Assembly: GCA_028818705.1 (NCBI GenBank)
Contig: JAPPNJ010000067.1
Span: 1 to 64,000 of the forward strand
Direction of reading: 5' to 3'
Length of the DNA stretch: 64,000 nucleotides
Origin: Candidatus Poribacteria bacterium
GTDB lineage: Bacteria > Poribacteria > WGA-4E > WGA-3G
Within the stretch, counting starts at the first letter, position 1. Every line of letters starts with the position of its first letter. The position numbers and the translations under genes were made by a program. Below, piece by piece: positions 1 to 64,000 of this stretch. Under the pieces are notes generated by a model that saw only the letters and a list, made by a program, of their open reading frames with translations, was not told where the DNA came from and ran no database searches.

Positions 1-165
1 ATCTAACAGATTATGCTACAAATGGCAACTTAGACTATCTATAGGGTAACATGTTTTTTGGGAAACATCAAGGTGAGCTGTTGGGTACCATAGCATTATA
101 AATCCTGCCGAACGCTATGTGACATTGGTGTTGATTTGGCACTTTGTAAGCGCACCCGATCACTC
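1..165. other. Intergenic window edge, no gene seen
   Basis: No convincing coding region is visible. Near bases 51-69 a short imperfect stem (ATGTTT...AAACAT) lies downstream of the minus-strand PhyH gene and could help end its transcription, but there is no clear T-tract. The upstream context lies outside the window. Confidence 0.3.
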
Positions 166-990
166 TTACACCGTCAGCGTCACTGCATCCTGTTTTACAA
201 TGTCCTTGATATGCCCATACGGTGCAGATGCTACCAACTCTAACGTTTCCGGGGACAAACGATCCAGAATAGGCTGTGGGAAACTATGTGCCCCTGAGTA
301 TTGCGGGAAATACCGCAAAACGAGAAACCGTCGATCTCGATCCTTCGGTTTCCAGCGCAGCACGCCGTGCGTTAGTAATTCTGAGATAATTACGATATCC
401 CCTGCCTTCGGGGTGATATTGACGAAAACCGGATCATCAAGTGGATCAATGCCATCCGCCTCGTCAAGCGTCAGCAGTTCTTTTGGACGATCAAACTCGC
501 TCTTATGTGAACCTGGAATCACGATGAGTCCACCATCACCCGGATAGACATCGGTGAAATAGGGAAAGCAGACGAAGTTGTCGCAGTAAATACGCCCGTT
601 GTCAACCTCATAGCGGGTGCTATACCATCCGTAGTCGTCACGGGCACAGTGGAGACCACCGGGATTCACTTTTGCACGTTCACCAGTCTCCCACAAATCG
701 TGCTTATCATACTTCAGTGAACCTCTGCCAAACCGCGGCTGGTTGTCTGTCAACTCCTTGATAATGGGCCATAGCGAGGCGTGCGATGTTAAGCATTCAA
801 GCGATTTATCAAAGGCGAACCCGTGCTGATGGAGTCCTTGAATCTCAAAACCCAGTGGCAATTCATCAGACGGACACGAAATATACCTATCAACCGCTTC
901 AGCAGCCTCTGCTAATGCGTCACCGGTGATGACGTTCTCCAAGTGCAGGTACCCGGTTACATCAAACAGATAACGTTGTTTTGGTGTCAT
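166..990 (-). CDS. Phytanoyl-CoA dioxygenase (PhyH) family protein
   Basis: Predicted Fe(II)/2-oxoglutarate-dependent oxygenase of the PhyH family, 274 residues, with no signal peptide. I chose the ATG at 990 because AAGGA lies about ten bases upstream and the product then begins MTPKQRYLF, the usual start of these proteins; a longer frame runs to 1065. The core contains GGLHCARDDYG (about residues 112-120), a conserved IPGSHK (158-163) and a distal LLTHG with His208. The first metal site is unusual: His114 is followed by Asp at +4 or +5 rather than the usual HxD. It sits upstream of no obvious partner but is followed on the same strand by another PhyH gene. Substrate unknown; poribacterial genomes carry many such paralogues. 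Confidence 0.85.
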   Translation of the reverse strand: MTPKQRYLFDVTGYLHLENVITGDALAEAAEAVDRYISCPSDELPLGFEIQGLHQHGFAFDKSLECLTSHASLWPIIKELTDNQPRFGRGSLKYDKHDLWETGERAKVNPGGLHCARDDYGWYSTRYEVDNGRIYCDNFVCFPYFTDVYPGDGGLIVIPGSHKSEFDRPKELLTLDEADGIDPLDDPVFVNITPKAGDIVIISELLTHGVLRWKPKDRDRRFLVLRYFPQYSGAHSFPQPILDRLSPETLELVASAPYGHIKDIVKQDAVTLTV

Positions 991-1068
991 TCTTTTAATT
1001 TTCCTTGCGGTTCGGCTGCGTGGGTTGGTGGTTTTCACACCCCTCTCCGTAGAGCCGCTTTCCAAATG

Positions 1069-1105
1069 TAAAGCAAAGACAAATTATGCCATTTAAGGCA
1101 TAATT
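1069..1105. repeat. Dispersed repeat with palindrome, copy 1
   Basis: A segment reading GTAAAGCAAAGACAAATT followed by a TGCC-loop-GGCA palindrome. It matches, with a few substitutions, a segment at about 28716-28752. The stem is AATTATGCC...GGCATAATT. It lies between two PhyH genes and could act as a transcript hairpin. Confidence 0.55.
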
Positions 1106-1140
1106 TCGTTTCAAGCTACACGCTATACCACTGAGGGCAC

Positions 1141-2013
1141 TCATAACGCCATGTTAAAGTCTGTGCCGGTTACATTGCCTTTCACGTAGGCATCGCGGAA
1201 GAGCGTTTGACGTTTGGGCGGCATCTTTTCAAGCAATGCCTGTGGTGGTTTCGATAAACTCCATCGCTTATCCACTGAATTATAGGCGTTGAAAACCGCC
1301 ACTCGATCAGTATCCGGATTTTGCCAAGGTTGCCCGCTATGTGTAAGAGCCTCGGTAAAAATAATGACCGATCCAGCGGGACAAGAATAGGTATCCCAGA
1401 ACTCCCACTCTTGTGTGTGGGCACCCTCTGGGGCAGTATATGCCGCTTTGTGACTGCCTGTAATGAACATCGTGCCACCGTCGTCCTTCTCCACGGGGTT
1501 AAGTTCCCAGACGACGCGCGTCAAACCGCTATAAGCCTGACCGGGGAGACACGAGTACTGATGGCAGTCTCCGGGCATTCGCAACATACCGTTGCCGTTG
1601 TGTGCGTGGAACTTAAAAGGCATCTCGTCACTCGTAGAACGCAACGCCAGAAAACTCATCTCCATGCGGAAGCCATAACATACATCCGAAGCAAGATAGG
1701 ACGATGCGAGAAATTCATTTCCGAATGCCACCACAACCGGATGATCTGTGAGTTGTTCCAAGGGACCGCCGTAAGTAGAGCGGTGGTGCTGTGGAATGGT
1801 TTCGGGCGCGTGCTTTAAACGGTAACAGAAATCGCGCATCTCCTCGATTTCCGAATCTGTTAGGACACCGGGAACCAAAAGCCAACCGTTCTTGTCGAAG
1901 AGATATTTTTGTTCCTGTGTTAGAGGCACAACAGGTTTCCCATCGGCGTTTGTCTGTGTAATATCAGCAGATGTTGTTGCCAATGGGCTCCCTAAGTCCT
2001 TGTTGAATTTCAT
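1141..2013 (-). CDS. Phytanoyl-CoA dioxygenase (PhyH) family protein
   Basis: Predicted Fe(II)/2-oxoglutarate oxygenase, 290 residues. The ATG at 2013 is preceded by AAGGAG eight bases upstream, so the upstream extension to 2121, which would overlap the aldo/keto reductase, is not used. Family hallmarks are LTQEQKYLFDKNGW near residue 31-44, FITGSHK (184-189) and ALTHSGQPW with His225. The position of the HxD motif reads FHAH (His136, His138), so the usual aspartate ligand is absent or replaced. This could mean an altered metal site or a non-oxygenase role. It lies 55 bases downstream of the aldo/keto reductase gene and may be co-transcribed with it. Confidence 0.85.
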   Translation of the reverse strand: MKFNKDLGSPLATTSADITQTNADGKPVVPLTQEQKYLFDKNGWLLVPGVLTDSEIEEMRDFCYRLKHAPETIPQHHRSTYGGPLEQLTDHPVVVAFGNEFLASSYLASDVCYGFRMEMSFLALRSTSDEMPFKFHAHNGNGMLRMPGDCHQYSCLPGQAYSGLTRVVWELNPVEKDDGGTMFITGSHKAAYTAPEGAHTQEWEFWDTYSCPAGSVIIFTEALTHSGQPWQNPDTDRVAVFNAYNSVDKRWSLSKPPQALLEKMPPKRQTLFRDAYVKGNVTGTDFNMAL

Positions 2014-2068
2014 CAATCCACTCCTTTTTAACCAACGTTGGGCAAAGGGGATCCACCCCAACGCGCAA

Positions 2069-3052
2069 CTAATGGATACGTCCACCCGCAAAATAGTCTG
2101 GATCTTCCCCGAGTTTCTCAAGCAGCGGTGCGGTTACTTTGTCGAGACTGGCAATTACATCAGCAGATGGTGAATAGGCAGCAACATGTAGGTTCTGCTC
2201 TAATTCATCTATATTCCGAGTGCCGACGAGCATACACGTGATACCGGGTCTCGCCATCGCCCATGCAATTGCCAGCCGACTCATCGGAACTCCCTCGGCT
2301 TCCGTGATTTCCCGGATGCCTTCCAGCGTCTCAAACATTTCTTCTTCCGCACCTTCTTCACCGTGCGAAGCCTCGGGACGTTCATCCCGAAAATGGCGAA
2401 ACCGAGCATGCACTGGGGGTATCTCATCTGCGCTTTTATACTGTCCAGTCAAAATTCCTTGTAGCAGTGGCATATATCCCAAGATGCCGACATTTTGCTC
2501 TCTACATAGTGGTAGTACTCCCGGTTCTATTGCGCGCGATAAAAGGTTATAGCAGACCTGATTTACGGCAATAGTTGCCCCTGTGTTAAGAGCGGCTGTG
2601 AGTTGTGCCACCCCAAAGTTACTCACACCGATGGCGCGGATGAGTCCATCCTCTTGCAGACGCATCAATTCAGCCATGCTCTCTTCGATAGCAAACTCGT
2701 CATGGGGCCAGTGAATCATGTAGATGTCAACATAATCTGTTTGCAATCGCTGGAGACTTCCTTCGCAATGCTCCCGCATCGCAGCGGGATCTGGTCTGCT
2801 TATCTTCGTGCCGATGATCGCCTCGTGTCGTCTGCCCTCCAGTGCGACAGCGAGTGCCTCTTCGCTCCGTCCAGAGTTGTAACCTTCTGCTGTATCGAAG
2901 AAATTGATGCCAGCATCCAACGCGGCATTCACAACAGCGGTAACATCTGATTGTGCTTGTGGTCCCCAATAATCACCACCACCGTACGACCAGCAACCTA
3001 TTCCCATCGATGAAATCTCAATGCCAGATTTTCCACATGTACGCTTTTCCAT
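2069..3052 (-). CDS. Aldo/keto reductase
   Basis: NAD(P)H-dependent aldo/keto reductase of the TIM-barrel AKR superfamily, 327 residues, cytoplasmic. The catalytic tetrad is visible: Asp53 and Tyr58 in FFDTAEGY, Lys83 in IIGTK and His114 in YMIHWPHDE. The ATG at 3052 has GGAG about nine bases upstream and gives the typical start MEKRTCGKSGIE; the longer frame to 3115 adds an atypical leader. The C-terminal half contains GVSNFG and VGTRN cofactor-binding patterns. Neighbouring PhyH and TIM-barrel genes on the same strand suggest a catabolic cluster, but the substrate is unknown. Confidence 0.92.
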   Translation of the reverse strand: MEKRTCGKSGIEISSMGIGCWSYGGGDYWGPQAQSDVTAVVNAALDAGINFFDTAEGYNSGRSEEALAVALEGRRHEAIIGTKISRPDPAAMREHCEGSLQRLQTDYVDIYMIHWPHDEFAIEESMAELMRLQEDGLIRAIGVSNFGVAQLTAALNTGATIAVNQVCYNLLSRAIEPGVLPLCREQNVGILGYMPLLQGILTGQYKSADEIPPVHARFRHFRDERPEASHGEEGAEEEMFETLEGIREITEAEGVPMSRLAIAWAMARPGITCMLVGTRNIDELEQNLHVAAYSPSADVIASLDKVTAPLLEKLGEDPDYFAGGRIH

Positions 3053-3155
3053 TTTTTTAGTCTCCAATGAAGTGTAAAGGGTCCGACCGGTACGGTTACA
3101 AACCGCACCTACCAACGCAGTGCGTAAGTCCTATCCTATTAATTTTGGTACTGAA

Positions 3156-3992
3156 CTACGCCAATTCTTCACAGAGTTCCCCAATCAATTGGGCATTTTC
3201 ACCAATTTGATCGCCGAATTGCTGATACATACCGAGCAATAATGGATCGATCGGTTTCGTGTTCTCCAATGCGAATTTGATTTCTTCCCGAATTTGCTGT
3301 GGACTTCCGATTGTCCTACCGGCTGCGAGTACCTTGAAAATGAGGCACGGCTTATCTGTGCGCTGTATCGCTTTGCACATTTCATCACGGTCTTCTCTCG
3401 CATAGATTTCGCCCAAAGCAGCGTAACCGAATTTTTCCCTAAACTTATCAGCACCACCGTGGAGATTATAGAGCCCAGTCATATAGTAGTCTATATCCCA
3501 CGCTTCATCTTCAGCAATATGTAAAAGCTTTGGATCATGCACAGACAAACCGACCAAAACTCCAGTATCGCGAATCCGTTTGAGGATGTCCTGTAGGTGA
3601 TCGAGCCTATTTTCGCGCAAACACCGGTGTCCAACACCACCACCGTGCGGTGCCATGCCGAACGGATTGTGCTTCGCCGCTTCAAAGACAGCATCGGGTT
3701 CATCATACCAAAGCCCACCTGGACTGAGGCAGAACCAGTTCATCGTGCCACCTTCATCCCGATAACGCTGCAGATCGGAAAGCGATCGGTCGGTCAGACT
3801 ATTCTGCCAGCCATTAAGCCCCGCCTCTTCTGCTCGTTTGAGTGTAGCTACGACTCGTTCCGGCGTATGGTACGCTTTTTGATGCTGTGAAAGGAGTTGA
3901 TTAAAGTGAGAATAGCCGTAAATCGGGTTATCCCCTATCACCAACTTACTGATTTGATGATTACAAAACGAGATTTTCGGTAAAGTCGCCAC
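3156..3992 (-). CDS. Uncharacterised predicted TIM-barrel protein, paralogue of the 30197 gene
   Basis: Protein of 278 residues that I cannot assign to a named family. GTG start at 3992, with GGAGG seven bases upstream. It is clearly related to the product of 30197-31120: both have LVIGDNP or LIIGGNP near the N-terminus, an HDP motif in the middle (SVHDPKLL versus GTHDPQIL), FKVLAAGR or IKVLAAGR, and a C-terminal GMYxQF block. The alternation of short hydrophobic strands and helices suggests a TIM barrel, possibly a distant aldo/keto-reductase-like or aldolase-like fold, but no standard catalytic set is seen. It lies in the same minus-strand run as the aldo/keto reductase. Function unknown. 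Confidence 0.8.
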   Translation of the reverse strand: MATLPKISFCNHQISKLVIGDNPIYGYSHFNQLLSQHQKAYHTPERVVATLKRAEEAGLNGWQNSLTDRSLSDLQRYRDEGGTMNWFCLSPGGLWYDEPDAVFEAAKHNPFGMAPHGGGVGHRCLRENRLDHLQDILKRIRDTGVLVGLSVHDPKLLHIAEDEAWDIDYYMTGLYNLHGGADKFREKFGYAALGEIYAREDRDEMCKAIQRTDKPCLIFKVLAAGRTIGSPQQIREEIKFALENTKPIDPLLLGMYQQFGDQIGENAQLIGELCEELA

Positions 3993-4048
3993 TGTCTATC
4001 CTCCAGAAGTGCACGCTGGATGAAGTAAAGGACATTTCCAAAACGTGC

Positions 4049-5125
4049 CTAATCAAACAGAAATCCTTCTAAAACAGACACATCAATCTCACGTACGAGA
4101 TGCAACACTAATTCTAACGTTGCTGTATAGTCATCAATGTTGATAATTGAGACATGACTATGGACATAACGGGCAGGCACACCAAGCACAATAGAAGGTA
4201 CGCCAGCGTTAACTTGATGAATCGAACCACCGTCGGTCCCACCAGATTGACGAACCGCGATTTGATATGGAATCTGGTGTCGCTCCGCGGTTTCAATCAC
4301 AAATTCTCCTAATTTTGGATTGACAATCATGGAGGGATCGTACAACCGAATTTGTACGCCGCCACCGAGTTTACCCTGAGAGACACTACTGCCCAATCCA
4401 GGCGTATCATCTGCAGGCGGTCCTTCAAGCACAATCGCAATATCTGGCGCAACGCTTGCTGTGACTGTTCTTGCCCCTCGCAATCCGACCTCTTCTTGAA
4501 CACTCCCAGCACTAATAACGGTATTCGGATGGTTCTCAAGCTTCAAGAGTGCCTCAATAACGATCGCAACACCGACGCGATTATCGAACGCTTTCGCGGA
4601 AAACAATTTACTGTTTTTCATCGGCATAAAGGGTCCGTAGGGCGCGATTGGGCATCCGGGTATCACACCAAATTCCTCCATCGCTTGTTCTCTACTTTCG
4701 GCACCCACATCAATAAAAAGGTCTTTCATATCCGCAACTTTATCACGGGCACCAGCACCGAGCAAGTGTGGTGGCGTAGAGCCGATAATCCCCGGCACTT
4801 TGCCAAGTTTCGTTGTGATAGTTACACGTTGTGCTAACAGGGTGTGCGCCCACCATCCACCCACAGGTAGGAATTTGATATAACCATCATCCGTTACATT
4901 CTGCACGATAAAGCCGACTTCGTCCATGTGCGAATCGAGCAGGATTCTCGGATGTTCTGCGCTTCCAACCCGCGTACAGAAAATACTACCGAGTCTATCG
5001 GTACCTATCGCGCCGGTATCCGAGAGTTTATCGCGAAAAATCTTTCGCACCTCCGCCTCAAACCCAGGAATTCCATCTGCTTGTGTTAGCGATTTGAGTA
5101 GTTCGATTGATGTTTCAGCCATCAT
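4049..5125 (-). CDS. M42 family metallopeptidase (glutamyl aminopeptidase / endoglucanase-like)
   Basis: Di-metal aminopeptidase of the M42 family, 358 residues, cytoplasmic and usually a large oligomer. Metal and catalytic motifs are in order: SHMDEVGF (His66, Asp68), KAFDNRVG (Asp181), the EE pair Glu211-Glu212 in VQEEVGLRG, VLEGP (Glu234) and HSHVSI near 322-327. The length is typical. Two adjacent ATG codons follow AAGGA at 5122-5125; either could be the start. A strong minus-strand promoter (TTGTCA-17-TATAAT) lies 37-65 bases upstream, inside a perfect inverted repeat, so the gene is probably the first of its transcript. Confidence 0.92.
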   Translation of the reverse strand: MMAETSIELLKSLTQADGIPGFEAEVRKIFRDKLSDTGAIGTDRLGSIFCTRVGSAEHPRILLDSHMDEVGFIVQNVTDDGYIKFLPVGGWWAHTLLAQRVTITTKLGKVPGIIGSTPPHLLGAGARDKVADMKDLFIDVGAESREQAMEEFGVIPGCPIAPYGPFMPMKNSKLFSAKAFDNRVGVAIVIEALLKLENHPNTVISAGSVQEEVGLRGARTVTASVAPDIAIVLEGPPADDTPGLGSSVSQGKLGGGVQIRLYDPSMIVNPKLGEFVIETAERHQIPYQIAVRQSGGTDGGSIHQVNAGVPSIVLGVPARYVHSHVSIINIDDYTATLELVLHLVREIDVSVLEGFLFD

Positions 5126-5190
5126 TGTGTTCCTTCGGCAATTGTGCTATAATTTGAAGGCATTATAGCACGGTTGATATTTTGTGACAA
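5125..5190. promoter_or_regulatory. Back-to-back promoters sharing a perfect palindrome
   Basis: On the minus strand, TTGTCA (5185-5190) and TATAAT (5162-5167) are 17 bases apart and point to the M42 peptidase gene. On the plus strand, TTGTGT (5125-5130) and TATAAT (5148-5153) are also 17 apart and point to the dehydrogenase gene at 5330. Both -10 boxes lie in the arms of the perfect inverted repeat GTGCTATAAT (5144-5153) / ATTATAGCAC (5162-5171). The arrangement is symmetrical and would let one bound regulator control both directions. Confidence 0.6.
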
Positions 5191-5329
5191 CTTTTAACGA
5201 GCAATACATTTTGTAAGTAGCCATGAAAAAAAGACGAACTAACCCATATAATACAAATTGGATACAACCCCTAAGTTCAAATGACGATATAAAGATCCAC
5301 ACTACACACGAGGCAGGAGTAAGCTCGAA

Positions 5330-6355
5330 ATGAACAAAACCGCTAAGATTCGGGTTGGCGTTATCGGAACAGGACGCATCGGCAGATTACACATTAAACA
5401 CATCGCTCAGAACATACCGGAAGCTGAACTTGTGGCACTTTGCAGCTTGGACCCTCCCAGTATGGATAGCCTTGCGGAACAGTTTAATGTGGCACAGACT
5501 ACAGACAAGTATACAGAACTATTAACCGACCCACAGATTGACGCGGTGCTCATTACATCTGCTACCAACACACACGTGGAAATTAGCCAAGCGGCTGCTA
5601 AAGCAGGAAAACACATCTTTTGTGAAAAACCGATTGCGTTAGATTTGAAACAGATCGACGAAACTTTAGCTATTGTAGAGGAAACAGGGGTTAAGTTTCA
5701 GGTAGGTCTTCAGCGTAGGTTTGATGCGAGTTTCATGCGAATCCGCGAAGCAGTTGCCTCTGGAGAGATTGGTGAACCGCACATCATGCGAATTACGAGT
5801 CGCGATCCAGCACCACCACCGATTGAATACATCAAGGTCTCCGGTGGCATTTTTCTTGACATGACTATTCACGATTTCGATATGGCGCGCTATCTCATTG
5901 GGGACGAGGTAGTGGAGATTTATGCGACAGGCGGCGTGCGCGTAGACCCAGCAATCGGTGCAGCAGGCGACATTGACACGGCTGTTATTACCTTACAATT
6001 CAAGAACGGGGTCATCGCAACCATTGATAACAGTAGAGAGGCTACTTACGGTTACGATCAACGTGTTGAAGTTTTCGGCTCAAAGGGGATGGTTATGGCA
6101 ACAAATCCATTGAGAGATACCGTCACCTTTACTGGTAGCAAGGAGACTCGTGCTGCATTACCGCCGTATTTTTTCGTGGAACGCTATAAGGCGGCATACC
6201 TCTCAGAATTAAAAGCGTTTTGTGCGTGTATTCAAGACGGGACACCACCACCAGTTACAGGTGAGGATGGACGGGCACCGGTTGTGATAGGATTGGCTGC
6301 TATGAAGTCGCTTCGTGAAAATCGACCCGTTCTCCTATCGGAGATCTCGCCTTAG
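5330..6355 (+). CDS. Gfo/Idh/MocA family oxidoreductase, inositol 2-dehydrogenase-like
   Basis: NAD(P)-dependent dehydrogenase of 341 residues. The N-terminal Rossmann motif GVIGTGRIGRLH (about residues 10-21) binds the cofactor. The family signature EKPIALD (about 98-104) carries the catalytic-region lysine, and the C-terminal half is the alpha/beta domain that forms the sheet interface. AGGAG lies upstream of the ATG. Overall resemblance is closest to myo-inositol 2-dehydrogenase (IolG) proteins, but the family covers many sugars, so the substrate is open. It is transcribed alone and divergently from the M42 peptidase. Confidence 0.9.
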   Translation: MNKTAKIRVGVIGTGRIGRLHIKHIAQNIPEAELVALCSLDPPSMDSLAEQFNVAQTTDKYTELLTDPQIDAVLITSATNTHVEISQAAAKAGKHIFCEKPIALDLKQIDETLAIVEETGVKFQVGLQRRFDASFMRIREAVASGEIGEPHIMRITSRDPAPPPIEYIKVSGGIFLDMTIHDFDMARYLIGDEVVEIYATGGVRVDPAIGAAGDIDTAVITLQFKNGVIATIDNSREATYGYDQRVEVFGSKGMVMATNPLRDTVTFTGSKETRAALPPYFFVERYKAAYLSELKAFCACIQDGTPPPVTGEDGRAPVVIGLAAMKSLRENRPVLLSEISP

Positions 6356-6371
6356 GAATTCATGAAGCGCA

Positions 6372-7100
6372 TCAATGACCACCGACATCGCCGACTTCGA
6401 TTTCAATCTCGTCTCGACTTCTAACGCGTTCGACGAGTCCATCTCGGATGTCTACAATCCTGTCAGAGACATCAAGCATTTTCAGATCGTGTGTGGCAGA
6501 GATGATAGTAACGCCCTGCTCCTCATTCAGGCGTTTAATGAGGTCAATAATTTCACGTCCGATAACGGTATCAAGATTTGCTGTCGGTTCATCAGCAAGG
6601 ACGATACTTGGATCATTGGCAAGGGCTCTGGCGATGGCGACGCGTTGACGTTGACCACCCGATAACTCATCGGGAAGGTGATACATCCGATCTCCCAAAC
6701 CTACCATGTCCAGTAGTTCTTCCGCTTTCTCATTGCGTGCTCTTTCAGGGAGACCGGCAAAAATCATCGGCAGCGTTACATTTCCATGCGCGCTTCGGAC
6801 AGGCAATAGGTTGTAACTCTGAAAAATATACCCTACCCGGTGGCATCGAAATGCTGCAATCTGTCTCTGTGATAGTTGGGACATATTTTGTCCATCAATG
6901 TAAACCTGCCCTTCTGTAGGCGTATCAAGTGCACCAATCATGTTAAAGAGGGTAGATTTTCCAGAACCGGAAGGTCCCATCAACGAAATGTACTCCCCGC
7001 GCTCAATTTCAATATTGATGCCATCCAAAGCACGAAGGACGTTTGACCCCATTCGATATTCTTTGACGACATCTTCAGTTCTCACAACAATATCAGCCAT
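6372..7100 (-). CDS. ABC transporter ATP-binding protein (MacB/LolD-type)
   Basis: ATPase subunit of a type VII (MacB/LolD/FtsE-like) ABC system, 242 residues. Walker A GPSGSGKST (about 41-49), the Q-loop region, signature LSGGQRQRVAIARAL (about 145-159) and Walker B IVLADEPTANLD are all intact. The start has AAGGAAAAGGCT directly upstream of ATG. The permease gene lies 100 bases upstream on the same strand, so the two form an operon. Such systems move lipoproteins or hydrophobic substrates from the inner membrane, or power mechanotransmission; the substrate here is unknown. Confidence 0.93.
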   Translation of the reverse strand: MADIVVRTEDVVKEYRMGSNVLRALDGINIEIERGEYISLMGPSGSGKSTLFNMIGALDTPTEGQVYIDGQNMSQLSQRQIAAFRCHRVGYIFQSYNLLPVRSAHGNVTLPMIFAGLPERARNEKAEELLDMVGLGDRMYHLPDELSGGQRQRVAIARALANDPSIVLADEPTANLDTVIGREIIDLIKRLNEEQGVTIISATHDLKMLDVSDRIVDIRDGLVERVRSRDEIEIEVGDVGGH

Positions 7101-7200
7101 AGCCTTTTCCTTTTTTCGCCTCTGATTTCTTCTCCAAGGGGATTATCGATTCGAGCCTGATCTTTCTCCTATGCAGCGTTACAAAAAACGCTAATGGCAC

Positions 7201-7878
7201 CTACACCTCGGTTCGCATTGCCTCAGCTGGAGGGAGTTTTGCCGCACGCCACGCTGGGAACGATGAACCTATCACAGCCAAAACCATACCCAAAAAACAT
7301 CCCAGTAAGATGACAAGTATTACACCCAGTTGCATTGGCCCATCCTCAGGCTGTGCCGGTAACAAAGGGAAATAGAAAAACAGATCTAATCCATAGTCCT
7401 TAAGTCCCAAAAGAACTGCTCCGAGTGTTCCGATGAGCGCGCCGATAAGTGCTCCTGAAAATCCTTGGAACCCTGATTCAAGTAGGAAGAGTCGAACCAC
7501 GAAACCATCTAACGCCCCGAGACATTTCATCGTACCAATTTCGCGGAAGCGTTCCGTGACCGCCATCAACATCGAATTTGCAATCCCTACCACGCAGACA
7601 ATCAAGGACATAACAATAAGCCAGATATCTTTCGTGGAAATCCCTTTTTCCGTTGTCTCTTCAAAAGTATTAATTGTCGATTGTCGCCCGCTCTCCTGTA
7701 AAGCGAGGCCGATTTCATTACTTGTCCAGACTGAAACTAAGAATGCGATGCCCAGTGTGATGCCCGCCGTCGTGATAATCGAACGTCCAAAACGGATTTT
7801 CAAACTTTGAAAACTAATCCGTAGCGATTCCAGAAATGGGAGATCAATCTGTTCTTCAATTGGTGTTCTTTGCTGCAA
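7201..7878 (-). CDS. Compact FtsX/MacB-like ABC transporter permease
   Basis: Permease of 225 residues with TTG as the likely start (7878), preceded by AAGGAGG seven bases upstream. It has one membrane segment near residues 33-53, a short external loop of about 40 residues, then three membrane segments containing the conserved ERxREIGTMKCLGA coupling helix and the C-terminal FPAWRAAKLPPAEAMR signature of the MacB/FtsX family. Members usually have around 400 residues with a large periplasmic domain; here that domain is almost absent. It is paired with the ATPase at 6372-7100. Confidence 0.88.
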   Translation of the reverse strand: MQQRTPIEEQIDLPFLESLRISFQSLKIRFGRSIITTAGITLGIAFLVSVWTSNEIGLALQESGRQSTINTFEETTEKGISTKDIWLIVMSLIVCVVGIANSMLMAVTERFREIGTMKCLGALDGFVVRLFLLESGFQGFSGALIGALIGTLGAVLLGLKDYGLDLFFYFPLLPAQPEDGPMQLGVILVILLGCFLGMVLAVIGSSFPAWRAAKLPPAEAMRTEV

Positions 7879-8012
7879 ATCTCTGCCTCCTTAATTTGTA
7901 TCTCTCGTGTATTGTACCAAATTTACAATTTAAAGTCAAGTTTTTGGTAAGACAATTTAGGGTCATTTAGTTTTAAGAGTTTATTGACAGTTGCCCCTTT
8001 TTTTCCGAACTA

Positions 8013-8037
8013 GCGAGGTTAGGAAACCTCGCCTACC
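8013..8037. repeat. Dispersed hairpin element (GCGAGGTT type)
   Basis: Perfect 8-bp stem GCGAGGTT / AACCTCGC with the loop AGGA, followed by CTACC. The same 27-base stretch occurs at about 53824-53850. It belongs to a larger set of intergenic hairpins in this window with different stems and a CTAC-containing 3' flank. Confidence 0.7.
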
Positions 8038-8064
8038 GGGTTAGAGGGAAAAAAGCGTATGTGA

Positions 8065-8093
8065 TTGACGCTTCAGCGTTTTCCTGCTATAAT
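8065..8093 (+). promoter_or_regulatory. Sigma-70-type promoter for the 8117 gene
   Basis: TTGACG (8065-8070), 17-base spacer, TATAAT (8088-8093). This is one of the closest matches to consensus in the window. The predicted transcript start is near 8100, about 17 bases before the ATG. The spacer contains the short palindrome ACGCTTCAGCGT. Confidence 0.75.
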
Positions 8094-8116
8094 AGTTGCA
8101 AAGGTAGGACAAACCG

Positions 8117-8725
8117 ATGTCTCGATATCTTTCCTGTTTTCCACTACTACTGTTATCTATCGGTATGTTGTGTTGGTGTACACCGATTTCTGCACACGAC
8201 GCTTTCTATCCACATCATCGTGAAGATTTTGAAAACATGACGCGGCGTCGTGAATTAAGAGGGACCGTTATCCTCAGCACTATCGCTTTCGTTGGCGTCG
8301 TAGGTACGATAATCTACATGGCGTTGCGGAAAAGTAGTACCGATAACAAAACAGATCAGATAGAAGCAAAAACTGTTCAGGAACGCTTAGCGTACGCCGC
8401 AAACAACGCCGCAACAGCCGCCCGACATGCTCTCAATACTAATAGCAATATCGGAGAAGCAGTCGCAACGGCACTCACAACCTACGCCGAAACTTCCGGT
8501 GTATCATGGCAACGGCGTTCTTACAGACAAAGCAGTGCCGAATCCATTCCATACCAAATTCGGTGCAAAATTGGAGACGATGTTGTCACTCTCAGCATCA
8601 ATGCGAGCGTCATTGAAGTAAAAGCTGACTACTATTTTTCTAAGACAGGTCTCGGTTCACAAGGTAGCTCGAAAGGGGCAAGTGCAACTGCCGTGCTGAG
8701 AATCAGCGGTGAGGAAGAGAGATAG
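8117..8725 (+). CDS. Membrane-anchored protein of unknown function
   Basis: 202 residues with no recognised family. The N-terminus has a cleavable-type signal (hydrophobic residues 8-23, then SAHDAFYPHH). A second hydrophobic segment near residues 50-68 (ILSTIAFVGVVGTIIYMAL) is followed by a charged, helical stretch. The rest, rich in Ala, Thr and Ser, looks like a soluble extracytoplasmic domain with alternating strands. It is transcribed alone from a strong promoter and is flanked by convergent LarB. Function unknown. Confidence 0.75.
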   Translation: MSRYLSCFPLLLLSIGMLCWCTPISAHDAFYPHHREDFENMTRRRELRGTVILSTIAFVGVVGTIIYMALRKSSTDNKTDQIEAKTVQERLAYAANNAATAARHALNTNSNIGEAVATALTTYAETSGVSWQRRSYRQSSAESIPYQIRCKIGDDVVTLSINASVIEVKADYYFSKTGLGSQGSSKGASATAVLRISGEEER

Positions 8726-8749
8726 GACTTGATACGAGAGATTTGTAAT

Positions 8750-9499
8750 TCACGCCGTGAGTCGATTGATGAGAGAGGCACTATAACCCGCCCCGAACCC
8801 GTTATCAATGTTCACAACGGTGACACCAGACGCACAACTATTTAGCATGCCTAATAGGGCGGCAAGACCACCAAAACTTGCACCATAGCCTATGCTTGTT
8901 GGCACTGCAATGACGGGGCAGTCCACCAATCCACCGACTACGCTTGGCAGCGCTCCCTCCATACCTGCAACGACGATAATAACACGCGCCGTCAGAAGCT
9001 TTTCATGATTGCTTATCAGACGGTGTAACCCAGCAACACCGACATCGTAAAGGCGTTCTGGTTGGTTTCCCATCATCTGTGCCGTTTCAGCGGCTTCCTC
9101 CGCTACAGGCAAGTCAGACGTCCCAGCAGAAACAACGAGAATCCCTGGAACCCCCGCGTCTTTAGATTGTGTAACGGTGATAGTCCGTCCGAGAGCGTTA
9201 TAGCGTGCTGCAGACGCGATTTCCTTCACGGCTTCATACATATCAGATGTAGCACGGGTTGCAAGGAGTGGGTGTCCAGCGGCGAGAATGCGTTCGCTAA
9301 TCTGTTTGACATGTGCCACCGTCTTTCCTTCGCAGAAAATGACCTCTGGAAACCCCGTGCGGAGTTGACGATGGTGATCAATTTTTGAAAAACCTAAATC
9401 TTCAAATGGCAGCGTACGGAGGGACTGCAGGGCAGTATCTATATCAACCTCCCCGCCTTTAACCTGTTCAAGTAGGGTTTTTAACTTCTCTATTTCCAT
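8750..9499 (-). CDS. larB: LarB, nickel-pincer cofactor biosynthesis carboxylase
   Basis: 249 residues matching the LarB family throughout. LarB carboxylates and hydrolyses nicotinic acid adenine dinucleotide to make pyridinium-3,5-biscarboxylate mononucleotide, the first step to the nickel-pincer cofactor of lactate racemase-like enzymes. The C-terminal half is AIR-carboxylase (PurE)-like. Diagnostic stretches are [16 protein letters not shown] near residue 82, [18 protein letters not shown] and a glycine-rich [10 protein letters not shown] at the end. The ribosome site is weak. No larA, larC or larE is present in this window, so the pathway must be completed elsewhere or the cofactor obtained otherwise. 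Confidence 0.9.
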
Positions 9500-9577
9500 T
9501 CATTTAACAATAGGAAACAACACTGTTGTCTCCGTAGTTACCTGTCTGTCCAATATTTGCTGCATCTGTAACCAGAG

Positions 9578-9607
9578 GAGCGGGACCGAGGCCCGCTCAC
9601 TCTACAG
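9578..9607. repeat. Dispersed hairpin element (GAGCGGG type)
   Basis: Stem GAGCGGG / CCCGCTC with a seven-base loop, then ACTCTACAG. The 3' flank resembles the TCCTACAG flank of the elements at 54005 and 59523 although the stems are unrelated. It sits just downstream of the minus-strand YtxH gene and could also serve as its terminator stem. Confidence 0.6.
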
Positions 9608-9619
9608 TTGAAAAAATAC

Positions 9620-10030
9620 TTAGGCTTCTTCGGCAGCCTCTTCATCGGATTCGTCTGCGCCATCGACACCTGGAATGGAACCTGCGATTTTGGTGCGAAC
9701 ATCTGCGGAGACTTTACGTCCTGCTTCCACAGCACCTTTTACCTGCTCGCCTGCTTCGTGGAGACGTTCTTTACCGGTATCTACCATGCCTTGAACGCTC
9801 TCTCTACCTTGTTCCATGAGATGCTGAGCACTGCGCCGCGCGCTATCAGAGGTTTGCTGCGCCAACTCGACCGTCCGGTCTTTTGCCTCAACGGATTTGT
9901 CGCGAATTTTCTGCCGGGTCTCCCTACCGGAACTCGGTGCATAGAGCAGGCTGATAACCGCACCTGCCATAAAACCCGTGAAAAAGGCGAAAATCATGCC
10001 TAATCCGTTGTTTTGTCCATCATTGCTCAT
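9620..10030 (-). CDS. YtxH domain-containing protein
   Basis: 136-residue membrane-anchored protein. A glycine-rich hydrophobic segment (about residues 9-30, FAFFTGFMAGAVISLLYAP) is followed by SSGRETRQKIRDK, the hallmark of YtxH-like stress or envelope proteins, and then a long amphipathic helical region ending in an acidic tail (ADESDEEAAEEA). AAAGGAT lies just upstream of the ATG at 10030. It precedes or follows the coiled-coil protein at 10207 on the same strand with about 175 bases between; both are probably envelope-associated. The role is unknown. Confidence 0.8.
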   Translation of the reverse strand: MSNDGQNNGLGMIFAFFTGFMAGAVISLLYAPSSGRETRQKIRDKSVEAKDRTVELAQQTSDSARRSAQHLMEQGRESVQGMVDTGKERLHEAGEQVKGAVEAGRKVSADVRTKIAGSIPGVDGADESDEEAAEEA

Positions 10031-10206
10031 TTTTTTATCCTTTCTATTAAAAAATTAATTCTGTCCTGGTGCAGTTTATAACCCAAAACTTGGCGTTAAA
10101 GTTTACGAGAATCAACACAAAAGGTTTCAATTTTGACGTTCTTTTTCTCTGTGGGTACAATTTTTTTATAACACTCCAGCCGCGATGCAAACAGCACTCC
10201 CTTTAA

Positions 10207-10824
10207 CTATCCATCCGATGTCTCGGACCCTAATGTTCTACCTTCTTCCGGTTCGGGGGTTCGAGTGGCATCGACACTATCCCGGCCTGCCTTGATGCCC
10301 GCCGATGTCGATGCTGCCGCAGTGGTCGTAAAACTATCCCAGCCTGCCTTGATGCCTTGCCACAAACTTATAATATCAGCCAGCGAAACGGCTAACTGAT
10401 TCCGAAAAAAAGTGGCTTGTTCAATTGTCTGTCCAGAAAAACCACTGACTTTTTGAACTAATTCTTCAAGTTCCTGAATACTTTGATTCAAGGCACCGCT
10501 CATTTCTTGGATATTATGCACAGTGGGTTGAATTTCAGACTCGCTAATCCCTTGCAAGGAAGCCGTCAAACCGTTTAGGTTTTGTAGCAACGTCGGTAGT
10601 TCCTCGTTCACCGTCTTCACAGTCTTGTCCACATCAGTTATTAATTCACCGATTTCCTGATTCACAATGCTTTCGGTGGAATTTAACGTGTTTCGTATGC
10701 TATTCAGCGAATTACGGAGACTACCAACTGCTGCGCATAAATAGCCCGCAAGAGCCGTAAGTGCAAGTAGCAAAACACCGAGACTAAATTTCCAAAAAAT
10801 TGAAGCAATGGAACTCCAATCCAT
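10207..10824 (-). CDS. Membrane-anchored coiled-coil protein (DUF948-like)
   Basis: 205 residues. The ATG at 10824 has AAGGAG six bases upstream and gives MDWSSIASIF; the frame extends to 10854 but without a better site. One N-terminal membrane segment (about 12-38) is followed by a long coiled-coil rich in Leu, Ile, Asn and Glu, similar in layout to DUF948 proteins found with YtxH proteins in Firmicutes. Two near-identical short repeats (GIKAGWDS and GIKAGRDS) are visible near residues 157 and 175, encoded by repeated DNA at about 10277 and 10338. Likely a structural envelope partner of the neighbouring YtxH protein. Confidence 0.7.
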   Translation of the reverse strand: MDWSSIASIFWKFSLGVLLLALTALAGYLCAAVGSLRNSLNSIRNTLNSTESIVNQEIGELITDVDKTVKTVNEELPTLLQNLNGLTASLQGISESEIQPTVHNIQEMSGALNQSIQELEELVQKVSGFSGQTIEQATFFRNQLAVSLADIISLWQGIKAGWDSFTTTAAASTSAGIKAGRDSVDATRTPEPEEGRTLGSETSDG

Positions 10825-10895
10825 AATTTCTCCTTCGCATGTATTGCACCACACTGTTCTCTTATATCGCTACAAGAGGTGTGGTATCTACGGAC

Positions 10896-13553
10896 TCAAA
10901 TCTCAATTTGTTGTTTGACGATTTCCGTGACTGCATCGATTGCAACATTCACCTTGCTTGGATTCTTGCCTCCACCCTGTGCGAGTTCAGGACGACCGCC
11001 ACCGCGACCATCTGCGAGTTGGGTCAGTTCAGAGATGATCCTACCGGCGTGCAAACCGCGATTCTTCACAAGGTCTGAGGTGACGCCAACCACAAAGGCT
11101 GCCTCGTTCCCACTAACAGAAGCGAGTGCCACAACACCAGACTCTAAACGATTTTTGAGTGCATCAACGAGTTGTCGTAATCCGTTCCTATCTGTGTCTG
11201 TCACGAGCGAAGCGACAATTCGGACATCCTCCACAAGCGCTGCACCCTCGACTAAACTACTGACATTGGCGAGTGCCTGTTGTCCTTTCAATTGCCGGAG
11301 CTGTTGTTCCAATTCCCGTTGCTCTTGCAGTAATCGCTCAATCCGTTCAGACACGTCGGTTTTGGGTGTTTTCAGTAAATTCGCCACACTCGAAAGTAGA
11401 ACGGTATCATCTTGGACCGTCGTTACGGCTGCAACACCGGTCAGTGCTTCAACACGTCTGACCCCGGCAGCGATGCTGCTCTCGCCCATCAGTTTCACGA
11501 AACCGAGTTCACCAGTCGCCTCAACATGCGTGCCACCGCATAGCTCAACACTATATTCACCCGCTTGCACGACACGCACAATATCACCGTATTTGTCGCC
11601 AAAAAAGGCTAAGGCACCTTTCGCTTTTGCAGCATCCAACGACATTTCGCTTATGGAAAGGGCATCATTTCCGCGAATTTTCTCATTGACAAACCCTTCA
11701 ATCTCGCGCAGTTGTTCCGATGAAACAGATTCGTAGTGTGAAAAATCGAACCGAAGCCTGCCGGCTTCAACAAGTGACCCTGCCTGTCCGACATGTGTTC
11801 CAAGCACATGCCGCAACCCACTATGTAGAAGATGTGTTGCGGTATGACTCACGGCAACAGCACCTCGGTGACCAATATCAATTTGGGCATGCACAGTGGT
11901 GTACGGTGTAATCTCACCCTCAAGGACTTCGCACTTGTGGACGACCAAATCAGCGGAAGGTTTGAGCGTGTCTTGTACACGCAGCTTCGCGTTTTGGTTT
12001 TCAATTGTCCCGACATCGCCAACCTGTCCACCGGATTCACCATAGAAAGGTGTCCGATTCAGAAGCACGAATACTTCGTCTCCCTGTTGTGCGCTCGCTA
12101 CTGATTCAGCATCGGCAATTAGGGCGACAATTTCCGCCTCGACGTTGTCTTGAGCGTAACCGATGAATTCAGTCTCCCCATGCTCTTTAAGGATTTCCGC
12201 ATACACAGCAATCTCTTCGTCTTTCGCACCACCTCTCGCTTCCCATGCCGCTCGTCCGCGCGCTCGCTGTTCTTCCATACTGTGCTCAAAGCCAGCATCA
12301 TCAACAGTAAATCCACGTTCGCGTGCGAGTATCTGTGTTAAATCAAGTGGGAAACCGAACGTATCGTACAACTCAAAAGCGCGCTTGCCATCAAGCTGTG
12401 TATTGTCCTTCTCTGTGAGCGTATCGAGTGAGTTATCAAGGAGTTCCAAACCGCGTTCAATCGTTTGATGGAAGCGATGCTCTTCACCTTGAATCGTTCG
12501 AGTGATAAACTCACGACGCGGCAGGACATCAGGGAAAACATTACCGAGCAATTCAATAACATGATCAACGAGCTGATAAATGAAAGCTGTGTTCATATTT
12601 AATTTTTTGCCGTAGAGCACAGCACGCCGCAAAATTCGGCGGATGACGTATCCACGTCCCTCGTTAGAGGGCATTACACCGTCACCGATTGCAAATGTCA
12701 AACACCTGATATGGTCAGCAATAACCCGATGTGGTAATCCACGTTCATCATCAAAATAGGCAGTATCTGTCATATCGGCAATTGTTGCCAAGAGTGGCGT
12801 GAACAGATCTGTTTTGTAGTTTGAATCGACACCTTGCAATACGGAGGTAGTTCTCTCAAAACCCATGCCTGTATCCACATGCGTTGCGGGAAGCGGTTCA
12901 AGTGTGCCGCTTTCGTTCCGATTGTATTGAATGAAGACAAGGTTCCAGATTTCGACAAACCTGTCACTCGTGTTGGGGCCGGCCTCTGGATCGTTTGCGG
13001 TTTCGGGGAAGGCTTCTACCCCCATGTCAACAAAAAGTTCGCTGCAGGGACCACAGGGACCTGTTTCACCCATTTCCCAAAAATTGTCCTTGTCGCAACG
13101 GCGAATGCGCGAGCGTGGGAGGTCTGTCTCTTGGAGCCAAAGGTTCTCTGTCTCGTCGTCATCAAGGTATACCGTTGCCCAGAGACGTTCCTTCGGAATT
13201 TGCCAAAGTTCGGTGACCAATTCCCACGCGAAAACGATAGCTTCTTGCTTGTAATAATCGCCGAATGACCAGTTTCCGAGCATCTCAAAAAAGGTATGAT
13301 GGCTTGGTGAATAACCGACTTCTTCAAGGTCGTTGTGTTTGCCGCTGACGCGTAAACATTTTTGGGTATCAACAGCGCGCGTATACTCCCGCTGCTCGAT
13401 ACCGAGAAACACATTCTTGAACTGGTTCATACCGGCATTAGTGAACAACAATGTAGGATCGCCGGCGGGTATTAAGGAGGCGCTTGGAACAATCGTGTGC
13501 CCCTGTTTGTGGAAATATTCCAGGAAACTGGCCCTGATTTCATCTGATGTCAT
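10896..13553 (-). CDS. alaS: Alanyl-tRNA synthetase
   Basis: Class II aminoacyl-tRNA synthetase charging tRNA-Ala, 885 residues, full length. The catalytic domain begins MTSDEIRASFLEYFHKQGH with motif 1 to 3 regions (TNAGMNQFK, GCGPCSE-like GPCGPCSELF). The editing domain has HTATHLLH and CGGTHVEATG, whose His and Cys residues bind zinc. The C-terminal region is a coiled coil followed by a DHHA1-type glycine-rich domain (GGRGGGRPELAQGGG). AGGAG lies about ten bases upstream. recX lies upstream on the same strand. Confidence 0.98.
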   Translation of the reverse strand: MTSDEIRASFLEYFHKQGHTIVPSASLIPAGDPTLLFTNAGMNQFKNVFLGIEQREYTRAVDTQKCLRVSGKHNDLEEVGYSPSHHTFFEMLGNWSFGDYYKQEAIVFAWELVTELWQIPKERLWATVYLDDDETENLWLQETDLPRSRIRRCDKDNFWEMGETGPCGPCSELFVDMGVEAFPETANDPEAGPNTSDRFVEIWNLVFIQYNRNESGTLEPLPATHVDTGMGFERTTSVLQGVDSNYKTDLFTPLLATIADMTDTAYFDDERGLPHRVIADHIRCLTFAIGDGVMPSNEGRGYVIRRILRRAVLYGKKLNMNTAFIYQLVDHVIELLGNVFPDVLPRREFITRTIQGEEHRFHQTIERGLELLDNSLDTLTEKDNTQLDGKRAFELYDTFGFPLDLTQILARERGFTVDDAGFEHSMEEQRARGRAAWEARGGAKDEEIAVYAEILKEHGETEFIGYAQDNVEAEIVALIADAESVASAQQGDEVFVLLNRTPFYGESGGQVGDVGTIENQNAKLRVQDTLKPSADLVVHKCEVLEGEITPYTTVHAQIDIGHRGAVAVSHTATHLLHSGLRHVLGTHVGQAGSLVEAGRLRFDFSHYESVSSEQLREIEGFVNEKIRGNDALSISEMSLDAAKAKGALAFFGDKYGDIVRVVQAGEYSVELCGGTHVEATGELGFVKLMGESSIAAGVRRVEALTGVAAVTTVQDDTVLLSSVANLLKTPKTDVSERIERLLQEQRELEQQLRQLKGQQALANVSSLVEGAALVEDVRIVASLVTDTDRNGLRQLVDALKNRLESGVVALASVSGNEAAFVVGVTSDLVKNRGLHAGRIISELTQLADGRGGGRPELAQGGGKNPSKVNVAIDAVTEIVKQQIEI

Positions 13554-13645
13554 GTGTAGATGTTCTCCTGTTTCTTCTGTTCCTAATTGTAGTTCATTTC
13601 CAATAGAGAAGTCAAGGCGAAAATCTGGTTGGGAACTTTAACGCC

Positions 13646-14326
13646 CTAAAAAATCTGCTCAAGTACCCGTCGCACTATTTCCGATTCAAACCCGCGCCGT
13701 GCTAAAAATCCGTGTAATCGGCGTTTTGCGACATGAACCGGTAACTGTCGATACTGCTTTACTCGTTTCTGAGCAATCTGCAGCGCGAGGTTCGCTTCGT
13801 TTTCTGTCTCTACCTGCGCCACAACTTGCTCGGCAGTCTCGCGATCAACTCCCTTGTCAAGAAGTTCACGTTTTAGTAACGTCTTGCCTCGCGGATTTGA
13901 CTTTTGTCTACGGACGACCCAATTCTCTGCATACTTCCGGTCGCGAATCTGCCCGGAATCAATCAACTCCTCAATAGCCGCCCCAATTGCTTTTTCCGAA
14001 AAGCCCTCTCGTGCGAGCCGCTGTCCCATTTCACTTTTAGTATAGGGTTTAGGCTTTACCGTAGGACGAGAACTCTCTGTTTCATCTACTGCATCGTTAT
14101 CTGTTTTTTCACGTAGTAACCTGAGAGCGTAGTTTTTCGCGCGCATCACCTCATCTGCAGCGATCAACTTCTTAATGACTTCAGCTTCAATCTGCAAACC
14201 GACGCGTAACCCAAAATTTTCAACTAAGACAGTATGAAGCACGACAAACGGCGTACCATCCAAAACGAGTTGACAATGTGAGGGCAATTCAGGAACTGCC
14301 TGAATATCCGTAATCTGCTGCTTCAT
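13646..14326 (-). CDS. recX: Regulatory protein RecX
   Basis: 226 residues made of RecX-type three-helix repeats. RecX binds RecA filaments and limits recombinase activity. Recognisable segments are AKNYALRLL near residue 62, the tandem helical blocks MGQRLAREGFSEKAIGAAIEEL and RELLDKGVDRETAEQVV (each given in part), and the C-terminal RRLHGFLARRGFESEIVRRVL. The N-terminal 55 residues resemble the extra strand region of longer RecX proteins. It sits 92 bases upstream of alaS in the same orientation, as in the recA-recX-alaS order of many bacteria, but recA is not present here. Confidence 0.88.
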   Translation of the reverse strand: MKQQITDIQAVPELPSHCQLVLDGTPFVVLHTVLVENFGLRVGLQIEAEVIKKLIAADEVMRAKNYALRLLREKTDNDAVDETESSRPTVKPKPYTKSEMGQRLAREGFSEKAIGAAIEELIDSGQIRDRKYAENWVVRRQKSNPRGKTLLKRELLDKGVDRETAEQVVAQVETENEANLALQIAQKRVKQYRQLPVHVAKRRLHGFLARRGFESEIVRRVLEQIF

Positions 14327-14476
14327 GTCTTTCTATTATTGTTAGAAGACTGCTATCCATAGAAATGTGAAGTGGTAGTGAGCGCGAGGTTTAAAGGGTA
14401 TCGCTGGAAAACTTACATTACGAAGACCTCGCGCCTCAACGGGAGGATATTTCGCTATAACAAAAGGTTATAGCAT

Positions 14477-15109
14477 TTATTCACCGTTGCTCCTGCCTGC
14501 CCAGAGCGCACCGCGTAGTAGGAGAGTCCCAAACATCTCGTGCTGGCACGCCGAAGCATCATGACCGAGTGCAAGGTAGAAAACTTTACCTTCGCCCCAG
14601 TTTTTCGTCCATGCCACTGGTGCCGCGTCGCCTTTCCACAACGCTGATGCAAGCACATGGTTCCGACGGTCATAATCAAGGATGTATTGCTCATCCGTTA
14701 CGACAAATTCGTCAAGTCCCTCTGTGATTTCGTGTTCGCTATCGACGATACTGACTTGGTAATCGCGGTAGCGCGGATGTGTAACAAAATAGCCACCTAC
14801 CATCGAGCGATACTCAGGACACCCACGGAACGAATCTGCTGCTGAATGCACACCAACGTAGCCTTTACCCGAAGCGACATGATTAAGTAGGCCGTTTTTC
14901 TGTGCGTCCGAAATCTCACCTATTGTGTAATAGAAAACAACGAGATCATAGGGATCCAGATTTGGTGAGACGAGTGCATCGAGATCTTCCTCGACTCTGG
15001 TAATTTCAAATTCATCTCGCTGTGAAAGTACATTCACGATTTCATCGCTACATCCCTTCCAATCGTGAATCGCACCACCTGCAAAAACGAGTGTGTTAAT
15101 TTTTCCCAT
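14477..15109 (-). CDS. ThuA domain-containing protein
   Basis: 210-residue cytoplasmic protein of the ThuA family (class I glutamine amidotransferase-like fold), often linked to trehalose or other sugar use in heterotrophs. Visible features are LVFAGGAIHDWKG at the N-terminus, GYVGVHSAADSFRG (about 83-96), GGYFVTHPRY and the C-terminal VFYLALGHDASACQHE. AAGGAGG precedes the ATG, and a TTGCTT-18-TATAAT promoter lies just upstream, so it is probably monocistronic. The exact reaction is not established for the family. Confidence 0.87.
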   Translation of the reverse strand: MGKINTLVFAGGAIHDWKGCSDEIVNVLSQRDEFEITRVEEDLDALVSPNLDPYDLVVFYYTIGEISDAQKNGLLNHVASGKGYVGVHSAADSFRGCPEYRSMVGGYFVTHPRYRDYQVSIVDSEHEITEGLDEFVVTDEQYILDYDRRNHVLASALWKGDAAPVAWTKNWGEGKVFYLALGHDASACQHEMFGTLLLRGALWAGRSNGE

Positions 15110-15139
15110 TATTTAGCCTCCTTGCTATGTAATATTGTC

Positions 15140-15169
15140 ATTATATCACGCGTGCAAAAATACAAGCAA
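15140..15169 (-). promoter_or_regulatory. Promoter for the ThuA gene
   Basis: On the minus strand TTGCTT (plus 15164-15169), an 18-base spacer and TATAAT (plus 15140-15145). The ThuA start codon lies about 30 bases downstream. It is separated by 15 bases from the divergent coaD promoter. Confidence 0.55.
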
Positions 15170-15184
15170 TCTTTTTTGGTGAAT

Positions 15185-15213
15185 TTGTGTGACACAGGGT
15201 CTTGTGGTATAAT
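15185..15213 (+). promoter_or_regulatory. Promoter for coaD
   Basis: TTGTGT (15185-15190), 17-base spacer, TATAAT (15208-15213). The -35 hexamer is the same variant as in the plus-strand promoter at 5125. The leader is about 65 bases long. Confidence 0.55.
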
Positions 15214-15284
15214 CATAGAGCAATTAGATCACAGATTCGCATAATTACCAGAAAAGCCTTACCTCTCATCAGAAAGGAATCTAT

Positions 15285-15797
15285 ATGCCAAAAAAAATCG
15301 CTATCTTCCCTGCGAGCTTCGATCCGGTTACCAATGGGCACGCCGATCTTATCGATCGGATTTGTAATCTTGGTGTTTTTGACGAACTTATAGTGGCTAT
15401 CGGCGTTAATCCTGCTAAGCCGGCGCGCTTCACACTTGAGGAACGGACTGAGATGCTTGAAGCTGTTATTGAACCGTATCCACAAGCCTCTATTGATGGA
15501 TATATGGGATTAACGGTGCATTACGCGCAGACCCGCGGGGCATGTGCTATCATCCGTGGACTACGTGAAATTTCCGATTTTGAATGGGAATTCAAGATGG
15601 CACGAATGAATCAACAGATTGCCCCGGATATTGACACCCTCTTTATGATGGCAAACACTCAGTACGCGCATATCAGTTCAACGCTGGTGATGGAGGTCGT
15701 GCAGATGGCACAGCGGAAGATAAATGAGGAAAAGTTAGGGGAGATGGTACCGACAATCGTGGTTGAATTTATCAAGAAGAAATTTGATGTGTTGTAA
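15285..15797 (+). CDS. coaD: Phosphopantetheine adenylyltransferase
   Basis: Transfers AMP from ATP to 4'-phosphopantetheine, giving dephospho-CoA. The 170-residue length is typical. The nucleotidyltransferase T-x-G-H motif appears in FDPVTNGHADLI (about residues 12-23), and the second motif region is IIRGLREISDFEWE with the conserved Arg residues. The C-terminal ISSTLVMEV region corresponds to the ISSxxVRE segment. AAAGGA precedes the ATG. It is monocistronic and divergent from the ThuA gene. Confidence 0.96.
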   Translation: MPKKIAIFPASFDPVTNGHADLIDRICNLGVFDELIVAIGVNPAKPARFTLEERTEMLEAVIEPYPQASIDGYMGLTVHYAQTRGACAIIRGLREISDFEWEFKMARMNQQIAPDIDTLFMMANTQYAHISSTLVMEVVQMAQRKINEEKLGEMVPTIVVEFIKKKFDVL

Positions 15798-15855
15798 AGA
15801 GTTGTCAGTTAAGAGGTTACCTATGAAAGCGAAGCGTACTGATAACCGACAATTA

Positions 15856-18168
15856 TTAAAACCGGTTATCCAGACTTAAACTCACATTGAAGCCTGGTGC
15901 ATTCATACCGGAGCCGTGCGGACGATAGCGCTGATCAAGCAGATTTTCAAATGATAAAGTCAAACGTGTGTAATCAAAGAGTCTGATACCGCCGCGGACG
16001 TTGAGTGTCCACCATCCCGGTGTGCCAGCATCCAGCGCGTAGCCGTTAGCGTCAAATTTAACTTCCGATGGGTCACGTGTTTTTCCGGGTATCCGTGGGT
16101 CGCGAATGTCGCTCCGGTTCAGTCGTCTCTGTTCTGCCGCACCTCGCACATAGAGTGTAGCCCAAAATTGTGTGTTCAACGGTTCCCACTGGATTCCGAT
16201 GATCCCGTTTAATGGCGGTTCTCTACGAGTGCGCGCTTCCCAAGGCTTCGCCGGATCTGGTGCCTTGCCATTAATCTTGAGTACCTCCCCACGTATAAAT
16301 GCTGCATTACCAAAGACCGACCAAGCAGGTCGAATCGGGACAAGCCCCGCTAATTCAACGCCCTGAAACTGTGCTTCATCGACGTTATCAAACACGAGTA
16401 CGTCAATACCCTCGTATTCTCTGATCAAGTCCTGATGGAGTTGAGGGAGTGTTCCACCGGCGTATGCCTCTTGGACAGGTCTGCGCGCAACCAAACCGTT
16501 GACTCGGCTGTGGAAGAGCGTCAGAGCGCCAGTGAAGTAAGAATGCCGCACCTTGAGCCCACTCTCAATTGTCCATGAGGTTTCAGGACCCAAATTGGGA
16601 CTCGGAGCAGTAACACCCTCATTGGTAACCTCCACCGCTGTTGTATCATTCAACGAAGGTGCACGAAAGGCTGTTCCAAAGCTGCTAACAAAGTTCAGTG
16701 AATCTGTTAAACTGACAACCATCCCAGCACTCCCTGTTAAACTACTATCGAATTCATTGAACACATCAAAACTCTTATCCCGAAGAGATAGGTCGGCATT
16801 GGTTTGATAAAGCGTTGCGCGACCGCCAAGTGTGAACTCCACACGCTCGTGCACCATAATTTCATCTTGAAGATACAGACTTGCATCCCAGAATTGAGAA
16901 CCGTTAATGAAACGCCCAAGGTTTTCATCAACATCTTCCTTACCTGTCTGGATGTCCGTTTTGATAGTGCGACTCTGCAACATATCCAAGTAGAATTCGC
17001 CACCACCGACCAAACGTTGACGTGGAAGGATCGTGCTAACTGCTTGCGCACTGAAGCCGATGGTATTAACAGTATCGTATCGCTGCCGTCGAGATGTTGA
17101 ATCGAGCTTCAGTTCGTTGCGTCCCTCTTTTTGGCGGTGATAAGAGGCTGTCAGGCGTATCCTGTCAATGCTTCCCTCTACTGGATTTACGACATAGTTG
17201 GCATAAACGAGGTCACGATTCTGTGGCTCAAAATAGAACTCGTCAAACTCTCTTGGGGCGATTTTATCATAGCGCGGTGTTCGAGGCTGCCGCCACATCT
17301 GATAAGCAACGTTTACAGTGCTGGTATCGCTGAGTTGATACGCAATTTTCGCATCTGCATCGTAAGCTTTCCAACTCAACGGTCCTTCGTTGTCAACAAG
17401 CCATCTGTCAGGAGGCGTCGCTGGTATCTCGTCAAAGAGTTCGACACCACTCGGCTTTTCGCCTACTATTTCAAATTTCCGATTTTTGTAGTGAAGATCG
17501 TATCCGCTTCCAGGGTTTATATTCCCGTAAGATCGCATACCACCCCCAACGATAAATCCAAATCGCTCTTTGTTCCCTGTTATCTCTAATCTACCAAGCC
17601 GTTCCTGTGTGGCAGTTGCATAGCGAGCAATGAGTCGGGGCTGTATATCCCAAGTCTCCTGCGCCGGATTAATCGGCACTTCTTTCGTAAAGAAACTGGT
17701 AACACCACCCATCGCGCCGCTGCCATATAGCATAGAACTTGAACCAAGTAGTACCTCTGCTCGCTCCAGCATTTCTGGTGCGATGGTTGCCGTGTACTGA
17801 TTTGGACCCGAACGAAATGTTGAATTATTGAGACGAACCCAGTCGACTTGTATCAATGTCTGGTAACCAGTTAACCCTCGAAGTAGTGGAGAACCTTGTC
17901 CTACTGTCGTCTGTTGTGCACTAACACCGGCTACATCACGAAGCAGGTTGGAGGCGATGTCTGCGTTGGTCTGTTCCAATTGTTTTAAATTGAGGACGGT
18001 GATAGTGTTAGGTGTTTTGAAAGGATCTTTCTCGGCACGTGTGGCTGTCACCGATATCTCTCCGAGTCTGACGACTTCTTCAGTACGGCACTCGCCATCT
18101 GCACACGCAAACCAACTCACTAACAGACTTAAACCTATGAGCAAAAAAAGATAAAATGGCTTTTTCAT
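15856..18168 (-). CDS. TonB-dependent outer-membrane receptor
   Basis: Outer-membrane active-transport receptor of 770 residues. Starting at 18168, preceded by AAGGGG, it has a signal peptide (MKKPFYLFLLIGLSLLVSWF then ACADG). A TonB-box-like GEISVTATR follows, then a plug domain (NITVLN-type start, VSAQQTTVGQGSPLLRG, SSMLYGSGAMGG) and a large beta-barrel. The protein ends in Phe (VSLSLDNRF), the usual signal for outer-membrane assembly. The longer frame to 18216 is unnecessary. No periplasmic or inner-membrane uptake partner lies next to it, so the ligand (siderophore, vitamin or glycan) is not known. Confidence 0.93.
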   Translation of the reverse strand: MKKPFYLFLLIGLSLLVSWFACADGECRTEEVVRLGEISVTATRAEKDPFKTPNTITVLNLKQLEQTNADIASNLLRDVAGVSAQQTTVGQGSPLLRGLTGYQTLIQVDWVRLNNSTFRSGPNQYTATIAPEMLERAEVLLGSSSMLYGSGAMGGVTSFFTKEVPINPAQETWDIQPRLIARYATATQERLGRLEITGNKERFGFIVGGGMRSYGNINPGSGYDLHYKNRKFEIVGEKPSGVELFDEIPATPPDRWLVDNEGPLSWKAYDADAKIAYQLSDTSTVNVAYQMWRQPRTPRYDKIAPREFDEFYFEPQNRDLVYANYVVNPVEGSIDRIRLTASYHRQKEGRNELKLDSTSRRQRYDTVNTIGFSAQAVSTILPRQRLVGGGEFYLDMLQSRTIKTDIQTGKEDVDENLGRFINGSQFWDASLYLQDEIMVHERVEFTLGGRATLYQTNADLSLRDKSFDVFNEFDSSLTGSAGMVVSLTDSLNFVSSFGTAFRAPSLNDTTAVEVTNEGVTAPSPNLGPETSWTIESGLKVRHSYFTGALTLFHSRVNGLVARRPVQEAYAGGTLPQLHQDLIREYEGIDVLVFDNVDEAQFQGVELAGLVPIRPAWSVFGNAAFIRGEVLKINGKAPDPAKPWEARTRREPPLNGIIGIQWEPLNTQFWATLYVRGAAEQRRLNRSDIRDPRIPGKTRDPSEVKFDANGYALDAGTPGWWTLNVRGGIRLFDYTRLTLSFENLLDQRYRPHGSGMNAPGFNVSLSLDNRF

Positions 18169-18525
18169 TGTTAATGGCCCCTTCAAATTCACTATTTGTA
18201 GATGCCAAGCAGACATCCCATTCCATTCGCAACTCTTAATCTTACTATTCCTGTAGCAAATTGCGTGCCATTCGTAATTCCGCCTTAAATAGGCGAATCT
18301 TAATCCGTTTTTGCCATAATTTGTTCAGTGCTGTTCATTTCTTGGACACTTCCGCTCCACATTAGGTGTGTAAATATGTTACGGTGAAGTCGCTTAATCT
18401 TCCAGAAAAAGTAAGTATCCATCTGGGTGAAAGTTTATATGGTTTTTTACCGATTGCCACCCTAATTTCTTCCCTTGCACGCAAAACGCATTTCGTGGTA
18501 TTCTATTCCCTAAGGAGAGCCCGAC
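18169..18525. other. Intergenic gap of 357 bases
   Basis: No gene seen. A small imperfect hairpin with CGCC / GGCG arms occurs near 18281-18297 (loop TTAAATA). The stretch is AT-rich and probably holds promoters for the TonB receptor (leftward) and the short gene at 18526 (rightward), but none is close enough to consensus to call. Confidence 0.4.
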
Positions 18526-18714
18526 ATGCACCGCACCGCCGAAGAACTATCACCTGAAGAGTTAAATCAATATCGGCTACGTCTCAACGATCACTTCCAA
18601 AACCGTGATCCGGTGGATAAGGCGTTATTGCACCGCGCTTGGCAAACTGCACACCAGGCGGCTGCACTGCTCTATGAAAGTTTCGGTGCAACACAGGTTG
18701 CAGTTTTGGGTTAA
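18526..18714 (+). pseudogene. Truncated nucleotidyltransferase-like gene remnant
   Basis: 62 residues after a good ribosome site (AAGGAG, ATG at 18526). The product resembles the N-terminal helical part of small nucleotidyltransferase (MNT-like) proteins that continue with a GS...DxD catalytic motif; here it stops at QVAVLG with TAA, where the catalytic GS motif would begin. In the following 80 bases one frame could read SAELDIFIAW, which may be a decayed DIDIAVW stretch. No HEPN partner is adjacent. I infer gene decay after truncation; an expressed short protein cannot be excluded. Confidence 0.5.
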
Positions 18715-18794
18715 AACAGTATTTCTCAAGATTTCCGCGGAATTAGACATATTCATTGCGTGGTTAGAACAACACATATAAGACAGGAGCATCT

Positions 18795-19796
18795 ATGTCA
18801 AAACAGAAATTAAACTTTGCTTTTATCGGGTGTGGTGGTAATGCCCGGGGACACGGACGGAGTGTGTCGAGTGTTGAAGATGTAGAGATTGTTGCGCTTG
18901 CGGATCCAAGTGCCAGTTCACTTGACGCCTTCAAAGAAAATGTCGGTTTAGACGCATCTATTCCTACCTATACGGACCACGTTGAGATGTTAGCCGCTGT
19001 CAAACCCGACGCCGTTGTCATTAGTTCACCGCACGGACTCCACTTCCAGCACATCATGGATGCACTTGAGGCGGGGTGTCATGTGCACACGGAAAAACCG
19101 ATGGTTTGCACGGTGGATCATGCCAAACAGGTAATAGCAAAAGTGGAAGAGACGGGTTTGCACCTGATGATAGGCTATCAAAGGCACTTGAGTCCTACCT
19201 ATCAATACTGTCGCAATGTGGTTCAGAGCGGTGAACTGGGTCGCGTGAACTTTGTCTCTGCGCATCAATCACAGAATTGGTATCGAAATCAGCAAGGGAA
19301 ATGGCGACAAGACCCGTTTCTGGGTGGTGGTGGACAACTGAACGACTCAGGAAGCCATCTGATTGATATCCTGCTCTGGGTATTGGAAGCGAGTCCTGAT
19401 ACCGTTTTCGCAATGATAGACAACTTGGACATTGAAGTAGATGTTCTTACGGCGATGTCAATCAAGTTTGATACTGGTGCCTTGTGCAATATTAGCATTG
19501 TCGGACATGCTTTTGGCGGTGTTCGAGAAGATTTCTCTATTTGGCTCGAGGAGGGTGCACTTTATCTCCGCGCAGGTCAGCTCTATCGCCAAGGACGGGA
19601 AGGTAATCCAGAACTTGTTGACGAATCTGAAATGCCTGCATCGGGCAACAAAGATGTTGCTTTCATCGAACTCATCCGTGGCGAACGGATAGGTAACCCA
19701 ATCGGTGTTGAAAATGGATTGCGCGTCATTCAACTAACCGAAGCCGCATGGCAATCCGCCGAACTGGGTAGACCCGTTAAGGTGAATTTGAGTTGA
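18795..19796 (+). CDS. Gfo/Idh/MocA family oxidoreductase
   Basis: NAD(P)-dependent dehydrogenase, 333 residues. The Rossmann motif is FIGCGGNARGHG (about 10-21), followed by the EKPMVC signature (about 99-104) and a GGGGQLNDSGSHLIDI block in which the histidine-containing motif typical of the family is present. AGGAG precedes the ATG at 18795. It lies upstream of an ABC ATPase and a PhyH gene on the same strand, with about 160 bases before the ATPase start. Substrate unknown. Confidence 0.9.
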   Translation: MSKQKLNFAFIGCGGNARGHGRSVSSVEDVEIVALADPSASSLDAFKENVGLDASIPTYTDHVEMLAAVKPDAVVISSPHGLHFQHIMDALEAGCHVHTEKPMVCTVDHAKQVIAKVEETGLHLMIGYQRHLSPTYQYCRNVVQSGELGRVNFVSAHQSQNWYRNQQGKWRQDPFLGGGGQLNDSGSHLIDILLWVLEASPDTVFAMIDNLDIEVDVLTAMSIKFDTGALCNISIVGHAFGGVREDFSIWLEEGALYLRAGQLYRQGREGNPELVDESEMPASGNKDVAFIELIRGERIGNPIGVENGLRVIQLTEAAWQSAELGRPVKVNLS

Positions 19797-19957
19797 ATGT
19801 TTGTACCAATAGGGTTTTTGCGCCGGTTTGCTCTTAAGATCAGGCGATCCTAAACAGTTTGAAATGCTGTAAGGAGGCGACAACGGAGACTGCGGATATT
19901 AAGAGTGAAATTTTATTCGTTGGAGGCTTCTCTTTCACGCTTGGCGAAAAATTAAAG

Positions 19958-20722
19958 ATGCTTGATGTCCAAAACTTGTGTAAATCTTTTGACCAGAATC
20001 CGTTTCTTACGGAACTCACGTTTCAGGTGGCAACAGGGGAATGCCTCGTCCTACTCGGTAAAAATGGCACAGGCAAAACGCTCTTGCTTAACATTTTGGC
20101 GACTTTAGTCGAACCAACATCAGGTAGCGTCTCAATTGATGGCATTGACGCATTTGCAAATCTGAAGCAGGTGCGTTCGCGTATCGGGTATATCCCGGTC
20201 GCGTTCGAGGGATATCCTGAGTTGTCTGTCATCGACTATCTCAATTTTTTCGCTGCTGCATATAAATTAGACAAACGCGAACGCTCTACGGCAATCGGAG
20301 CAGTGCTCGAATTAATGGACATCCAACACTTGCGCGATGTCAAAACCGGTATTCTATCAACAGGAGAACGGCAGCGGCTTTTATTCGCTAAAACCTTCTT
20401 GCATGAACCGCAGTTATGGTTGCTCGACGAACCTTTTACACCGCTTGATCCAAGTGGACAGGTCGAGATGACAGAACTGCTTGAGGAACTTCAATCGCTG
20501 GGAAAAACCGTCGTAATAGCTACCAACCGTCTTGAGGATGTTTCTCGATTGTGTGGTTCTGACTCACAGGAAGGGAAATTTATCGGAATTCTGAATGGTG
20601 GACAGTTCGCAGTATTCAAAACGTTTCGCGAGTTGTGTGAAGAGAGCGGCACAGCTGATACCACAGAGATACCTTCACAAAATTGGTTTTACAAATTCTT
20701 TCTGGAGGTTACAAAACTGTAA
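19958..20722 (+). CDS. ABC transporter ATP-binding protein without an adjacent permease
   Basis: 254 residues from ATG at 19958; the frame is open to 19859, and neither start has a strong ribosome site. Walker A GKNGTGKT, signature LSTGERQRL and Walker B LWLLDEPFTPLD are intact, placing it near CcmA/ABC-2-type ATPases. No permease gene is next to it. Its stop codon overlaps the start of the PhyH gene (TAATG at 20720-20724), so the two are probably translationally coupled. The substrate is unknown; a CcmA role is possible, as no other heme-export genes are seen. Confidence 0.85.
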   Translation: MLDVQNLCKSFDQNPFLTELTFQVATGECLVLLGKNGTGKTLLLNILATLVEPTSGSVSIDGIDAFANLKQVRSRIGYIPVAFEGYPELSVIDYLNFFAAAYKLDKRERSTAIGAVLELMDIQHLRDVKTGILSTGERQRLLFAKTFLHEPQLWLLDEPFTPLDPSGQVEMTELLEELQSLGKTVVIATNRLEDVSRLCGSDSQEGKFIGILNGGQFAVFKTFRELCEESGTADTTEIPSQNWFYKFFLEVTKL

Positions 20723-21492
20723 TGTCAGATATAGGAAAATTCTTTCACGAAAACGGATACTATTTCGCCAAGGGTGTCTATTCACCCGAAGAAATCACAG
20801 CAATGGAAAATGACTTCGATCGGGTAGTGGATCAACTCCTCAAAAGTGATGAAAACGTTAATGCCCGTTGGGGCGGCAGATTGATGGATGCCCTTGATGG
20901 TGGTGAATCTGTTATTATCCACACACACAATATCCAGAGTTTTTCTGGGGTTTGGATGCAGGCATTTATGCAGGAGAAGTTTCTTGATATTACTGAAGAT
21001 ATCCTCGGACCAGATATTATGCTTCACCACTCCAAACTTTTCTGTAAGCCCCCAGAGAAAGGCGCACCCTTCCCGATGCACCAAGATTGGCAGTACTTCC
21101 CCTCCGTCAAAGACAGCATGATCGCTGCTATCATCTACGTCTCAGAAGCTACCGATGAAATGGGGTGTGTTCGTGTTTATCCCGGCTCCCACCAGTTGGG
21201 ACGCACCGACGGCATGATGGGAAGTGGTGATAACGCTGAAGTTACGGATCAATACCCGATTGAGAACGCAACTGTTTTAGAAGCGGAACCCGGAGATGTC
21301 CTTTTCTTTAGCTACTTCACACTACACGGTTCAATGCCGAACTACTCGAATCAAACCCGAAAAAGCGTTCTTGTTCAGATGCATGCCGGTGATGATGAGA
21401 TCGAATCACAAAACCGCCATACCAACGTCAAACTGGTTCTTCGCGGTTGGAATCATCTCGCAACCCGTTCTTCTGTTGGCAGAATTATATAA
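20722..21492 (+). CDS. Phytanoyl-CoA dioxygenase (PhyH) family protein
   Basis: Fe(II)/2-oxoglutarate oxygenase of 256 residues. The start overlaps the stop of the ABC ATPase gene, with GGAGG about eleven bases upstream inside that gene. The metal triad is canonical: His and Asp in MHQDWQYFP, and the distal His in TLHGSMPNYS, followed by the TRKS arginine that binds 2-oxoglutarate. VYPGSHQLG is the family's central motif. Its coupling to an ABC ATPase is unusual. Substrate unknown. Confidence 0.9.
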   Translation: MSDIGKFFHENGYYFAKGVYSPEEITAMENDFDRVVDQLLKSDENVNARWGGRLMDALDGGESVIIHTHNIQSFSGVWMQAFMQEKFLDITEDILGPDIMLHHSKLFCKPPEKGAPFPMHQDWQYFPSVKDSMIAAIIYVSEATDEMGCVRVYPGSHQLGRTDGMMGSGDNAEVTDQYPIENATVLEAEPGDVLFFSYFTLHGSMPNYSNQTRKSVLVQMHAGDDEIESQNRHTNVKLVLRGWNHLATRSSVGRII

Positions 21493-21653
21493 ATCAAGGA
21501 GCTAGCTGTTTTTAGGGCTTTAACCATTGACGCGTCTTCCACATTCCTTAAGGAAACCCGGGTTGATAGTTAAGCAAAATCACGGGATTGCGTAAGCTCT
21601 ATAAAAAAACAAAACATAGCCCGTAATGGAATGGAGGGGTTTTTGTGAATCAA

Positions 21654-21692
21654 CACGGAATGCGCGTATGGCATTCCGTGGGGTGTTTTTTT
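21654..21692 (+). terminator. Possible intrinsic terminator or dispersed hairpin
   Basis: A 10-bp stem CACGGAATGC / GCATTCCGTG with a seven-base loop, then GGGTG and seven T residues. It lies 160 bases after the PhyH gene. The stem core GAATGC / GCATTC also recurs in the hairpin array near 27390-27652, so it may be a repeat that has taken on a terminator role. Confidence 0.5.
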
Positions 21693-21759
21693 CAGATCTA
21701 CGGAATGGCACTTCAAATTCCAAACCCGCTCTGACCGAACCGCAAGGAAAATTAAAAAA

Positions 21760-22755
21760 ATGATTAGAGTCGCAAAGATTAGCATGGCACACGTCCACGC
21801 CGGTGGTTATGCCAGAAAAATTAACGAAAACCCTGAAACCGAGCTCGTTGCCGTCTGGGATGAAGAAGAATACGGAGGCAGAGATGCCGCGGAGCAATAC
21901 GATGTCCCGTTCTATACCGATCTCGATGAAGTCCTTAGCCGTGACGACGTAGATGCAGTCGCTGTTGATGCGATCACATCCGACCATCCGCGTGTCATGA
22001 TCGCCGCCGCTGAAGCCGGGAAACATATCTTTACCGAAAAGGCACTCGCTATCACAGTTGCGGAGTGCGATCCAATTATTGAAGCCGTTGAGAAAGCGGG
22101 TGTGAAGTTTATGATCTCGCTGCCTTCTCGCGCTAATTCTGAAATTCTGTTTGCGAAAAAAGCGATCGACGATGGACTTCTTGGGGACATAACTTTTGGT
22201 CGGGGCCGAATTGCCCATTCTGCTGCCCTTGATAGTTGGTTCAGTGGCACAAGTGCCTGGTTCGCTGATGCTGAACGCGCGGGTGGCGGTGCCCTGTTTG
22301 ACTTGGGTTGTCACCGTGTTGACGTTATTCGATGGTTGATGGGTGAACCTAAAAGTGCCATTGCTAAGATTAATAATTTCACAGGCAATTTTCCGATTGA
22401 TGATAATAGCGTTTCAGTTGTTGAATTCGCCAACAAGGCACTCGGTGTAATTGATGTTGCGTGGACCCACCGTTCTGGTCCCAACATGCTTGAGATTTTT
22501 GGTACAGAAGGCTCATTCGCTGCCGGACACGGTGAGATGCACTTTGAAACCCGCAAACTTTCTGATGAAGAAAAAGCAAAATACATCGCCAATGCTCCAG
22601 CAGCACCACCTGAACCGATACAACAGTGGATTAACGCTATCCTTCGCGACGAACCCATGACGATTACTATTCAAGATGGACGTAACCTCACAGAATTGAT
22701 GCAAGCGTTCTATATGTCCTCTGAACAGGGACAGTCCATTGATTTTCCTCTATAG
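21760..22755 (+). CDS. Gfo/Idh/MocA family oxidoreductase
   Basis: 331-residue dehydrogenase. The N-terminal cofactor-binding region reads MIRVAKISMAHVHAGGYAR, so the usual GxGxxG is replaced by a less typical sequence. The family signature FTEKALAITV sits at about residues 90-99, with Ala in place of Pro after Lys. GGGALFDLGCHRVDVIRWLMG is the C-terminal domain motif (given in part). AAGGA precedes the ATG. It begins an apparent operon with the CehA-like and MDR genes. The altered nucleotide-binding loop may affect cofactor preference. Confidence 0.85.
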   Translation: MIRVAKISMAHVHAGGYARKINENPETELVAVWDEEEYGGRDAAEQYDVPFYTDLDEVLSRDDVDAVAVDAITSDHPRVMIAAAEAGKHIFTEKALAITVAECDPIIEAVEKAGVKFMISLPSRANSEILFAKKAIDDGLLGDITFGRGRIAHSAALDSWFSGTSAWFADAERAGGGALFDLGCHRVDVIRWLMGEPKSAIAKINNFTGNFPIDDNSVSVVEFANKALGVIDVAWTHRSGPNMLEIFGTEGSFAAGHGEMHFETRKLSDEEKAKYIANAPAAPPEPIQQWINAILRDEPMTITIQDGRNLTELMQAFYMSSEQGQSIDFPL

Positions 22756-22759
22756 ATAT

Positions 22760-22776
22760 GTCGCCCCGCTGGGGCT
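22760..22776. repeat. Short GCCCC-GCT-GGGGC hairpin in a leader
   Basis: Perfect inverted repeat GCCCC / GGGGC immediately before the ribosome site of the CehA-like gene. The reverse complement of the same element, with matching flanks, occurs at about 31831-31843. It may modulate translation of the downstream gene, since it ends about 20 bases before the ATG. Confidence 0.5.
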
Positions 22777-22796
22777 TTAAAAGGAAATTAGAAAAC

Positions 22797-25292
22797 ATGA
22801 AAGACTACCAACCTATCTCACTTGCTGCCTTGTGTAATGTCGGTACAGAGATTATCGGTGCGGATGCGACACCGAACGTTGGTGCCCAGACGTTCCACGG
22901 ACTCCGTTTCGAGATCGCTGAAGGCGCAACCTGTTTCTTGGGCTTCGGCGAAGGTATCAATACCGATCCCATTCAAGTTCCCATCAATGCAAATCCGAAG
23001 CGTGTTATCTTTGTACATCGCCTGCTTGAGTCCCGTATTCCTGAAGGCGAACCGATTGCCAAACTCATTGCCAATTACGTTTTCCATTACACCGATGGTG
23101 AAACAGAAAGCGTGCCAATTCGCGAACGCTTTGAGATCGGCGGCGTACCGCAGGGATGGGGGCAACAGACATTCCTCGCTATACCCGACCGACAGGAGAG
23201 TTTAGCACCACGTTATGAAGGAGCGTGGGGTTCAGCGGGTAACCGACAAACGGAGGTGAGCCAAGGAACACCGCGCGACTACTACTTGTGGGCATGGAAA
23301 AACCTGAGAGACGGTGCCGAAATCGCGTCAATTGAGATTCAACCACAAGAGCGACGGTTTATCGTTGCGGCAATTACGCTCGGTTATCTCGACGAAAATC
23401 CGATACCGCGTCGTCCGCGCCGCGAAGTCAAAATTACGCTTCCGCAATCTGATGATGCTGACAAAGCCTTTGATATGGAAGTCAATGTTGATCGCGGCGT
23501 TGCGACCTATCCACACCCGCTGCCGGAAAACGCGCCGGATGCTTTTATTAACGACGACTTCAAAGGTTGGGGTGAATCCCAAAACAACAAGAGCAGTCCT
23601 GCGTATGTTGAAGTGTCTGCTACGCCTTCTGCCACTGTTGAAGTCAAGAATCAGGGTGAGACTCTCGGCAGTGTTAATTGGGGTGAAGTCGAAGAAAAAG
23701 GAGCTGTCCAACCTAACGAACGCGTCAAGGTAGAGGTCATTGACTCTGGCAGAAACTGGGTGCACACCACCGTAATTGATGAGGATACGAACAGCCCCGT
23801 GCCGTGTCGCATCCATTTCCGTTCTCCACACGGCGTGCCATACGCGCCACACGGACACCACGCTCATGTTAACTCAAACAACGGCACATGGCACATAGAT
23901 GTGGGTGGCGATGTGCGACTCGGACAGATTAGTTATGCTTATATTGACGGCACGTGTCAGGGATGGCTCCCTCGCGGGGACGTTATTGTTGATGTCGCTC
24001 GCGGTTTTGAATATACACCGCTGCGAACCACCGTTAACATAAAACCGGGGCAACGTGATCTTACGTTGCGGATAAAACGGTGGTGCGATATGAACGCTGA
24101 ACGCTATTTCAGCGGTGATACGCACGTACATTTCCTGTCTACGCAGGGCGCGCATACTGAAGCACAAGGTGAAGACCTCGGCGTTGTAAACCTTCTTCTT
24201 TCGCAGTGGGGACACCTCTTTACGAATACAGAAGAGTTCATCGGAAGACCCACGGTATCCGCTGACGGACGGAGCATTGTCTATGCTACACAAGAGAACC
24301 GCCAACATCTCCTCGGTCATCTTACACTCCTCGGTCTAAAGGAGCAGGTTGCACCGTGGTGTTCTGATGGACCTGGGGAAGCCGAACTCGGTGGAAATAT
24401 GGAGGTCACGCTTTCGCATTGGGCTGATGCCTGTCATGCACAAGGCGGCACAGTCGTCCTGCCGCACATTCCGAATCCGAATTGTGAACCGGCGACGCTC
24501 ATTGCCACCGGACGTGTAGATGCTGTTGAGTATCTCACCAACGCTATGTATGGACATCTCGAGTACTACCGCTATCTTAATTGCGGCTATAAGTTACCGC
24601 TCGTCGGTGGGACAGATAAAATGAGTAGCGATGTGCCGGTAGGTGTTTATCGTACTTATGTCCACATTCCCGACAACGAGGAATTCAACTACGATAACTG
24701 GTGCAAATACATGAGCGCTGGAAACACATTCTTGAGTGGCGGTCCCATGATCCGTCTCACGGTTGACGGACAGCCGATCGGTAGCACGATTAACCTGCCG
24801 GGTAACGGCGGCACAGTTGAGGTTGAAGCCTCTGCAGATTCTATTTTTCCGATCCATACATTGCAAATTATTCAGGCAGGGCAGGTCGTCGCCTCCACTG
24901 AGGATAAAGAGGGCAAGGCACATTTACACCTGAAAGCCAACCTGAAGGTGGACAAGCATTCGTGGATTGCGGCGCGCTGCGGGGGACCTAATTATGCACA
25001 AGCTGTCCCGCATCACGACGGATGGGGACGCGGCATCATTGCCCATACCTCACCTATCTACATTGCTGTTGGTGGTGAATGGTGGATGTTTGACCCGGAA
25101 ACGGCGAACTACATGTTGACCCTGATCGAAGGTGGGCTGTCCTACATCCAGCAGACAGCGCGTCATCATGAACATGGGACTGTGACGCACCACCATGGTG
25201 AGGATGATCATTTAGAATTTCTATCTCGTCCGTTCCAAGAGGCACGAGAAGCAATTCACCGTCGGATGCATCAATTAGGAATTCCACATTAG
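22797..25292 (+). CDS. CehA/McbA-like metallohydrolase (PHP-type domain)
   Basis: 831 residues from ATG 22797, with AAGGA upstream. The N-terminal half has beta-rich domains. The PHP/CehA-type metal motif GDTHVHF appears at about residues 441-447 (His443, His445), followed by further histidines in VVLPHIPNP and the VGGTDKM stretch, as in the CehA/McbA carbaryl-hydrolase and related phosphoesterase family. The C-terminus is unusually His-rich (ARHHEHGTVTHHHGEDDH), which may bind metal. No signal peptide. It follows a dehydrogenase gene by 41 bases and precedes an MDR dehydrogenase by about 50, suggesting one operon. Actual substrate unknown. Confidence 0.8.
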   Translation: MKDYQPISLAALCNVGTEIIGADATPNVGAQTFHGLRFEIAEGATCFLGFGEGINTDPIQVPINANPKRVIFVHRLLESRIPEGEPIAKLIANYVFHYTDGETESVPIRERFEIGGVPQGWGQQTFLAIPDRQESLAPRYEGAWGSAGNRQTEVSQGTPRDYYLWAWKNLRDGAEIASIEIQPQERRFIVAAITLGYLDENPIPRRPRREVKITLPQSDDADKAFDMEVNVDRGVATYPHPLPENAPDAFINDDFKGWGESQNNKSSPAYVEVSATPSATVEVKNQGETLGSVNWGEVEEKGAVQPNERVKVEVIDSGRNWVHTTVIDEDTNSPVPCRIHFRSPHGVPYAPHGHHAHVNSNNGTWHIDVGGDVRLGQISYAYIDGTCQGWLPRGDVIVDVARGFEYTPLRTTVNIKPGQRDLTLRIKRWCDMNAERYFSGDTHVHFLSTQGAHTEAQGEDLGVVNLLLSQWGHLFTNTEEFIGRPTVSADGRSIVYATQENRQHLLGHLTLLGLKEQVAPWCSDGPGEAELGGNMEVTLSHWADACHAQGGTVVLPHIPNPNCEPATLIATGRVDAVEYLTNAMYGHLEYYRYLNCGYKLPLVGGTDKMSSDVPVGVYRTYVHIPDNEEFNYDNWCKYMSAGNTFLSGGPMIRLTVDGQPIGSTINLPGNGGTVEVEASADSIFPIHTLQIIQAGQVVASTEDKEGKAHLHLKANLKVDKHSWIAARCGGPNYAQAVPHHDGWGRGIIAHTSPIYIAVGGEWWMFDPETANYMLTLIEGGLSYIQQTARHHEHGTVTHHHGEDDHLEFLSRPFQEAREAIHRRMHQLGIPH

Positions 25293-25339
25293 ATGGTTCA
25301 CGGCACATAGAGTGTGCCTACTACCTTAAGGAGACAAAC

Positions 25340-26314
25340 ATGCCAAGGGAATTAGTAGCTGTTGCCCCTCGGCAACCGGTTTTGAGAGAATATGAAGACG
25401 GACCTGTTCCAGCAGACAGCGTCCGGGTTCAAGTCGAATTCGGCGCGCCTAAACGCGGCACCGAACTGACAGCGTACTACGGATACAACAACCCAAGTTT
25501 TCCACTGGGACTTGGAAATATGTGCGTTGGAAGAATTACTGAAATCGGAGACGACGTTGAAGGTTTTGAGATTGGGGATCGTGTCACCAGTCACGGGCAC
25601 CTCAAGGAGACGCACACGTGGGCTGCAAACCGGCTTCTCAAATTGCACGACCAGATGACATGGAAGGAAGCCGTCTGTTACGATCCAGCACACTTCGCTA
25701 TGTCCGCTATTCGTGATGGAAAAGTACGCGTTGGTGAGCGCGTTGCCGTTTTTGGACTTGGTGCGATCGGATTGATGACGGTGCAGATGGCACGGATCGC
25801 TGGGGCTGACTTTGTCGCTGCCGTAGACCCGATTGAAAGACGGCGGAAAGTCGCTGAAAAGACTGGGGCGGAACTTGTCATTGACCCAACTGCTTGCAAT
25901 ACTGGCGAAGTGCTTAAAGAAGCGACGGGTGGGCTTGGCGTTGATGTGGCTGTAGAAACCAGTGCAATCTACGAAGCCCTCGATGATGCCCTTCGCAGCG
26001 TCACTTTTGAGGGGACGATCGTCTATGCTGGACGCGCGAAGGCATGTACAGGTGGACTTGACCTCGGGGCTGTAGCGCATGTCAACATTCCGAACATAAT
26101 CTTTGCGCGCGCTAACAGCGATCCGAACCGCGATCATCCACGTTGGAATTTCAGACGTATCATTGATACCTGCTGGAAATGGCTTGCTGAAGGACGGTTC
26201 GAGTGTGAAGACGTCGTTGACCCGGTGGTACCCTTTGAAGATTCAGTCGAAGCCTATATAGAGATGGACAATCATCCCGAACGGAGCGTCAAACTGGGCG
26301 TGTCCTTTGGCTAA
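25340..26314 (+). CDS. Zinc-type (MDR) alcohol dehydrogenase-like protein
   Basis: Medium-chain dehydrogenase/reductase, 324 residues. The Rossmann domain shows VFGLGAIGLMTVQMA (about 136-150). The N-terminal catalytic domain is short, and the usual Cys-x-x-His structural-zinc cluster is not seen, so this may be a zinc-independent or atypical member. AAGGAG precedes the ATG. It is the third gene of the likely operon with the Gfo/Idh dehydrogenase and CehA-like hydrolase, which suggests oxidation of the same compound. Substrate unknown. Confidence 0.87.
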   Translation: MPRELVAVAPRQPVLREYEDGPVPADSVRVQVEFGAPKRGTELTAYYGYNNPSFPLGLGNMCVGRITEIGDDVEGFEIGDRVTSHGHLKETHTWAANRLLKLHDQMTWKEAVCYDPAHFAMSAIRDGKVRVGERVAVFGLGAIGLMTVQMARIAGADFVAAVDPIERRRKVAEKTGAELVIDPTACNTGEVLKEATGGLGVDVAVETSAIYEALDDALRSVTFEGTIVYAGRAKACTGGLDLGAVAHVNIPNIIFARANSDPNRDHPRWNFRRIIDTCWKWLAEGRFECEDVVDPVVPFEDSVEAYIEMDNHPERSVKLGVSFG

Positions 26315-26358
26315 GAAGCCTATAGCGGTTACACAGAAACAGAGCGTCTGCTAGCGGG

Positions 26359-27249
26359 CTATTGATATGCAATCAAAAAGATGCCGAATACCATCACAAC
26401 AGCGGCGATAAATCGGCGTTTTGTATAGGTCTCTTTCAAGGCGTAACCACCGAGCAAAACAACGAAAATGACAGAACACTGCCGAACCGCAGTTACGTAG
26501 CTGACCTTCTCTGTCATCAAAACGTAGAGGATGAGCGAATAGGATGTCAACGAGAGTCCAACAACAGCGAGGGCCCGTTTCCATTCTGCTCGTCCAATCT
26601 GGGCAATCTGCTGGCGTGGAAACCGGACAAGACAGGAAAAACCGTAAAAGACTTGCGAGATACCGCCCTCCAGCAAATAATAGGTCACAGCTCGCCACAT
26701 AGGTGCCTCTGTCGAATGGCGATGAAATTCGGACATCCCCTGTTTGTCTATCAGTGAATATCCAATGACACTGGCAAGAGTGGCATAAGCCCAGAGAGCA
26801 TCAGGATCGCGAAGGAAGCGAAAGAACGCTTTGAACTGGATGCGCGCCTCACGTTGTTGATAGAGTAGTATGGAGACCATTACACATAAGATACCTATCA
26901 AACCTTGTACGGAAATTCGTTCCTTTAAAAAAATAAAGGCAAACAACGGCAAGAAAGCTGGGGCAGCACGTGCAATTGGATAGACGAATGAAATCTCGCC
27001 AACGGTATAAGCGTGCGTCAAAGACAGCTTATATAACAGGTGGACTAAGGCGGAACTAACAATATAGATCCATACGGGTTTCGGAACTATTGGCTTCTTG
27101 ATGCCAAAGGCAATGAACGCTATTGTTAGGGTGTAAAGTCCACACCAAAAAAAGAGGATTCGTGTATCTCTGCTGGATTTGCTGCAGAAATTCCATAAGG
27201 CGTGGCAAAGTGCCGACAGCAGAATCAAGGCGATTGAAGTAAAGGTCAT
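26359..27249 (-). CDS. EamA/DMT-family transporter
   Basis: Inner-membrane drug/metabolite transporter of 296 residues with about ten hydrophobic segments and two EamA-like halves. The ATG at 27249 has AAAGGA just upstream and gives MTFTSIALILLSALCHALWN; the frame extends to 27309 but the extra leader is not plausible. Typical stretches are PIARAAPAFLPLFAFIFLKER and the second-half VTAVRQCSVIFVVLLGG (partial), with a final FGIFLIAYQ. Substrate cannot be inferred. It converges with the MDR gene. Confidence 0.85.
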   Translation of the reverse strand: MTFTSIALILLSALCHALWNFCSKSSRDTRILFFWCGLYTLTIAFIAFGIKKPIVPKPVWIYIVSSALVHLLYKLSLTHAYTVGEISFVYPIARAAPAFLPLFAFIFLKERISVQGLIGILCVMVSILLYQQREARIQFKAFFRFLRDPDALWAYATLASVIGYSLIDKQGMSEFHRHSTEAPMWRAVTYYLLEGGISQVFYGFSCLVRFPRQQIAQIGRAEWKRALAVVGLSLTSYSLILYVLMTEKVSYVTAVRQCSVIFVVLLGGYALKETYTKRRFIAAVVMVFGIFLIAYQ

Positions 27250-27389
27250 AGGTTCCTTTCGTATCTGTAGGTACAGGATCTGTGTCTGTTTGTTAATGGC
27301 TGTCAGCAATTAGGTCGTTCACTTCTTCACTTTTAGCAATTAGCATGCTCGCTTCGCTCGCTTTTAGCAGTCAGGTATACGTAGGCGAG
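27250..27389. repeat. TTAGCA-type direct repeats
   Basis: Three degenerate copies of a TTTTAGCAATTAGC / TTTTAGCAGTCAGG-like motif lie between 27302 and 27376, together with GCTCGCTTCGCTCGC. No gene is seen. The segment leads directly into the hairpin array and continues the repeat-rich character of this intergenic region. Confidence 0.5.
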
Positions 27390-27652
27390 GAATGCCATAC
27401 GGCATTCATACCCCGGGGAAGTCTATATGGACTTCATACCCCGGTCTATGCCTTAAGGCATAGATACCGTTGATTCTGAATGCTCTATAGCATTCATACC
27501 GTTGATTTTGATTTTTCATGCCACACGGCATGAATACCTGGGGAAGCCCACACGGACTTCATACCCCGGTGAAGTCCATACGGACTTCATACCGTTGATT
27601 TAAAGCCTTTATAGGCTTTATACCCGGTGAATGCCATTAAGGCATTCATACC
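27390..27652. repeat. Array of nine small hairpins with TACC flanks
   Basis: Nine inverted repeats of 18-20 bases occur at about 27390-27407, 27418-27435, 27445-27464, 27478-27495, 27515-27534, 27543-27560, 27571-27588, 27601-27620 and 27629-27647. Arms include GAATGCC/GGCATTC, GAAGTCC/GGACTTC, TCTATGCC/GGCATAGA, TTCATGCC/GGCATGAA and TAAAGCCT/AGGCTTTA. Each is followed by TACC and then either a CCGG-containing linker or GTTGATT. Stem sequences differ but remain paired; one copy (27543) has a single mismatch. It lies upstream of the cyclase gene and downstream of the leftward transporter's start. No coding potential. Confidence 0.85.
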
Positions 27653-27752
27653 GTTGATTTGATTCTGATTTTGATTCTGATTTGAGATCATCTCGCCCTC
27701 TAATCGCTATTTGCTAACTACTAACCGCTAACCACTATTTCAGGAGGTAATT
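27653..27752. other. Low-complexity GATT-rich leader
   Basis: Directly after the hairpin array a run of GATTCTGATTTT-like repeats (about 27655-27686) is followed by CTAACTACTAACCGCTAACC. It ends in the ribosome site AGGAGG before the cyclase gene. No separate gene is visible. Confidence 0.5.
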
Positions 27753-28709
27753 ATGTACAAAAAACCGAAAAAACACAAACCTTTTATTTTATTTTCGTTT
27801 GTTTTTGGCGTGCTCACTCTCACAACAACCGTTACCCTCACACAAGAATCGTGGTTTCCTTCCGAATGGGGTGCCGACGATCGGCGCGGCGCTGTAAATC
27901 GCCTAACGCCAGAGAAAGTATTGGAAGCGGTGAGTTTAATTAAAACAGGTGAAGTCTATCAACTCGGCAGAGTCTATGAGAGCGGTATCCCTGTCTTCGG
28001 AACGCGGCATTATAGCCTGCGGATTCCAGCGATGTCAGGTCCCCTCGGTGAGAACAAAACGACGTGGTTTGAGGAAATCTTCAGCGGCGAGATCGGTCAG
28101 ATCGGCACGCAATTTGACGGACTCGGTCACATCGGTATCGGTGATCTCTATTACAACGGATTGCACCAGCGCGATTTTGCCAAAGCCGAAGGGCTTACGG
28201 AACTCGGCGTCGAGAACGTGGGACCTATCGTGACGCGTGGTGTGCTGATTGATGTTGCTGGCTATAAAGGCGTTGAACATCTCGACGACAGTTATGAAAT
28301 TACCCGCGCCGATTTGGAGGGCGCCTTGAAAAAGCAGGAGGTCCAAATCACTCCTGGTGATGTCGTTATCATTCACACGGGTTGGGGTAAATTCTGGATG
28401 ACCGACAACGATCGCTATGGCACCACGGAACCCGGCATCGGAATGGAGGCGGGACAATATCTCGTCGATCAGAAGATTGTGATGCTATGCAGCGATAACT
28501 GGGGGATTGAAGTTGTCCCGAATCCCGATGAATCATTAGCGTTTCCAGTGCATCAACTATTTATCGTCAAGCACGGCATTTATAACCTTGAGAACATTAT
28601 TACCGAGGAATTAGCGGCGGCGAAGGTTTACGAATTCGCCTTCTGTTTTGCACCACTTCGCCTCAAGGGGGCGACGGGTTCTCCCGGCAATCCGATCGCT
28701 ATCCGATAA
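27753..28709 (+). CDS. Secreted cyclase family protein
   Basis: 318 residues, with a lysine-rich N-terminus and hydrophobic segment (FILFSFVFGVLTLTTTVTL) suggesting export. AGGAGG precedes the ATG by five bases. The cyclase (kynurenine formamidase-like, PF04199) core shows IGTQFDGLGHIG (about 118-129), matching the metal-binding HxGTHxD...H region with Gln in the place of the first in-motif His, and later VVIIHTGWG. Family members hydrolyse amides or form lactones, usually with a divalent metal. The export signal is uncommon for a metabolic enzyme. It is followed by a strong terminator. Confidence 0.82.
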   Translation: MYKKPKKHKPFILFSFVFGVLTLTTTVTLTQESWFPSEWGADDRRGAVNRLTPEKVLEAVSLIKTGEVYQLGRVYESGIPVFGTRHYSLRIPAMSGPLGENKTTWFEEIFSGEIGQIGTQFDGLGHIGIGDLYYNGLHQRDFAKAEGLTELGVENVGPIVTRGVLIDVAGYKGVEHLDDSYEITRADLEGALKKQEVQITPGDVVIIHTGWGKFWMTDNDRYGTTEPGIGMEAGQYLVDQKIVMLCSDNWGIEVVPNPDESLAFPVHQLFIVKHGIYNLENIITEELAAAKVYEFAFCFAPLRLKGATGSPGNPIAIR

Positions 28710-28715
28710 TTTAAT

Positions 28716-28752
28716 GTAAAGCAGAGACAAATTGTGCCTTAATGGCATACTT
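28716..28752. repeat. Dispersed repeat, copy 2
   Basis: Starts GTAAAGCAGAGACAAATT and then has a TGCC-TTAAT-GGCA palindrome. It is the second copy of the segment at 1069-1105. It lies between the cyclase gene and its terminator. Confidence 0.55.
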
Positions 28753-28754
28753 TC

Positions 28755-28790
28755 ATGGGACAGCACCCGTGCTGTCCCATAACCTTTTTT
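28755..28790 (+). terminator. Intrinsic terminator of the cyclase gene
   Basis: Perfect 12-bp stem ATGGGACAGCAC / GTGCTGTCCCAT with a two-base loop, followed by AACC and TTTTTT. It is about 45 bases after the cyclase stop codon. Confidence 0.8.
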
Positions 28791-29003
28791 CCCATCCGTA
28801 TCTGCCCAAATCCGTGCAGTCATCTTCCCGCTTGCCCTATTTTGTGCAGCCAATACCGGCGTTGAACCCTCTAAATCCGCAATATCTCTACATTCTGCGC
28901 TATGTTTTAATTTGGCACGCAAATTGCTTATTAATCCCCAGTGTAGCGTATTTTAATTTCTGATATACCAGCCCGTCTTTGCCTCACATTAGGAGGTTTG
29001 AAA

Positions 29004-29462
29004 ATGCTCAGACTCACACCACTTATGTTTGTAGCAAGCATTCTGTTTGCTGGGTGTACGGCACCCGCACATTTAATGCACAAATCAGAACCAACACAAG
29101 ACGAGAAAATGCAGCAAACCATCGCCGTATGGAAGGATACACACATTTCCAAGGCAGTCGAGAAATGGGGAGTTCCCAACGAAGTTAGCGATGACGGCAC
29201 AGGTTGGCAAACTTATATCTGGGAAATACCTATACACGGTTTTTTAGCCAAGCAAGAAAGCAGGGCGCGGGGATTCCAACTCCGACAAGACCATCAGATT
29301 CATCCTCGACGTCGCCCTGGTGGCATGCGGGCAGTGAGTGGAACATACATATCAACCGGCTATACCTACCAACTTACATTTTATGTACGTCCAAACGGGA
29401 CAATTTACAAAACTGATATAAAAAAGAACCATGACTCCGCAAGTGAATTTAAGTGGAAATAA
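29004..29462 (+). CDS. Small lipoprotein of unknown function
   Basis: 152 residues. The ATG at 29004 follows AGGAGG by seven bases. The signal MLRLTPLMFVASILFAGC ends in a lipobox (LFAGC), so the mature protein should start at Cys18 and be lipid-anchored. The mature part has a KAVEKWGVP stretch that resembles small outer-membrane lipoproteins with BamE/SmpA-like folds, and a C-terminal YQLTFYVRPNGTIYKT strand pair. An Arg- and Gln-rich segment in the middle looks unstructured. It is followed by another lipoprotein gene. Confidence 0.78.
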   Translation: MLRLTPLMFVASILFAGCTAPAHLMHKSEPTQDEKMQQTIAVWKDTHISKAVEKWGVPNEVSDDGTGWQTYIWEIPIHGFLAKQESRARGFQLRQDHQIHPRRRPGGMRAVSGTYISTGYTYQLTFYVRPNGTIYKTDIKKNHDSASEFKWK

Positions 29463-29505
29463 GGGTATTTAGGGCTATTCACCCATGAAACGGAGGCGAA
29501 AACTA

Positions 29506-30096
29506 ATGTCAAGTAGAATCTATTCTTTGCGCGTATGCGTGGCAATCGGAGTATGGCTATCCATGGTAGGTTGCGCATCCTTGTATCAGCCCCTTCCAAA
29601 ACGAATAGCGGCTACACACCTATCCTGCGAGGCGTATCCATCGCTTGTTGATGGCAATCTTGCCACAACCGGTAGCTTGAAGGTAAAAGGCTATGTTGAA
29701 AAGGGTAACCCTGCTTATAGGCACAGTCTTCGATATGGCGACTGGGTGGAAGGTAAACATAAGACTGATGTCTTGATTCAACTTGACGCGCTTACACCTG
29801 TCGCTTACATTGAGGTGCATCCAGTTTCAAACATTTATCGTCTCTCAGTAGACACATCGACTGTAGAGATAGCGGATAAAAAATCAGATCACTTTGAGCC
29901 AGTGAGAAGCCACAAAATTGCGAGATCCGAGAACGGTGCGGTGATACGCATCAACATTGACAGACCCGTGCGGGCACTCAGAGTTGTTATCTATGTCAAT
30001 CGTGATTCAGCACGCACCATACGAGAACCATTGACTCATAAAACTAAAGTGTCTTTTGATGATGTTGTAATCAGGGAAATTCGGGTGTATCAGTGA
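29506..30096 (+). CDS. Lipoprotein with predicted beta-sandwich domain
   Basis: 196 residues from the ATG at 29506, which has GGAGG nine bases upstream; the frame is also open from 29485. The N-terminus has a signal with lipobox (LSMVGC). The rest, with DGNLATTGSLKV near the start and the LRVVIYVN and VVIREIRVYQ strands at the end, resembles a discoidin (F5/8 type C)-like beta-sandwich, in which the final strand often ends in such a motif. This fold usually binds carbohydrate, but here it is only a resemblance. It follows the other lipoprotein by 43 bases. Confidence 0.7.
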   Translation: MSSRIYSLRVCVAIGVWLSMVGCASLYQPLPKRIAATHLSCEAYPSLVDGNLATTGSLKVKGYVEKGNPAYRHSLRYGDWVEGKHKTDVLIQLDALTPVAYIEVHPVSNIYRLSVDTSTVEIADKKSDHFEPVRSHKIARSENGAVIRINIDRPVRALRVVIYVNRDSARTIREPLTHKTKVSFDDVVIREIRVYQ

Positions 30097-30196
30097 CAAG
30101 TCCCTTCTACAAGAAGAGACCTTGCATAATGATCGAAATTGTTCAAGAACTAAACAGGCCTGGGTTCCAGTAAAAAGATAGGACTAAAAAAATAAC

Positions 30197-31120
30197 ATGA
30201 TGAAAATACCCACAATCCCAATCGCATCACATCGTGTCACGCGGCTCATTATCGGCGGCAATCCGTATAGTGGCATCTCACATCGCTCGGCAGATGCATC
30301 GAAAGCCATGGAGGATTACTATACGACGATCCAAATTATGATGGATCTCCGGCAAGCAGAGCGGAATGGCATTAATACTGTTCTCGCTCGCGCCGATAAA
30401 CACATTATGCGCGTCCTCAATGAATACTGGAACGCAGGCGGTACTATTCAGTGGATAGCCCAGACCCCCAAAGACACAGAATACGCAGACCTCAACGAAT
30501 ACCTACAGATTGTCGCCCGCTATAAACCGATTGCGATCTACCACCACGGCGGTACAACCGATAAATTGTATGCCGAAGGACGACTCGGTTCATTACGCGA
30601 AAGCCTCAAATACATCCGCGATCTCGGTTGTGCTGTCGGACTCGGCACACATGATCCTCAGATTCTCAAGTACTGCTACACTGAAGGATATGATGTTGAC
30701 TTTTATGTCTGTGCGTTGTACAATCATACAATACATAGAGAGTTGTATCTGCCACATGATCGGTATGCAGCGTTTGCAGCGATACAAGCAATACCGAAAC
30801 CAATAATTGCTATAAAGGTGTTAGCTGCTGGTAGAAATGAGCCGCGCGAAGCCTTTCGGCTCGCACTTGAAAACATCAAACCTATAGACGCGATGGCGGT
30901 CGGTATGTACACGCAATTTCAACCGGATCAGATTCGTCAGAATGCGCGCACTGTTGCCAAACTCTTGTCTGAATCAGGATTATCAGGATTAGAGGATCTA
31001 CAAGATTCAAAAAACATCACCGGAAAGGCACGACAGAATGAAGAGAATTACGGAACCAGAGGTCATGGATACAGCGGAAGCCGCCGAAGACTACGATGCG
31101 ATGGAGCACGGCGAGGTTGA
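30197..31120 (+). CDS. Uncharacterised predicted TIM-barrel protein, paralogue of the 3156 gene
   Basis: 307 residues, related to the protein at 3156-3992 across most of its length (LIIGGNPYSG, GTHDPQIL, IKVLAAGR, LENIKPID, GMYTQF). After KLLSESGL, where the paralogue ends, the frame continues about 45 residues (GLEDLQDSKN onward, ending RCDGARRG) and overlaps the methyltransferase gene by 83 bases. The extension begins in a repetitive stretch (AATCAGGATTATCAGGATT) and is Arg/Gly-rich, so I think a repeat insertion removed the original stop codon. Function unknown. Confidence 0.8.
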   Translation: MMKIPTIPIASHRVTRLIIGGNPYSGISHRSADASKAMEDYYTTIQIMMDLRQAERNGINTVLARADKHIMRVLNEYWNAGGTIQWIAQTPKDTEYADLNEYLQIVARYKPIAIYHHGGTTDKLYAEGRLGSLRESLKYIRDLGCAVGLGTHDPQILKYCYTEGYDVDFYVCALYNHTIHRELYLPHDRYAAFAAIQAIPKPIIAIKVLAAGRNEPREAFRLALENIKPIDAMAVGMYTQFQPDQIRQNARTVAKLLSESGLSGLEDLQDSKNITGKARQNEENYGTRGHGYSGSRRRLRCDGARRG

Positions 31121-31709
31121 CCGCGCCTTTGTCGATCGTGTTGTCGCACTGGGTGCGAACACCGGACATTTTCTTGATGTCGGCACCGGTCCTGCACAAA
31201 TTCCCATCCTACTGGCGCAACGCTGTCCCGATATCCATATTACCGCCATCGATCTGTCCGAGGAGATGCTAAAAATAGCAAAACGCCGCGTCGCAGATGC
31301 CGGTCTCACCGATCAGATAACTCTTGAACTGGTTGATGCTAAAACCCTTCCTTATCCCGACAACACCTTTGACGGACTCATCTCCAACAGCATTGTGCAT
31401 CACATCCACGATGCGATGAAGGCACTCAAAGAGATGGGCAGAGTTGCCCGTCCCAAAGGAACTATTCTCATCCGCGACCTCATCCGTCCTGAAACGCCTG
31501 CAGATGCGCAAGCCTTTGTGGATCTGTATGCCACGGATGATACCCCTTATCAACAGAAGTTGTACTACGATTCCTTCCTCGCCGCGTTCACCATTGCCGA
31601 AGTCAACGAGATGCTAACGCAGATGAACATGCCAGGTGCCGTTGTTATTCAAAGTACCGATCGGCATTGGTCAATCGAGCGTGCTGGCCGATTGTCTGAA
31701 TCAAGATGA
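31038..31709 (+). CDS. Class I SAM-dependent methyltransferase
   Basis: 223 residues with the classic Rossmann-like methyltransferase motifs: motif I FLDVGTGPAQIPI (about 44-56), the acidic residue in ITAIDLSEEML (about 67-77), VDAKTLPYPDNTFDG and the post-motif SIVHHI. The fold fits UbiE/Methyltransf_11 enzymes acting on small molecules. The first codons lie inside the 3' end of the preceding gene; AAAGG lies about 11 bases upstream of the ATG. Substrate unknown. Confidence 0.88.
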   Translation: MKRITEPEVMDTAEAAEDYDAMEHGEVDRAFVDRVVALGANTGHFLDVGTGPAQIPILLAQRCPDIHITAIDLSEEMLKIAKRRVADAGLTDQITLELVDAKTLPYPDNTFDGLISNSIVHHIHDAMKALKEMGRVARPKGTILIRDLIRPETPADAQAFVDLYATDDTPYQQKLYYDSFLAAFTIAEVNEMLTQMNMPGAVVIQSTDRHWSIERAGRLSESR

Positions 31710-31935
31710 TCCAAGTTCGTAGTAGGGCGATTCATCGCCCGTCCCCGCGCAATGAATTACCCTTATACTCCTGCAGCCTTAGCCCTGTAAGGGCGAAATG
31801 TCTATAGCAGCATGTAAACTCCCCTCTTTAGCCCCAGCGGGGCGGCATGTGTCTCGTAAAATGGCTTGACATTCGTCTTGGAATATGTCAGTATGTGATT
31901 ATTAAATTTTTGAAGTAGAGGAGGCAAAAGAGAAA
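31710..31935. repeat. Cluster of three intergenic hairpins
   Basis: Three short inverted repeats: GGGCGA/TCGCCC at 31725-31740 (preceded by GTA), GCCCT/AGGGC at 31782-31794, and GCCCC/GGGGC at 31831-31843. The last matches the element at 22763-22775 in inverse orientation. A TTGACA at 31864-31869 may be the -35 of a promoter for the 31936 gene, though the -10 is weak. Confidence 0.6.
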
Positions 31936-33573
31936 GTGAAGGACAGGTTTGACGATGAACAAAACCTATCGCAGCCTCTACACGAGATTACGAGCCGTAC
32001 ACTGGAATTGGATGCTTGCCAACGTGCAATTTACCAAGGATTGAAAGATATTGGAGAAGAAATAGCGGCTTTCTACCTCGATGGACTCAAAATTCTACAA
32101 GATGATAATCTGCAAACCGCGGCGTACCTTTTAGCACATGTTGCCCGGGAAATTGATGGTGGATTGCGCGATATTCTATCCAGTGACGAAGCTAAAAAGA
32201 ACATACAGAAGCAACTCACTACGGAGGTTTTGGCTAAGTTTGGAGATCCTAGCGAACTGAAAGAGCGTAGAGGTCACACCGCTTCGATTCTTGCAGCACT
32301 CGGTATTGAGGATGTGGGCACGTTTCTTTCTGACGATGTCCGAGTAAATTTTGCTACCAGATGGATAAACGTTTCTCCCCAATTTCCTAGGTTTGTCCAT
32401 CGCCATGGGGTATGGAAGTCCCCCCGCGCCAGAGAAGAAGTCGAAAATTTTTGGCACGAATTCGAGAGTATATTAGAAGTTTTAGTCGGAAGTTCTCTTA
32501 ATCTCCTTAATAGGTTAGATCGAATTCTTGAATATGAGGAACCAACAAACGAAATAAGAGGAACTTTGCAGAACCTATTAGGGGTGGAAGTAAGACGTGC
32601 GTATTTTTTTAGGAAACTTGAATTTCCGGCGTGGTTGGAACCCTTAAACAAAGATGGATGGTTTGATCCTGATTGGAATCCTATGCCTCAAGACTCTCCG
32701 GATCAGCCCGGATACTACTATAGCTCCCGTTGGCATGCCCTAGAGTATGCGGCGAAGATTTCTACTCATCCAGAGCGTCCTGTCGATATCCTTGTGAATA
32801 TTATCAATGCCATTACAGACGAAAGCAGAGAGCGGATCGATAATGGCCGGACAGATTTAGATATTGTCAAAATTATCGGCACACTTCCTATAGACCGGAT
32901 AGAACCTCAGCATATCATTTTTATGGCAGCCGCATTGAAATCCATCCAGAAATATGGACTGATGGATCAGGAAATAGGTCAAACAATTCTGCCTAAACTC
33001 CTTGATAGTGGTGCCCGGGAATTAACCCACATGTTGCTTTCAACAATCCTTGAGGCAAGACTCGTTGATCGAGAAATTCGATCAGTAATGGACGACTATT
33101 GGCTTGAGGATGCACTGAAAAAATATGGACACGCCATCGCGAATTTATGTGGTGTTGAGGCAGTCCAGATTGCACTTACACAGATCCGAACACTCGCTGC
33201 CGAGGATTCCGCTGTATTTCACTTTATACACCCAATTGAGAAGGATCTTTCGCACCTTTCGCGTGCAGATTACACAGAACTTATCGTAAGTTTTACCAGC
33301 AGTATCTTTCAATCTGCTAAACCTGTGAGTATTACGGAAATAATTCAAGGTTTGCTACAAGAACCTCACATTATCATTAGACGGATTGCAGTTAGGGCGA
33401 TCACCGACCATTACAGCAATTTGAAACATCTGTTTTGGAAGTGGAAAGGCAATCCTCTTGATGAAGTTGGATTGGAACCCGTAATATCCCACCTGATTCA
33501 AACCAATAGCCATACATTTAGTGAATCCGAAATGGAGCAGATATTACAATGGATAGAATCAACCCAATACTAA
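31936..33573 (+). CDS. Large protein of unknown function, first of an overlapping pair
   Basis: 545 residues, starting with GTG 31936 after GGAGG. It is mostly alpha-helical and rich in Leu, Ile and Glu, without a signal peptide, membrane segment or recognisable catalytic motif. The C-terminus has a HEAT-like helical look (IIQGLLQEPHIIIRRIAVRA, then QWIESTQY). Its last 25 bases overlap the next gene, which is in the -1 frame. The junction could be a frameshift in one ancestral gene of about 1,100 residues. I cannot name a family; large helical proteins of this kind are found in defence systems, but nothing here proves that. Confidence 0.7.
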   Translation: MKDRFDDEQNLSQPLHEITSRTLELDACQRAIYQGLKDIGEEIAAFYLDGLKILQDDNLQTAAYLLAHVAREIDGGLRDILSSDEAKKNIQKQLTTEVLAKFGDPSELKERRGHTASILAALGIEDVGTFLSDDVRVNFATRWINVSPQFPRFVHRHGVWKSPRAREEVENFWHEFESILEVLVGSSLNLLNRLDRILEYEEPTNEIRGTLQNLLGVEVRRAYFFRKLEFPAWLEPLNKDGWFDPDWNPMPQDSPDQPGYYYSSRWHALEYAAKISTHPERPVDILVNIINAITDESRERIDNGRTDLDIVKIIGTLPIDRIEPQHIIFMAAALKSIQKYGLMDQEIGQTILPKLLDSGARELTHMLLSTILEARLVDREIRSVMDDYWLEDALKKYGHAIANLCGVEAVQIALTQIRTLAAEDSAVFHFIHPIEKDLSHLSRADYTELIVSFTSSIFQSAKPVSITEIIQGLLQEPHIIIRRIAVRAITDHYSNLKHLFWKWKGNPLDEVGLEPVISHLIQTNSHTFSESEMEQILQWIESTQY

Positions 33574-35267
33574 AATCCATCGAGAACGATGAAAGGCACG
33601 CAAAATCAGTAGCCTATAGCAGACGAAAATGGCTTTCTAAACTTTTGAAAACCGGCAATGAAAATATTATTGATGCTTACGAAAAATATGATCGTATTTG
33701 CAAAGAAAACACTGAAAATTTTGGGATTATGCCTAAGTCAGGAACAGTCGCTCCGGTGAGACCATTGACGATCAGAGAGCTCTCTAAGATGTCAAACGCT
33801 GAAATTGCTGATTATTTAAACAATTACCAAGAGACAACAATTATAGGTATGCCTATTCTGGCAGGACGCGGCCTCGCAGATACACTTGCAGAATATGTAG
33901 AAGCAGAACCTCAACGCTTTACAGATAATCTAATGCCTTTCCAAAGCATTCGGAATCTATACCAATCTTCCCTACTGCGGGGTTTCCTGAATGCGTGGCG
34001 CGATAAGAAGGAATTTGATTGGGCAGCTTTGCTTGAATTTATACGTAACATTCTCCCATCAGAGCACTTCTGGGCTGAGCAATACGAGGATGGTTTTAAT
34101 TACAGGAATTGGGTTCTTTCTACCACAGCGGATTTGATATCGGAAGGCACAAAGGATGATATACACGCGTTTGACACACGACTCTTGCCTCTTGCTGAAG
34201 AGATTCTCCTGATTCTTGTAGATAAGGCACAACAGAGTGTTTCAACCCTTGATAATCTTCCTACTGATGTTCTGAATTCAGACAGAGGTAGAGTGTTTTC
34301 GGCGATGGTAGACTATGCCTTGCGGTTCGCCCGTATCAGCGAGTCTGAGTACACAGATTGCCGATGGCCCTACGCCATCAGAGGGGATTTCACCAAAAGA
34401 TTGGATCGAAGTGTTGAACCCTCACTTGAATTCTCTTATACGCTTGGGTTTCATTTATCCTATCTATGGTATCTTGATAAAGAGTGGGTTCACCTCAACA
34501 TAAATCATATTTTCCCACAGCGTGATGAAGACCATTGGCAAGCCGCTTTTTCTGGGTATCTGTTGCACCCGGGTGTCCGAGAAGAGTTTCATGCTCTGCT
34601 CAAAGCACACGGACACTATCAGAAGGCATTAAGTGTCCGCCTTGCTGATGCAGAGGTGTCGGATGGACTTGTTAACCATATCTGCACAGGGTGGATAGAG
34701 GAGAGCGAAACCTTAGATGACAAAACCAGTCTTATCTATCAGTTGATACATAGTGGCAATCCAAATCTTCTTGCGGGTATGGTCTACTTTTTCTCTCGGC
34801 GCGCTGATAACCCATCTGACAAAGTAAAGGTAAAGGTTATGCCCGCGTGGCGTGCTTTGTTTGAGGTCCTTTCCCAACGACGTAATGAGGCGGTATATCA
34901 GGATGTTTTAGTTTTACTATTAGGATGGATCGGCTTGATTGATAAAATAGATGCAGAAGTACTCACTTGGGTAAAAGCATCTATAAGAGACATTGGCAAA
35001 GTTCCAGGGTACGGTTTGACTTTGTCACGCTTCATTAAAGCCTTACGGAAGCATGCACCGAAAAAGCCACTAATTGTTGGAGAAATTTATCTGGCAATTC
35101 CAGAGCGTATCATGTGGGATTTACAAGTGGAAGCGGATGATATTAAAGAAACCGTCCGTATTCTATACGAAAAAGGGCATAAGGATATTGCCGATAAAAT
35201 TTGCAATCGGTTCGGAGAGACGGGAGTTGACTTCTTAAGATCTGTTTATGAAGAGTATCGGCGTTAA
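33549..35267 (+). CDS. Large protein of unknown function, second of an overlapping pair
   Basis: 572 residues, beginning 25 bases before the stop of the upstream gene. GGAG at 33536-33539 may serve as a weak ribosome site. The product is helical throughout, with Trp/Tyr-rich segments (EHFWAEQYEDGFNYRNW, FHLSYLWYLDKEW) and no clear catalytic motif or membrane segment. Its first residues (NPILKSIENDERHAKSVAYS) read naturally as a continuation of the preceding protein's QWIEST end, so the two may be halves of one protein. It resembles C-terminal regions of large NTPase-free defence proteins only in general character. A short winged-helix-like gene follows about 160 bases downstream. Confidence 0.7.
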   Translation: MDRINPILKSIENDERHAKSVAYSRRKWLSKLLKTGNENIIDAYEKYDRICKENTENFGIMPKSGTVAPVRPLTIRELSKMSNAEIADYLNNYQETTIIGMPILAGRGLADTLAEYVEAEPQRFTDNLMPFQSIRNLYQSSLLRGFLNAWRDKKEFDWAALLEFIRNILPSEHFWAEQYEDGFNYRNWVLSTTADLISEGTKDDIHAFDTRLLPLAEEILLILVDKAQQSVSTLDNLPTDVLNSDRGRVFSAMVDYALRFARISESEYTDCRWPYAIRGDFTKRLDRSVEPSLEFSYTLGFHLSYLWYLDKEWVHLNINHIFPQRDEDHWQAAFSGYLLHPGVREEFHALLKAHGHYQKALSVRLADAEVSDGLVNHICTGWIEESETLDDKTSLIYQLIHSGNPNLLAGMVYFFSRRADNPSDKVKVKVMPAWRALFEVLSQRRNEAVYQDVLVLLLGWIGLIDKIDAEVLTWVKASIRDIGKVPGYGLTLSRFIKALRKHAPKKPLIVGEIYLAIPERIMWDLQVEADDIKETVRILYEKGHKDIADKICNRFGETGVDFLRSVYEEYRR

Positions 35268-35429
35268 CAGTTTTACTGATTTAATCCATAATTTTCATCC
35301 CCATAGGTGGACGATGGAACTCATGATCTAACCTTGTAAACCTTAATTGATTTGATCCTTGTCTTGGGTAAAGGAGTTTAGAGCGAACTTACCAGAACTG
35401 GGCTTTTGGTAAATTAAAAGGAGGAAACA

Positions 35430-35714
35430 GTGAATAACCACACACAAAGATTAATTGCAGCGTCCGGTTTAGAGATGCTCAAGGAGGCTGTGCTGCTTGT
35501 TTTATATGAACAGTACTCGGATGAGTCGCGACAATTCGCAAAACTCGGAGAGATTCGAGAAAGTCTGAACTTACCTCGGGGGCGTAGCGGTCAGAATCAT
35601 TTGATTCGTGGCGTTCTAGAGATTCTTGAAGTTCGAGGGTATGTTGAACCCAATTACAGCTCTGACGCTGCTTGGCAAATCACAGAGAACGGAATATTGC
35701 TCATTGAAAGTTAA
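35430..35714 (+). CDS. Small winged-helix-like protein
   Basis: 94 residues starting with GTG 35430 after AAAGGAGGAAACA. The sequence has a helix-rich first half (ASGLEMLKEAVLLVLYEQ), a recognition-helix-like stretch (LPRGRSGQNHLIRGVLEIL) and a strand-like end (AAWQITENGILLIES), as in small winged-helix DNA-binding proteins. No cofactor domain is attached. Its location after the two large unknown genes makes a regulatory link plausible but unproven. Confidence 0.65.
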   Translation: MNNHTQRLIAASGLEMLKEAVLLVLYEQYSDESRQFAKLGEIRESLNLPRGRSGQNHLIRGVLEILEVRGYVEPNYSSDAAWQITENGILLIES

Positions 35715-36003
35715 GTTTCTATTTTATTGTTGGTGATGAGACTTGCGAATTTTAAGAGAGAACTTTTTCTCTTATCCGCGAAATCCGCATCATCCGTGCC
35801 AATCCCAGATTTGCGGCGTACTCGTCCAAATGCGAAGGGCATTCAGACAATTAACACACCTTCTTATCCTGCTCATCCTAAAATCCTATCCAATCTAATT
35901 CAGACAACATTTTTCTACACTTTATCTTCACAAATATGTTATAATAATTGCAAATCCTCAAGATATAAATCCAAGAATTTGCGCTTCCATAGGAGAAATT
36001 GCA
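35715..36003. other. Intergenic with -10-like element
   Basis: No gene seen. TATAAT occurs at 35940-35945, about 59 bases before the LamG start codon, with only a poor -35 upstream. A stretch with repeated AAATCCGC-like text (about 35778-35800) looks like dispersed repeat debris. Confidence 0.4.
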
Positions 36004-36750
36004 ATGTCCAAAGTTATCTTTGTTTTGTCGCTATGCTCACTTCTTATTATCGCTAACCTCAGCATCGCCAACATCGCAGAAGAAGGACTCGTCGCTTACT
36101 GGCCCTTTGACGAAGGCAAGGGTAAAGAGGCAATGGATGTCACAGGCAACGGACACGATGGAGAGTTTAACGACGATCCCGAATGGGTTGAGGGAAAGTT
36201 CGGCACCGCACTCGAATTTGACGGCGAAGACGACCATGTCATTGTTGCAGACGATCCTGCCTTCGCCATTGAGGAAAACATTACCCTTATGGCGTGGTTC
36301 AGTCCAAATGATGCACTCACCGGTCACCGCTTGATGAGTAAAAATAACTCTATCTTCGTCATCTTCGACTTCGGCAACAAAGACAGCATCGACTTTCTGG
36401 TCAAACCGAACAATACTTTTGCTGAATCCACAACGACCGATTGGAAAGTTGGCGAATGGTATCACTTCGCAGGAACGTTCGACGGAAAGACGATGAAGGT
36501 TTACATAAACGGTAAACTCGAAGGCGACGCTGCCAACAATGTGCCAATCGCTCCTTCCCCTTTAGAACTTTGGATTGGTGGTGATGATCTCGGCAACGCT
36601 ACCGACCATTTCCCCGGTAAAATTGATGAAGTACGGCTTTATGAAAAAACGCTGAGCGAAGCCGACATCCAAAAAATCATGGAGACACCACAAGATGTAG
36701 AAGCACGTGGCAAACTCACCACAACGTGGGGAAAAATAAAAGATCTTTAG
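36004..36750 (+). CDS. Secreted LamG-domain protein
   Basis: 248 residues with a signal peptide (MSKVIFVLSLCSLLIIANLSIA). A laminin-G/concanavalin-like jelly roll follows: ALVAYWPFDEGKG-type start, TGNGHDGEF, FGTALEFDGEDDHV, GEWYHFAGTFDGKTMKVYINGK (partial) and FPGKIDEVRLYEKTLSEADI (partial). The tail is GKLTTTWGKIKDL, a motif shared by all five LamG proteins here. LamG domains often bind carbohydrate or protein in the envelope. A GGAG-like site precedes the ATG. The gpmI gene follows after 11 bases. Confidence 0.88.
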   Translation: MSKVIFVLSLCSLLIIANLSIANIAEEGLVAYWPFDEGKGKEAMDVTGNGHDGEFNDDPEWVEGKFGTALEFDGEDDHVIVADDPAFAIEENITLMAWFSPNDALTGHRLMSKNNSIFVIFDFGNKDSIDFLVKPNNTFAESTTTDWKVGEWYHFAGTFDGKTMKVYINGKLEGDAANNVPIAPSPLELWIGGDDLGNATDHFPGKIDEVRLYEKTLSEADIQKIMETPQDVEARGKLTTTWGKIKDL

Positions 36751-36761
36751 AAGGAACTTGT

Positions 36762-38384
36762 ATGACCAGCCAACAGAAACGCCCCGTCGTACTTATCATT
36801 CGAGACGGTTGGGGCAATAATCCGTATCCTGAATTTCAGGACGCAAACGCCATTCATCTTGCAAAAACACCCGTAGATGACTGGCTTCGGCAGAACTATC
36901 CACATGTCCAAATCCATACCTCCGGCGAAGATGTCGGTTTACCGCCCGGTGTCATCGGCAACAGCGAAGTCGGACATCAGAACATCGGTGCAGGACGCAT
37001 CGTGAATCAAGAACTCCTCCGCATTAGTACCATGATTCGCTCGGGTGAGTTTACTCAGAACGAAGTACTTTTAAATGCGATTGCCCATGTTAAAACGAAC
37101 AGAACACATCTGCACCTCATGGGATTGGCGAGCGATGCTGGCGTGCACAGTTCACTTGAACACCTCTATGGACTTCTTGCACTCGCCAAAGCGAACGGAC
37201 TCAAATCTAATCAGGTTTTGATTCACAATTTTAGCGATGGGCGTGACTGCCAGCCCGACCTCGGTATCCAATTCTGCGAGCAGATTGAAGCGAAGTTGAA
37301 AGAAATCGGCATCGGACAGATAGCATCTGTTATCGGTCGTTACTATGCGATGGATCGGGATGACCGGTGGGAACGTGTTGAAGTGGCGTATCGTCTTTTA
37401 ACGGAAGGAATCGACAATTACGTTACCGTTGCTGCAGATGCTTATCGCGACTATTATGAAAATCCCGATGATAACAACCGCAAGGGTGATGAATTTGTAC
37501 GTCCGGCTGTGGTTGTTGGAAGCGATGGCAAACCGTTACCCCGGATCACCGATGGAGATGCTGTTGTTTTCTATAACTTCCGGGGCGATCGTCCTCGAGA
37601 ACTCACCAAGGCTTTTTGTCTTAATGAATTTCCGTTTCAGGCAGAAGGAAAAGATGGGGTCGTTCGACAAATGGGTTTTAAACGGAATTGCAAACCTGAC
37701 GTTAAATTTGTTACCATGACCGAGTACGAGCAAGGAATGCCCGTTGAAGCGGCTGTCAAAAAACCGCCCAAAATGCAGAATACGCTCGGTGCTTATGTCA
37801 GCCAGTCAGGCTTAACACAATTCCGATGCGCAGAGACTGAAAAATTTCCACATGTTACCTTCTTTTTTAACGACTACCGAGACGAACCATACGTAGGCGA
37901 AGATCGGCAAATTATCGCCTCCCCGCGCGACGTGACAACCTATGACCAGAAACCGGAAATGTCCGCACCCGGTGTGACCGCAGAGATGCTACGTCGGATC
38001 GGCTCGGACAAATACGACTTGATGGTTCTCAACTACGCCAACCCCGACATGGTGGGACATACCGGTTCGCTTTCAGCGGCTATTAAGGCAGTTGAAGCGG
38101 TTGATAGCGGTGTCGGAAAAATCGTTGACGCTGTGCTTAGAAAGGACGGAGCACTCATTGTTACCGCTGACCACGGTAACTGTGAGCAGATGATTGATCC
38201 CGAAACCGGGGGGATCCACACTGCCCATACGACTTACGACGTGGATCTTATTGTTGTCGATAACAATTGCAAAGATCAACAACTCCGTACGGGTGGACGA
38301 CTTGCCGATATTGCGCCGACCGTACTCCGTCTGCTCGGTTTAGAACAACCTTCTGAGATGACTGGTAAATCGTTAGTTCCATAA
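36762..38384 (+). CDS. gpmI: 2,3-bisphosphoglycerate-independent phosphoglycerate mutase
   Basis: Interconverts 3- and 2-phosphoglycerate in glycolysis. 540 residues from ATG 36762, with GAAGGAA upstream; an in-frame upstream start would overlap the LamG gene. The alkaline-phosphatase-like metal and nucleophile sites are clear: IIRDGWGNN at the N-terminus, GNSEVGHQNIGAG carrying the catalytic Ser, and the late cluster VTADHGNCEQM and HTAHTTYDVDL. The unusual neighbour is a LamG gene; the two may share a transcript. Confidence 0.96.
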   Translation: MTSQQKRPVVLIIRDGWGNNPYPEFQDANAIHLAKTPVDDWLRQNYPHVQIHTSGEDVGLPPGVIGNSEVGHQNIGAGRIVNQELLRISTMIRSGEFTQNEVLLNAIAHVKTNRTHLHLMGLASDAGVHSSLEHLYGLLALAKANGLKSNQVLIHNFSDGRDCQPDLGIQFCEQIEAKLKEIGIGQIASVIGRYYAMDRDDRWERVEVAYRLLTEGIDNYVTVAADAYRDYYENPDDNNRKGDEFVRPAVVVGSDGKPLPRITDGDAVVFYNFRGDRPRELTKAFCLNEFPFQAEGKDGVVRQMGFKRNCKPDVKFVTMTEYEQGMPVEAAVKKPPKMQNTLGAYVSQSGLTQFRCAETEKFPHVTFFFNDYRDEPYVGEDRQIIASPRDVTTYDQKPEMSAPGVTAEMLRRIGSDKYDLMVLNYANPDMVGHTGSLSAAIKAVEAVDSGVGKIVDAVLRKDGALIVTADHGNCEQMIDPETGGIHTAHTTYDVDLIVVDNNCKDQQLRTGGRLADIAPTVLRLLGLEQPSEMTGKSLVP

Positions 38385-38418
38385 TAGCACTCACAAATTG
38401 TAAAGAGGAAGCTCTAAC

Positions 38419-38739
38419 ATGAATGACGAACAATTGCAACCTATTTCAGCAGATGCCCAGTTAAGGGCTGAACAAGATGCGGAATCCGATGCCAAAAAGG
38501 TTAGCTGGTTTTTCATTGGTCTCTTTGGTAATATAATAGGGGTTCTTATCGCTTCTATCTATGAACCAACGCCGCCCGCTTCACGGCTGCTTGAGAAATC
38601 ACCTGAATATACGGCCTTGTATACGGATAGCTACAAAGCAAAAAGCCGAAGCATTCAATTACGCCTGTCCTTAATTGGCCTCGTTGTTCCATTTGTTCTT
38701 ATGATCTTGTGGGTGATCCTTCTGGGGAGCCTTATATAG
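38419..38739 (+). CDS. Small membrane protein of unknown function
   Basis: 106 residues with two predicted membrane segments (about residues 31-47, WFFIGLFGNIIGVLIAS, and 84-104, LIGLVVPFVLMILWVILLG). AGAGGAAG precedes the ATG. The N-terminus is acidic and hydrophilic. No domain recognised. It sits between gpmI and prs in the same orientation and may be co-transcribed. Confidence 0.72.
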   Translation: MNDEQLQPISADAQLRAEQDAESDAKKVSWFFIGLFGNIIGVLIASIYEPTPPASRLLEKSPEYTALYTDSYKAKSRSIQLRLSLIGLVVPFVLMILWVILLGSLI

Positions 38740-38836
38740 AACACATACAGTCTGACAGAATGGATAGGATTTACAGTTTTCCGCTCCAGTTGAACAATAT
38801 GTGATGAACAAAATTAACACATAAGGAGATTTTGGC

Positions 38837-39832
38837 ATGTCCACACCGATTGCCCAGCAAGTGCGCAGGGATTTCAGGCTATTCGCCGGAAGCGCGAATC
38901 CGGCGTTAGCGAAGGAAATTGCTGCGATTTTAGGCGTCGAACTCGGTAAAATTACAATCGGTCCATTTCCCAATCTTGAGACTCGCGTCCAGATTGAGGA
39001 AAGTATCCGCGGTACTGATATCTACATAGTCCAGCCAACAAGTCAACCCGCCAACGAAAACCTGATGGAATTGCTGATCACGATTGACGCAATGAAACGT
39101 GCGTCAGCCCGTCAGATTACTGCCATTATTCCGTATTTTGGGTATTCCCGCCAAGATCATAAAACAACAGGGCGCGAACCGATTAGCGCGAAACTCGTAG
39201 CCAATCTCTTGACCACGGCTGGCGCAAGTCGGGTCATGGCTATTGATCTACACGTGCCACAGATACAGGGCTTTTTCGATATTCCTATGGATCACTTGAC
39301 TGCTCTAACTACCTTGACAAATCACTTTCGCGAAAAGCAGGTCGAAAATGGCGTAATCGTTGCTCCCGATGCCGGCCGCGCCAAATTAGCGGAAAAATAT
39401 GCCGATATTCTCAGACTCCCATTAGCCATCATGCACAAACGACGAACCGGTGTTGAAGGACAGAGCGTTAAATTCGTTGAGCTTGTCGGGGATGTCAAAG
39501 GCAAAACCCCAATTATCACCGACGATGAGATACAAACAGGTGGAACTATCCGCCAACAAGCCATAGCGTTGGCAGAGGCGGGTGCCGAACCCGCTTATGT
39601 GAGTATCGCACATCCTATATTAGTCGGTCCGGCACTGGAACGGCTCAGCCATCCAGCAATTCGCGAGGTGGTCACCACCAATACGATTCCTGTCCCTGCT
39701 GAAAAAGAACTGGATGGGAAAGTTAAAGTACTTTCTATCGCCCCGCTACTCTCTGAAGCGATCCTGAGAGTCCACCAGCACCGATCGGTTAGCCAAGTTT
39801 TCCGGGATCAGCAACTCAATTTTCCAGTGTAG
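38837..39832 (+). CDS. prs: Ribose-phosphate pyrophosphokinase
   Basis: Makes PRPP from ribose-5-phosphate and ATP for nucleotide synthesis. 331 residues. Family features are LFAGSANPALAKEIA, YFGYSRQDHKTTGREPI (ATP flexible-loop region), AIDLHVPQIQGFFD, VAPDAGR and a phosphoribosyl-binding loop ITDDEIQTGGT. The last loop departs from the usual VDDMIDTGGT, so it is a divergent member. AAGGAG precedes the ATG. Confidence 0.93.
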   Translation: MSTPIAQQVRRDFRLFAGSANPALAKEIAAILGVELGKITIGPFPNLETRVQIEESIRGTDIYIVQPTSQPANENLMELLITIDAMKRASARQITAIIPYFGYSRQDHKTTGREPISAKLVANLLTTAGASRVMAIDLHVPQIQGFFDIPMDHLTALTTLTNHFREKQVENGVIVAPDAGRAKLAEKYADILRLPLAIMHKRRTGVEGQSVKFVELVGDVKGKTPIITDDEIQTGGTIRQQAIALAEAGAEPAYVSIAHPILVGPALERLSHPAIREVVTTNTIPVPAEKELDGKVKVLSIAPLLSEAILRVHQHRSVSQVFRDQQLNFPV

Positions 39833-39866
39833 TTTGTGGGAAAATCGCTTCTACTGAGAAAAACAG

Positions 39867-40958
39867 ATGATTCCGATACTCTACCTCAGCCATTGCGGTT
39901 CGAGCATTGGCGGGGGTGAACAACAGCTCGCATATCTCGTCGCAAATATTGATCGAGAACACTATCAACCGCTTGTCGTCTGTCCTGATGATGGTGTTTT
40001 TGCTGAGCATTTAAGGCGCGCCGATATTCCCACGGTGATTCTTGGACTCCCTCCGTGGCGAAAGATGAAATCGTTGATGGTTAGGCACAGTGCGGCGAAA
40101 AAATTAGCCACACTTGCTAAGTCGCACAAAGCGCAGCTAATCCATACTTCCGATTCCTGGTTTAACCCGTACCTGTGGCACCTTAGGAAGCAATTGGAAA
40201 TCCCTGTCATTTCACACGTCCGGACGCTGCTCACCCCCTCTCAAGTGCGGAAATACAGGTTCGACCAGATGGACAGCATCATCGCCATTTCGGAGCAGAG
40301 CAGCACTTCGCTGACTCAAGCAGGAATTGACATCCGAAAAATTGATGTTATACTGAATTGTGTCGATTTGTCGGCTTTTCAACCTGTCTCTGTAACAGCG
40401 ACTTCAGAGAAATACGTCGTCGGTATCGTAGGCAGAATTGAACCCTTCAAACGTCAAAAAGCGTTTGTTGAGATAGCCGCTAAGGTCACTGCCCAGGACA
40501 AAAGGGTTAAATTTCATATCATTGGCACAGCATTAGACACACCAGAACATCGCGCTTATGAGCGGGAAGTCCAACAATTGGTAGCCAAACATCAGTTACA
40601 AGAAGTCGTTCATTTCACGGGACACCGCACCGACATGCCTAAGGTAATGCAGGAACTGGATTTGCTTGTAACGCTTTCAGCAGGGAGTGTCATTGCGGAA
40701 GCAATGGCGGCTGGCAAACCTGTCATCGGGACTCCGATTGGAAGTACTATCGAAATGATTGTTCACGGTGTGACAGGATACATTATGTCATCGGCATCTA
40801 CCGAAGAAATCGCGAATAAGATTGTGGAACTTGTCAAAAATCCGACACAAAGTATCTCCATGGGGCAGCGTGCGAGGAAACACGCTGAGGAAGCATTTGG
40901 TATCGAAACACATGTTCAAAAGGTAGAACACATTTACGAAGAATTGTTAAAAGGTTGA
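39867..40958 (+). CDS. Group 1 (GT4-like) glycosyltransferase
   Basis: 363 residues with the GT-B fold. The N-terminal half starts MIPILYLSHCGSSIGGGEQQ; the C-terminal half has VGIVGRIEPFKRQK and the nucleotide-sugar site AGSVIAEAMAAGKPVIG (with E-x7-E spacing). It probably adds a sugar to a lipid or glycan in the envelope. The ribosome site is weak. A PhyH gene starts 63 bases after its stop. Confidence 0.9.
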   Translation: MIPILYLSHCGSSIGGGEQQLAYLVANIDREHYQPLVVCPDDGVFAEHLRRADIPTVILGLPPWRKMKSLMVRHSAAKKLATLAKSHKAQLIHTSDSWFNPYLWHLRKQLEIPVISHVRTLLTPSQVRKYRFDQMDSIIAISEQSSTSLTQAGIDIRKIDVILNCVDLSAFQPVSVTATSEKYVVGIVGRIEPFKRQKAFVEIAAKVTAQDKRVKFHIIGTALDTPEHRAYEREVQQLVAKHQLQEVVHFTGHRTDMPKVMQELDLLVTLSAGSVIAEAMAAGKPVIGTPIGSTIEMIVHGVTGYIMSSASTEEIANKIVELVKNPTQSISMGQRARKHAEEAFGIETHVQKVEHIYEELLKG

Positions 40959-40984
40959 AATTTTTAACGGATTTGACGTATAAT
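40955..40984 (+). promoter_or_regulatory. Promoter for the PhyH gene at 41021
   Basis: TTGAAA (40955-40960), 18-base spacer, TATAAT (40979-40984). It overlaps the stop codon of the glycosyltransferase gene, so the PhyH gene has its own promoter. The start codon lies about 30 bases from the predicted transcript start. Confidence 0.6.
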
Positions 40985-41020
40985 AGCAGCATCATTTCGC
41001 TAAGAGGAGTTGACGGAACA

Positions 41021-41881
41021 ATGCTCACGCAAGAACAACGTGATTTTTACCACGAAAACGGCTATATCGGCGTTGAGGCGGTGCTAACAGCAGAAGAGGT
41101 GGCGGACCTTCAACGCGTCACCGATGAATTCGTCGAAAAATCGAGAGAAGTTACCGAACATACTGATATTTTTGACTTGGAGCCAGGTCACGCCCCCGCC
41201 AACCCGCGTGTCCGCCGCATCAAAAACCCGGGGCTACACCACGTCGTTTATGACTACGCCTTACGGCATCCGAGGATTTTGGATATTGTAGAACGACTCA
41301 TCGGGCCCGGCGTTCGGTATAATGGACACAAATTGAATATGAAATATCCGGAGTTTGGAAGCCCGGTTGAATGGCATCAAGACTGGGCATTCTATCCGCA
41401 CACCAACGACGATCTGCTCGCAGTCGGTGTTGTTATTGACGACATGACAGTCGAAAACGGCGCGTTGATGATACTCCCCGGCTCTCATAAGGGACCGACC
41501 TTAGATCACCACCAGAATGGTGCTTTTGTGGGTGCAGTAACCGATCCTGATTTCACACCAGAGGGTGCCGTTCCTGTTGAGTTAAAAGCAGGTGGGATCA
41601 CAATCCATCATGTTCGGGCGTTGCACGGCTCTGCCCCAAATACCTCAGATAAACCGCGCCGCTTAATGCTTGCCCAGTACTGTGCTGTAGACGCCTGGCC
41701 CCTGAAGGGCATTCCAGATTGGGAGACTTTCAACAACTTCATTATCCGTGGCGAGCCGACGAACGAACCACGTATCGTACCGGCGCCAGTGCGTATGCCG
41801 GAACCGCACGCAGAACGGAAGGGATCCATCTACGAAGTACAATCCCTGCTTGATAATCCACTTTATGCCAAGGGACAGTAG
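41021..41881 (+). CDS. Phytanoyl-CoA dioxygenase (PhyH) family protein
   Basis: 286 residues from ATG 41021, with AGAGGAG upstream; the frame to 40955 is ignored because it would include the -10 region. The first residues MLTQEQRDFYHENGYI are typical. The metal site is canonical: EWHQDWAFYP (His and Asp), and distal His in ALHGSAPNTSDKPRR with the 2-oxoglutarate-binding Arg. ILPGSHKGP is present in the middle. Substrate unknown. Confidence 0.92.
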   Translation: MLTQEQRDFYHENGYIGVEAVLTAEEVADLQRVTDEFVEKSREVTEHTDIFDLEPGHAPANPRVRRIKNPGLHHVVYDYALRHPRILDIVERLIGPGVRYNGHKLNMKYPEFGSPVEWHQDWAFYPHTNDDLLAVGVVIDDMTVENGALMILPGSHKGPTLDHHQNGAFVGAVTDPDFTPEGAVPVELKAGGITIHHVRALHGSAPNTSDKPRRLMLAQYCAVDAWPLKGIPDWETFNNFIIRGEPTNEPRIVPAPVRMPEPHAERKGSIYEVQSLLDNPLYAKGQ

Positions 41882-41923
41882 GGCGAAAAATTAGAGCATC
41901 CATATCTTCTGTAGACAATAGAA

Positions 41924-41949
41924 AATGCGAGGTCCGGGGACCTCGCATT
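41924..41949. terminator. Strong hairpin after the PhyH gene
   Basis: Perfect 11-bp stem AATGCGAGGTC / GACCTCGCATT with a CGGG loop, 43 bases after the stop codon. No T-tract follows, so it could be a transcript-stabilising hairpin or a bidirectional terminator between converging genes. Confidence 0.5.
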
Positions 41950-41982
41950 GCAATATAAATTCGCTTGCTCTGATAACACAAG

Positions 41983-42001
41983 GGGCGAGTTAATCTCGCC
42001 C
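41983..42001. repeat. Intergenic hairpin GGGCGAG / CTCGCCC
   Basis: A 7-bp stem with a five-base loop (TTAAT), 13 bases beyond the stop codon of the first selenoprotein gene on the minus strand. It may serve as that gene's terminator stem and belongs to the variable-stem hairpin set. Confidence 0.55.
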
Positions 42002-42014
42002 TATGGACTCAGAT

Positions 42015-42386
42015 TTAGTTGGCGACTTGCGCGCTAAACCCAACGTCTGTAACCGCCTTCACGAGCGCGTCTTTCTCAACTTTGCCCTTCTCGATTTTCA
42101 CCACAGCCTTATTCTCATCCATAGAAACGCTGACAACTTCAGAGACACCGGTAACCTGTGTGAGTGCATCCTGCACCTTACTGGTACAAGCACCTCATGT
42201 CATGCCGGTCACAGCCAGTGTCACTTCTTCAATAGCGACTTCTGCTGTTTGGCTGGGCGTTTCTACCGTTTCTTCTGCCGTTTGATTTGGTGTTTCCGCT
42301 GGTTTCTTCGACGTGTCAGCGCACGCGGCCACAAACAGAAGTGCCACAAAGCAGACAAATAGTACCCTCACGTTTAAGTGACGCAT
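42015..42386 (-). CDS. Selenoprotein: lipoprotein with Sec-containing HMA domain (downstream copy)
   Basis: 123 residues with selenocysteine at codon 64, encoded by the in-frame TGA at 42195-42197. ATG 42386 has AGAGGAA nine bases upstream. A signal with lipobox (LLFVAACAD) predicts a lipid anchor. A linker follows with two copies of TPSQTA/TPNQTA-like text, then VTLAVTGMT-Sec-GACTSKVQDALTQV: the heavy-metal-associated (HMA) motif GMTCxxC with the first Cys replaced by Sec. The domain continues VTGVSEVVSV to VGFSAQVAN and ends in TAA at 42015. A GGA-loop hairpin starts 18 bases after the TGA. Stopping at TGA would remove the entire metal-binding domain. Probably binds Hg, Cu or another soft metal outside the membrane. 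Confidence 0.88.
42164..42176 (-). promoter_or_regulatory. bSECIS-like hairpin of the downstream HMA selenoprotein
   Basis: On the minus strand, GTGCA-GGA-TGCAC, a perfect 5-bp stem with a three-base loop beginning GG. The loop starts 24 bases after the TGA at 42195-42197. Bacterial SECIS elements have such a stem-loop, with a G in the first loop positions, at this distance. Confidence 0.75.
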
Positions 42387-42519
42387 GAATTTGTTCCTCT
42401 TATTGGTTAGGAGCAATTATTTAATCGAGGTTCTTCAACTCTATCTCGAATAACTTAAAATTCATCCGATTAGAACTACAAGAAAGTTGTAACTTGCAAC
42501 CTGTTATATAGTAAAGAAA

Positions 42520-42537
42520 GGGTGGGAAACCCCACCC
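42520..42537 (-). terminator. Terminator-like hairpin of the upstream HMA selenoprotein gene
   Basis: Stem GGGTGGG / CCCACCC with a four-base loop, followed on the minus strand by TTTCTTTACT. It lies 14 bases beyond the TAG stop at 42551. If active it would limit read-through to the second HMA gene. Confidence 0.55.
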
Positions 42538-42550
42538 CTCTGATTAAACC

Positions 42551-42943
42551 CTATTGGGCAAGCTCGGCACTGAAACCGGCACCACTAACCGCAGTGGTAA
42601 GAGCGTCAGTCGTAACTTTGCCTTTCTCAACCTTCACCACAGCCGTATTAGTGTCTGAAGAGACGCTCACCACTTCAGAGACGCCTGTGACCTTGCTAAG
42701 TGCATCCTGCACTTTACTGGTACACGCGCCTCATGTCATGCCCGTGACATTCAGTGTTATCTCTTCAACGGCGGCTTCCTCCATGGATTCTGCCATATCA
42801 GCCTTCGCCTCGGATTCCATTGTCGCTCCTTCCATGGAAGTAGCGGCAGTTTCGGACATCTCTGCTTTCTTTCCGAGCATACCACATCCTACCATGAATA
42901 CGAATGCGATAAGACAAATCAGCGATAATCTCGCGATATGCAT
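42551..42943 (-). CDS. Selenoprotein: lipoprotein with Sec-containing HMA domain (upstream copy)
   Basis: 130 residues with selenocysteine at codon 71 (TGA at 42731-42733). ATG 42943 has AAGGAGG seven bases upstream. The signal ends in a lipobox (FMVGC, Cys20). An Ala-, Glu- and Met-rich linker (about 22-62) leads to VEEITLNVTGMT-Sec-GACTSKVQDALS, the HMA motif with Sec in place of the first metal-binding Cys. The domain ends GAGFSAELAQ at TAG 42551. The next gene downstream encodes a paralogue with the same Sec position. A bSECIS-like hairpin follows the TGA. Function inferred: outer or periplasmic soft-metal capture or redox role. Confidence 0.9.
42698..42714 (-). promoter_or_regulatory. 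bSECIS-like hairpin of the upstream HMA selenoprotein
   Basis: On the minus strand, AAGTGCA-GGA-TGCACTT, a perfect 7-bp stem with a GGA loop. The loop begins 24 bases after the TGA at 42731-42733, the same spacing as in the downstream copy. Confidence 0.78.
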
Positions 42944-43052
42944 GGGTTAACCTCCTTGAATAATTATTTGTCTGTAATATTCTAACGGATATGCGTTTTT
43001 TTCGCAACACATTTTTTTACAAGTCTCAAATTCCCGCTAAATATACGAAGAT

Positions 43053-43382
43053 TTATCGACGACGATAGCCTGCCTGTTCCGATAGTGCATACAATTGCGA
43101 ATTCTTCATAAAGCGGATGTCCTGTCCCCGGAATTGCGCCCCATACCGTTCTTCCAAGAATCGGATCCGTTCCTGTCGGTCTGACAGTGGCATCGGTTTT
43201 GAAGCCTGCATCTTCAGGAGTTCGGCACGTGATAATTTCTTGGGATCTGGAGTGGTTTGAGGTTTTGCATAATAGCACTTCGGACATAGGGAATAACGTG
43301 GGTAGCGGAGCCGACCGCAGCGGCAACGCGCCGTCCCATCGTGTCCACCGAGCACCTCTTTTGTGTCTTTTCGTGTTGTCAT
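43053..43382 (-). CDS. Small zinc-ribbon-like protein
   Basis: 109 residues from ATG 43382 (the frame extends to 43403). A cysteine cluster CRCGRLRYPRYSLCPKCYYAK (given in part as CRCGRL and LCPKCYYAK) looks like a zinc ribbon with CxC and CxxC pairs. The rest is Arg/Lys-rich with helix-forming RQERIRFLEERYGAQ, suggesting nucleic-acid or protein binding. The gene starts five bases after the stop of the Cho-like gene, so the two are likely translationally coupled. Function unknown. Confidence 0.65.
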   Translation of the reverse strand: MTTRKDTKEVLGGHDGTARCRCGRLRYPRYSLCPKCYYAKPQTTPDPKKLSRAELLKMQASKPMPLSDRQERIRFLEERYGAQFRGQDIRFMKNSQLYALSEQAGYRRR

Positions 43383-43386
43383 TGGC

Positions 43387-44127
43387 TCACATCCGATGTA
43401 CATCTAAGAAGGTAAAAACTTTCTGAATCCGCTGGAGCTGCTTTTGAAACCTCGCAGCTCGCTCAAATTGCAGTGTTTCTGACGCTCCCTCGCGTTTCGC
43501 GACCAGACTCTCCTGCACTTTTTCATACTCGCCATCCAACAAATTAACGATATCCGTTATCGTTTCTTTATAGAGTTCGCTTGTAATGAGTGCTGCGCAA
43601 GGTGCATTACAACGCTTTAAATCGTACTCAAAACAGGCACGGAACCCTGGCGTTGGTACAATCTCTCCTTCACACGTACGTACCGGAAAAATCCGTTGTA
43701 GGACATCAATCGCTTCATCCGTCCATCGCCGACTTGACAGCGGGCCGAAATATCTTGCACCATCGGGTTGTGTTTCGGATACACGTTCAAGGCGTGGAAA
43801 CGCCTCGCCAACATCTATCCGAATATACCAATCCTGCCTCCCATGTTTCATAGCGGTGTTGTAGGTCGGCTGATACTTTTGGATTAACCGCGATTCTAAG
43901 AAGAGGGCTTCCTGTTCTGAACGACAAATCTGATACCGAACATCTGTCGTCCATCGAATAAGCCGTTTGATTTTGGTTGGACGTTTTTTTACCTTATGGA
44001 GGTAGGAGCGCACCCGTTTCCGCAAACATTTCGCTTTGCCGATATAGAGGATTGTGCCTGTAACTCCGCGAAAAAAGTAAACGCCTGGATCTGATGGAAC
44101 ATCGGCTACCATTTCTTGAGTCAGCAT
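43387..44127 (-). CDS. GIY-YIG nuclease related to UvrC/Cho
   Basis: 246 residues with the N-terminal GIY-YIG nuclease domain of excinuclease UvrC: GVYFFRG (GIY equivalent), ILYIGKAKCLRKRVRSYL (YIG with conserved Arg), and Glu in the QEALFLE segment. A Cys-containing FxxPGFRACFEYDLKRCNAPC region follows, as in UvrC, and a UvrB-binding-like helical end. The RNase H-like and helix-hairpin-helix domains of full UvrC are absent, so it matches the short Cho class that makes a 3' incision during nucleotide excision repair. It is coupled to the zinc-ribbon gene. Confidence 0.85.
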   Translation of the reverse strand: MLTQEMVADVPSDPGVYFFRGVTGTILYIGKAKCLRKRVRSYLHKVKKRPTKIKRLIRWTTDVRYQICRSEQEALFLESRLIQKYQPTYNTAMKHGRQDWYIRIDVGEAFPRLERVSETQPDGARYFGPLSSRRWTDEAIDVLQRIFPVRTCEGEIVPTPGFRACFEYDLKRCNAPCAALITSELYKETITDIVNLLDGEYEKVQESLVAKREGASETLQFERAARFQKQLQRIQKVFTFLDVHRM

Positions 44128-44216
44128 CGTTCAATTCATATAGTCAATAGATGTTTATTTCCATAAATTTACCATACGTTTCCATATAACTCAACCAAAA
44201 ACACACAGCCAAGTCC

Positions 44217-44245
44217 TTGACACATTTCCCGTTTCATGCTAAACT
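44217..44245 (+). promoter_or_regulatory. Near-consensus promoter of the LamG gene at 44271
   Basis: TTGACA (44217-44222), exactly 17 bases, TAAACT (44240-44245). The start codon is 26 bases downstream, preceded by GGGAGGAGAG. Confidence 0.75.
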
Positions 44246-44270
44246 CGTACATTAAAGGGAGGAGAGAACT

Positions 44271-45017
44271 ATGAGATGGCTATTTTGGTTTATCATTGTT
44301 GGTGGTTTGTGCATAGCAGCACACCCCCTTTCTGCCGAACTATTAGACGACGCCGTTGGCATCTGGCTTTTTGATGAAGGCAAAGGCGGTGTCGCTGAGG
44401 ATACGTCGGGCAATGGGAACGATGGTGCAATTACGGGTGCGAAGTGGGTAGAAGGTAAATTCGGCGGTGCCTTGGAATTCGAACCTCCTCACGTCGTGAC
44501 TGTTGAACCCTCCGATAGCATTAATTTCAAGGATCAGATGACTATCGCGACTTGGGTCTATATGAACAAAGGTGTTTCCGATACCGCCATTCGACGGAAC
44601 GGCTCTTATCTATTGGAAGTCCAATCACAAACCGAGAGAGTGCCTGGAGGCTACGTCTTTGGTATCTGGTCAGGTGGTGGATTTACCGGCGGCGTGTGGG
44701 GAACATCCGTCATTGAACCTGAAAAATGGTATCACATCGTTGGACTTTACGATGGAAACGAGATGAAACTTTATGTAGACGGCACGCTTGAATCCGCTAC
44801 CAAACAAGGCGGTGATGTAGATCAAGCCGGTGAACTGCTGTTTGGCACTTTCGGCGGCGAGAAATTCATTGGTAGATTGGATGAGGTTATCTTCTTTAAT
44901 CGTGGCATCACAGAAGCAGAGGTAGCAGAATTGATGACAGGTGTTGAGGCTGTTTTACCTGTTTCTCCAAACGGTTTGCTCACGACAACTTGGGGACGAT
45001 TGAAGACAAGGCGATGA
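44271..45017 (+). CDS. Secreted LamG-domain protein
   Basis: 248 residues with a signal peptide (MRWLFWFIIVGGLCIAAHPLSA). The jelly-roll domain shows GIWLFDEGKGGVAEDTSGNG (start), FGGALEFEPPHVV, MTIATWVYMN, KWYHIVGLYDGNEMKLYVDG and FIGRLDEVIFFNRGITEAEV (last two in part). The tail NGLLTTTWGRLKTRR is a variant of the shared C-terminal motif. Transcribed from its own strong promoter; the start codon follows a strong GGAGG site. Role probably in envelope or matrix binding. Confidence 0.88.
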   Translation: MRWLFWFIIVGGLCIAAHPLSAELLDDAVGIWLFDEGKGGVAEDTSGNGNDGAITGAKWVEGKFGGALEFEPPHVVTVEPSDSINFKDQMTIATWVYMNKGVSDTAIRRNGSYLLEVQSQTERVPGGYVFGIWSGGGFTGGVWGTSVIEPEKWYHIVGLYDGNEMKLYVDGTLESATKQGGDVDQAGELLFGTFGGEKFIGRLDEVIFFNRGITEAEVAELMTGVEAVLPVSPNGLLTTTWGRLKTRR

Positions 45018-45125
45018 ATCGTAATGGATTCATACCACAATCAAAAACCAATTTTCGCGAATGTGCTTCGTAAGCAAACCAGCAGCAAGTTCCTGTTTAA
45101 CATAAAAACGAAGGAAAACGCCGTT

Positions 45126-45980
45126 ATGCAAGACTGGCAGCCAACGCCCACACAAAAAGTACAATATGAGACTGAAGGCTATTTTATCGAGCACAACGTT
45201 ATCTCAGAAGACTTGGCAGCACAACTCCGCGGCGTCATTCGTAACGTCCTTATGCTGCCCAACGCTGGCGAGTTCGCTGATTACGATCCCATGGACCCGA
45301 TGAACGACTCACCGGAAGGACGCATTGCCCGCTTTCGGAAACTCGCTAACTTCTGTGTCGAATCTCCACTGATATGGCACAACATTCATACCGGTCCCAC
45401 AGTACTCAACATCGCCCGCTATTTTCTCGGCGATGACATCATTGTGAAGTTCAATAGCTGCTTTTTGAAACCGGCGCACACGGGTGCCGCAACGCCGTGG
45501 CACCAAGACAATGGGCTCTGGCGCGATGGTGATACTGAATCTTTCAATATCTGGATACCGCTTGAACCCGCAACACGAGAAAATGGATGCATGCAGTTCA
45601 TTCCCGGTAGCCACAAAACTGAGATTGTTGAACACGTCTTATATTCCGATAGCATCCACGGTGAAATTCCGCGCAAAGTCGTTCCGGAAATGATCGAAAA
45701 ACACGGTGTACATCATATTGAGTTGGATACTGGAGATGCTGTCATTTGGCACAGTAATATGTGGCATTATAGCCCACCAAATCCGAGTGAGAAGAGCCGC
45801 ATTGCGATTGCTGGTGTCCTGACAAATCCAGAGATTGTCAAAACAAGCAAACGCCTCTTTCCTAATGCCAAATGGGCGATGAAGGAGGGTGAGGTATGTA
45901 CACAATTTCCACCGGAACCTATTCCAAAGTGGATTAAAACTAACGCACCATTTAAACCGTTTCCACCTGCTAAGGACTAA
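45126..45980 (+). CDS. Phytanoyl-CoA dioxygenase (PhyH) family protein
   Basis: 284 residues from ATG 45126, with GAAGGAA upstream; the frame to 45024 adds an unlikely leader. The canonical metal site is TPWHQDNGLW (His, Asp) with distal His in NMWHYSPPNPSEKSR, whose Arg would bind 2-oxoglutarate. FIPGSHKTE is the central motif. The sulfatase gene starts four bases after its stop, implying one operon. Hydroxylation of a sulfated or methylated compound is possible but not shown. Confidence 0.92.
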   Translation: MQDWQPTPTQKVQYETEGYFIEHNVISEDLAAQLRGVIRNVLMLPNAGEFADYDPMDPMNDSPEGRIARFRKLANFCVESPLIWHNIHTGPTVLNIARYFLGDDIIVKFNSCFLKPAHTGAATPWHQDNGLWRDGDTESFNIWIPLEPATRENGCMQFIPGSHKTEIVEHVLYSDSIHGEIPRKVVPEMIEKHGVHHIELDTGDAVIWHSNMWHYSPPNPSEKSRIAIAGVLTNPEIVKTSKRLFPNAKWAMKEGEVCTQFPPEPIPKWIKTNAPFKPFPPAKD

Positions 45981-45984
45981 CATA

Positions 45985-47304
45985 ATGTCATCGAAGAAAC
46001 CGGATATCGTTGTCTATCTGTCCGATGACCACGGCTGGGAGTATCTTGGTTGTTACGGGAACGAGCACATCCGAACACCACACTTGGATAGCCTTGCAGA
46101 AGAAGGCATCCGTTTTACACAAGCTTTCACGCCGACACCAACGTGTGCGCCTTCTCGTTCTACACTCTACACTGGACTCTATCCGGCTCGACACGGGGCA
46201 ATGGGGAATCATACGGAGTGCCACGCGCACCTCAAAGCGTTGCCTAACACGCTCCGAGAACTCGGCTACCGGGTAGCCATCGCCGGCAAGACGCATGTGA
46301 AACCGGAAACGCTCTTCGATTTTGAATATATCGGTGGATTCCTCTCAAAATATGCCGAGCATCATCGGAAATATCGGCAAGAAGGACTTGATACCGAACC
46401 TGTTGAGCGTTTTCTTTCAAGTCACCGACAAGAAAATCCAGATCAGCCTATATGTCTCATCCTCGGCGATAGCAACCCTCACGTCACGTGGGAACCGAAC
46501 AAGATTTATGATCCAGATGCTTTGCCACTACCGCCTTATATTGCCGACACACCGATTGCTCGCAAGGCACTTGCTAACTATTATCAAGACATTACCACAA
46601 TGGACACCCGCATCGGTAAAGTCGATAAAATGCTGGAAACACACGGGTATTCTGATAATACACTCTTTATCTATACGACCGATCACGGTTCTGAGTGGCC
46701 CCACTGCAAATGGACGCTATATGACACCGGTACGCGTCTGCCGTTTCTGGCGAAATGGCACGGAAAGATTCCAGCTACCACTGTCTCCGATGCGATGATT
46801 TCGCATGTTGACTTCTTACCAACGCTTATAGACATCGCAGGAGGCGAACCACCTGACAGTTTAGACGGTAGAAGTTTTAGGGATGTCCTGCTCGGAGAAC
46901 AGCAAACTTTCCGAGACAAAATCTATGGCACGCACACCCGAGATGGAAATATGAATGTTTTTCCGCAGCGTTGCGTCCGAGACAGTCACTACAAATACAT
47001 TTTGAATCTGATGCCTGAAAACAGTTGGACCACCCATTTCACCGAAGTTGAAGATATTCCGGAGAGCCACGCTGAAGTATGGAAGAGCTGGATAGAAAAA
47101 GCGAAGACCGATCCTGAAACTGCGAAACTCCTTTATCTGACACAACACCATCCAGTAGAGGAACTATACGATGTGGTAGAAGACCCTTATGAATTCAACA
47201 ATTTAGCCTTCAATATAGATATGCGTCCAACGCTCGAAAAGATGCGTGCCGATGTCCGAGACTGGATGCACTCACAAAACGACGAAGGGAGCCGTGAAAC
47301 ATGA
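45985..47304 (+). CDS. Formylglycine-type sulfatase
   Basis: Sulfatase or related alkaline-phosphatase-superfamily hydrolase of 439 residues, no signal peptide. ATG 45985 follows AAGGA; the frame extends upstream into the PhyH gene. The active site is clear: metal-binding LSDDHGWEYLG at the N-terminus and the C-x-P-S-R signature CAPSRSTLYTG (about residues 53-63), where Cys is converted to formylglycine, with AGKTH and later TTDHGSEW. A formylglycine-generating enzyme is not in the window. Its stop overlaps the next start (ATGA at 47301-47304). Substrate could be a sulfated glycan. Confidence 0.93.
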   Translation: MSSKKPDIVVYLSDDHGWEYLGCYGNEHIRTPHLDSLAEEGIRFTQAFTPTPTCAPSRSTLYTGLYPARHGAMGNHTECHAHLKALPNTLRELGYRVAIAGKTHVKPETLFDFEYIGGFLSKYAEHHRKYRQEGLDTEPVERFLSSHRQENPDQPICLILGDSNPHVTWEPNKIYDPDALPLPPYIADTPIARKALANYYQDITTMDTRIGKVDKMLETHGYSDNTLFIYTTDHGSEWPHCKWTLYDTGTRLPFLAKWHGKIPATTVSDAMISHVDFLPTLIDIAGGEPPDSLDGRSFRDVLLGEQQTFRDKIYGTHTRDGNMNVFPQRCVRDSHYKYILNLMPENSWTTHFTEVEDIPESHAEVWKSWIEKAKTDPETAKLLYLTQHHPVEELYDVVEDPYEFNNLAFNIDMRPTLEKMRADVRDWMHSQNDEGSRET

Positions 47305-47906
47305 AATCCAACTTCCTGAGTAATAGCAGTTCAGTCGGTCTCTTAGTTCTACTGGCAGCAGTCATTACCTCATGCTTTGCTTGCGAGGACGCCGAACGGA
47401 CAACACAAGTCATAACTTCACCTGAGGAGGGAGCCCAAAAACTTCCTTCGGGCGAAGGATTGGATCTCGGTGCAATTGCGCCCGATTTTTCATTACCAGA
47501 CAGCACAGGAAATACCCATAATCTTTCGCAGTATCGCGGACAGAATCTCGTCATTGTTTTCTACCGCACTGGCACATGAGGGAATTGTCGTGCGCAGCTC
47601 GGTGAGCTGCAAGAAAGCTACGAAGACATCCGAGCCGAAGGGGCTGAATTGATCGCCATCAGTGCAGATCCACTGACGCTTGTTGACTCAACACGAAAGA
47701 CACTTGAAATCACGTATCCGCTGCTCGTAGATACAAATAAGGTGACAATCACTGCCTACAATGTCATTGATCCGAGCGATACGGATATTGCGCGTGCAGC
47801 GACCTATATTATTAATCAGGACGGTCGTGTCGCATCGAAATTCCTGGATACATTTGAAAGGCGCACCGGTCCTGAACATATTCTCAGAGAATTAAAAGAA
47901 CTATAA
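47301..47906 (+). CDS. Selenoprotein: Sec-containing peroxiredoxin-like (AhpC/TSA) protein
   Basis: 201 residues with selenocysteine at codon 93, encoded by the in-frame TGA at 47577-47579. The start overlaps the sulfatase stop (ATGA). A signal-like hydrophobic region with Cys residues (VITSCFAC) suggests export and perhaps lipid anchoring. The thioredoxin fold starts LGAIAPDFSLPDSTGN and reaches VIVFYRTGT-Sec-GNCRAQLGEL, matching FYRxxxCPxCRAQL of AhpC/TSA proteins with Sec at the peroxidatic Cys and a Cys three residues on. It continues to ILRELKEL at 47906. A GGT-loop hairpin lies after the TGA. Likely peroxide or thiol-disulfide chemistry in the envelope. Confidence 0.92.
47594..47610 (+). 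promoter_or_regulatory. bSECIS-like hairpin of the peroxiredoxin selenoprotein
   Basis: GCAGCTC-GGT-GAGCTGC, a perfect 7-bp stem with a three-base loop starting GG. The loop begins 22 bases after the TGA at 47577-47579. Same architecture as the two hairpins at 42164 and 42698. Confidence 0.78.
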
Positions 47907-47929
47907 ATCACAAAAGGAGACTATTTGAC

Positions 47930-48742
47930 ATGATTGACGTCTGCTATTTTGCTGACGAAGTTTCTAAAACCGATTTTGAGGAAGCTATCAAACTCGGCGT
48001 TGAAGCCGGTGCTAACACCGTTGAAATACGCGGTGGCGTATGGGGCAAACACGTAACCGAAATTGACGATGACGACGTTCGACGCGTTCAGGATGTGCTC
48101 AGCACTTATAATGTCCGGGTCGCCAGCATTGGATCGCCGTTTGGAAAATGCTCAATCGACAATCCCGAAGAATACGATCAACACCGAAAACACTTTGATC
48201 GGATGGTGACACTGGCACACGCCTTTGATACCCAAGTCATTCGAGGATTCACATTTTGGAATCCGAATCGCGGCATTAAAGGTGCCCCGCGTCCAGACAT
48301 CAACGACTATATGGAACGCATCATTGAGAAACTTGCGCTTGTTGTTCCGGTTGCAGAGAGTGGCGACGTTACGCTCTGCTTCGAAAATGAAAGTGCGTGC
48401 CTCGCTGGAACCTGTGAGGAGACGCGGGCTGTCATCAATGCGCTCGGAAATAGCCCGGCACTCACCTCTTGTTGGGATATCAATAACGGGTTACACTGCG
48501 GAGAAAATCCATTGCCGGATGGGTACGCGCATATTAAGGGATTGGTGCGGCATGTGCATGTAAAACCCAACAGTGAGAAAAATATGAATCCGATCGGGGA
48601 TACCGGATTGAACTATGAGCAAATCTTGGAGACATTAGCCGCTGACGGCTTTACTGGTTCAGCGAGCATTGAACACTGGGGACAACCAGAAGATATGCTA
48701 AAAGGTGTGCGGCAGCTGCGCGCTGTCGTTGATGCAATGTAA
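47930..48742 (+). CDS. Sugar phosphate isomerase/epimerase-like TIM-barrel protein
   Basis: 270 residues of the xylose-isomerase-like/AP-endonuclease-2 TIM-barrel family. Metal-binding residues are visible in LCFENESACLAGT (Glu), SCWDINNGLHCG (Asp, His), VRHVHVKP (His) and the final SASIEHWGQ (Glu). Such enzymes epimerise or isomerise sugars or hydroxypyruvate-type compounds. AAAGGAG lies about 11 bases upstream of the ATG. It follows the selenoprotein by 23 bases and precedes the SGNH hydrolase gene by 26, so all lie in one operon-like run. Confidence 0.88.
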   Translation: MIDVCYFADEVSKTDFEEAIKLGVEAGANTVEIRGGVWGKHVTEIDDDDVRRVQDVLSTYNVRVASIGSPFGKCSIDNPEEYDQHRKHFDRMVTLAHAFDTQVIRGFTFWNPNRGIKGAPRPDINDYMERIIEKLALVVPVAESGDVTLCFENESACLAGTCEETRAVINALGNSPALTSCWDINNGLHCGENPLPDGYAHIKGLVRHVHVKPNSEKNMNPIGDTGLNYEQILETLAADGFTGSASIEHWGQPEDMLKGVRQLRAVVDAM

Positions 48743-48768
48743 ACCATTTACGGACGAAGGAGAATACA

Positions 48769-49755
48769 ATGCAACTAAAGCCGGACGCACCAGAATTGAC
48801 TTGGCAAGGAGCTATCTCCTTACAGAAAACTGAAGACTGGGTGATGCCGTGGCGCACACCGCACTCGATGCATGTCCTATTTCCAGAGCCGTTACTTGAA
48901 CGCTCGGCAATGCCTGCGGGTGTTCGCATCAGTTTTCGGAGCAATACCACGCGGGTTTCAGGCAATATCGTACCGCAAAACGAAAGTGGTATACTTGACC
49001 TCTGTTGTGAGGGTGAAGTCGTAGCATCACTTGACCTGACGGAAAAAGAAAGTTTTGCCTTTGAAAACCTGTCCGATGCGGAAAAACTGATTGAGTTGTG
49101 GCTGCCGCAATTTGGTAGTTTTCAACTACGCAGCTTGGAGATAGATGATGGGGCAACTTTAGAGGCGTTTATTGACACGCGACCACGGTGGGTAACTTAC
49201 GGTAGTTCCATCACGCAGTGCCGAACAGCAGCATCAGCGACACAGACGTGGCCTGCGATTGTTGCGCGTGAACACGGATTAAATTTAACCTGTCTCGGTT
49301 ATGGTGGGCAGTGTCATCTCGACGCGATGGTGGCGCGGATGATTCGTGATTTACCTGCCGATTATATTTCAATGTGTCTCGGTATCAACATCCAAGGCGC
49401 ATCCAGTTTGGGACCGCGAGCGTTCCGTCCGGCGATTATCGGGGCAGTCCAGATTGTCCGTGAGAAACACCCAGATATACCACTCGTATTGATGTCACCC
49501 ATCTGTTCGCCGCCGCGGGAGGAAACTCCGAACGCTGTAGGATTCCACCTGAAAGGGATGCGTGAAGAAGTGCAAGCCGCCGCCGAAGCCCTTCAAGCAC
49601 ACGGCGATAAACATATTCACTATGTTGACGGGTTAAGTGTATTTGGAGCAGATTACGCTCATCTACTCCCTGATGACTTACATCCAGATGCAGAAGGCTA
49701 CCGAGTTATGGGCAAAAACTTCATAACCAAAGTTGCTGAGAAATTTTTTGTATAG
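48769..49755 (+). CDS. SGNH/GDSL-type hydrolase
   Basis: 328 residues. The N-terminal half is a beta-sandwich. The SGNH catalytic domain starts with GSSITQCRT (block I, Ser with GSS in place of GDS), then the oxyanion Gly in YGGQCH (block II), the Asn in CLGINIQG (block III) and the Asp/His pair in LPDDLHPDAEG (block V). Likely an esterase acting on carbohydrates or glycans; no signal peptide is seen. GAAGGAG precedes the ATG. Last gene of the sulfatase-containing run. Confidence 0.9.
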   Translation: MQLKPDAPELTWQGAISLQKTEDWVMPWRTPHSMHVLFPEPLLERSAMPAGVRISFRSNTTRVSGNIVPQNESGILDLCCEGEVVASLDLTEKESFAFENLSDAEKLIELWLPQFGSFQLRSLEIDDGATLEAFIDTRPRWVTYGSSITQCRTAASATQTWPAIVAREHGLNLTCLGYGGQCHLDAMVARMIRDLPADYISMCLGINIQGASSLGPRAFRPAIIGAVQIVREKHPDIPLVLMSPICSPPREETPNAVGFHLKGMREEVQAAAEALQAHGDKHIHYVDGLSVFGADYAHLLPDDLHPDAEGYRVMGKNFITKVAEKFFV

Positions 49756-49812
49756 ATTTATCTATCTCTGATGGAATTTGATACCCAAAATAGGGAATGT
49801 TGTGATGCGGTT

Positions 49813-49875
49813 TTCGTTCGGGCACGGGGACCCGAACGAACAAATAGATGATTAGGCGCGCTGTGTAAAGCGCGC
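49813..49875. repeat. Two neighbouring intergenic hairpins
   Basis: TTCGTTCGGG / CCCGAACGAA at 49813-49840 with an eight-base loop, and GCGCGCT / AGCGCGC at 49856-49875 with a six-base loop. They separate convergent genes (SGNH hydrolase and a LamG gene) and could end both transcripts, although neither has a clear T-tract. Confidence 0.6.
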
Positions 49876-49894
49876 TTTGAGGTATAGATGTCAT

Positions 49895-50656
49895 CTACTG
49901 GGCTTTCAACCTTGCCCACGTAGTTGCCATTTTCCCCTTTGCGGAAACGTCCAAGGCGACCTCCCAACCTTCCTCGGCGAGGAGTTGAATATCTTCCTCC
50001 TCTAACGCCACACCTTTCTTAGTGATAAAGACTTCATCCAATCCACCAATGAGATTCTCACTTCCCCAGCCACCGAACTTTAAAATAGCGGGACTATCCA
50101 TAGTCGCGCCGACGTTTCGCTCCGTCTCCTTTTTCCCATTTACATATAGGGAAATAACACCCTTTTTACGAACAGCGACAGTGTGGTGCCAACCGTTTCC
50201 AACAATATCGGTTTTCCCATCATCAATGTGCTGTCCACCACCCTCAAAGATAAAAAATCCGGTGTCTCTATCAATACTGGAACTCATCGCCCAGAATCCG
50301 GCACCACCGTTCCGTTTGATAACGACATAGGCATCTTTATTCTCCGAATTCATCCAGCACCCGACAGTAAAGTCATCGTCTTCAAAGTTGAAAAGGTCGT
50401 TATGCTCAATAATGACATACTTGGGGCTTCCATCAAATTCCAGTGCTTTGCCGAACTTTCCATTTATCCATTTGGGTCCGTCAAATTCGCCATCATTCCC
50501 ATTCTCGGTGAAATCCTTAACAACTTGCCCTTTACCTTCGTCAAAGAGCCATATCCCGGCAAAATCATCCAGATTAATTTCAGCATTACCGAGCGAGACG
50601 ATACAAACGCTAAGGCAAATACTGCATAGCATTACCAATAATTCACGGAATTTCAT
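49895..50656 (-). CDS. Secreted LamG-domain protein
   Basis: 253 residues with a signal peptide (MKFRELLVMLCSICLSVCIVSLGNA, given in part). Jelly-roll motifs: FAGIWLFDEGKGQVVKDF, NGNDGEF, FGKALEFDGSPKYV, FTVGCWMNS, KGVISLYVNGK and LIGGLDEVFITKKGV. The C-terminal tail is GKMATTWARLKAQ, a member of the shared motif. AGGAAAATAAT precedes ATG 50656. It begins at the stop of the upstream Gfo/Idh gene, with 1-2 bases between, so the two are translationally coupled. Confidence 0.88.
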   Translation of the reverse strand: MKFRELLVMLCSICLSVCIVSLGNAEINLDDFAGIWLFDEGKGQVVKDFTENGNDGEFDGPKWINGKFGKALEFDGSPKYVIIEHNDLFNFEDDDFTVGCWMNSENKDAYVVIKRNGGAGFWAMSSSIDRDTGFFIFEGGGQHIDDGKTDIVGNGWHHTVAVRKKGVISLYVNGKKETERNVGATMDSPAILKFGGWGSENLIGGLDEVFITKKGVALEEEDIQLLAEEGWEVALDVSAKGKMATTWARLKAQ

Positions 50657-50657
50657 A

Positions 50658-51713
50658 TTATTTTCCTATCTCCACAGCATTTCCTGTCTCTGCGGAAGCG
50701 TAAATAGCATCGGTTATTTTTTGAACAATAAGGGCTTTTTCCAAACTCGTCGAGGGTTGTCGGTTTTCCCGAATAGCTGCAGCGAAATCAGACAACGGCG
50801 TGCTGTGTTGTACTTCGGATGTTTCATCCGCTTCAGAAAGAGATATAGACGCCACACCGCCTTCTGTTGTCGTGCAATTGTGGATAATGCTCTCCGGCTT
50901 ATCATCCTGCATATTCAGTTTAAGAGAGCCTTCTGTACCGATAATTTCCCAGTCGGCGTGCGAATGCATTGTCATGAATTCACCGCGTTCGACGTTTAGG
51001 ACAATATCATCTTCACACCGAATAAGCGCAGTGTAGTGCGTTTCGGCATCGGACCCAGGAGCGATGTGTGATTCAAAGACCTGAGGCACGGTCCATGTCT
51101 GGGCAAACACGGTATGTGGCTTGAGCTGCCATCCTGTGATACCGAGTAGATAGTCGAGGTCGTAACAGCCCCAGTTAACGAGAATACCCCCACCGTTGAG
51201 CGCCTTGGTCAAACGCCAGGCAGGACGTGGCGTGTCAGGTTTTGCCCTTGTCCCGATGATAGCACGACAGTGGACAGTCCGAAGCTTTCCCAAACTGCCA
51301 GTCGTGATAAGATGCGTTGCAATCTGAGCAGATGGTGTGAAACGCTTGCGTGAGGAACAGCATCCTGAGACTAAATTACCTCGCGCAGCGATGAGTTGCT
51401 TAACCTCAGCAGCGTTCATCGCTATCGGTTTCTCAATTAGAACGTGCTTGCCCTTTTCAAAAGCCCGTAGGGCAACTTCAGTCCGATATTGTGTCGGAAA
51501 TGCAAGGACAACAGCTTCAACTTCATCGTCATCAAGCAAATCAATATCGTTGTCATAGACTTTAGGCGGATTAAAACGCTCAGCAGCCGTTCTGTTCGCC
51601 TCAATTAGGTCTGCTGCCGCGACCAACTCAATGTGTGGCATCTCCGATGCGATGCTGAGATGTCTGCTTCCGATGACACCACACCCAATCACACCTACTT
51701 TCACTGGTTTCAT
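50658..51713 (-). CDS. Gfo/Idh/MocA family oxidoreductase
   Basis: 351 residues from ATG 51713 (GGAAGGA about 14 bases upstream); the frame extends to 51797. The Rossmann motif is GVIGCGVIGSRH, the signature EKPIAMN and the C-terminal-domain stretch NGGGILVNWGCYDLDYLLG (partial) is preserved. The stop codon is followed at once by the LamG start, so the dehydrogenase and a secreted LamG protein are co-expressed. Substrate unknown. Confidence 0.92.
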   Translation of the reverse strand: MKPVKVGVIGCGVIGSRHLSIASEMPHIELVAAADLIEANRTAAERFNPPKVYDNDIDLLDDDEVEAVVLAFPTQYRTEVALRAFEKGKHVLIEKPIAMNAAEVKQLIAARGNLVSGCCSSRKRFTPSAQIATHLITTGSLGKLRTVHCRAIIGTRAKPDTPRPAWRLTKALNGGGILVNWGCYDLDYLLGITGWQLKPHTVFAQTWTVPQVFESHIAPGSDAETHYTALIRCEDDIVLNVERGEFMTMHSHADWEIIGTEGSLKLNMQDDKPESIIHNCTTTEGGVASISLSEADETSEVQHSTPLSDFAAAIRENRQPSTSLEKALIVQKITDAIYASAETGNAVEIGK

Positions 51714-51938
51714 AACAAAATAGATTCCTTCCTCAAGCTTAAGTCTAAGCAATAAGAGCAAATTCCGACTGGCATCCATAATTGGAATCAAGCCCAAACT
51801 CTATCGTTTAATATGGCACAATGATGTATCAATGTCAAGTAAATTCAGATGTCTGAGAGGGATAACAAAAGATTAGATTTATAGTGAGGAAAACGGGCGG
51901 ATAGATGGAAACCTGCCCTATTAAAGGAAGTTAATCGT
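51714..51938. other. Intergenic between LamG genes
   Basis: A gap of 225 bases with no gene. A weak imperfect stem GGGC / GCCC occurs near 51896-51920, just after the LamG gene's end on the minus strand; a TATAGTGAGG stretch near 51880 gives no clear promoter. Confidence 0.35.
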
Positions 51939-52727
51939 TTAAAACGTGGATTTAATTTGACCCCAACGGGTTGCAAGCTTCTCCTGTGGTTGTACAGGGA
52001 GACCCTCTGCCTCAAAAATTTGTTCGACTTCGTCTGCTGAGAGGGCTTTGCTGTAAATCATGACTTCGTCAATTATACCGACAAAACCACCATCGCTGGC
52101 TTTACCGATCTCAGTTTCTGAGCCGCCCGCTGTCATGGGACCGTTGTAATTCATCTCTTTTTCTAATTCACCATCCACATAAAGTTGCAGGTTTTTCTTG
52201 TTGACGATACCTACCATATGATGCCATTCGCCCTTTTTAAAAGCCGCAGCACCAAAACCCCCGTCACCTTGCCATCCAGGTGTGACAATAAATTCCATCT
52301 CTTGTCCGGCATTTCTACCATCAAAACGTAGTGCCCAACCGTTGATATCGCGTTGCGCGACAATAGTTCCACAACATCCAGCAACGACCCCCTTCACAGG
52401 ACTGTCACTGTCAGGATTCACCCAAGCAACAACACTCATCTCTTCTGCACCGGTAAATTCTAAAGAAGCAGTACCGGGAATGTGAATGAAATTCTCGCCA
52501 TTGAATTCAAGGGCATTGCCTACTTTACCGGGAACTACTTTCGGATTCCCTTCAAATTCGCCATCGTTGTCCCCCAAAACATCCTCAACAGTACCGCCTG
52601 CAATAGTATCCGGTTCAAAGGGCCAATAACTTACAACACCATCCAACGGAAGTTGCGCGTACGTTAAAGGTACTGCAAGAAAAAGATATGCAGTAAATGC
52701 CATTAACAGCGATATTCTCAGCAACAT
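51939..52727 (-). CDS. Secreted LamG-domain protein
   Basis: 262 residues with a signal peptide (MLLRISLLMAFTAYLFLAVP). Domain motifs are GVVSYWPFEPDTIAGGTV, NDGEFEGNP, VGNALEFNGENF, MSVVAWVNPDS, EWHHMVGIVNKKNLQLYVDG (partial), FVGIIDEVMIYSKALSADEV (partial). The tail EKLATRWGQIKSTF keeps the shared C-terminal motif with Arg in place of the second Thr. AAGGAAT precedes the ATG. It follows the 52803 gene by about 75 bases in the same direction. Confidence 0.87.
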   Translation of the reverse strand: MLLRISLLMAFTAYLFLAVPLTYAQLPLDGVVSYWPFEPDTIAGGTVEDVLGDNDGEFEGNPKVVPGKVGNALEFNGENFIHIPGTASLEFTGAEEMSVVAWVNPDSDSPVKGVVAGCCGTIVAQRDINGWALRFDGRNAGQEMEFIVTPGWQGDGGFGAAAFKKGEWHHMVGIVNKKNLQLYVDGELEKEMNYNGPMTAGGSETEIGKASDGGFVGIIDEVMIYSKALSADEVEQIFEAEGLPVQPQEKLATRWGQIKSTF

Positions 52728-52802
52728 ATAATTTATTCCTTACGTTTAGCTTTAACAAAGTGGGCGAGCAGGAAGCAAGTATTGCCCACCCACTGACTTC
52801 GA

Positions 52803-53606
52803 TTAATACTGTTGTTTAACATTCGCCCAAGTCGTGGAGAGCTTGCCTTCAGGTTCAACGGGCGTCAGAAGTAATGCCGAAAGCCCCTTTTCCATCATCA
52901 TCTGGATATCATCTTCACCCAAGGCAACGTTGAAGATAGCAACTTCGTCAATAACCGCATCGCCAAATCTGCCATCACAACAGGTATCCCTACCGATAAA
53001 AACCGGACCGTCGTCAGCATCAATTGGATTGGTATCAATCTCCATTGTACTCTCTGCCACACCATCAATATAGATATTCCATTCACCGCTTGCACTGTCA
53101 AAAGTAGCAGTATAGAGATGCCAATCGGTAATATCAGCGGGTCCAACTTCGCCATCGCGCCAGTTACCGGGCTTGTTCCAACATCCACCGTTACAAATGG
53201 GCCAAGAAACGTTTTTGGTCCCTTGATTCGGATGGATAATATACGCATTCCGCTTTTCAACCATCCAACCGTGCTGATTCCAGTCAGCCGTCATACTCTT
53301 AACCCAGATCGAGACGGTGATTGCATCAGTCGGATTCACGTGTGCAGGGACCTCAACGTATGCCCCGGAACCATCAAGTTCCAGTCCTGAACCAAATACG
53401 CCACTAACCCACTTAGGACTCCCCACCAACTCCGCATCAAGTCCACTGCTGGAAGAATCCGCAGCAGTGTCCCCACTTCCTTCATCAAACAGCCAAAGCC
53501 CTACTAAGGCATCCATCTCAAGTTGTGCAAGCGCAGGCGTGATAAGTAGACATACACTTAAAATGAGGGTGAGCCCTACACATGTTAATTGCGTTATAAA
53601 TTTCAT
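52803..53606 (-). CDS. Secreted LamG-domain protein
   Basis: 267 residues from ATG 53606, with GGAG seven bases upstream; a TTG one codon earlier is less likely. A signal peptide (MKFITQLTCVGLTLILSVCLL) is followed by the jelly-roll motifs VGLWLFDEGSGDTAADSSSS, FGSGLELDGSGAYV, TVSIWVKSM, LYTATFDSASGEWNIYIDG and VIDEVAIFNVALGEDDI. Cys-rich CCDGR and CNGGCWN suggest disulfides in the exported protein. The tail GKLSTTWANVKQQY keeps the shared motif. Probably the first gene of a two-gene minus-strand run. Confidence 0.87.
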   Translation of the reverse strand: MKFITQLTCVGLTLILSVCLLITPALAQLEMDALVGLWLFDEGSGDTAADSSSSGLDAELVGSPKWVSGVFGSGLELDGSGAYVEVPAHVNPTDAITVSIWVKSMTADWNQHGWMVEKRNAYIIHPNQGTKNVSWPICNGGCWNKPGNWRDGEVGPADITDWHLYTATFDSASGEWNIYIDGVAESTMEIDTNPIDADDGPVFIGRDTCCDGRFGDAVIDEVAIFNVALGEDDIQMMMEKGLSALLLTPVEPEGKLSTTWANVKQQY

Positions 53607-54096
53607 CAAAATCTCCTAATATGTTTAGATATATTCTGTCTCCGCAAGCCAAACTTAACAAGTTTGCTAAACTGTTATGCTCCTATCTAATTATTATGCC
53701 ATAAGATGAGACGTCAGTCAATCCAATTTTTAAATCTTTCGACACCTTCTCACTGACTACTGATAACCGAAAACAGAGAACAAAATACGCCTTAAGGCTA
53801 TTCAGTCGGCGGTTGGTGGTTAGTAGCGAGGTTAGGAAACCTCGCCTACCACTCGTAAGGTAGGGGCGGTTTCCAACCGCACTGATATGTTTATTTATTT
53901 TTCAAATCCGCCATAAATGCCCCTACTACACGCCTCAGGGCTATTTAGTTTTCGATTCCGATCTCGGTTTATGTTGGCAGATGTTAAGGTTTTTACGCAA
54001 TGTCGCGAGCACAGCTCGCTCCTACAGTGGAATAATATTCATGTAAATAAAGTAAACATGTAAAACTAAATGCCCTGCTACACGTCTACTTTTCGG
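53607..54096. repeat. Repeat-rich intergenic region
   Basis: No gene seen across about 680 bases to the next start. Hairpins lie at 53826-53845 (GCGAGGTT/AACCTCGC, identical to the 8013 copy), 53866-53880 (GCGGTT/AACCGC) and 54005-54019 (GCGAGC/GCTCGC with TCCTACAG after). Between them are AT-rich low-complexity stretches, including TGACTACTGATAACCG-type text also found after coaD. The repeat content resembles that at 27250-27752. Confidence 0.7.
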
Positions 54097-54126
54097 TTGA
54101 CATAAACTTTCAAGACGTGGTATCAT
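54097..54126 (+). promoter_or_regulatory. Promoter of the YCF48-like gene
   Basis: TTGACA (54097-54102), an 18-base spacer, TATCAT (54121-54126). The -35 is consensus. The leader is about 155 bases long and contains GGCGTTGCTTGCAAGCCC-type inverted text near 54199-54216, of unknown role. Confidence 0.65.
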
Positions 54127-54288
54127 ATAAAACAGAATGAAGCACATAAACTTCAGTTCATAATCCTTGAGCAGTACAATGTACTATCTAAAACGAAGGG
54201 CGTTGCTTGCAAGCCCATCTCTAAGAAGTAAGGAGGTCGGCGTTCACTCCACACCCAGAGGGCGTGGGTTTCGACGCTATGAAACTTG

Positions 54289-56175
54289 ATGAAACCGAGA
54301 AAACAAATATTATCTATTATGGTAGTCCTGCTTCTGCTCTGCACTGTGCAGTCCGCGCTTGCAGAACAAGCGTGGAAGAAAGTAAGTGAATCCAAGTGGC
54401 AGGCTCATTTTTCAGACATCTTTTTTGTAGACGCACAACACGGATGGATTGTAGGTAGCAATTCGACGATTCTACATACCGCTGATGGCGGCATGACCTG
54501 GAACAAACAACCGAGTCAACCGCTGCCATTTGACATTGTCCTAAAGAAAGTCCGATTTATCAATCCACAAACCGGCTGGGTTGTTGGAGACGATGGCATG
54601 GTCCTGAAAACCACCGATGGCGGGCAGACCTGGATGAAAAAGAATACCGGCACCTTCACGGCACTGTTAGGTGTTTCGTTCACTGACGCACAACACGGAT
54701 GGGCGAGTGGAGATGGAGGTCTCATCATCAGCACCAAAAACGGTGGTACAACATGGACAAAACAGGAACTGGACACTAATAATACGATTGAAGGCATCGA
54801 CTTTGTGAGTTCGACAGTTGGTTGGGCAGCAGGTGGCGGCGGAACTCTTCTACACACTAAAGATGGTGGAGAGACTTGGGAATTTCAGACCAGTGCGACT
54901 GTCAACACACTCGATGCGATTTCTATGCTAAATGATAAAGTAGGATGGGCAGTCGGTGCCGGTGGAGCCGTCGTTGCGACAGTTGACGGTAGCAATTGGG
55001 CAGTTCAAGAGAGCAGTGTCCCGAATTCTAACGGTATGCCTGAACCCGTTTGGGATGTCCATTTCGCTGATGAAAAGGTAGGTATTGCCGCCGCCGAATT
55101 CGGGGTAATCCTTCGTACAACAGATGGCGGTGCGAGTTGGGCCCCGCTTGACCCGCGCCCTGTTGCGTCCCGTCTACAAGGCATTCACATGCTCAGTCCA
55201 ACTGAAGCATGGATGGTTGGAAACGACGCAACTATCTTACACACAACCGATGGTGGAGACACCTGGGATGTCGTTTCCAGTTCAAGCCATTTACGGAGTG
55301 TCTATTTCCACGACGACAAACTCGGCTGGGCGGTCGGCTTGTCAGGGAGTGTTCTACATACCAACGATGGTGGTGAAACGTGGAAACCACAACTGAGTGG
55401 AAACGTATTTGAACTTTTCGGGGTCGGGTTTGTGGATGCAAATAGAGGTTATATCGTTGGAAGTAACGCAGCACTCGCTGAAACGCTTGATGGCGGAAAG
55501 ACGTGGCATGGGGTTAGTGATCCAGGTGATGAGGGACACGGCACTGCCAAACGAATTATATTTGAAGGCATCATGAGCTGGCGCAGTGCAATGGGCTCTT
55601 ACGCTATGAGTTTCGGTACACCAACACATGCATGGGCAGTTGGGGAAACCGGTAGGCTTATGCACACTACCGATGCAGGACAAACCTGGTTGGGACAAGA
55701 CATGGACCCAATGATGACAGGAGCAGGTTTTAATAACCTCTATGGTGTCCACTTCGTAAACGACAAAGTCGGTTGGATAGTTGGTGACGCTGGAACCATC
55801 GCAAAAACTATGGATGGCGGACAAACTTGGAGTTCTATCTTGCAAGGCCCGAAATTGAATGATGTCTACGCCGTCAACGAACAGACCGCTTGGATCGCTG
55901 GCGAACAGGGTGCTATTATGGCAACAACGGACGGCGGAGCAACATGGGTCGAACAGACAGTCCCAACGCAAACGAATCTCAATGCTGTTCTATTCCGTGA
56001 CGCCAACGAAGGCTGGGCAGCTGGAGAATACGGCACAATTCTCCACACAACCGATGGAGGCGTCACTTGGTTGATGCAGGAATCACCCACACAGAGCGAT
56101 CTGTGGGATCTCGTTCAAACGCCAAGTGGCACAGTCTGGGCAATTGGTGATTCTTCCACTATCATCAGCTATTAA
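54289..56175 (+). CDS. Secreted YCF48-type repeat protein
   Basis: 628 residues from ATG 54289 (TTG 54286 is in frame). The N-terminus has a signal peptide (PRKQILSIMVVLLLLCTVQSALA, in part). At least 13 repeats of about 43-47 residues follow, each with a GW-x-V/A-G...G-x-I-L-x-T-x-DGG-x-TW core such as GWIVGSNSTILHTADGGMTW. This is the YCF48/photosystem-II-stability-factor-like (BNR-type) beta-propeller family; 14 blades would make two seven-bladed propellers. Family members act in assembly or glycan binding. The ribosome site is weak. A long leader lies upstream. Confidence 0.88.
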   Translation: MKPRKQILSIMVVLLLLCTVQSALAEQAWKKVSESKWQAHFSDIFFVDAQHGWIVGSNSTILHTADGGMTWNKQPSQPLPFDIVLKKVRFINPQTGWVVGDDGMVLKTTDGGQTWMKKNTGTFTALLGVSFTDAQHGWASGDGGLIISTKNGGTTWTKQELDTNNTIEGIDFVSSTVGWAAGGGGTLLHTKDGGETWEFQTSATVNTLDAISMLNDKVGWAVGAGGAVVATVDGSNWAVQESSVPNSNGMPEPVWDVHFADEKVGIAAAEFGVILRTTDGGASWAPLDPRPVASRLQGIHMLSPTEAWMVGNDATILHTTDGGDTWDVVSSSSHLRSVYFHDDKLGWAVGLSGSVLHTNDGGETWKPQLSGNVFELFGVGFVDANRGYIVGSNAALAETLDGGKTWHGVSDPGDEGHGTAKRIIFEGIMSWRSAMGSYAMSFGTPTHAWAVGETGRLMHTTDAGQTWLGQDMDPMMTGAGFNNLYGVHFVNDKVGWIVGDAGTIAKTMDGGQTWSSILQGPKLNDVYAVNEQTAWIAGEQGAIMATTDGGATWVEQTVPTQTNLNAVLFRDANEGWAAGEYGTILHTTDGGVTWLMQESPTQSDLWDLVQTPSGTVWAIGDSSTIISY

Positions 56176-56193
56176 ACCTTGCTTACCTAACTG

Positions 56194-56223
56194 AGGTGGG
56201 CAAGATCGATTGCCCACCTACCT
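56194..56223. repeat. Intergenic hairpin AGGTGGGCAA / TTGCCCACCT
   Basis: Ten-base perfect stem with a six-base loop, followed by ACC, between the YCF48-like gene and the TolC gene. It may function as a terminator without a T-tract. It fits the variable-stem hairpin set. Confidence 0.6.
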
Positions 56224-56296
56224 TCACAAATTCATTCGTAGAGGTGAATCTTTATAAAAAACCCGCCTTTACCTAACTTTGGAGGACACAAGCACA

Positions 56297-57700
56297 ATGC
56301 ACCTACTACGGTTCCGCCACTCTATCTGTGCTGGTGGAACCTTGCTACTATTCCTACTAAGCCTCTCTGTTATAGCACAAGAACCGAAAGTTCTGACATT
56401 AGAAGAGAGTATTGAAATTGCCAAACAGAGCAATCTGACTGTTCAGACCGCTGAGGAAAACCTTAAAGCCGCTGAAGCGCAAGTTCGTGCCGCGCTCGGT
56501 GGACTCTTACCACGGCTCACAGCAAACGGTAATTACACCTACTTTAAAGACATCCAAAAATCAGTAATTCGAGCCGATGGCGGATTTGGATTCCCAACGC
56601 CCGGTGGAGACATGAATGGGATGCAGCCACCCAGCGCGGACAACGAAGCCGACCTGATTGAATTGGAATTTGGCGCACACCATAACGTCCAAGGCACAGT
56701 CAATTTAACACAGCCAATCTTTGCCTGGGGACGTTATTATTATGGCTATCAAGCCGCAAAATTCAACTATCAAGCAACCCAACGCGATGTTGATGCCGCC
56801 TACAACCAACTCCGCTTAGATGTATCTGAAGCCTTTTACGGTGCTTTGGTTGCGCAGGAGTTTGTAAGGGTCGCACAACAGAGTGTTTCTCTCGTTGAAG
56901 AACAACTCGCAATTGCGGAGGCATCATTTGACGCAGGCGCAGCGACTAATTTCGATGTGCTGCGCGCGAAAGTTCAACTTGCCAACGCCAAATCAACGCT
57001 AATTCGAGCCGAAAACGGAGTTCGTACTGCTAAAAATGCCTACAAAACAGTGCTTAATATACCGCTTATTGAAGATGTAACAGTCAAAGGCACACTCGAA
57101 ATACCTGAAAACCGTCAAATGCCGGCGCTAAATCTTGAAGAATTGATCCAACAAGCACTTGAAAATCGTCCTGAGGTACGCCGCACACAATTTAGTGAAC
57201 AAGCCGCACACAAACAGATCGACATTGCCAAGACGCGTCGCCTTCCCGATCTCGGTCTGTTCTCAAACTATCAAATCTCACAGAATGAAAGACTGACAGA
57301 AATGAATAGGATTTGGAGCGTCGGTTTCCAAATTAACATTCCGATTTTCGATGGCTTCGCGACAAGTGCAGCCGTGCAACAGACTGAATCTGTCCTAAAA
57401 CAGGTTCAGTTGGGAGGGGACCAAGTTAAAGTCGGGGTCGAATTTGAGGTCCGCACTGCCTATCTCAATCTCCTTGGCGCACAAACGCTTATTGATGTTC
57501 AGCGCGAAGCCGTTGTCCAAGCCCGAGAAAGCGTCCGTATTGCCAATCTGCAATTTAAAAATGGTATCATTACGACTGTTGCGTTGACTGACACACAACT
57601 TGCCCTCGCACAAGCGGAAGTCAATCGCCTTCAGGCATATCACGATTACGTCGTTGGCTTATCACGATTGGAAAAAGCGGTAGGACAAACGCTACAATAG
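56297..57700 (+). CDS. TolC family outer-membrane channel protein
   Basis: 467 residues from ATG 56297, with GGAGG about eleven bases upstream. Signal peptide (GGTLLLFLLSLSVIA, region about 18-32). The mature protein begins QEPKVLTLEESIEIAKQSN and has the internal duplication and long helices of TolC-type outer-membrane factors (NLTVQTAEENLKAAEAQVRAA, EVRTAYLNLLGAQTLIDVQREAV, both in part). It forms a trimeric channel for efflux or type I secretion. The adaptor gene follows 78 bases later, but no inner-membrane pump follows in the window. Confidence 0.92.
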   Translation: MHLLRFRHSICAGGTLLLFLLSLSVIAQEPKVLTLEESIEIAKQSNLTVQTAEENLKAAEAQVRAALGGLLPRLTANGNYTYFKDIQKSVIRADGGFGFPTPGGDMNGMQPPSADNEADLIELEFGAHHNVQGTVNLTQPIFAWGRYYYGYQAAKFNYQATQRDVDAAYNQLRLDVSEAFYGALVAQEFVRVAQQSVSLVEEQLAIAEASFDAGAATNFDVLRAKVQLANAKSTLIRAENGVRTAKNAYKTVLNIPLIEDVTVKGTLEIPENRQMPALNLEELIQQALENRPEVRRTQFSEQAAHKQIDIAKTRRLPDLGLFSNYQISQNERLTEMNRIWSVGFQINIPIFDGFATSAAVQQTESVLKQVQLGGDQVKVGVEFEVRTAYLNLLGAQTLIDVQREAVVQARESVRIANLQFKNGIITTVALTDTQLALAQAEVNRLQAYHDYVVGLSRLEKAVGQTLQ

Positions 57701-57778
57701 AAAACAGAATACAACGACCTGAAGTCGTATAAAACAGATACAATTTCCTTACGAAATCGGTTAAAAGGAGAAAACAAA

Positions 57779-59386
57779 TTGAAGAAAGTATTGATTGGTA
57801 TCGGTATATTATTAGTGATTATAGTGATTTTAGCCGTGCCAAGATTTATGAAACGTGAAAGTCCATCATCTCAACAAGCTGAAGCTGTTGTGCTGAAACC
57901 GGTAGAGGTCACAAAAGCAGAACGGGGTGAGATTCGCTTGGAACACCAACTGTCGGGCACTATTCAAGCAGCGTCACAAGTCAGTGTTTATCCCAAGATT
58001 GCTGGACGGCTTATCGCTTTAAACGTAGATGAGGGGGCCCGCGTTGAAAAAGACGCACCTCTCGCCACCGTGGAGTATGAAGAGTTACAACTTGCAGTGC
58101 AACAAGCAGAAGCAACGTTGGAATCGGCGGAAACTGCCTATTCTCAGGCAAAGCAGCTTGCGGAAGTACGCGTGCTTTCACAAATCGCGCAAGCGAAAGC
58201 GCAACTCCACGCTGCAGAGATAGCCCTACAACAGGTAATAGACCTCTCTGAAATCCGAACAGTCACGCAAATAGAACAGGCGCAAGCCGCATTAGAATCG
58301 CTTGTCGCGAATCTGCAGAAAATTAAAAGAGGTGCCCGTGAAGAAGATCGACGGCAAGCAGAAGCGGGTTTAAATCAGGCTGATGCAAACCTCGCCAACG
58401 CCAAGAGTAACCACGAGCGAATGACAGAACTTTTCCAGAACGGCGCGATCAGCCAGCAATCCCTTGAGAGCGCGAAAACACAGTTAGACATCGCTATCGC
58501 GCAGCACAAAATTGCCACAGAACAACTGCAGCTTATTGACAACGGTGCCCGTGTTGAGGACGTCCAAGCCATGGAGGCACAGGTCGAACAGGCAGAAGCC
58601 TCTTTACGGTTAGCACAGACACAAGCCGAAACTAAAACGTGGGAAAAAGACATTGAACTTGCACGTTCACAGGTTGAAACAGCACGTGCCGGACTCACTA
58701 CTGTCCAAGCTTTAGAGACTGCGAAAAGTTGGGAAGCAGAGATTACATCGGCGAAAACGGCACGTACACAAGCATACGTCGCCCTCAAACTTGCCAAGAA
58801 ACGCCTGAAAGATGCCACAATCCATGCCCCTATTTCGGGGGTCATTTCCAGACGCTATTTAGATTTAGGAGGAATGGCACTCCCAGCAGCACCGCTTTTT
58901 GAAATTGTTAATATCGATACCGTCACAGCTACTGTTGATGTTATTGAATCACAACTGAATCAATTGACACTCGATCAGCAGGCAACAATAGAAATTGACG
59001 GTATAGAGACACCGTTGTCAGGTCAGATTACCTTTATTAGTCCTACACTACAAGCGACTCGACGAACAGCAACTGTTGAGGTCCGCATAGACAATCCTCA
59101 TGGTACTGTCAAACCAGGGATGTTCGCGAAAGTCACCGTACCTATCAAAGTACGCACTGATGCGCTTCTGATTCCGCGTACCTCACTCATTGAGAATGTC
59201 AATACAAAAACACAAAACGTCTTCGTCATAGAAGATAACGTAAGTCGACGCCGCATAGTGGAGATAGGGCTTTTACGAGGAAGTCAGGCTGAAATTATCA
59301 GCGGACTCACGGAAGGAGAAGCCGTCGTCACTGCTGGACAACACTCCCTAAAAGATGGAGAAGACGTTAGGGTTGTCAACCCTTAG
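57779..59386 (+). CDS. HlyD/RND-type periplasmic adaptor (membrane fusion) protein
   Basis: 535 residues; the start appears to be TTG 57779, with AAAGGAG eight bases upstream. One N-terminal membrane segment (KVLIGIGILLVIIVILAVP) anchors it, followed by a biotinyl-lipoyl half (GRLIALNVDEGARVEKDAPLATV), a long coiled coil with an internal near-duplication (residues about 100-330, alanine- and glutamine-rich), the matching half (DATIHAPISGVISRRYLDLGG) and beta-barrel/membrane-proximal domains. The coiled coil is longer than usual. It would link an inner-membrane transporter to the preceding TolC protein. Confidence 0.9.
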   Translation: MKKVLIGIGILLVIIVILAVPRFMKRESPSSQQAEAVVLKPVEVTKAERGEIRLEHQLSGTIQAASQVSVYPKIAGRLIALNVDEGARVEKDAPLATVEYEELQLAVQQAEATLESAETAYSQAKQLAEVRVLSQIAQAKAQLHAAEIALQQVIDLSEIRTVTQIEQAQAALESLVANLQKIKRGAREEDRRQAEAGLNQADANLANAKSNHERMTELFQNGAISQQSLESAKTQLDIAIAQHKIATEQLQLIDNGARVEDVQAMEAQVEQAEASLRLAQTQAETKTWEKDIELARSQVETARAGLTTVQALETAKSWEAEITSAKTARTQAYVALKLAKKRLKDATIHAPISGVISRRYLDLGGMALPAAPLFEIVNIDTVTATVDVIESQLNQLTLDQQATIEIDGIETPLSGQITFISPTLQATRRTATVEVRIDNPHGTVKPGMFAKVTVPIKVRTDALLIPRTSLIENVNTKTQNVFVIEDNVSRRRIVEIGLLRGSQAEIISGLTEGEAVVTAGQHSLKDGEDVRVVNP

Positions 59387-59522
59387 ATGTCTATTTCTCA
59401 ACATCACACCAGCATGTATTGGTAGGTGTGCTCCTAAAAACAAAACAGGTATTGCCTAATCAAAGGCGTTAGGATATAGGGCAATTTCGTTTTTGGCTTT
59501 CTGTTGGTTTTAGAGGGGAGTC

Positions 59523-59547
59523 GGGATTTGGAAATCCCTCCTACAAG
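59523..59547. repeat. Intergenic hairpin GGGATTT / AAATCCC with TCCTACAAG
   Basis: Seven-base stem with a two-base loop, followed by TCCTACAAG. It lies between the adaptor gene and the LRR protein. The 3' flank matches that of the 54005 element. Confidence 0.6.
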
Positions 59548-59624
59548 AAAACTATGGTGGATCATAGAAATAAGTTACATTCTACTTATGTCAAGGAAAG
59601 GAGGGCTTGTGCCCGAAGAATCTG

Positions 59625-61193
59625 ATGAAACGTTTTTTCACAATTTTCTCAATTTTGATTATTTTTTGTCCTACGGTCTCTCTCATCGCACAAGAAATCC
59701 CTGAAGCTTGGATGCCGGATCCGAATCTAAGAGCAGTAGTTCGTTCGAGACTCGGCTTAGCAGCGGATGTGCTGCTGACTCAAGAAGGATTGCGTGAGTT
59801 AAGGACGCTTACTGCTACAGATAGTGGTATCAGCACTCTCACGGGGTTGGAACATGCCACAAGACTAATAAAATTAAATCTCAGGGATAATAGCATATCG
59901 GATGTGGGCGCGCTTTCAGGTTTGACAGGCTTGAAGTGGTTACACCTTGATAAGAATAATATCTCAGATGTGAGCGCATTATCAAGTTTGACAAACTTAA
60001 GGCATTTGGGTCTCCAAGACAATAAAATATCGGATGTGGGTTCATTGTCAAGTTTGAGAAAACTCTCGGGATTGGGACTTGGTAATTATATATCCGATGT
60101 AAATGGTAACAACATTTCCGATGTGAGTCCACTTTCAAATTTAAAGCGGCTCCATTGGCTGTATCTCCAGAATAATAATATATCGGACGTGAGTATTCTC
60201 TCAAACTTAACGGAACTGCGGATTTTGGATCTGAGTGGAAATAAAATATCGGATGTAAGCGCATTATCAAGTTTGAAGAAAATCTATTGGCTGTATCTCC
60301 AGAACAATAATATATCAGATGTCAGCCCGTTGTCAGGTTTGATTAAGTTGTACTGGTTGTATCTCCAGAACAATAACATATTAGATGTCAGCCCGTTATC
60401 AAGTTTGACAAATCTCGCCGTATTGGCACTTCATAATAATCCGATTCTGGATACGAGTCCCTTGTATCCGTTGCTGCAACACCCCCTTTTCCCTTTATTT
60501 GTTAGCATTAAGGTTTCTGAATATCCACCGTGGGATATCAATGCGGATGGGAGTGTGGATGCTACCGATTCGGTACTTGTCACCAGTGCCTTGGGGCAAA
60601 GTGGCGAGACTATAGAAGATCCACGTACAGATGTCAATGGTGATGGCAGTGTTGATATCATTGACCTCAAGTTAGTGGTAGATAACCTTGATCCAGAAAA
60701 CCGAGCGGAGGGTGAAGGGGCAGCACCGTCTGTATTCGGTGGGGTAGCTGATCTGATTCTCGATCCACGGGTACGCCAGCCCCTTGACAGAGAGGCACTC
60801 GCGGTAGCGCTTGCTGGGATGCGAGTTGAAAGCGATGGTTCGCTGAAATATCAGCGTGCGATTGCTTACCTCGAAAATCTCTTAGCTGCGATGCCTCCAG
60901 CCCAAACGCGTTTGCTTGCCAACTACCCGAACCCTTTCAACCCGGAAACATGGATCCCTTATCACTTGGCGGAAGCAGGTGATGTGAGACTAAGGATCTA
61001 CGATATGGATGGCAGCGTTGTGCGCGATTTGAAACTCGGGATTCAAGACGCCGGGTTCTATACGAGTCGGTCTCGCGCTGCTTATTGGGATGGCAGAAAC
61101 AATAGGGGTGAAAACGTGTCGAGCGGCGTATATTTCTATCAACTCAATACCGAAAATCATTCGTTCCTACGGAAAATGGTCATTCTGAAGTAG
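59625..61193 (+). CDS. Secreted leucine-rich-repeat protein with dockerin and Por-type C-terminal domain
   Basis: 522 residues. ATG 59625 gives a signal peptide (MKRFFTIFSILIIFCPTVSL); no strong ribosome site is at the expected spacing. An N-terminal part is followed by about nine internalin-like LRR units of 22 residues (NNISDVSALSSL-type). Next comes a dockerin-type pair of calcium loops (DINADGSVDATDSVLVTSAL and DVNGDGSVDIIDLKLVVDNL, about residues 308-352). The C-terminus has the type IX-secretion-like/FlgD-Ig hallmark LLANYPNPFNPETWIPYHL and ends RKMVILK. The mix suggests a surface or matrix adhesion role. No porin secretion gene is seen here. Confidence 0.85.
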   Translation: MKRFFTIFSILIIFCPTVSLIAQEIPEAWMPDPNLRAVVRSRLGLAADVLLTQEGLRELRTLTATDSGISTLTGLEHATRLIKLNLRDNSISDVGALSGLTGLKWLHLDKNNISDVSALSSLTNLRHLGLQDNKISDVGSLSSLRKLSGLGLGNYISDVNGNNISDVSPLSNLKRLHWLYLQNNNISDVSILSNLTELRILDLSGNKISDVSALSSLKKIYWLYLQNNNISDVSPLSGLIKLYWLYLQNNNILDVSPLSSLTNLAVLALHNNPILDTSPLYPLLQHPLFPLFVSIKVSEYPPWDINADGSVDATDSVLVTSALGQSGETIEDPRTDVNGDGSVDIIDLKLVVDNLDPENRAEGEGAAPSVFGGVADLILDPRVRQPLDREALAVALAGMRVESDGSLKYQRAIAYLENLLAAMPPAQTRLLANYPNPFNPETWIPYHLAEAGDVRLRIYDMDGSVVRDLKLGIQDAGFYTSRSRAAYWDGRNNRGENVSSGVYFYQLNTENHSFLRKMVILK

Positions 61194-61441
61194 ATAACCG
61201 TCAACGGTCAGCTGTCATCAAGAATCACTCTCAATGTTTATGGAAAAAAAGGCTTGATAAATTAACCAGATTGGCATAATATGGCATAGTAGATGTTTAG
61301 CCTCCGAGGGTCACTCGGAACGGTTTAAGGCTGTAGCTAGATAGACTAAAATCAAATCTGTTCAACTGGTTTTTCCGTCCTGCACTTGGGAAAGGCGTTG
61401 TCAGCAACACCATCGCAAAGACATCCTAATTGGGAAGACAA
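61194..61441. other. Intergenic between LRR protein and sugar kinase
   Basis: A gap of 248 bases with no gene. A degenerate TGGCATA repeat pair (about 61272-61288) and a CCTCCGAGGGTCACTCGG palindrome-like stretch are present. No promoter close to consensus was found. Confidence 0.35.
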
Positions 61442-62965
61442 ATGAAAGTCGAACAACTCCACGGCCCCAAAGTGAAACCTTTTCAGGTCTCTGAGTTGGA
61501 ATACCTCTTACAGGATGACTCCCCTGACCTTTTCTTTTCCTTTGGCTTACAAAAAGGAGGACAGGTGACTGTGACCTGTGCGCCGGCGAGGCTCGACATT
61601 ATGGGCGGTATTGCTGATTACTGTGGAGCGAACGTCTTTGAGATGACACTCAACCGAACGGCGATCGCTGCATGTCAAGCCAGAGAAGATAGAAACTTGT
61701 GTGCGGTTACACTCGGTGTAGGTAACCAGTTGAAACCTAACTTTCATCTCTCGCTCAATGACTTCTATACTGACGGCACTTTTAAAACGTATTCGCAGAT
61801 TCGGGAATTCTTCAACAAAGAGCCGACGACGGCGTGGGCAGGCTACATACTCGGCGCATTTTATGTGCTTCTTAAGGAAGGAAAAATAGACCAGTTTCCG
61901 CATGGTGCCACAATCGTTATCAACAGTAATATTCCTATGGGCGGTGGTATGGCATCTTCTGCAGCCGTTGAGGTAGCAACGTTAACAGCTATCAATCAAC
62001 TCTACAATTTAGAGTTAGAAATGATAGAAATCGCGCGGCTCGCACAAATCGTTGAAAACCGGATTGTTGGTGCACCTTGTGGTATCATGGATCAGGTAAC
62101 TTCCGTCGCGGGCACGTCGACAAAAATCGTCTCAATTCTCTGTCAACCCGATAAAATCTTAGAATTTGTTTCATGCCCGTCGAATGTGAGTTTTGTCGGT
62201 ATCTACACGACAGTACGTAGAAGCACAGGGAGCACTGCCTATATTGACACGCGGACCGGTGCTTTTATGGGGCTGACCATCCTCAAAGCGGCTTTTGCAT
62301 CAGATACTGATACAGACATGCTGGGGCTGGGGGAGGACCAGCGCACTCGAAATATATCAGAGGCATTAGCAGATAACTACTTGTGCAATCTCTCTATACA
62401 GGAATTCCACGAGCAATGCGAAGACCTACTGCCTGAACAGATGCACGGCGAAGAATTCCTCAACACGTATGGTGAAACCGTTGACCCTGTTACACAAGTA
62501 GAACCCGATAAGTCATACGTCGTGAAGGACCGAGTAAAACATCATATCTACGAAAACGCACGCGTTAGGCAATTCATAACCGCCATAAAAAGTGCCGATA
62601 ACGACCCAGATCATACTCCTGACTACCTTAGAGAGGCAGGAACCCTCATGTACGAATCCAACGCGAGTTACCGAGACTTAGCAGGACTGGGTGCACCCGA
62701 AGTCGATGGTCTTGTGAACATCGCTCGGAAAATAGGAAGACAAGGTGGTATCTACGGTGCTAAAATTACAGGCGGTGGTGGTGGTGGCACCGTTGCTCTG
62801 CTCTGTCACGGTAACGTGGAGAGTTCGTTGACACAAATCCTCGCGGCTTACAAACTCGCATGGGGTATCGACGCGGAACTGATTAGAGGTAATGCAGCCG
62901 GCGCTTTTGAATTCGGACACATTCTGTGGGAATTGACAGAACTCGAACCTCCCACACACTTTTAA
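61442..62965 (+). CDS. GHMP family sugar kinase, L-arabinokinase-like
   Basis: 507 residues from ATG 61442, near GGGAAG. The GHMP kinase motifs are CAPARLDIMGGIADYCGAN (about 45-63), the phosphate-binding GGGMASSAAVEVA (about 173-185) and the C-terminal KITGGGGGGTVALLC. The substrate-region signature resembles L-arabinokinase/galactokinase-type enzymes (APGRLDVMGGIADY). The insert between motifs is longer than in E. coli GalK. A sugar-1-kinase role is likely; the sugar is not certain. Transcribed with the downstream membrane protein is possible. Confidence 0.85.
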   Translation: MKVEQLHGPKVKPFQVSELEYLLQDDSPDLFFSFGLQKGGQVTVTCAPARLDIMGGIADYCGANVFEMTLNRTAIAACQAREDRNLCAVTLGVGNQLKPNFHLSLNDFYTDGTFKTYSQIREFFNKEPTTAWAGYILGAFYVLLKEGKIDQFPHGATIVINSNIPMGGGMASSAAVEVATLTAINQLYNLELEMIEIARLAQIVENRIVGAPCGIMDQVTSVAGTSTKIVSILCQPDKILEFVSCPSNVSFVGIYTTVRRSTGSTAYIDTRTGAFMGLTILKAAFASDTDTDMLGLGEDQRTRNISEALADNYLCNLSIQEFHEQCEDLLPEQMHGEEFLNTYGETVDPVTQVEPDKSYVVKDRVKHHIYENARVRQFITAIKSADNDPDHTPDYLREAGTLMYESNASYRDLAGLGAPEVDGLVNIARKIGRQGGIYGAKITGGGGGGTVALLCHGNVESSLTQILAAYKLAWGIDAELIRGNAAGAFEFGHILWELTELEPPTHF

Positions 62966-63108
62966 CTTGAAACAATGATTCCGAAAGCAAGGTTTTAACC
63001 GTACATTTTTATGAAGAAGCAGACCTGTAAACAACTCATATATAATACTACGACCACTATCAAAACTTTTGGACTTCTCTATAATCGGCAGGAAGCGAAA
63101 ACGAAATT
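62966..63108. other. Intergenic before the membrane protein
   Basis: A gap of 143 bases with no gene and no clear hairpin. It ends in the ribosome site AGGAAG before GTG 63109. Confidence 0.4.
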
Positions 63109-64000
63109 GTGCAAAATTTAGATCAACAAGACCAACGCCGTGCGTCTGGTGTTACATGGCGTGCTATACTTATTGCGATCTTTTTAATCCCGCCCAATGT
63201 CTTTTGGGTCATTGAAGTTGAGTGTGTTTGGCACTCTGGCCATCCAACTACCATCTCCCTATTTTGGAACGTCGTTCTCAACATCTTCTTCCTGATCTTG
63301 ATTAATCTCATCCTAAAACGGGTTGCTCCACGATCGGCACTGACCCAGGGTGAGATGATTACCATCTACGCGATGCTCTCTATCGCATCTGGCTTAGCGG
63401 GTCACGATACGTTAGCCCTCACAATTCCAGCACTCCCTCACGCATTCTGGTTCGCAACAATTGAAAACGATTGGGCGGACATGTTCCATACCTACATTCC
63501 ACAACATCTCGTCGTCTCAGACAAGGAGATTATTCGTGGATTTTACGAAGGAAATACTCCCTTTTATAACGCTAAAATTGGTGGCGCATGGATCATGCCG
63601 ACTTTGTGGTGGACATCGCTTGTTGTTGCCCTCGGCATCATTATGATCTGCATAAACGTGCTTATCCGAAAACAGTGGACAGAACATGAGAAATTAGCGT
63701 ATCCGATTATCCAGCTCCCGATGGCAATTACGGAAAGAGGGGGTGCCGCGCAACTCTTCCGAAGTCGTATCCTCTGGTATGGATTTATCATTGCGGCAGT
63801 AATTAATATCTGGCACGGTTTGGCACACTTCTTTCCAATACTTCCGGATTTCAGCGTTCGCCATAATGCGCGTAACTGGGGCAGAGCTTTCACCGAAAAA
63901 CCGTGGAACGCCGTCGGTAATATCCCTGTTCCGCTCTACCCGTTTGTGATTGGCTTAGGGTTCCTTTTACCGCTCGACCTCTCCTTCTCTATGTGGTTTT
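63109..64000 (+). CDS. Multi-pass membrane protein, DUF6785/DUF6784-like (cut by window end)
   Basis: A frame of at least 297 residues with no stop before the window end, starting GTG 63109 after AGGAAG. Hydrophobic segments repeat through the visible part (VTWRAILIAIFLIPPNVFWV; SLFWNVVLNIFFLILINLIL; TLWWTSLVVALGIIMICINVL; WYGFIIAAVINIWH; PFVIGLGFLLPLDLSFSMWF, each in part). The EHEKLAYPIIQLP stretch is conserved in large multi-pass proteins I recall from Poribacteria and related groups. It is a polytopic inner-membrane protein of unknown role. Missing C-terminus prevents a firm family call. Confidence 0.7.
   Translation, partial: MQNLDQQDQRRASGVTWRAILIAIFLIPPNVFWVIEVECVWHSGHPTTISLFWNVVLNIFFLILINLILKRVAPRSALTQGEMITIYAMLSIASGLAGHDTLALTIPALPHAFWFATIENDWADMFHTYIPQHLVVSDKEIIRGFYEGNTPFYNAKIGGAWIMPTLWWTSLVVALGIIMICINVLIRKQWTEHEKLAYPIIQLPMAITERGGAAQLFRSRILWYGFIIAAVINIWHGLAHFFPILPDFSVRHNARNWGRAFTEKPWNAVGNIPVPLYPFVIGLGFLLPLDLSFSMWF

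Follow-up and report, generated by a model that had tools for sequence, protein, structure and literature searches.

Tandem lipoprotein genes with an in-frame TGA in Candidatus Poribacteria: selenocysteine-containing HMA domains with a probable role in soft-metal handling

The window analysed here, a stretch of 64,000 nucleotides, is contig C5 of a Candidatus Poribacteria draft genome (6.04 Mb, 232 contigs, 95% complete, 5.6% contamination). Its minus strand harbours two adjoining genes of the same arrangement, termed copy 1 and, on the downstream side, copy 2, which contain an in-frame TGA codon at the same site (Table 1). The reading frame originally proposed for copy 1 was re-derived: it extends from ATG 42943-42941, preceded by a strong Shine-Dalgarno sequence (AAGGAGG), to TAG 42553-42551, with TGA 42733-42731 as the sole internal stop, and yields 130 residues with selenocysteine (Sec) at position 71. 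Copy 2 was recovered by a search of the same genome (E=5.5e-30). The copy 1 product comprises an N-terminal signal, a linker predicted with low confidence and an HMA domain. As read by eye, both copies appear to carry a bacterial lipoprotein signal with a lipobox Cys (FMVGC and FVAAC), and Cys20 of copy 1 is at least 90% conserved in the alignment. Automatic annotation would stop both genes at the TGA, and the HMA domain would thus be lost.

Table 1. Features of the tandem pair, the third Sec-HMA protein of the genome and the multi-domain arrays of relatives
Feature	Location	Strand	Remarks
Sec-HMA lipoprotein copy 1, 130 aa, Sec71	42551..42943	-	open frame, Pfam HMA, conserved TGA
TGA read as Sec, first Cys position of GMTCxxC (GMT-U-GAC), copy 1	42731..42733	-	
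Putative signal peptide of copy 1 with lipobox FMVGC, lipidated Cys20	42884..42943	-	read by eye
Putative SECIS apical hairpin copy 1, AAGUGCA-GGA-UGCACUU	42698..42714	-	minimum-energy fold, synonymous constraint
Sec-HMA lipoprotein copy 2, 123 aa, lipobox FVAAC	42015..42386	-	HMA 38.0 bits
TGA read as Sec, copy 2	42195..42197	-	
Putative SECIS apical hairpin copy 2, GGUGCA-GGA-UGCACU	42163..42177	-	invariant bases as copy 1
PSCyt1-WD40 protein with C-terminal Sec-HMA, third Sec-HMA of the genome	L003 1492-3111	-	contig C156
Array L087 (genome G048)			4 Sec + 1 Cys
Arrays L088, L089, L090			each 3 Sec + 1 Cys
Array L091			3 Sec + 2 Cys

The peptide beyond the TGA had been predicted to complete an HMA domain, and Pfam indeed places PF00403 at residues 63-124 of copy 1 (E=1.4e-10, 41.8 bits; gathering cut-off 24.8), while copy 2 reaches 38.0 bits. 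The predicted domain of copy 1 shows the element order E H E E H E with a pLDDT of about 90, and its closest structure is oxidised MerP (1osd; TM 0.94, 42% identity). According to the model, the domain would adopt the beta-alpha-beta-beta-alpha-beta fold of HMA proteins with the GMxCxxC ligand loop, in which U stands for the first Cys.

The two products resemble several known families, yet fall below the cut-off of each. They share with MerP (TIGR02052; PDB 1osd, 1afi) an exported single HMA domain, the GMTxxxC loop and the best structural match, but score 49.5 and 47.6 bits against a cut-off of 92.55; moreover, they are predicted to be lipid-anchored, whereas MerP is soluble, and in their genome no MerA exceeds the cut-off and no MerT was found, in a search whose control was also silent. 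The UxxU metal-binding (seleno)protein family NF041115 likewise consists of small HMA selenoproteins, but its motif is UxxU rather than UxxC, and copies 1 and 2 reach 49.0 and 58.2 bits (cut-off 95). The MerT/CopZ fusion selenoprotein NF045683 (cut-off 375 bits) is matched in its CopZ part only, with 45.9 and 46.4 bits. This family and the Sec-containing E1-E2 cation ATPases also carry Sec in an HMA domain; they are membrane transporters, in contrast to the stand-alone lipoproteins described here.

The six frames of the window contain 2,348 TGA codons, 23 of which are flanked by comparably long open stretches. A GM[TS]UxxC match at the TGA occurs only twice in the whole window, in copies 1 and 2, and therefore the read-through frame of copy 1 is not due to chance. 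Relatives were sought in 83 genomes of the class and found in 76, where nearly all full-domain matches have a TGA at the same site. This recurrence, independently in dozens of genomes including closed chromosomes, excludes a sequence error at 42731-42733, and the homologues read through the TGA instead of ending there. The fetched loci yielded 87 distinct Sec domains and 9 Cys domains. Over the 28 codons downstream of the TGA, pN is 0.204 and pS 0.508 (pN/pS 0.40; 0.36 outside the hairpin described below), with pN lower than pS in 3,685 of 3,741 pairs; judged by these substitution patterns, the region after the TGA is under purifying selection. The suggested search for Cys-containing homologues turned up true orthologues of a related protein, the fusion of a planctomycete-type cytochrome c (PSCyt1), WD40 and HMA domains: L227, L228 and L229, from three genomes, have TGT or TGC at the TGA codon. 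In a further genome (G039), copy 2 (L102 about 1502-1800, minus strand) lacks ten residues in frame, TGMTUGACTS, which make up the whole ligand loop; this may be a real deletion or an assembly error.

All genes of the selenocysteine machinery that the original prediction proposed to look for, selA, selB, selC and selD, were found in the same genome, selC as two halves at contig ends. Full-length selA, selB and selD score 596, 338 and 361 bits, respectively, and selD contains an in-frame TGA of its own. A tRNA-Sec search of this genome gave nothing over the cut-off, its weak matches being other tRNAs. tRNA-Sec was found in 51 of the 58 genomes of the family, and in the closed relative G010 selC lies approximately 20 nt after selB. 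In the genome of the window, contig C202 extends for another 71 nt past selB; these last 71 nt hold the 5' half of tRNA-Sec including the TCA anticodon, the start of contig C27 holds the remainder, and the two contigs overlap by 11 nt. As judged from these contig ends and the arrangement in G010, selC is present directly after selB and merely split by an assembly break, and the lack of a tRNA-Sec match was dropped as an argument against a selenoprotein. A second selA appears to lie in two pieces at contig ends (contigs C163, C78 and C154), perhaps reflecting a strain mixture or a true duplicate.

Bacterial SECIS elements are recognizable by a conserved guanosine within a small apical loop (PMC1088965). 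Codons 7-11 after the TGA read GTG CAG NNT GCA CTN and would form the hairpin GUGCA-GGA-UGCAC, with a spacing of 23 nt between UGA and the loop G. GTG, GCA and the loop G each occur here in every one of the 87 Sec domains; at the remaining positions of these domains, GTG accounts for 20% of the Val codons and GCA for 19% of the Ala codons. In contrast, the Cys domains, with a near-identical protein sequence, have variable hairpin codons (GTA, GTT, GCC, GCG), and the four inner pairs form in 94-100% of the Sec domains versus 38-62% of the Cys domains. The Cys orthologues L227-L229 also lack the full set of hairpin bases, as GCG replaces GCA. In the distant L098 one compensatory change turns an A-U into a G-C pair on both sides. 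The minimum-free-energy fold of copy 1 is an extended hairpin that includes the candidate SECIS (z -4.58), while for copy 2 a different structure is preferred. Since only 40 of 82 Sec domains show the hairpin when the minimum-energy fold is computed from the single sequence, the case for a SECIS is based on synonymous constraint and not on folding energies. An extended conserved SECIS stem is not proposed, as RNAalifold returned the inner stem only, plus weak outer pairs. An RNA family scan of the window gave no match. With its G in a small apical loop, the putative hairpin fits a bacterial SECIS.

The genome encodes further HMA proteins. A third Sec-HMA domain forms the C-terminus of a protein with planctomycete-type cytochrome c and WD40 domains. 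All three exported HMA domains use Sec; the cytosolic ones, in a CopZ-like protein and a heavy-metal ATPase (L004, L005), use Cys. The tandem pair is embedded in a conserved gene order of phyH, copy 2, copy 1, a small Cys-rich protein and a GIY-YIG protein. In five relatives, four or five HMA domains are strung together in one exported protein (L087-L091), and Pfam recognizes 4-5 HMA stretches in the arrays tested. The arrays of L088 and L089 have the neighbours of the window's pair, phyH and GIY-YIG, on either side; L087 features both pair and array, and the L090 and L091 arrays sit on contigs of 5.0 and 5.5 Mb. Strings of HMA domains are also known from ATP7A/ATP7B-type proteins; the poribacterial arrays differ in that they are exported, lack a pump and contain three or four Sec domains.

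These comparisons allow the possible meanings of the TGA to be weighed. A default annotation would end the gene at this codon, in which case the downstream HMA peptide would be a pseudogene remnant or a sequencing artefact. The same-site TGA in dozens of genomes, closed ones included, the purifying selection downstream, the existence of Cys orthologues and the complete set of sel genes contradict a true stop, which we regard as essentially refuted and scarcely credible. Conversely, the conserved frame, the sel machinery, the Cys orthologues and the constraint on the hairpin strongly support the reading as Sec, and the in-frame TGA of copy 1 almost certainly specifies a selenoprotein. None of the three observations that had been named as speaking against such an HMA lipoprotein, missing machinery, homologues ending at the TGA or a sequence error, was made.

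The purpose of the Sec residue is a separate matter. Its UxxC motif is also compatible with a redox role, and the protein might harbour an envelope redox centre, akin to a selenenylsulfide reductase or peroxidase, instead of a metal site. Most UxxC selenoproteins are considered redox proteins (PMC1088965; PMC13188914), the third Sec-HMA domain is joined to a cytochrome c, and the closest solved structure is the oxidised form of MerP. On the other hand, both fold and GMxUxxC loop correspond to metal-binding HMA domains, and arrays with plain Cys-type HMA domains at their end look like multi-domain copper transporters; we therefore deem a redox centre rather unlikely, albeit the most serious competitor. 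If the protein stored or carried selenium, so that the Sec count itself was important as in selenoprotein P, this could account for three to four Sec within one exported array protein and for paired copies in the same slot. Yet every Sec is accompanied by a conserved Cys within an HMA ligand loop that is itself conserved, and the majority of genomes encode single-domain forms, neither of which a mere store would need, rendering this explanation improbable. The preferred reading, tandem lipoproteins that use a Sec-HMA domain for a role with soft metals, is probable when taken as a whole, metal role included.

We infer that Sec is actually inserted, and likewise propose a bound metal and a physiological role. 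In the suggested mechanism, SelB and tRNA-Sec read the UGA as Sec by means of the SECIS hairpin, which would start about 20 nt downstream of the UGA and overlap the VQDAL codons. The products would be HMA domains that are exported and held by a lipid anchor, with Sec in place of the first Cys ligand of the metal site (GMT-U-xx-C). A soft metal ion is the most likely partner of the resulting selenolate/thiolate pair, copper(I) being likelier than mercury(II), and the bound metal might be buffered or handed over within the envelope. The lasting reactivity of Sec and its resistance to over-oxidation would make it suitable for this compartment. The slot of the pair is occupied, in several relatives, by a multi-domain array that contains three or four Sec-HMA domains.

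The genomic context contributes little to the choice of metal. The synteny around the pair is strong, yet no mer or cop genes were recognized in the conserved neighbourhood; the adjacent genes were thus set aside as a clue to function. Mercury resistance is disfavoured as the role, as the MerA-like flavoproteins of the genome remain below the cut-off and no MerT was found in a search whose positive control was also silent. Copper is therefore the better guess, and the Sec-HMA lipoproteins probably handle this soft metal.

HMA domains with Sec in place of the first Cys are already known in kind. UxxC-type Sec-containing E1-E2 cation (P-type) ATPases have been tabulated (PMC13188914), and the statement in the original prediction that Sec variants of MerP-like proteins occur in the sea is borne out by two Sec MerP sequences from marine metagenomes in the GOS paper (PMC2398784). 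In a pattern scan, Sec at the first HMA Cys was detected in Planctomycetota, Chloroflexi, Aquicultor, Firmicutes, Acidobacteria and SAR324, and loci of Aquicultor and Chloroflexi contain ATPase-like frames with U at this position. In a long read-through frame of the Planctomycetota locus L116, a GMTUGGC motif precedes a further apparent HMA-like repeat.

The features that appear to be new are the tandem pair of Sec-HMA lipoproteins kept across the phylum and the poly-Sec arrays that some relatives have in the same slot. The open-licence literature yielded no description of either, which is weak evidence of absence, and no paper naming Poribacteria and selenoproteins together; a sponge metagenome study reports selA and selB as frequent in symbiont bins, with nothing further on Sec (PMC5649159). 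Known prokaryotic selenoproteins mostly contain one Sec and in a small subset two or three (2026 review, PMC13188914), a stated maximum that is exceeded by four Sec per chain. It is conceivable, at somewhat short of even chances, that Poribacteria operate an envelope soft-metal relay built from Sec-HMA domains, in which the conserved pair is enlarged in some lineages, at the same locus, to an exported protein with as many as four Sec-HMA domains, all having a SECIS of their own. Within the phylum a metal-binding loop with Sec is retained almost throughout, and some members repeat the Sec domain; Poribacteria are thus a clear test case for why Sec is preferred to Cys in exported metal sites. 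The plain Cys domains within the array chains offer an internal control, for SECIS function as well as for metal chemistry.

Finally, the window holds another in-frame TGA in an AhpC/ResA-like lipoprotein gene (47301-47903, plus strand). Here, the codon lies at 47577-47579 within FYRTGT-U-GNC, and the product is an apparent Prx-like UxxC selenoprotein.
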